15,271 nt of DNA, taken from positions 1 through 15,271 of the forward strand of contig CAMYJJ010000045.1 of assembly GCA_947258735.1 (NCBI GenBank), read 5' to 3'. Positions 1-15,271 of the stretch are shown piece by piece. The notes beneath the pieces are model-generated. The model did not search any database and was not told the origin of the DNA. It saw nothing but the letters and a program-made list of their open reading frames with translations. Source of the DNA: Thermodesulfovibrionia bacterium. Lineage in GTDB: Bacteria > Nitrospirota > Thermodesulfovibrionia > UBA6902. The stretch's first letter is position 1. Each line of letters begins with the position of its first letter. The position numbers and the translations under genes were made by a program.

Positions 1-1
1 A

Positions 2-67
2 ATCAGTTCAACTTCTGATCATAACCTTGAGGAAAAGACAGCTGAGAACTACATCCAGTTGGGCTGA
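2..67 (+). CDS. Possible 3' end of an upstream gene (partial)
   Basis: From base 2 one frame is open to a TGA at 65-67 and reads ISSTSDHNLEEKTAENYIQLG, a composition that looks like a real polar protein C-terminus. The gene body would lie outside the window. It is only 21 codons, so this may be chance; no family is recognised. A short hairpin (GGGTG at 98-102, CACCC at 107-111, four-base loop) follows but lacks a T-run. Confidence 0.25.
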   Translation: MSSTSDHNLEEKTAENYIQLG

Positions 68-363
68 TGTTTATCCGAATGGTTCGATTGACTAAAAGGG
101 TGCGTACACCCACACGCTATTGGCAACTTCTATCTCACCGTATTTAGTCCTTGAATGCTGCAAATTTTATTAATATGGCGGCCAGTTTAGATTTATACAT
201 ATTCCAACTCTCTTGGTGCAATAGGTCTTCCTCTGAATTCGAGAATCGCTTTAACCTAAATAATTCGCGAAAACTTGTCGATCATGTTATTTCACATTAC
301 AATTTTACTTATTGTTGTAAAGGTCTTCATACCTTAGATTTAATCACATTTGTCCCAATTATC
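68..363. other. Non-coding stretch, nothing recognised
   Basis: An A/T-rich stretch without a convincing gene. The longest open frame (151-375) has no ribosome site and reads as low-quality hydrophobic and aromatic sequence without a family signature. It probably separates an upstream gene from the RyR operon. Confidence 0.5.
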
Positions 364-392
364 TTGAATTATTAAAGAGTTAATGTTTTAAT
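364..392 (+). promoter_or_regulatory. Candidate sigma70 promoter of the RyR operon
   Basis: TTGAAT (364-369), a 17-base spacer and TTTAAT (387-392) give a reasonable housekeeping -35/-10 pair. Transcription would start near base 399, about 20 bases ahead of the ATG at 419. The genes downstream follow closely on the same strand with no obvious terminator, so this would serve the whole group up to about 8390. Read by eye only; the A/T richness makes chance matches likely. Confidence 0.35.
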
Positions 393-418
393 ATCCAAAA
401 ACATGCCCCGGAGGTAGA

Positions 419-670
419 ATGAATAATATTGATAATGAAACACTCGAGCGACTTGCAGAAGCCGCACACAAGGTATGGATGGATGGCAAGCTTCGAGATG
501 GCTGGAAGTATGGGCCTGAAACAGATAAAGACAACAAGATTCACAGCTGTCTTGTGCCTTATGATCAGTTAAGTGAGTCGGACAAGGATTCGGATCGTGA
601 TATGGTCCGGGGTATTCCTGATATTTTGGCCGCTGCCGGCTACAAAATGGTTAAGTCAGACGAAAAGTAA
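419..670 (+). CDS. Small stand-alone RyR-domain protein
   Basis: An 83-residue protein that is essentially one RyR (ryanodine-receptor repeat) domain. The diagnostic run is LAEAAHKVWMDGKLRDGWKY (residues 11-30), followed by the conserved 'LVPYDQLSESDKDSDRDMV' block and a final helix ending AAGYKM. In animals the repeat lies in the ryanodine receptor. In bacteria, single RyR domains occur beside TIR, SLOG and ATPase genes and have been proposed, in comparative-genomic work on nucleotide-based conflict systems, to bind nucleotide-type ligands. The start is supported by GGAGGT at 410-415, rather close to the ATG. No signal peptide or membrane segment is present, so it should be cytosolic. It is the first gene of the operon and probably a ligand-sensing or adaptor subunit for the ATPase encoded next; that role is inferred. 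Confidence 0.85.
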   Translation: MNNIDNETLERLAEAAHKVWMDGKLRDGWKYGPETDKDNKIHSCLVPYDQLSESDKDSDRDMVRGIPDILAAAGYKMVKSDEK

Positions 671-719
671 TAGTCTCATTTAGATTCCAATATAACTGTG
701 TGTCGACTGCTGTATGAAA

Positions 720-727
720 AAGGGGAG
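720..727 (+). promoter_or_regulatory. Ribosome binding site that decides the AAA+ gene start
   Basis: AAGGGGAG lies four bases ahead of the ATG at 732. The in-frame ATG at 714 overlaps this element and has no Shine-Dalgarno of its own, so translation most likely begins at 732 (MAKKTASKKK). Confidence 0.6.
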
Positions 728-731
728 TAAT

Positions 732-2810
732 ATGGCAAAAAAAACTGCTTCTAAAAAGAAAACATCAAAAAGTCCTGGTAAAAGTACTAATTCGAATCCG
801 AGTATATTCGTCACAGGTGATGCGAGCATAGACAGGTTTATCTACCTTGAAGATGTTCAGGATAAGCCTGCAAATCTCCGGGATGCCTGGGTTGATGCGA
901 AACGTTTTTGGAGAGTTAATCTGGATGGTGGTTCCGGGAATCTCATTCAGTATTTAAAAGCTGCCGGGATAAATGCTGCTGATCCCTGCCCCAAACCTCA
1001 TGACATTGCAGAATCTATTTATATTTTGACACGGGGAAGAGAAAAAAAAGACCAGAAATGGTGCATTGGCCAGGCTATAACAGCTGGTGAACGTGAATAT
1101 CCATCGGGTGAATTAGAAAAATGTTCATATGAAATAGCATCTGACAGCACACCAGCGGTCATTCTTGATTTTAATCAGGGCTGGTTATTAAAGAACAAGG
1201 ATGCAGTTAAGAGTTTTCTTAGAAACAGACAGTATATTGTCAGAACACACGATCCTTTGATAGAAAATTGGAAGAACGTTCGAAAACAGGGGAAAAAGAA
1301 AGGTATATGGTTTTCTCCTATACAGGATATGGCAAATGGTTCACTCTGGTTCCCGGGAAACTGGGAAAATATGCGTGAGAGGTTACTTGTTTATCTTCAG
1401 ACAGATAACACAATCTGGCAGAAAGGAAAATGGCAGCAGTATGTTGTAATTCAAATATCATATGATGGTGTTTTTGTAGTGGGGCCAGGTATTGCTGATA
1501 AGGGGAAATTATTAATTTACAAAGGTGATCAACCTGGCTCTTTTTTAAGGAAAGGATATGGGACTGTAGTAGCAGGCGGGATAGTTTTTGTTTATTCATT
1601 GACTAAGCCACTGTTTTCATCCACTACACTTAATAAGGATAATATTCTTGATTCTGCAAAAGCGGGGCTTGCACGAATTCGTACAGTGGTAAAGGAAGGG
1701 TACGTTGGGCCTAAGGATAAAGAAGACAACTGGAAACAACCTACAGCAACAAATCTTCCGGTAACGGTCTTAGAACATGCTGATATAAAAGATATTATTT
1801 TATATAATAAACCTCCCATTGCAAATACTAAAACAGCTTGCGAAATAATATGCTGCAGTGATAATGATCTTCGTGAAAAGACTGTCTTTAGTCTTGGCAA
1901 CCTGTTAACATCATCTCCTGATTATGCTGACACACTGCTTCGACTCACCAGTAGAGTAGAAGCCCATGTTAATAATGGTAAGGATATGCTTTCTTTTTCA
2001 ATCTTTGGCGGTCCTGGATCCGGGAAGTCTTTTATTGCTAAACAGATAGCTAAAGTCGTTGATAATCCGTCGAAAAGTAAGTTTGAATTCCTGACATATA
2101 ATATCTCCCAGTTTGATGATAGTTCACGTCTTTTATATGCCTTCAAAGAGATTCAGACAGCCAGTACTCAAGGGAAAATACCATTTGTTCTATGGGATGA
2201 ATTTGAAACTTCTTATAGAGGGGAAAAAGCCGGCTGGATATCTTCTTTTCTCATGCCTATGCAGGATGCTGAATTTTTTGACGGCATGAGTAATCGTGGT
2301 CTTGGTAAATGTATTTTTGTATTTATCGGGGGCACATTCAAGGATGACCATGAGTTTAATAAATGGGCATCATCTGATGAGGGGAAGAATTTAAAGGGGC
2401 CGGATTTTCACAGCAGGCTGAGCAGCAGCCTGACTGTTCCTTCGGTAGTCCTTTCTCCTGATTCGAAAAATTCGAGCGACCCTGCATTGCTTGTAAGGGC
2501 AGTGCTGATCAGGGCTTTTCTAAAAAAACAGGAAAAGCTCGAATCAATATCTCAGGATGTTCTTGCCTTCCTGTTGCATGTTCCTTTAGAACATGGCGTG
2601 CGTAGTCTGGAGAAAATAATCTCCGCAAGTGAATTGAGCAAGACAACCTTTTTTGATTCAATTCACCTGCCATCCCTTGACGTGCTTCAATTGCATGTCG
2701 ATGAATCAAAATTAGAAAAGAGAAAGTCTATTAATAGCTATCTCAATTATATTAAACTTCATTACTACCAGGATATGCCTCTTGAGCTTGAGTGGAGCAA
2801 GAAGGATTAA
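732..2810 (+). CDS. PfkB/ribokinase-like domain fused to AAA+ ATPase
   Basis: A 692-residue two-domain protein, numbered here from the ATG at 732. A lysine/serine-rich basic tail (1-25) leads into a region resembling the ribokinase/PfkB fold: a first strand VTGDASID (27-34), then DGGSGN (65-70), matching the N-terminal PfkB signature. The usual C-terminal GAGD catalytic motif is replaced by KGYGTVVAGG (about 276-285), so kinase activity is doubtful and the domain may only bind a ligand. The C-terminal half is a AAA+ module: Walker A GGPGSGKS (426-433, bases 2007-2030), Walker B FVLWDE (about 485-490), a sensor-1-like strand FVFIGG, a candidate arginine finger in DFHSRL, and a sensor-2 lid GVRSLEKI. 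It is probably a remodelling or signal-gated ATPase working with the RyR protein. The gap to the preceding gene is 61 bases and the next gene starts 21 bases downstream. The AAA+ call is firm; the PfkB call is moderate; the function is inferred. Confidence 0.8.
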   Translation: MAKKTASKKKTSKSPGKSTNSNPSIFVTGDASIDRFIYLEDVQDKPANLRDAWVDAKRFWRVNLDGGSGNLIQYLKAAGINAADPCPKPHDIAESIYILTRGREKKDQKWCIGQAITAGEREYPSGELEKCSYEIASDSTPAVILDFNQGWLLKNKDAVKSFLRNRQYIVRTHDPLIENWKNVRKQGKKKGIWFSPIQDMANGSLWFPGNWENMRERLLVYLQTDNTIWQKGKWQQYVVIQISYDGVFVVGPGIADKGKLLIYKGDQPGSFLRKGYGTVVAGGIVFVYSLTKPLFSSTTLNKDNILDSAKAGLARIRTVVKEGYVGPKDKEDNWKQPTATNLPVTVLEHADIKDIILYNKPPIANTKTACEIICCSDNDLREKTVFSLGNLLTSSPDYADTLLRLTSRVEAHVNNGKDMLSFSIFGGPGSGKSFIAKQIAKVVDNPSKSKFEFLTYNISQFDDSSRLLYAFKEIQTASTQGKIPFVLWDEFETSYRGEKAGWISSFLMPMQDAEFFDGMSNRGLGKCIFVFIGGTFKDDHEFNKWASSDEGKNLKGPDFHSRLSSSLTVPSVVLSPDSKNSSDPALLVRAVLIRAFLKKQEKLESISQDVLAFLLHVPLEHGVRSLEKIISASELSKTTFFDSIHLPSLDVLQLHVDESKLEKRKSINSYLNYIKLHYYQDMPLELEWSKKD

Positions 2811-2831
2811 CATCTTGAAATATTGAGTCTT

Positions 2832-4576
2832 ATGAGGGATATTCTCGCCATACCATTCCGAATTACAATCGGCGTCACTGGTCACCGTACACTGGAAAAT
2901 GTTGATGAGTTGCGTCCGACGATCCATAAGGTTATCGAAGATATCTTTAAGAAAAATCCAGAGGCAAACACAGCAAACACACGGAAATAAAACTGTCTGT
3001 ATTGTCTCCGCTTGCGGAAGGTGCTGACACGCTTGTTGCGAAAGAAGTGTTTGCATATGATAACGACTCAATGCTCAAGGTTGTTCTTCCGCTGAATAAG
3101 TCAGATTACCTTGAGGATTTTAAGTCTGGAGAGTCAAAAGAAGAATTCAGACAATTACTGTCACAGGCAAGATATTCACTTACATTGCGGGAAAGGGATT
3201 TGAAAGACGACTATCCTTTGGCAATGCTTGGCGATGCAAGAAGGAATGCTTATGAAGATGTTGGTAAGTTTGTTGTTGAACGCTGCGATATATTAATTGC
3301 AATATGGGACGGTGAGCCCTCCAGGAGCAGGGCAGAATGCGGAACTGCAGATATTGTACATTATGCAGAGGAAGTTAATTGTCCCCATTACATTATAAAT
3401 CCAGCGAACCCATCTCAATATAAATGTATAAAGGGTGAGGGAATATTAAAGGACTTATTGAATAAAGTAGATGCATTTAACAAACATATAATCAAAGCCC
3501 CACCACAGGAAGAGTATATTCAGAATGAATATGATGAGCTTTTTTCAGAGGAGAAAATGCCGGAAGCAAAGAATATCCCGGAGGTAGTTAAAACCCTTAT
3601 CAAAGAAAAACTCATTCCATACTATACTGTAGCATCGTCTGTAGCTAAAGAGTGCCAGAACACGCACCACAAGACAGGTAAGAAGGCCTTCTGGCTGGCT
3701 TTCCTGGCAGTTGTCATTGTTGGTTTTGGCATCATTTTTCTTCATACTCCTTCTTATATATTTGGTATTGAGTTCGTTATTCTGGGCTATATCTTTTTCA
3801 CAATATGGAGGGCAGACAGGAAGAGGGTACACAAGAACTGGATAGAACACCGCTTTCTTGCTGAGCGTATTCGTTCCGGTTTGTTTATGGCAGCATCCGG
3901 AGTGGAGATATCACCTTTTTTTATCAGAAAACGTGTAGTACATACTGAAGACTCCAAGACGGCTACCATTACAGAACGTTTTTTCAGATGGAGTATTTCT
4001 TTATTGAGGAGACAGAAGTTAACCCCCAGGGATTCAAGCAGCTGGATGCTCCTTGCCTTCAAGGAGATATGGGGGGAGATGCCTAAACTGGCACGGTGCA
4101 GTGAGGATACATGTCAGGAAGTAGGAGATTATTTGACAAAGGCATGGATCGAAGAGCAGATCAATTATCATACAGAAAAATATAAGGATAACCAATTTAA
4201 AGATATTATCGATGAAATGAAGGGTGAACTAATATTTTTCATTGCATTTGGTCTCGCCCTTGCCCATTTCATTATTCCTATGATCGATGAACAGTTCCAT
4301 CACTCCGTGTCGGCCAACATACTGACTCTTGCCACTCTGATATTCCCACCGCTTGCAGCTACGATTGAATCGATCAGGTTTCATAGTGAATACAAAAGGC
4401 TTTATGTCAGAAGCAGGAAGCTGACGGTAGAGTTGAATGAACTGAAGGGCTCCTTCAGGCTACTTTCACCCGGCAAGCTTGAATATCTTGTGCGGAAGAC
4501 AGAGAAGATCATGCTTAATGAATCTAGAGAGTGGTTAGCGCTTATGAGTCCCTTGGAATTGCATAAGGTTGTTTAA
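2832..4576 (+). pseudogene. SLOG nucleotide-binding domain with two SLATT-type membrane modules; one frameshift
   Basis: The frame from the ATG at 2832 reads MRDILAIPFRITIGVTGHRT and runs into a stop near 2990. The rest (LSVLSPLAEGADTLVA onward) continues in the -1 frame to 4576. Restoring one A in the A-run 2952-2956 gives a continuous protein of about 581 residues. The N-terminal part is a SLOG-type Rossmann domain: GVTGHR, LSPLAEGAD, and DILIAIWDGEPS followed by GTADIVHYA, a family thought to bind or make nucleotide-derived signals. Then comes a helix pair across the membrane (about 3689-3742 and 3758-3808) with the following helix WIEHRFLAERIRSGLF, which is the SLATT pattern. A second helix pair (about 4226-4287 and 4310-4375) is followed by another long charged helix. 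SLATT domains are proposed pore-forming effectors in immunity systems. The gene lies between the AAA+ ATPase and the STAND gene with short gaps. The frameshift may be real or a homopolymer sequencing error; all other residues look conserved. Confidence 0.75.
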
Positions 4577-4622
4577 TAATAAAATTGTACGGTTTTGAAA
4601 ATATCCCATACGGTATTAACTA

Positions 4623-7600
4623 ATGAAAAAGGACAATCTACCAAATCGCTGGAGGATTGTAAAAGTTTTTATCTCCTCTACTTTCCGCGACATGCATGCG
4701 GAGCGGGATCAGCTGGTTAGATTTGTTTTCCCTGAACTGAAGGAAAAGTGTCGCAAGAGGAAAGTTCATCTTATTGATGTAGATCTTCGGTGGGGAGTTT
4801 CAGAGGAAGATGCCGAAGGTGGTAAGGCACTGGATATATGTCTGGATGAGATTGACGCATGCAGGCCTTATTTTCTCGGTTTATTAGGGCATCGGTATGG
4901 TTTTACACCAGAAGGACAGGAACATTCCATTACTGCCCAAGAGATTTTTCATGGGGTTTTCATAATGATGTTCCAAATCAGGTTGTTGATATTAGAAAGA
5001 TTATTGATGGGAAATTAGAGGGTGAAACTCTCTCTGATGAACAGCTGAACTGTTTGATTCAATGTTATCCTTATGATCCAGAGAAGAATAAGTATCTTCT
5101 GAAAGAAGGTGTGACGAATGAAGACCTAAAGATCATTCGAACTGTATTTAAAAGATATTCAGTTTACCAGCAAGAGCGCAGTTTTTTCTTTTTCCGTACA
5201 GAGGAATTGTCTCGAGAATTAGCTGGAGATAAAATAGCTGACTTCTTTGAGACTAATGATACTAACAGGAAGAGACTTGAAGAACTAAACGATGCTATCA
5301 AAGATGATAAATATGGATTGCGGTGTTTTGAATACGATCACCTTGAACCGGTTGATGAAAAAGATGAAACGGCATTTAGCAGAAAGGTCGCAAATGCTCT
5401 CTGGTCAAAAATTGAAGCGGAAATTGAAGAGAAGTTAGAAGTTTCAGAAGAAAAAGACTGGCTTGAGGAAGAAGCAGAGTTTCATGAGCTTTTCATGGCT
5501 GACCGTACTCAGAGGTTTGTTGGCAGGAAAGATATACTAGATAAAATGCACTCCTTTTGTAGGGGCGATTGGCCGATCGCCCAAGCTGAGGGCGTTTCGC
5601 AATACGTCCCTATGCCAAATGTCATGGTAATTTCAGGGGAACCGGGATGTGGGAAATCTGCACTATTTGCACGTTTTACTGAAGAAATAATGCATTAGCA
5701 TCCGGATTGGATGATAATTCCACATTTTGTTGGCGCATCTCCTGTATCAACAAACCTTAGACAAACACTCCTGAGTTTTTGCTCTCAATTAAACAGAAGG
5801 ATTAAATCAACAGAAAAAGTGCCAGAAGATATCAAAGAACTTATAAAGATATTTCCTGCATTACTGGATAATGCTGCCGAACAAAAGAAGGTTTTACTTA
5901 TACTTGACGCTGCCAATCAGTTTGAGGATGCAGACAACGCCCATAATATGCAATGGCTGCCCCAGGATTTGCCTATAAATGTCAAGGTGGTTATCAGCAC
6001 CTTGGCAGGAAAGGTTCATGACAGTCTGTTGGCTAGGCGTGACGCTCCTTCGGTTGAACAGGTGCATGGTCTGGACGAAGAGGAGATAAAAGAGCTCGTC
6101 CATGAATACCTCCGGGAAATTAGGCATGAATTCCCCGGCCCAAAGGTTGAGGATGCTTTTTTTACTAAAATCAGGAAAGGAAATCCTCTCTATATCCTGG
6201 TGGCTCTTGAAGAGTTGCGTATATTTGGCCAGTTCAAAGCATTGGCAGACAGGATAAACCAACTGCCTGATGATGTGCCGGCACTTTTTGGCCAGGTGTT
6301 AAAGCGGATTGAGTCGGATTTCAACCCTGACCTTGTGCAAGACTGCATGTCCTATATCGCCTGCGGTAGGCAGGGTATGACCGGCGAGGAACTTCAGTCT
6401 CTTCTCTATTGCCATGCACCCCGACATGACTCGGAATTGTGTCCCGACAAATTACCGGATATGCTCTGGGCACGGCTTTTTCGAGCCTTTGGTCCGTATC
6501 TCTTTGAGCGATCCGGAGTCATTGATTTTTTCCATGGTCAGCTCAAGGAAGCAGTGGGTAAACGGTATTTGAAAGACAAGGAAGACCGAAATAACTGTCA
6601 TCAAATCATTGGTGATTATTTTGATACACGATGGCAGGAGCCGTATCACAGAGCAATAGATGAGTTGCCTCATCAAAGGAACAAAGCAACTGATTTCAAG
6701 GGGCTTGAAGATGTGCTCACTGATCTTGAGTTCATCGAGGCCAAATGTGCCGCCGGGATGACTTATGGGCTTATTAATGATTATCTTGTCGCTTTGGCTG
6801 ATGCGGATGCATCTATGCCTGAATACAGACGAATTGAGACATTCAAGGCTTTTTCCCAGGGGCAGTCCCATATTCTAAATCTGTATCCTGAGCTTACTTT
6901 TCAGCAGGCGATCAATCAACCGGATGTTTCATTACCGTTCCAGGCCGCACAACAGTTGCTTGGTGCCAGTAAGATCGAGCGGCCATGGGTTGAATGGAAG
7001 AATAAACCTCAACACAAATCACCATGCATAATGACCCTGGCCGGTCATTCAAAATGGGTAAACTTCTGCGCCTATTCACCGGATGGCAGCCGCATCGTCT
7101 CGGCTTCCGAGGATAATACCCTCAAGGTGTGGGATGCTGAAACTGGCGCGGAAGTAGCCACCTTGGCTGGTCATTCAGAGCAGGTAGCTTCCTGCGCCTT
7201 TTCACCGGATGGCAGCCGTATCGTTTCGGTTTCCGAGGACAATACCCTCAAGGTTTGGGACGTTGTTACAGGTGCGAAAATCACCACCTTGGCCGGTCAT
7301 TCACAATCGGTAGAATCCTGCGATTATTCACCGAGTGGCAGCCGTATCGTCTCGGCTTCCGTGGACAACATCCTCAAAGTTTGGGACGCTGGTACAGGTG
7401 CGAAAATCACCACCCTGGCCGGTCATTCAGGCTCGGTAACATCCTGCGCCTATTCACCGGATGGCAGCCGCATCGTCTCGGCTTCCGAGGATAATACCCT
7501 CAAGGTGTGGGACGCTGAAACTGGCGCGGAAATCGCCACCCTGGCCGGTCATTCAAACGGGGTAACATCTTGTGCATATTCGCCGGATGGCAGCCGCATC

Positions 7601-8392
7601 GTCTCGGCTTCCGAGGACAAAACCCTCAAGGTGTGGGACGCTGAAACAGGTTCGGAAATCACAACCCTGACCGGTCATTCATACATTGTGCATTCCTGTG
7701 CCTATTCGCCGGATGGCAGTCGTATCGTCTCGGCTTCCTGGGACAATACCCTCAAGCTGTGGGATGCTGGAACAGGTGCGAAAATCGCCACCTTGGCCGG
7801 TCATTTAAACTTGGGAATATCCAGTGCCTATTTGCCGGATAACAACCGTATCGTCTCGGCTTCCTATGACAATATTCTCAAGCTGTGGGACGCTGAAACA
7901 GGCGCAATAATTGCTGCGTTTTCTGGGAATGGAAGCTTATCTACTGTTAATTTCTCAACATCAGGACAAATAATAGCCGGTGACAAAGGAGGAACAATTT
8001 ATTTTCTTACCTTAAAAAACATCAATTTCTCACCACCATTTACCACACCAGAAAAACTCTACCGTGACAAGGAAATCAGCGCCCTATGTAAATGGTGCGG
8101 CACCCGCTTTAACCCAAAAGACAAAATCATCGACGCCATCCGTTCCATAAACAGCCACCTCTCACCAGATCAGTCTCCCTGCACATCACTCCCGCAAGAA
8201 GCCTGGGATGAACCAATACTCAACTCCGAGTGCCCCCACTGCCACAAACCACTCAAGTTGAATCCGTTTCTGGTGGAAGGCAAAAAAAAAGTGATCTCGA
8301 ACGCTGGAGACTCGAAAATTGTGGAGTTAATGTACCGAAATATTTCAAACTCAACAACAGTATATCATCAACAGGAAGTTAAATATCTTTGA
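4623..8392 (+). pseudogene. DUF4062 - STAND P-loop NTPase - WD40 - zinc ribbon protein, broken by frameshift and amber stop
   Basis: About 1256 residues if restored. The N-terminus is a DUF4062 domain (KVFISSTFRDMHAERDQL, VDLRWGV, YFLGLLGHRYG). The frame shifts at the T-run 4957-4960: HGV continues as FHNDVPNQVVDIRK in the -1 frame. The P-loop GEPGCGKS is at 5636-5659 and the Walker B region is ILDAANQFEDADNA. Between them a TAG at 5696-5698 interrupts otherwise continuous homology (EEIMH-stop-HPDWMIIPHFVGASP). Seven WD40 repeats follow (7034-7915), then a degenerate eighth and a zinc ribbon with CKWC and CPHC pairs (about 8087-8250). The architecture is NLR-like: DUF4062 with NACHT-type ATPase and WD40 resembles animal TEP1/NWD1. 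The sensor would be the propeller and the NTPase the oligomerising switch. The last roughly 30 codons (after about 8285) may come from the adjoining insertion element. It is paralogous to the gene at 12089-15199. Family call firm; whether it is functional is uncertain. Confidence 0.8.
7034..7915 (+). repeat. Array of seven WD40 repeats, exact 126-bp period
   Basis: Units begin with TLAGHS or a close variant at 7034, 7160, 7286, 7412, 7538, 7664 and 7790, exactly 126 bases (42 residues) apart. Each carries the pattern SPDGSRIVSAS-DNTLKVWDA-TGA. Seven units fit a closed beta-propeller. Units 1 and 4 are almost identical in DNA over about 80 bases (from TATTCACCGGATGGC on), which points to recent duplication or gene conversion. 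An eighth, decayed unit (AFSGNGSLS onward) follows. Confidence 0.9.
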
Positions 8393-9464
8393 ATTATCAG
8401 AACAGCTTGGCAATATAAGTGAGGCCTGCCGGAGACTGGGTGTAAGTCGAAGTCATTACTACGATATCAAGACAGCCTTGCAGGAAGAAGGTGTGTCTGG
8501 ATTGCTGGAGAAAGCCCGGAACAAGCCCCGGATAGGCAACCGAGTCGCCCCTGAGATCGAGGAGCGAGTCCTGAGTTATTCACTGGAAAACCCCATGCAT
8601 GGTCAGACCCGTACAGCCAATGAGCTGAAGATCGAGGGAGTGATTGTCAGTCCTGGTGGTATTCGCAGTATATGGCTGAGGCATGAACTTGAGAGAAGAT
8701 CTCTTCGTCTAAAACGGCTTGAGAAATAAGCTGCTGAAGAAGGACATGTACTAACAGAGAGTCAAGTGCAGGCACTGGAGCAGGCCAAAGAAGAGAAGGA
8801 AGCTCACGGCGAGATAGAGACCCATCATCCCGGCTTTTTGTTTGGGCAGGATACGTTCTATGTGGGTTATATCAAAGGCATAGGCAAGATATACCAGCAG
8901 ACAGATATTGATACCTACTCCAATACTGGCTTTGCCAAAGTATACACAGAGAAGACGGCATTGACAGCAGCCGACTTCATGAACGACAAAGTGCTGCCAT
9001 TCTTCGACTCTCACAACCTGCCGCTACTGAGGGTTCTGACAGATCGGGGCACCGAGTACTGCGGTGTCAGGGAGCAGCATCCTTACCAGTTGTTTCTGTA
9101 CCTCAATGACATTGACCACAGCAGAACCAAAGCCCGGCATCCACAGACCAATGGTTGCACAGAGCGGTTCAACCAGACCATCTTAGATGAGTTCTATCAG
9201 GTTGCTTTCAGGAAAAAGATATACACTACTTTAGATGATATCCAGACTGATCTTGATGAGTTTCTCCTGAGATACAACACACGGAGAACCAATCAGGGTA
9301 AGCACTGCAAGGGCAGAACTCCGATGGATACTTTCACCCATGGACTTGAACTTTGCAGAACTTATATTCATGATAGAAAGGAGGATGATTTAGAAGCGGC
9401 GCAAACAACTTAATCGGAAGGCCGATTGTACACGCAATTAGTGACTATCGCATCTGAAATTAAC
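8320..9464 (+). mobile_element. Remnant IS481-family insertion sequence
   Basis: Set by the transposase reading frame; the ends are uncertain. A weak terminal match is visible: the left side (from 8320) reads TGTGGAGTTAAT and the right side (9459-9470), read on the other strand, gives TACCCAGTTAAT, sharing AGTTAAT in the same place. No target-site duplication was found, and a perfect inverted repeat starts exactly at the proposed right edge, so that end may have been altered. The element lies at the 3' end of the STAND-WD40 gene and probably replaced its original stop. Confidence 0.45.
8330..9413 (+). pseudogene. IS481-family DDE transposase with in-frame stop
   Basis: From about 8343 one frame reads QYIINRKLNIFELSEQLGNI, a helix-turn-helix (ISEACRRLGVSRSHYYDIK), then PGGIRSIWLRHELERR, all typical of IS481 transposases. 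A TAA at 8727-8729 interrupts it (KRLEK-stop-AAEEGHVLTESQ). After it the rve/DDE core continues in the same frame: first Asp in GQDTFYVG, second Asp in LTDRGTEY, Glu in NGCTERFNQT, then YNTRRTNQGK near the end. All three catalytic residues are present. No in-frame ATG precedes the helix-turn-helix after the stop at 8328; the ATG at 8330 is in another frame, suggesting a second small lesion at the 5' end. The element is therefore probably immobile by itself. Confidence 0.8.
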
Positions 9465-9526
9465 TGGGTAGTGTCGCGTCTACGCATTACGCATTTTCCT
9501 GAAGAACGTAGACGCGACACTACCCA
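9465..9526. repeat. Perfect 20-bp inverted repeat with 22-bp loop (possible MITE)
   Basis: The left arm TGGGTAGTGTCGCGTCTACG (9465-9484) is exactly complementary to 9507-9526, with the spacer 9485-9506. There is no T-run, so it is not a classical terminator. It starts where the IS481 remnant seems to end and stops inside the first bases of a duplicated segment. It could be a small MITE, fused transposon ends or a recombination-generated hairpin. The outer nine bases of the right arm recur exactly 200 bases further on (9717-9725). Confidence 0.65.
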
Positions 9527-9725
9527 TTTATAATATGGTAAAATCCTTTCCTCTCACTCTGGTCTGTTCTCTTTATGTTCATAACGGATCCAGTAAAAAG
9601 TTTTCCAGGATGAGTTGTGTTCCGAGTAATCATAGCTGACATATTCCTTGTAGTGTCTAATGCGAACACGCACCGGGCAGGCTTCTCGATGAATCCTAAT
9701 GGTTCTCATATTATTTACACTACCC
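9523..9725. repeat. 203-bp direct repeat, copy A
   Basis: Aligns without gaps to 11210-11412 (constant offset 1687) with 11 mismatches by my count, about 95 percent identity. Homology begins at CCCATTTATAATATGG and ends at the CCC near 9725. The copies flank the DUF4143 ATPase gene. Copy A is also bounded by the 11-base direct repeat ACACTACCCAT at 9517-9527 and 9717-9727. Confidence 0.85.
9554..9722 (-). pseudogene. 3' fragment of the small unknown gene found whole at 11241-11618
   Basis: Read on the minus strand this copy encodes the last 55 or so residues of the neighbouring intact gene: RTIRIHREACPVRVRIRHYK, then EYVSYDYSEHNSSWKTFYW, ending at a TGA (9554-9556). Differences are few and conservative (for example F to I, E to K, A to I, Q to P) and the frame is open, so the loss of the 5' part looks fairly recent. 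Nothing upstream on the minus strand supplies a start. Confidence 0.7.
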
Positions 9726-9875
9726 ATTGGAGAAAATAATGAGGAACGTGACCTTGCAAACTATTACCCTTCTGTTGAACAGGCGGATCCACAAATGTTT
9801 CACACGGCTAAGTGCTCGGAATTTTTACCAATATGTGTTGCCAAGATGAGTACGCTTATTAACGACCGTATGTAA
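9726..9875 (+). pseudogene. Possible 3' remnant of an unidentified gene
   Basis: Just beyond the repeat one frame is open to a TAA at 9873-9875 and reads ENNEERDLANYYPSVEQADP, then QMFHTAKCSEFLPICVAKMS. The composition is like a normal soluble protein rather than random sequence, but there is no ribosome site and no family is recognised. It begins at the repeat junction, as expected of a gene cut by the rearrangement. It could be chance. Confidence 0.25.
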
Positions 9876-9961
9876 CACTGCAAGGTTCATAAGGCTTGTA
9901 AAGATAACGACCTTTAAACCCTTAGAAAATAACATTTATAATGACTGCCATATTAATCTCT

Positions 9962-9991
9962 AAGCAAATTAATTAGCTAATTAATTTGCTT
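9962..9991. promoter_or_regulatory. 30-bp perfect palindrome, candidate operator
   Basis: AAGCAAATTAATTAG followed immediately by its exact reverse complement, with no mismatch and no loop. It lies 29 bases ahead of the DUF4143 gene and its right edge overlaps the candidate -35 element, where a bound dimeric repressor would block transcription. There is no regulator gene next to it. Confidence 0.55.
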
Positions 9992-10014
9992 TAAGGAAAA
10001 TAAATTAGTATTAT
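9986..10014 (+). promoter_or_regulatory. Candidate promoter of the DUF4143 gene
   Basis: TTGCTT (9986-9991), a 17-base spacer and TATTAT (10009-10014). Transcription would begin about at the ATG (10021), implying a leaderless or nearly leaderless message. This fits the lack of a well-placed Shine-Dalgarno: the only AAGGA lies about 24 bases ahead of the ATG and would be upstream of the transcript. Confidence 0.4.
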
Positions 10015-10020
10015 ATCTCT

Positions 10021-11196
10021 ATGTTACGAGTACGGTATCTGACATCCCGCATTGTTGAAGACCTGAAGGATAAAATGGTTTTTGTCGGTGGTCCGCGGCA
10101 GGTCGGGAAAACTACGCTCTGTTGTAATCTTGTTGCAGCCCACTATAAACAGTCAGCATCATTTAACTGGGACAACAGGTCAGACAGAAAAAGCATAATG
10201 ACATCTTCTTGGCCCGGCGATGCTGAATTGCTCATCTTTGATGAACTCCATAAATACCGCAAGTGGAAGAGCTTCATTAAAGGAGAGTATGACAAACTGA
10301 AGGATGTGTACAAGTTTATCGTCACCGGCAGTGCAAGGCTTGATCTGTTCAGAAGAGGTGGCGATTCCTTGCAGGGGAGATATCATTATTACAGACTGCA
10401 CCCCTTTACCCTGTCCGAGATACATGGAAAACCTTCAAACATAACCCCAGGTGAAGAACTCCTTTTCAGTGAAAGGAGTGTGCCTCATTCTGACATTGAG
10501 GCGTTGGAAATCTTCGGGGGGTTTCCTGAACCATTTATTAAGCAGAACAAAAGGCACCTGAGGCGATGGCAAAACGAGAAGATTGAACGCTTGTTCAGGG
10601 AAGACATACTGGATACCCAATCTATAAGGGATGTAGGGAACATGAAACTGCTTGGAGACATTCTGCCTTCAAAGGTCGGATCTCTTCTTTCACTTAACTC
10701 AATCAGGGAGGACCTTGAAGTCAGTTTCAGAGCGGTCTCCAACTGGATGAATATTCTCGAGGCCTTTTATTACCATTTCAGAATATATCCCTATACATCA
10801 AAGAAAATCAGATCCCTTAAAAAAGAGCCGAAACTTTATCTTTGGGACTGGTCCGAGGTTGAAGATGAAGCGGCCCGCTTTGAAAATCTCGTTGCTTCCC
10901 ATCTGCTTAAGCTCTGCCACTTTTTAAATGATTATGAGGGGTATAAAGTTGAACTTAACTTTCTGCGGGATGTTGACAAACGTGAGGTTGACTTCCTTGT
11001 TACGATCGATGGAAGACCCTGGTTTGCAGTGGAAGTAAAACTTAATGACACAGCGTTATCTCCGCATATCCTTTACTTCAAAGACAGGTTGAACATCCCG
11101 TATCTATATCAGATTGTCAGGACACCAGATATAGACAGGCTGGAAAAAGGTGTTAGAATAATCTCAGCGGGTAAATTTTTATCGGGACTGATTTAA
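10021..11196 (+). CDS. AAA_14 / DUF4143 family ATPase
   Basis: An intact 391-residue member of a common prokaryotic family of ATPases of unclear role, often found in mobile regions. The N-terminal AAA_14 domain shows KMVFVGGPRQVGKTTL with Walker A at 24-31, Walker B LLIFDE at 70-75, a sensor strand FIVTGSARLD (about 99-108) and the family block YYRLHPFTLSEI. The C-terminal DUF4143 domain has a PD-(D/E)XK-like pattern: Asp 324 in EVDFLV and Glu-Val-Lys at 338-340 in WFAVEVKL, so it may be a nuclease-type fold. The start matches the usual family N-terminus (a short helix, then KMVFVGGPRQ). It is flanked by two copies of a 203-bp repeat. It converges with the minus-strand gene at 11241, leaving 44 bases between stops. 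It is probably regulated through the palindrome upstream. Family assignment firm; cellular role unknown. Confidence 0.88.
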   Translation: MLRVRYLTSRIVEDLKDKMVFVGGPRQVGKTTLCCNLVAAHYKQSASFNWDNRSDRKSIMTSSWPGDAELLIFDELHKYRKWKSFIKGEYDKLKDVYKFIVTGSARLDLFRRGGDSLQGRYHYYRLHPFTLSEIHGKPSNITPGEELLFSERSVPHSDIEALEIFGGFPEPFIKQNKRHLRRWQNEKIERLFREDILDTQSIRDVGNMKLLGDILPSKVGSLLSLNSIREDLEVSFRAVSNWMNILEAFYYHFRIYPYTSKKIRSLKKEPKLYLWDWSEVEDEAARFENLVASHLLKLCHFLNDYEGYKVELNFLRDVDKREVDFLVTIDGRPWFAVEVKLNDTALSPHILYFKDRLNIPYLYQIVRTPDIDRLEKGVRIISAGKFLSGLI

Positions 11197-11209
11197 GCTC
11201 AAGTTTAAT

Positions 11210-11412
11210 CCCATTTATAATATGGTAAAATCCTTTCCGTTCACTCTTGTCTGTTCTCTTTATGTTCATAACGGGCCCAGTAAAAAGTTTTCCAGGATGA
11301 GTTGTGTTCCGAGTAATCATAGCTAACATATTCCTCGTAGTGTCTAAAGCGAACACGCACCGGGCAGGCTTCTCGATGAATCCTAATGGTTCTCACATTA
11401 TTTACATTGCCC
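11210..11412. repeat. 203-bp direct repeat, copy B
   Basis: The counterpart of 9523-9725. It comprises the last 57 or so codons of the intact minus-strand gene plus about 31 bases beyond its stop. Because this copy is part of a complete gene, B is the likely source and A the derived fragment. Confidence 0.85.
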
Positions 11413-11618
11413 GATTCTATACCGAATGCAACCTCGACCCATTCATCCTGCCAGACAATTTTCACCTTGTTGCCATTGCTGTCAACAATGGTGTCAATTT
11501 CTATCCCTCTTCTTGTGTACTTATTGCTGCCATTCCGCCCATAATACATACCGGTGACGTCAATAAAATCAGCCTCTATTATCTTCACATCTTCCTTTTC
11601 TTCTTTTTGTTCCTTCAT
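11241..11618 (-). CDS. Small conserved-looking protein of unknown function
   Basis: 125 residues, not recognised. The N-terminus is strongly charged (MKEQKEEKEDVKIIEADFID). Later it reads IDTIVDSNGNKVKIVWQDEW, VRTIRIHREACPVRV and a tyrosine-rich tail (RHYEEYVSYDYSEHNSS). The alternation of hydrophobic and polar residues suggests a small beta-rich, cytosolic protein; there is no signal peptide or membrane helix. It is a real gene: its ATG is preceded by a near-perfect Shine-Dalgarno, and a second, truncated copy of its 3' part keeps an open frame with conservative changes. It converges on the DUF4143 ATPase. A link to that ATPase is suggested only by the flanking duplication. Confidence 0.75.
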   Translation of the reverse strand: MKEQKEEKEDVKIIEADFIDVTGMYYGRNGSNKYTRRGIEIDTIVDSNGNKVKIVWQDEWVEVAFGIESGNVNNVRTIRIHREACPVRVRFRHYEEYVSYDYSEHNSSWKTFYWARYEHKENRQE

Positions 11619-11630
11619 TGATCACCTCCT
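11619..11630 (-). promoter_or_regulatory. Strong Shine-Dalgarno of the 125-codon gene
   Basis: On the minus strand AGGAGGTGATCA directly precedes the ATG. This is close to the full anti-Shine-Dalgarno complement, so the start at 11618 is secure and strong translation is expected. Confidence 0.8.
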
Positions 11631-11642
11631 CAACCTATTGCA

Positions 11643-11687
11643 ATTCTAACAGAAAAACCGGAAAGCCCACAATGTTTATATATTGTG
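11643..11687 (-). promoter_or_regulatory. Candidate promoter and operator of the 125-codon gene
   Basis: On the minus strand: TTGTGG (11667-11672), an 18-base spacer, and TAGAAT (11643-11648) with an extended-type TG in front. An inverted repeat CACAAT (11668-11673) / ATTGTG (11682-11687) with an 8-base gap overlaps the -35 element and could be a repressor site. Confidence 0.35.
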
Positions 11688-11689
11688 TT

Positions 11690-12088
11690 TCTATATATTT
11701 TTCATGAAGTATGAGCTAATGCGCAAAAGTAAAATTAATAAACATTGACATAAGCGAAAAACTGAGAATCCGCAATGCCAGGAAATACTGATGATTTATT
11801 TTGGTAACGAATAAACTCCCGTCCGACTGAAGATATATAACCATAATAAACGATTTCGATTTTTGTCTTTTATAGAAGATTTTAATTTATAATGAGTGAC
11901 GTTACGTGCTGTTGCGGCTATAGATGCAAAAAATGTTACGTTTTTCTTAAGAAACAGTTGAAATTCAAGGAGTAATGATACCATCTCCACTCATCAACAC
12001 TTACCAATAAAAAATGGGAGAATCACTGGTTGAAAGTGAGTATAAAATAAGATAAGTATAAGATTCATTTAATTTTATATTCCTACAT
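11690..12088. other. A/T-rich intergenic stretch, nothing recognised
   Basis: About 400 bases between the start of the 125-codon gene and the end of the STAND-TPR gene. The open frame at 11796-11990 (minus) lacks a ribosome site and family features. No convincing terminator hairpin with a T-run was seen for the STAND-TPR gene. It may be remnant or regulatory sequence. Confidence 0.5.
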
Positions 12089-15000
12089 TCACTTCCAAAA
12101 CTTCCACCAGAACTTTTTCTTTTTTTTCAACAGAGCATCTAAATTATCTTTTACAGTCTGAGTAGAAGGATTTTCCCTGCCAAGCACCTTTTCAAATATC
12201 GCAAGTGCTCTGCGGTAAAGCGGCTCTGCCCCTTCATAGTCCCTTTTGTCAGTAAGCGATGAGGCAAGGTTGTTTAGGCTTCTTGCCGTATCAGGATGCT
12301 CCCTGCCAAGCACCTTTTCCCTTATCTCAAGTGCCCTGCGGTGAAGCGGCTCTGCCCCTTCATAGTCCCTTTTGTCAGTAAGCAATGAGGCAAGGTTGCC
12401 TATGCTTGTTGCCGTATCAGGATGCTCCCTGCCAAGCACCTTTTCCTTTATCTTAAGTGCCCTACGAATAAGAGGCTCTGCCCCTTCATAGTCCTTTTTG
12501 TCAGTAAGCGATGAGGCAAGGTTGTTTAGGCTTCTTGCCGTATCAGGATGCTCCCTGCCAAGCACCTTTTCACTTATCTCAAGTGCCCTGCGGTGAAGCG
12601 GCTCTGCCCCTTCATAGTCACCTTTGCTATTAAGTACTCCGGCCAAGTTATTTAGGCTATTTGCCGTATCAGGATGGTCCCTGCCAAGCATCTTTTCACT
12701 TATCTCAATTGCCCTGCGAAAAAGCGGCTCTGCCCCTTCATAGTCCCCTGTGCTCCTAAGCAATAAGGCAAGGTTGTTTATGCTTCCTGCCGTATCAGGA
12801 TGGTCCCTGCCGAGCACCTTTTCCCTTATCTCAAGTGACCTGCGGAAAAGCGGCTCTGCCCCTTCATAGTCACCTTTGCTATAAAGCAATAAGGCAAGGC
12901 TGTTTATGTTCTGTGCCGTAGAAGAATGCTCCCTGCCAAGCACCTTTTCAAATATCGCAAGTGTCCTGCGAAAAAGCGGCTCTGCCCCTTCATATCTTGC
13001 ATTAAGGTCCAGGAAAAACGCTGTTGCATTCAGTAGAAAAGCAAGATCACTCTCTTCCTTATCCCCCTTTTCATATTCCTCAATCATCTCGTTATGGGCA
13101 CTTACCATATCAAATATACTCTCAAGTCTCAGCCAGTAACCCATATGTTCATATTGCTTTTTGTCTGTACCGAGATTCAAAAACATCTTTGCATCCGTGA
13201 TGCAGTCCTTTAATCTCTCCCAACTCCCTGACTCGCAAAGCTGCCAAGGAAGTTCATCAGCCTTCCTTTCAGTCAGTTCCTTTTGCTTGTCAAAATAATC
13301 GGCTATCTTCAAATGATATTCCTTCTTTGCATCCTCACCCCTTAAATACCTGTCCTCTACGGCCTTTCTGAGAAAATCATGTGAAAAACTGAACAATCCT
13401 GACTGGCTGACCAGTGATTCCTCTGCTGCCAGATAAAGAGGTGACCAGATGGCATTTGGAAGCGGATCGTCTGCTGATCGAAGCAATTGCAGAAGCTCTC
13501 TCTCTGTAAGCCCCCTTCGTGATGCCCAGACCAGCGACATCGCATCCTTCACCAAATTAGTTCGCTCTTTTTCGTAATCCCTTTCATACCGCTCAAGTAT
13601 TCTCTCGTACAGGTCATCTACTGTTTCTGCTTCAAGGTAATGTCTTATCCTCTCTTTAAGCGTGAAATGCTCGCCGTGATATCTCAGCTCATCAAGCAGT
13701 GCCTTTAGATACAGAGGATTATTTGTGTGTTCGGCATTTGCTATTAGCTCAACATGCTCTTTCTCCAGTGTCTTGGTAAATCTCTGCAGGTACTCGGGGA
13801 TCAGTCTCATTTTCTCATCGATAGTTAACAGCTCTACTTTCATTGACGGCAGGTTTCGCCTGTTTAAGGCATCAAGGCTTTTGCCCGGAAGTGTTGAGAG
13901 GATAACCTTTATATTCGGTGGAAAATGAACGGGGAGCCAGCCAAGCTCACGGGCATTGTCTTTGTCATCAAGCTGGTTCAGGGCATCAAGGATAAGAACA
14001 AGTTTCCCTTTTGCTGATGCTTTAGCAATCCATTGGGGAAATGCCTCTACGACTTTCTTGGGGTCAGTGGGTATTTCATCGGAAAATCCCCCCTCACCCC
14101 CCTTTGCTAAAGGGGGGATACTACCATGGTCCTTGGTCTCAGGTTCATAACGCTCCTGTATCTCCTCCATGATTTGCCTGAGTAGACGAACATAGTCTGC
14201 ACTGTCAGAAGTACTACCGATAAAGTACGTGATAATAAATTCATCCGGATTACTCTGCCGATATCGTGCTACCCAGTTGGCAATCAATGCCGATTTGCCA
14301 GACCCCGACTCTCCAAGAATCACAAGAGGGGGATCTTCACTTTTCACATGATCATCAAGCCTCTTAAAATACTCGTCCCTCCCTATATAGACCTTTCTCC
14401 GCGCCTCTGCAAATGCCTCATGGTCTAGCCGCTCCCGCTCAAGGGCAGAGGGGACTTCTTCTTTGGGGAATCTTTCACTAATAGCTGTCCACAGGTCCTC
14501 AAGCACCTGCTGTCCCAATTCCTCCGCGTTAGGGAAATTCATACGCACAGGTACTGGATAGTTCTTCTCATGTTTAAGGATTTCTTCTTTGAGTTTCTTA
14601 AGCTTATCCAGCGATTCATCTTCCTCTGGCTTATACCCTTCTTCATTTAAAATTTCTTTTTCAATCTGTTCGGATATTTGCGGATCACGGAAGTAAAAGA
14701 AGGAAACTCCCTCCATTTCAGGACTCTCGAGCACCCCATGGATTATCTCAAGCTCTGTTATGCTCTTCTCCCTGTGTTGCTTAAGCCACGGCTGTATTTC
14801 CTCCAGCTTATCATCCGCCTCCTCCGGCACCCATCCGTATCGGGCTCCGAGGACTCCGATGAAATAAGGGCTGCAGCGTTCTATTTCAGCCAGACATATC
14901 GGCAGCACCTTGCCCTCAGCCTTCTGCTCATCAGTAACACCCCACCTGAGGTCAACTTCGCTAAATTCAATGCCCCGTTCCCTGCACAGTTTCCTCAGTT

Positions 15001-15199
15001 CCGGGAATGTAAACTTCACAAGGTATTCCCTTTCATGCTTCATATCCCGGAAAGTGGAGGATACGAAGACACGCACCTCGCGCCTCTTTGACTGAAATTG
15101 TATCGGGCTTGTGTTATCCTCTGCGGAAGAAGAGAGTTCGCTGAATTTTGAAGATGATGACCTGTCTTTACCGCCGAAAAGTCGTTTCCAGAAGCTCAT
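12089..15199 (-). CDS. DUF4062 - STAND P-loop NTPase - TPR protein
   Basis: An intact 1036-residue NLR-like protein. A short basic/aromatic N-terminus (MSFWKRLFGGK) and a serine-rich linker lead to DUF4062 (about 42-155: VRVFVSSTFRDMKHEREYL, VDLRWGV, YFIGVLGARYGW). A charged helical stretch (175-215) is followed by the NTPase: P-loop GESGSGKS (296-303), Walker B region VLILDALNQLDDKD (401-414), then WLPVHFPPNIKVILSTLPGK. A helical and winged-helix region leads to kinesin-light-chain-type TPRs from about residue 720 to the end, which terminates in KKKKKFWWKFWK. The same DUF4062 and NTPase blocks occur in the broken gene at 4623-8392, which has WD40 instead. DUF4062-NACHT-TPR resembles animal nephrocystin-3. 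The likely role is signal sensing by the TPRs and NTPase-driven oligomerisation, in defence or signalling; this is inferred. The start at 15199 has GAGGAAATC just ahead. A repeat-derived insert lies at residues 358-371. Confidence 0.88.
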   Translation of the reverse strand: MSFWKRLFGGKDRSSSSKFSELSSSAEDNTSPIQFQSKRREVRVFVSSTFRDMKHEREYLVKFTFPELRKLCRERGIEFSEVDLRWGVTDEQKAEGKVLPICLAEIERCSPYFIGVLGARYGWVPEEADDKLEEIQPWLKQHREKSITELEIIHGVLESPEMEGVSFFYFRDPQISEQIEKEILNEEGYKPEEDESLDKLKKLKEEILKHEKNYPVPVRMNFPNAEELGQQVLEDLWTAISERFPKEEVPSALERERLDHEAFAEARRKVYIGRDEYFKRLDDHVKSEDPPLVILGESGSGKSALIANWVARYRQSNPDEFIITYFIGSTSDSADYVRLLRQIMEEIQERYEPETKDHGSIPPLAKGGEGGFSDEIPTDPKKVVEAFPQWIAKASAKGKLVLILDALNQLDDKDNARELGWLPVHFPPNIKVILSTLPGKSLDALNRRNLPSMKVELLTIDEKMRLIPEYLQRFTKTLEKEHVELIANAEHTNNPLYLKALLDELRYHGEHFTLKERIRHYLEAETVDDLYERILERYERDYEKERTNLVKDAMSLVWASRRGLTERELLQLLRSADDPLPNAIWSPLYLAAEESLVSQSGLFSFSHDFLRKAVEDRYLRGEDAKKEYHLKIADYFDKQKELTERKADELPWQLCESGSWERLKDCITDAKMFLNLGTDKKQYEHMGYWLRLESIFDMVSAHNEMIEEYEKGDKEESDLAFLLNATAFFLDLNARYEGAEPLFRRTLAIFEKVLGREHSSTAQNINSLALLLYSKGDYEGAEPLFRRSLEIREKVLGRDHPDTAGSINNLALLLRSTGDYEGAEPLFRRAIEISEKMLGRDHPDTANSLNNLAGVLNSKGDYEGAEPLHRRALEISEKVLGREHPDTARSLNNLASSLTDKKDYEGAEPLIRRALKIKEKVLGREHPDTATSIGNLASLLTDKRDYEGAEPLHRRALEIREKVLGREHPDTARSLNNLASSLTDKRDYEGAEPLYRRALAIFEKVLGRENPSTQTVKDNLDALLKKKKKFWWKFWK
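12130..13050 (-). repeat. TPR (kinesin-light-chain type) array, exact 126-bp period
   Basis: The EKVLGR block recurs with its DNA landmark (CAAGCACCTTTTC or a close variant on the + strand) at 12181, 12307, 12433, 12559, 12685, 12811 and 12937, always 126 bases (42 residues) apart. Consensus: LNNLASSLTDKRDYEGAEPL followed by HRRALEIREKVLGREHPDTA. The last unit is partial. The unit starting near 12242 resembles the one near 12494 more than the one between them, suggesting duplication of a 252-bp pair. Confidence 0.88.
14085..14119. repeat. In-frame palindromic G/C-run repeat inside the STAND-TPR gene
   Basis: CCCCCCTTT (14097-14105) pairs perfectly with AAAGGGGGG (14109-14117) across the loop GCT, with a further TCCCCCCTCA on one side. 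Read by the minus-strand gene it encodes IPPLAKGGEGGFS, a peptide I recognise as the translation of a dispersed intergenic repeat in several environmental bacterial lineages. It lies between Walker A and Walker B without breaking the frame. Confidence 0.7.
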
Positions 15200-15271
15200 G
15201 ATTTCCTCTTTTTTGATTATTCATTTAGTATCTGCCTTTCCTCTTTTTAATGGAATGGTAATTTGACCCTT

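What the first reader, a model, noticed from the sequence alone, without database searches (positions are those of the whole stretch)
364..8392. Four-gene RyR / PfkB-AAA+ / SLOG-SLATT / DUF4062-STAND-WD40 operon
Seen: four adjacent same-strand genes with gaps of about 61, 21 and 46 bases, carrying RyR, ribokinase-like plus AAA+, SLOG plus two membrane-helix pairs, and DUF4062-STAND-WD40. Known: RyR, SLOG and SLATT are each proposed parts of nucleotide-signal immunity systems, and STAND NTPases are NLR-like sensors. Inferred: together they form one conflict system in which a nucleotide-type ligand is sensed (RyR, SLOG, PfkB-like), gated by AAA+, and answered by membrane disruption through the SLATT part. 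I do not know this exact combination as a named system.
Basis: partly seen in the sequence, partly recalled or inferred. Interest (0 to 1): 0.8.

Follow-up and report, generated by a model that had tools for sequence, protein, structure and literature searches.

The report
Bacterial NAD-signal defence operon with RyR
A run of four bacterial genes, two of them broken in this copy, belongs to a recurring and apparently unnamed gene cluster that seems to pair an NAD-cutting alarm enzyme with ryanodine-receptor-type sensors and a membrane channel, probably to defend cells against viruses.

Summary
The four genes are real: RyR (419-670), pseudo-ribokinase/AAA+ (732-2810), SLOG-SLATT (2832-4576, frame broken) and DUF4062-STAND-WD40 (4623-8392, one frameshift, one stop). 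Relatives show a recurring module. Of 76 PfkB/AAA+ loci classified, 53 are RyR-type; 33 of these have a TIR or DUF4062 gene within 5 kb (about 1% expected), 28 a SLOG, 17 a SLATT or RCK-channel gene. RyR or SLOG is often fused to the AAA+ protein, and TIR and DUF4062 partners interchange. Best reading: an NAD-derived-signal defence system in which an NLR-like NADase makes an ADPR-type signal, RyR/SLOG read or clear it, and a channel answers. Module membership is well supported; signal flow and phage defence are inferred. This copy is decayed or mis-sequenced, and exact sets with both SLATT and DUF4062 are rare (2 of 53).

The parts
419..670 (+). RyR (PF02026) single-domain protein, 83 aa, intact
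   Evidence: Pfam E 4.5e-19; H17, W20, H42, D59 have the spacing reported for RyDEP H75, W78, H100, D117
732..2810 (+). pseudo-ribokinase (PfkB fold) plus AAA+ ATPase, 692 aa from ATG 732 (ORF open from 714), intact
2832..2990 (+). N-terminal piece of the SLOG domain, ends at a stop after a frame break
   Evidence: compare P0076
3002..4576 (+). rest of SLOG plus two SLATT-like TM-helix pairs, in another frame than 2832-2990
4623..5018 (+). DUF4062 (TIR-like NADase) domain, frame breaks in its 3' part
   Evidence: Pfam E 7.1e-18; human TEP1 TIR domain 11gz E 3.8e-24
4859..5698 (+). middle of the STAND protein up to the P-loop, ends at an in-frame TAG
5711..8392 (+). rest of the STAND part and the WD40 propeller

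Best explanation
The window holds a broken copy of a recurring NAD-derived-signal conflict system. In intact relatives an NLR-like STAND protein (WD40 or TPR sensor) carries a TIR-like DUF4062 NADase, or a TIR protein lies there instead; on infection it would oligomerise and turn NAD+ into ADP-ribose or a cyclic ADPR. RyR domains and a YpsA-type SLOG domain would bind this signal (RyR may also hydrolyse it); the pseudo-ribokinase AAA+ protein would couple binding to ATP-driven remodelling; a membrane protein with SLOG or RyR on it (SLOG-SLATT here, TrkA_N/RCK-RyR elsewhere) would then open and stop the infected cell. Shown here: parts, recurrent linkage, fusions, conserved residues, interchange of TIR and DUF4062. 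Inferred: signal identity, flow from NADase to channel, phage defence.
For: Linkage: 33 of 53 RyR-type loci have TIR or DUF4062 within 5 kb (16 of 23 with 5 kb on both sides), SLOG 28 of 53, channel 17 of 53; about 1.1% expected per locus from densities in 43 genomes. Of 38 such NADase genes 31 lie on the same strand (median 692 nt), against 137 of 271 unlabelled neighbours, p 4e-4. Fusions: RyR on the AAA+ protein in 52 of 53, SLOG in 6 of 53. Gene 2 and gene 3 relatives share contig lengths and sources twice (P0002/P0076, 4822; P0033/P0105, 11348). Interchange: 10 changes TIR/DUF4062 on the AAA+ tree, 5 forced by starred branches. Residues: RyR H/W/H/D all kept; DUF4062 aligns to TEP1. Structures. 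Literature: PMC13174449, PMC13232231, PMC9503650 (passages), PMC11204291 (passages).
Confidence: 0.55

Rival explanations
1. Two systems side by side: RyR/PfkB-AAA+/SLOG-SLATT is one module, and the DUF4062-STAND gene is an independent abortive-infection NADase of the Swarozyc or NLR kind that merely shares a defence island.
For: Relatives of gene 4 are numerous (197 hits, 120 listed); comparing the listed contig lengths by eye, only two (71682, 89964) equal those of contigs with a PfkB/AAA+ locus. A second DUF4062-STAND gene lies at 12089-15199. DUF4062 proteins are reported as frequent in defence islands.
Against: Same-strand bias and short distances, repeated linkage in unrelated genomes, and TIR/DUF4062 interchange, as in the closely related L029, L032, L033.
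Confidence: 0.2
2. RyR is the off-switch: it hydrolyses or soaks up the cyclic ADPR signal, like phage RyDEP, and so keeps a toxic NADase-channel system quiet; the AAA+ protein resets the complex.
For: The RyDEP His/Asp dyad is present in the window RyR, and all four residues are kept in 43 of 95 rows. In the preprint RyDEP cleaved the signal; of eight tested phage homologues six bound it and none cleaved it.
Against: RyR is also fused to TrkA_N (RCK) membrane proteins (L007, L027, L104, L133), which suits a sensor better; first repeats of tandem pairs mostly have Asn in place of the Asp.
Confidence: 0.17
3. A housekeeping or stress NAD/ADPR-sensing and ion-control operon, not immunity.
For: Ribokinase, RCK and SLOG folds also serve metabolism (established knowledge); no defence assay was found.
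Against: Patchy distribution (38 of 395, 12 of 297 and 5 of 301 sampled genomes of three phyla matched at all, RyR-less relatives included); STAND and TIR partners; defence-type or mobile neighbours such as a Cas3-like gene at L127 and a transposase in the window.
Confidence: 0.08

Closest known systems
Thoeris (ThsB TIR with ThsA SIR2-SLOG or TM-macro)
   Same: TIR-type NADase partner; SLOG or membrane effector reading an ADPR-type signal
   Different: the membrane protein is SLOG-SLATT or TrkA_N-RyR, with RyR and pseudo-ribokinase/AAA+ proteins; no Thoeris model in PADLOC for nine window ORFs at E 0.1
Swarozyc (DUF4062 antiphage NADase, PMC13174449)
   Same: DUF4062 domain (the Swarozyc protein itself was not aligned here)
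   Different: here on a STAND-WD40 protein within a multi-gene set; Swarozyc is reported as one protein with an HTH/winged portal-binding domain
RyDEP phage RyR proteins (PMC13232231)
   Same: PF02026 domain with the same four ligand/catalytic residues by spacing
   Different: host-side, fused or linked to AAA+, membrane proteins and NADases; RyDEP is a phage anti-defence protein
SLOG/SLATT nucleotide-signal systems (Burroughs 2015, recalled; PMC7159879 and PMC9503650 passages)
   Same: SLOG and SLATT as sensor and pore, as predicted there
   Different: RyR has 0 occurrences in the main text of those two papers; SLATT here is double and fused to SLOG
TEP1/NWD1/NPHP3 (DUF4062-NACHT-WD40/TPR)
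   Same: domain layout of gene 4 and of the gene at 12089-15199
   Different: eukaryotic; of the four human proteins tested only TEP1 was reported active

Membership tests
RyR domain PF02026 | profile match over curated cut-off | tested here: met
   68.9 bits, cut-off 27.4
RyDEP-like cADPR binder | H75, W78, H100, D117 equivalents | tested here: met
   H17, W20, H42, D59, one common offset of 58; the RyDEP sequence itself was not aligned
RyDEP-like cADPR binder | binding or cleavage of 2'/3'cADPR | not testable with these tools
   needs protein
PfkB/ribokinase | fold | tested here: met
PfkB/ribokinase | conserved GAGD catalytic Asp (motif recalled) | tested here: not met
   T in the window, Asp in 1 of 29 at that column; the column was placed by the motif pattern, since hhalign gave no usable alignment
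SLOG (YpsA type) | fold | tested here: met
SLATT | curated family cut-off | tested here: inconclusive
   NCBIfam SLATT_1 30.1 bits, cut-off 41; several relatives carry precomputed PF18181
DUF4062 TIR-like NADase | TEP1-type domain and catalytic Glu | tested here: met
   11gz E 3.8e-24; the Glu lies outside that alignment and was placed through the second STAND protein and by eye at SITAQE; activity not testable
Thoeris | ThsA SIR2-SLOG or TM-macro effector | tested here: not met
   no Thoeris model in PADLOC for nine window ORFs; no SIR2 or macro in the Pfam lists, complete for seven ORFs and cut at 25 rows for two
Swarozyc | DUF4062 with HTH/winged portal-binding domain | tested here: inconclusive
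   DUF4062 is followed by P-loop and WD40; the portal-binding domain itself was not searched for
STAND NTPase | NACHT/STAND P-loop domain | tested here: inconclusive
   window pieces match only below cut-off, the gene being split; many relatives carry PF05729/PF24883

The most novel reading that the evidence does not exclude
Bacterial host RyR domains are receptors for cyclic ADPR made by TIR or DUF4062 NADases and, with SLOG, gate membrane channels: a prokaryotic defence circuit with the same parts as animal cADPR-RyR and ADPR-TRPM2 signalling, and a possible source of both; phage RyDEP proteins would then be stolen pieces of it.
Probability: 0.3. Interest if true: 0.9.

Novelty: new variant of a known kind. 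Interest (0 to 1): 0.7.

Why it matters
If right, it adds a recurring defence family in which an NLR-like NADase, two types of ADPR reader and a channel form one circuit, gives host RyR domains a role, and makes the disputed link between cADPR and ryanodine receptors testable in simple bacterial proteins. It also gives TEP1-like proteins a bacterial context with defined partners.

Tried and rejected
Rejected: chance adjacency; filing it as Thoeris; it is not filed as Swarozyc either, though that test is inconclusive. Led nowhere: no genome is held for the window; 2 plasmid records with partial matches, one annotated as an RyR domain protein; 1 relative of the AAA+ part in viral contigs, 30% identity; profile alignment of the PfkB part to six PfkB proteins; SLOG-SLATT profile against PDB sequences, best E 1.5; Rfam and tRNA searches empty; promoter-like sites 25 against 20.2 (sd 5.1) in shuffles and terminator-like sites 13 against 7.7 (sd 3.0), none used as a boundary. 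Contig lengths of listed gene 2 and gene 4 relatives, compared by eye, gave no linked pair among the window's close kin; one gene 3 relative and one gene 4 relative share 9302 but have different sources. The paper search for RyR domain with SLATT and SLOG found 0 papers.

What the counts rest on. One search used 76 loci: L001-L061 and 15 fetched. Left out: 40 short loci L062-L101 (looked at) and 18 short loci L108-L125; their RyR-bearing members were refetched longer or were already in the set, and L134 was refetched too, while RyR-less and weak ones were dropped. The 76 include near-copies (L048/L049) and close sets (L012/L013, L029/L032/L033, L129-L131, several Tannerella-type loci), so they are not all independent. 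The tree is a quick one.

Full report
What is there. Four genes lie on the + strand with gaps of 61, 21 and 46 nt: RyR (419-670), a 692-residue PfkB-fold/AAA+ protein (732-2810), SLOG-SLATT (2832-4576) and DUF4062-STAND-WD40 (4623-8392). Genes 1 and 2 are open. Gene 3 runs 2832-2990 to a stop and continues in another frame at 3002; gene 4 changes frame inside 4859-5018 and meets an in-frame TAG at 5696-5698. Intact relatives of gene 3 (P0076, 578 aa, 78%) and longer relatives of gene 4 (P0150, 1230 aa, annotated partial, 63%) exist. Whether the breaks are decay or sequencing errors I cannot tell; a transposase, also split, follows at 8478-9413.

RyR and DUF4062 residues. PMC13232231 (parts 1-3 of 6 read) reports that PF02026 proteins of phages cleave or sequester 2'/3'cADPR, with ligand or catalytic residues H75, W78, H100 and D117. 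The window RyR has H17, W20, H42, D59, a constant offset of 58. In 95 aligned RyR domains (window included) all four are kept in 43; in tandem pairs the first repeat is usually H-Y/F-x-N and the second usually HWHD. W20 aligns with tryptophans of animal RyR chains that by numbering correspond to the Trp880/Trp994 of PMC12627627 (abstract and passages; the numbering offset is my inference). PMC13174449 (parts 1-2 of 6 and passages) reports DUF4062 as a TIR-like NADase. The window's DUF4062 matches the TEP1 domain 11gz (E 3.8e-24), and the second STAND protein of the window aligns through TEP1's TEMEV motif (E 5.4e-26), whose second Glu is E1008 if chain residue 1 is 894, a numbering that R908, R954 and R976 fit. 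Gene 4 reads SITAQE there (by eye).

Neighbourhoods. A 29-sequence alignment of gene 2 found 60 loci in public genomes and 1 in viral contigs; three phylum samples matched 38 of 395, 12 of 297 and 5 of 301 genomes, and 15 longer stretches were fetched. Profiles built from the loci classed 76 PfkB/AAA+ loci. RyR-type (RyR fused or within 1.5 kb, so RyR is true by definition): 53. Within 5 kb or fused: DUF4062 15, TIR 19, either 33; SLOG 28; SLATT or RCK gene 17, all of 53. With 5 kb on both sides: either NADase 16, SLOG 13, channel 11 of 23. Other loci: 3, 3 and 0 of 23; those three (L004, L057, L134) look like members with RyR further off or not seen. RyR, SLOG and a NADase together: 16 of 53; plus a channel gene: 6 of 53; SLOG-SLATT with DUF4062: 2 of 53 (L028, L030); no partner: 7 of 53. 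Fifty DUF4062 and 49 TIR_2 places in 43 genomes of about 142 Mb give about 1.1% per locus by chance. NADase genes are on the same strand in 31 of 38 cases, 24 of the 31 downstream, against 137 of 271 unlabelled genes on the same strand (p 4e-4).

Telling examples. L133: PfkB-AAA+-RyR2, SLOG, TrkA_N-RyR2, TIR-WD40, RyR, DUF4062-STAND in a row on one strand. L028: PfkB-AAA+-RyR2, SLOG-SLATT, DUF4062-STAND-WD40. L102: PfkB-AAA+-RyR2, SLOG, DUF4062-STAND. L012: SLOG fused to PfkB-AAA+-RyR2 beside TIR-WD40. L007, L008, L015 and L037 carry a lone RyR gene 23 to 27 nt from the AAA+ gene, upstream, as in the window. P0054 fuses PfkB-AAA+ to SLOG (by eye); P0141 joins TrkA_N and SLOG, with RyR-like stretches seen by eye only. 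L132 holds RelA/SpoT and RyR in one protein, with an LSDAT match below cut-off.

Tree. On a quick AAA+ tree of 59 rows (53 RyR-type, five others, the window) the TIR/DUF4062 label changes at least 10 times, 5 of them forced by starred branches; the closely related L029, L032, L033 differ (L007 and L133, with both, were left out of the labels). Shuffled labels do as well in 90 to 106 of 500, so there is no clustering: this fits swapping of equivalent parts, but alone would also fit random neighbours; the density and strand tests argue against the latter. The window groups with L001-L004 (starred); of these only L004 also has SLOG and DUF4062-STAND nearby.

Reading. [quoted passage not shown] the ThsA SLOG has a 3'cADPR pocket (PMC11204291 passages). 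With a NADase and RyR domains in one set, the simplest account is an ADPR-type signalling circuit ending at a membrane protein. Which protein senses infection, which signal is made, and whether RyR reads or clears it are open. Against: NWD1, NWD2 and NPHP3 lacked NADase activity in the same preprint, and the motif was found in 15 of 20 DUF4062 hits here; of the other five, L007 and L127 are cut short, and L029, L033 and L128 lack it in the stretch searched.

Novelty. PADLOC and NCBIfam have no model that names these parts as one system (TIR parts hit Thoeris and Argonaute-linked TIR models), and the listings of my paper searches (some capped) showed no description of the set. Most subscription papers are not held, and Burroughs 2015, which I recall as predicting SLOG/SLATT systems, could not be read.

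Noticed in passing
window 12089-15199 (-): An intact second DUF4062-STAND protein with TPR repeats (NPHP3-like layout), keeping the TEP1-type Glu motif.
   Followed up: partly
window 9523-9725 and 11210-11412: A 203-nt direct repeat (95%) flanks an AAA_14/DUF4143 ATPase gene (10021-11196, PADLOC PDC-S01), as if the gene were a cassette.
   Followed up: no
window 8478-9413 (+): Split transposase (rve integrase core in 8766-9413) downstream of gene 4, followed by a 24-nt inverted repeat (96%) at 9461-9484/9507-9530.
   Followed up: no
L132 10895-13429 (-): A RelA/SpoT plus RyR protein (LSDAT match below cut-off) beside a PfkB-AAA+-RyR gene: another nucleotide-making enzyme linked to RyR.
   Followed up: no
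L007 2581-4236, L027 11778-13769, L104 4290-6101, L133 6182-7921: TrkA_N(RCK)-RyR proteins, with two hydrophobic stretches in L007 and L027 by a simple hydropathy scan, that look like RyR-gated bacterial channels.
   Followed up: partly
L069-L091 except L072: RyR-less relatives, mostly about 755 aa, with a related AAA+ domain, common in one sampled phylum; their partners were not studied.
   Followed up: no
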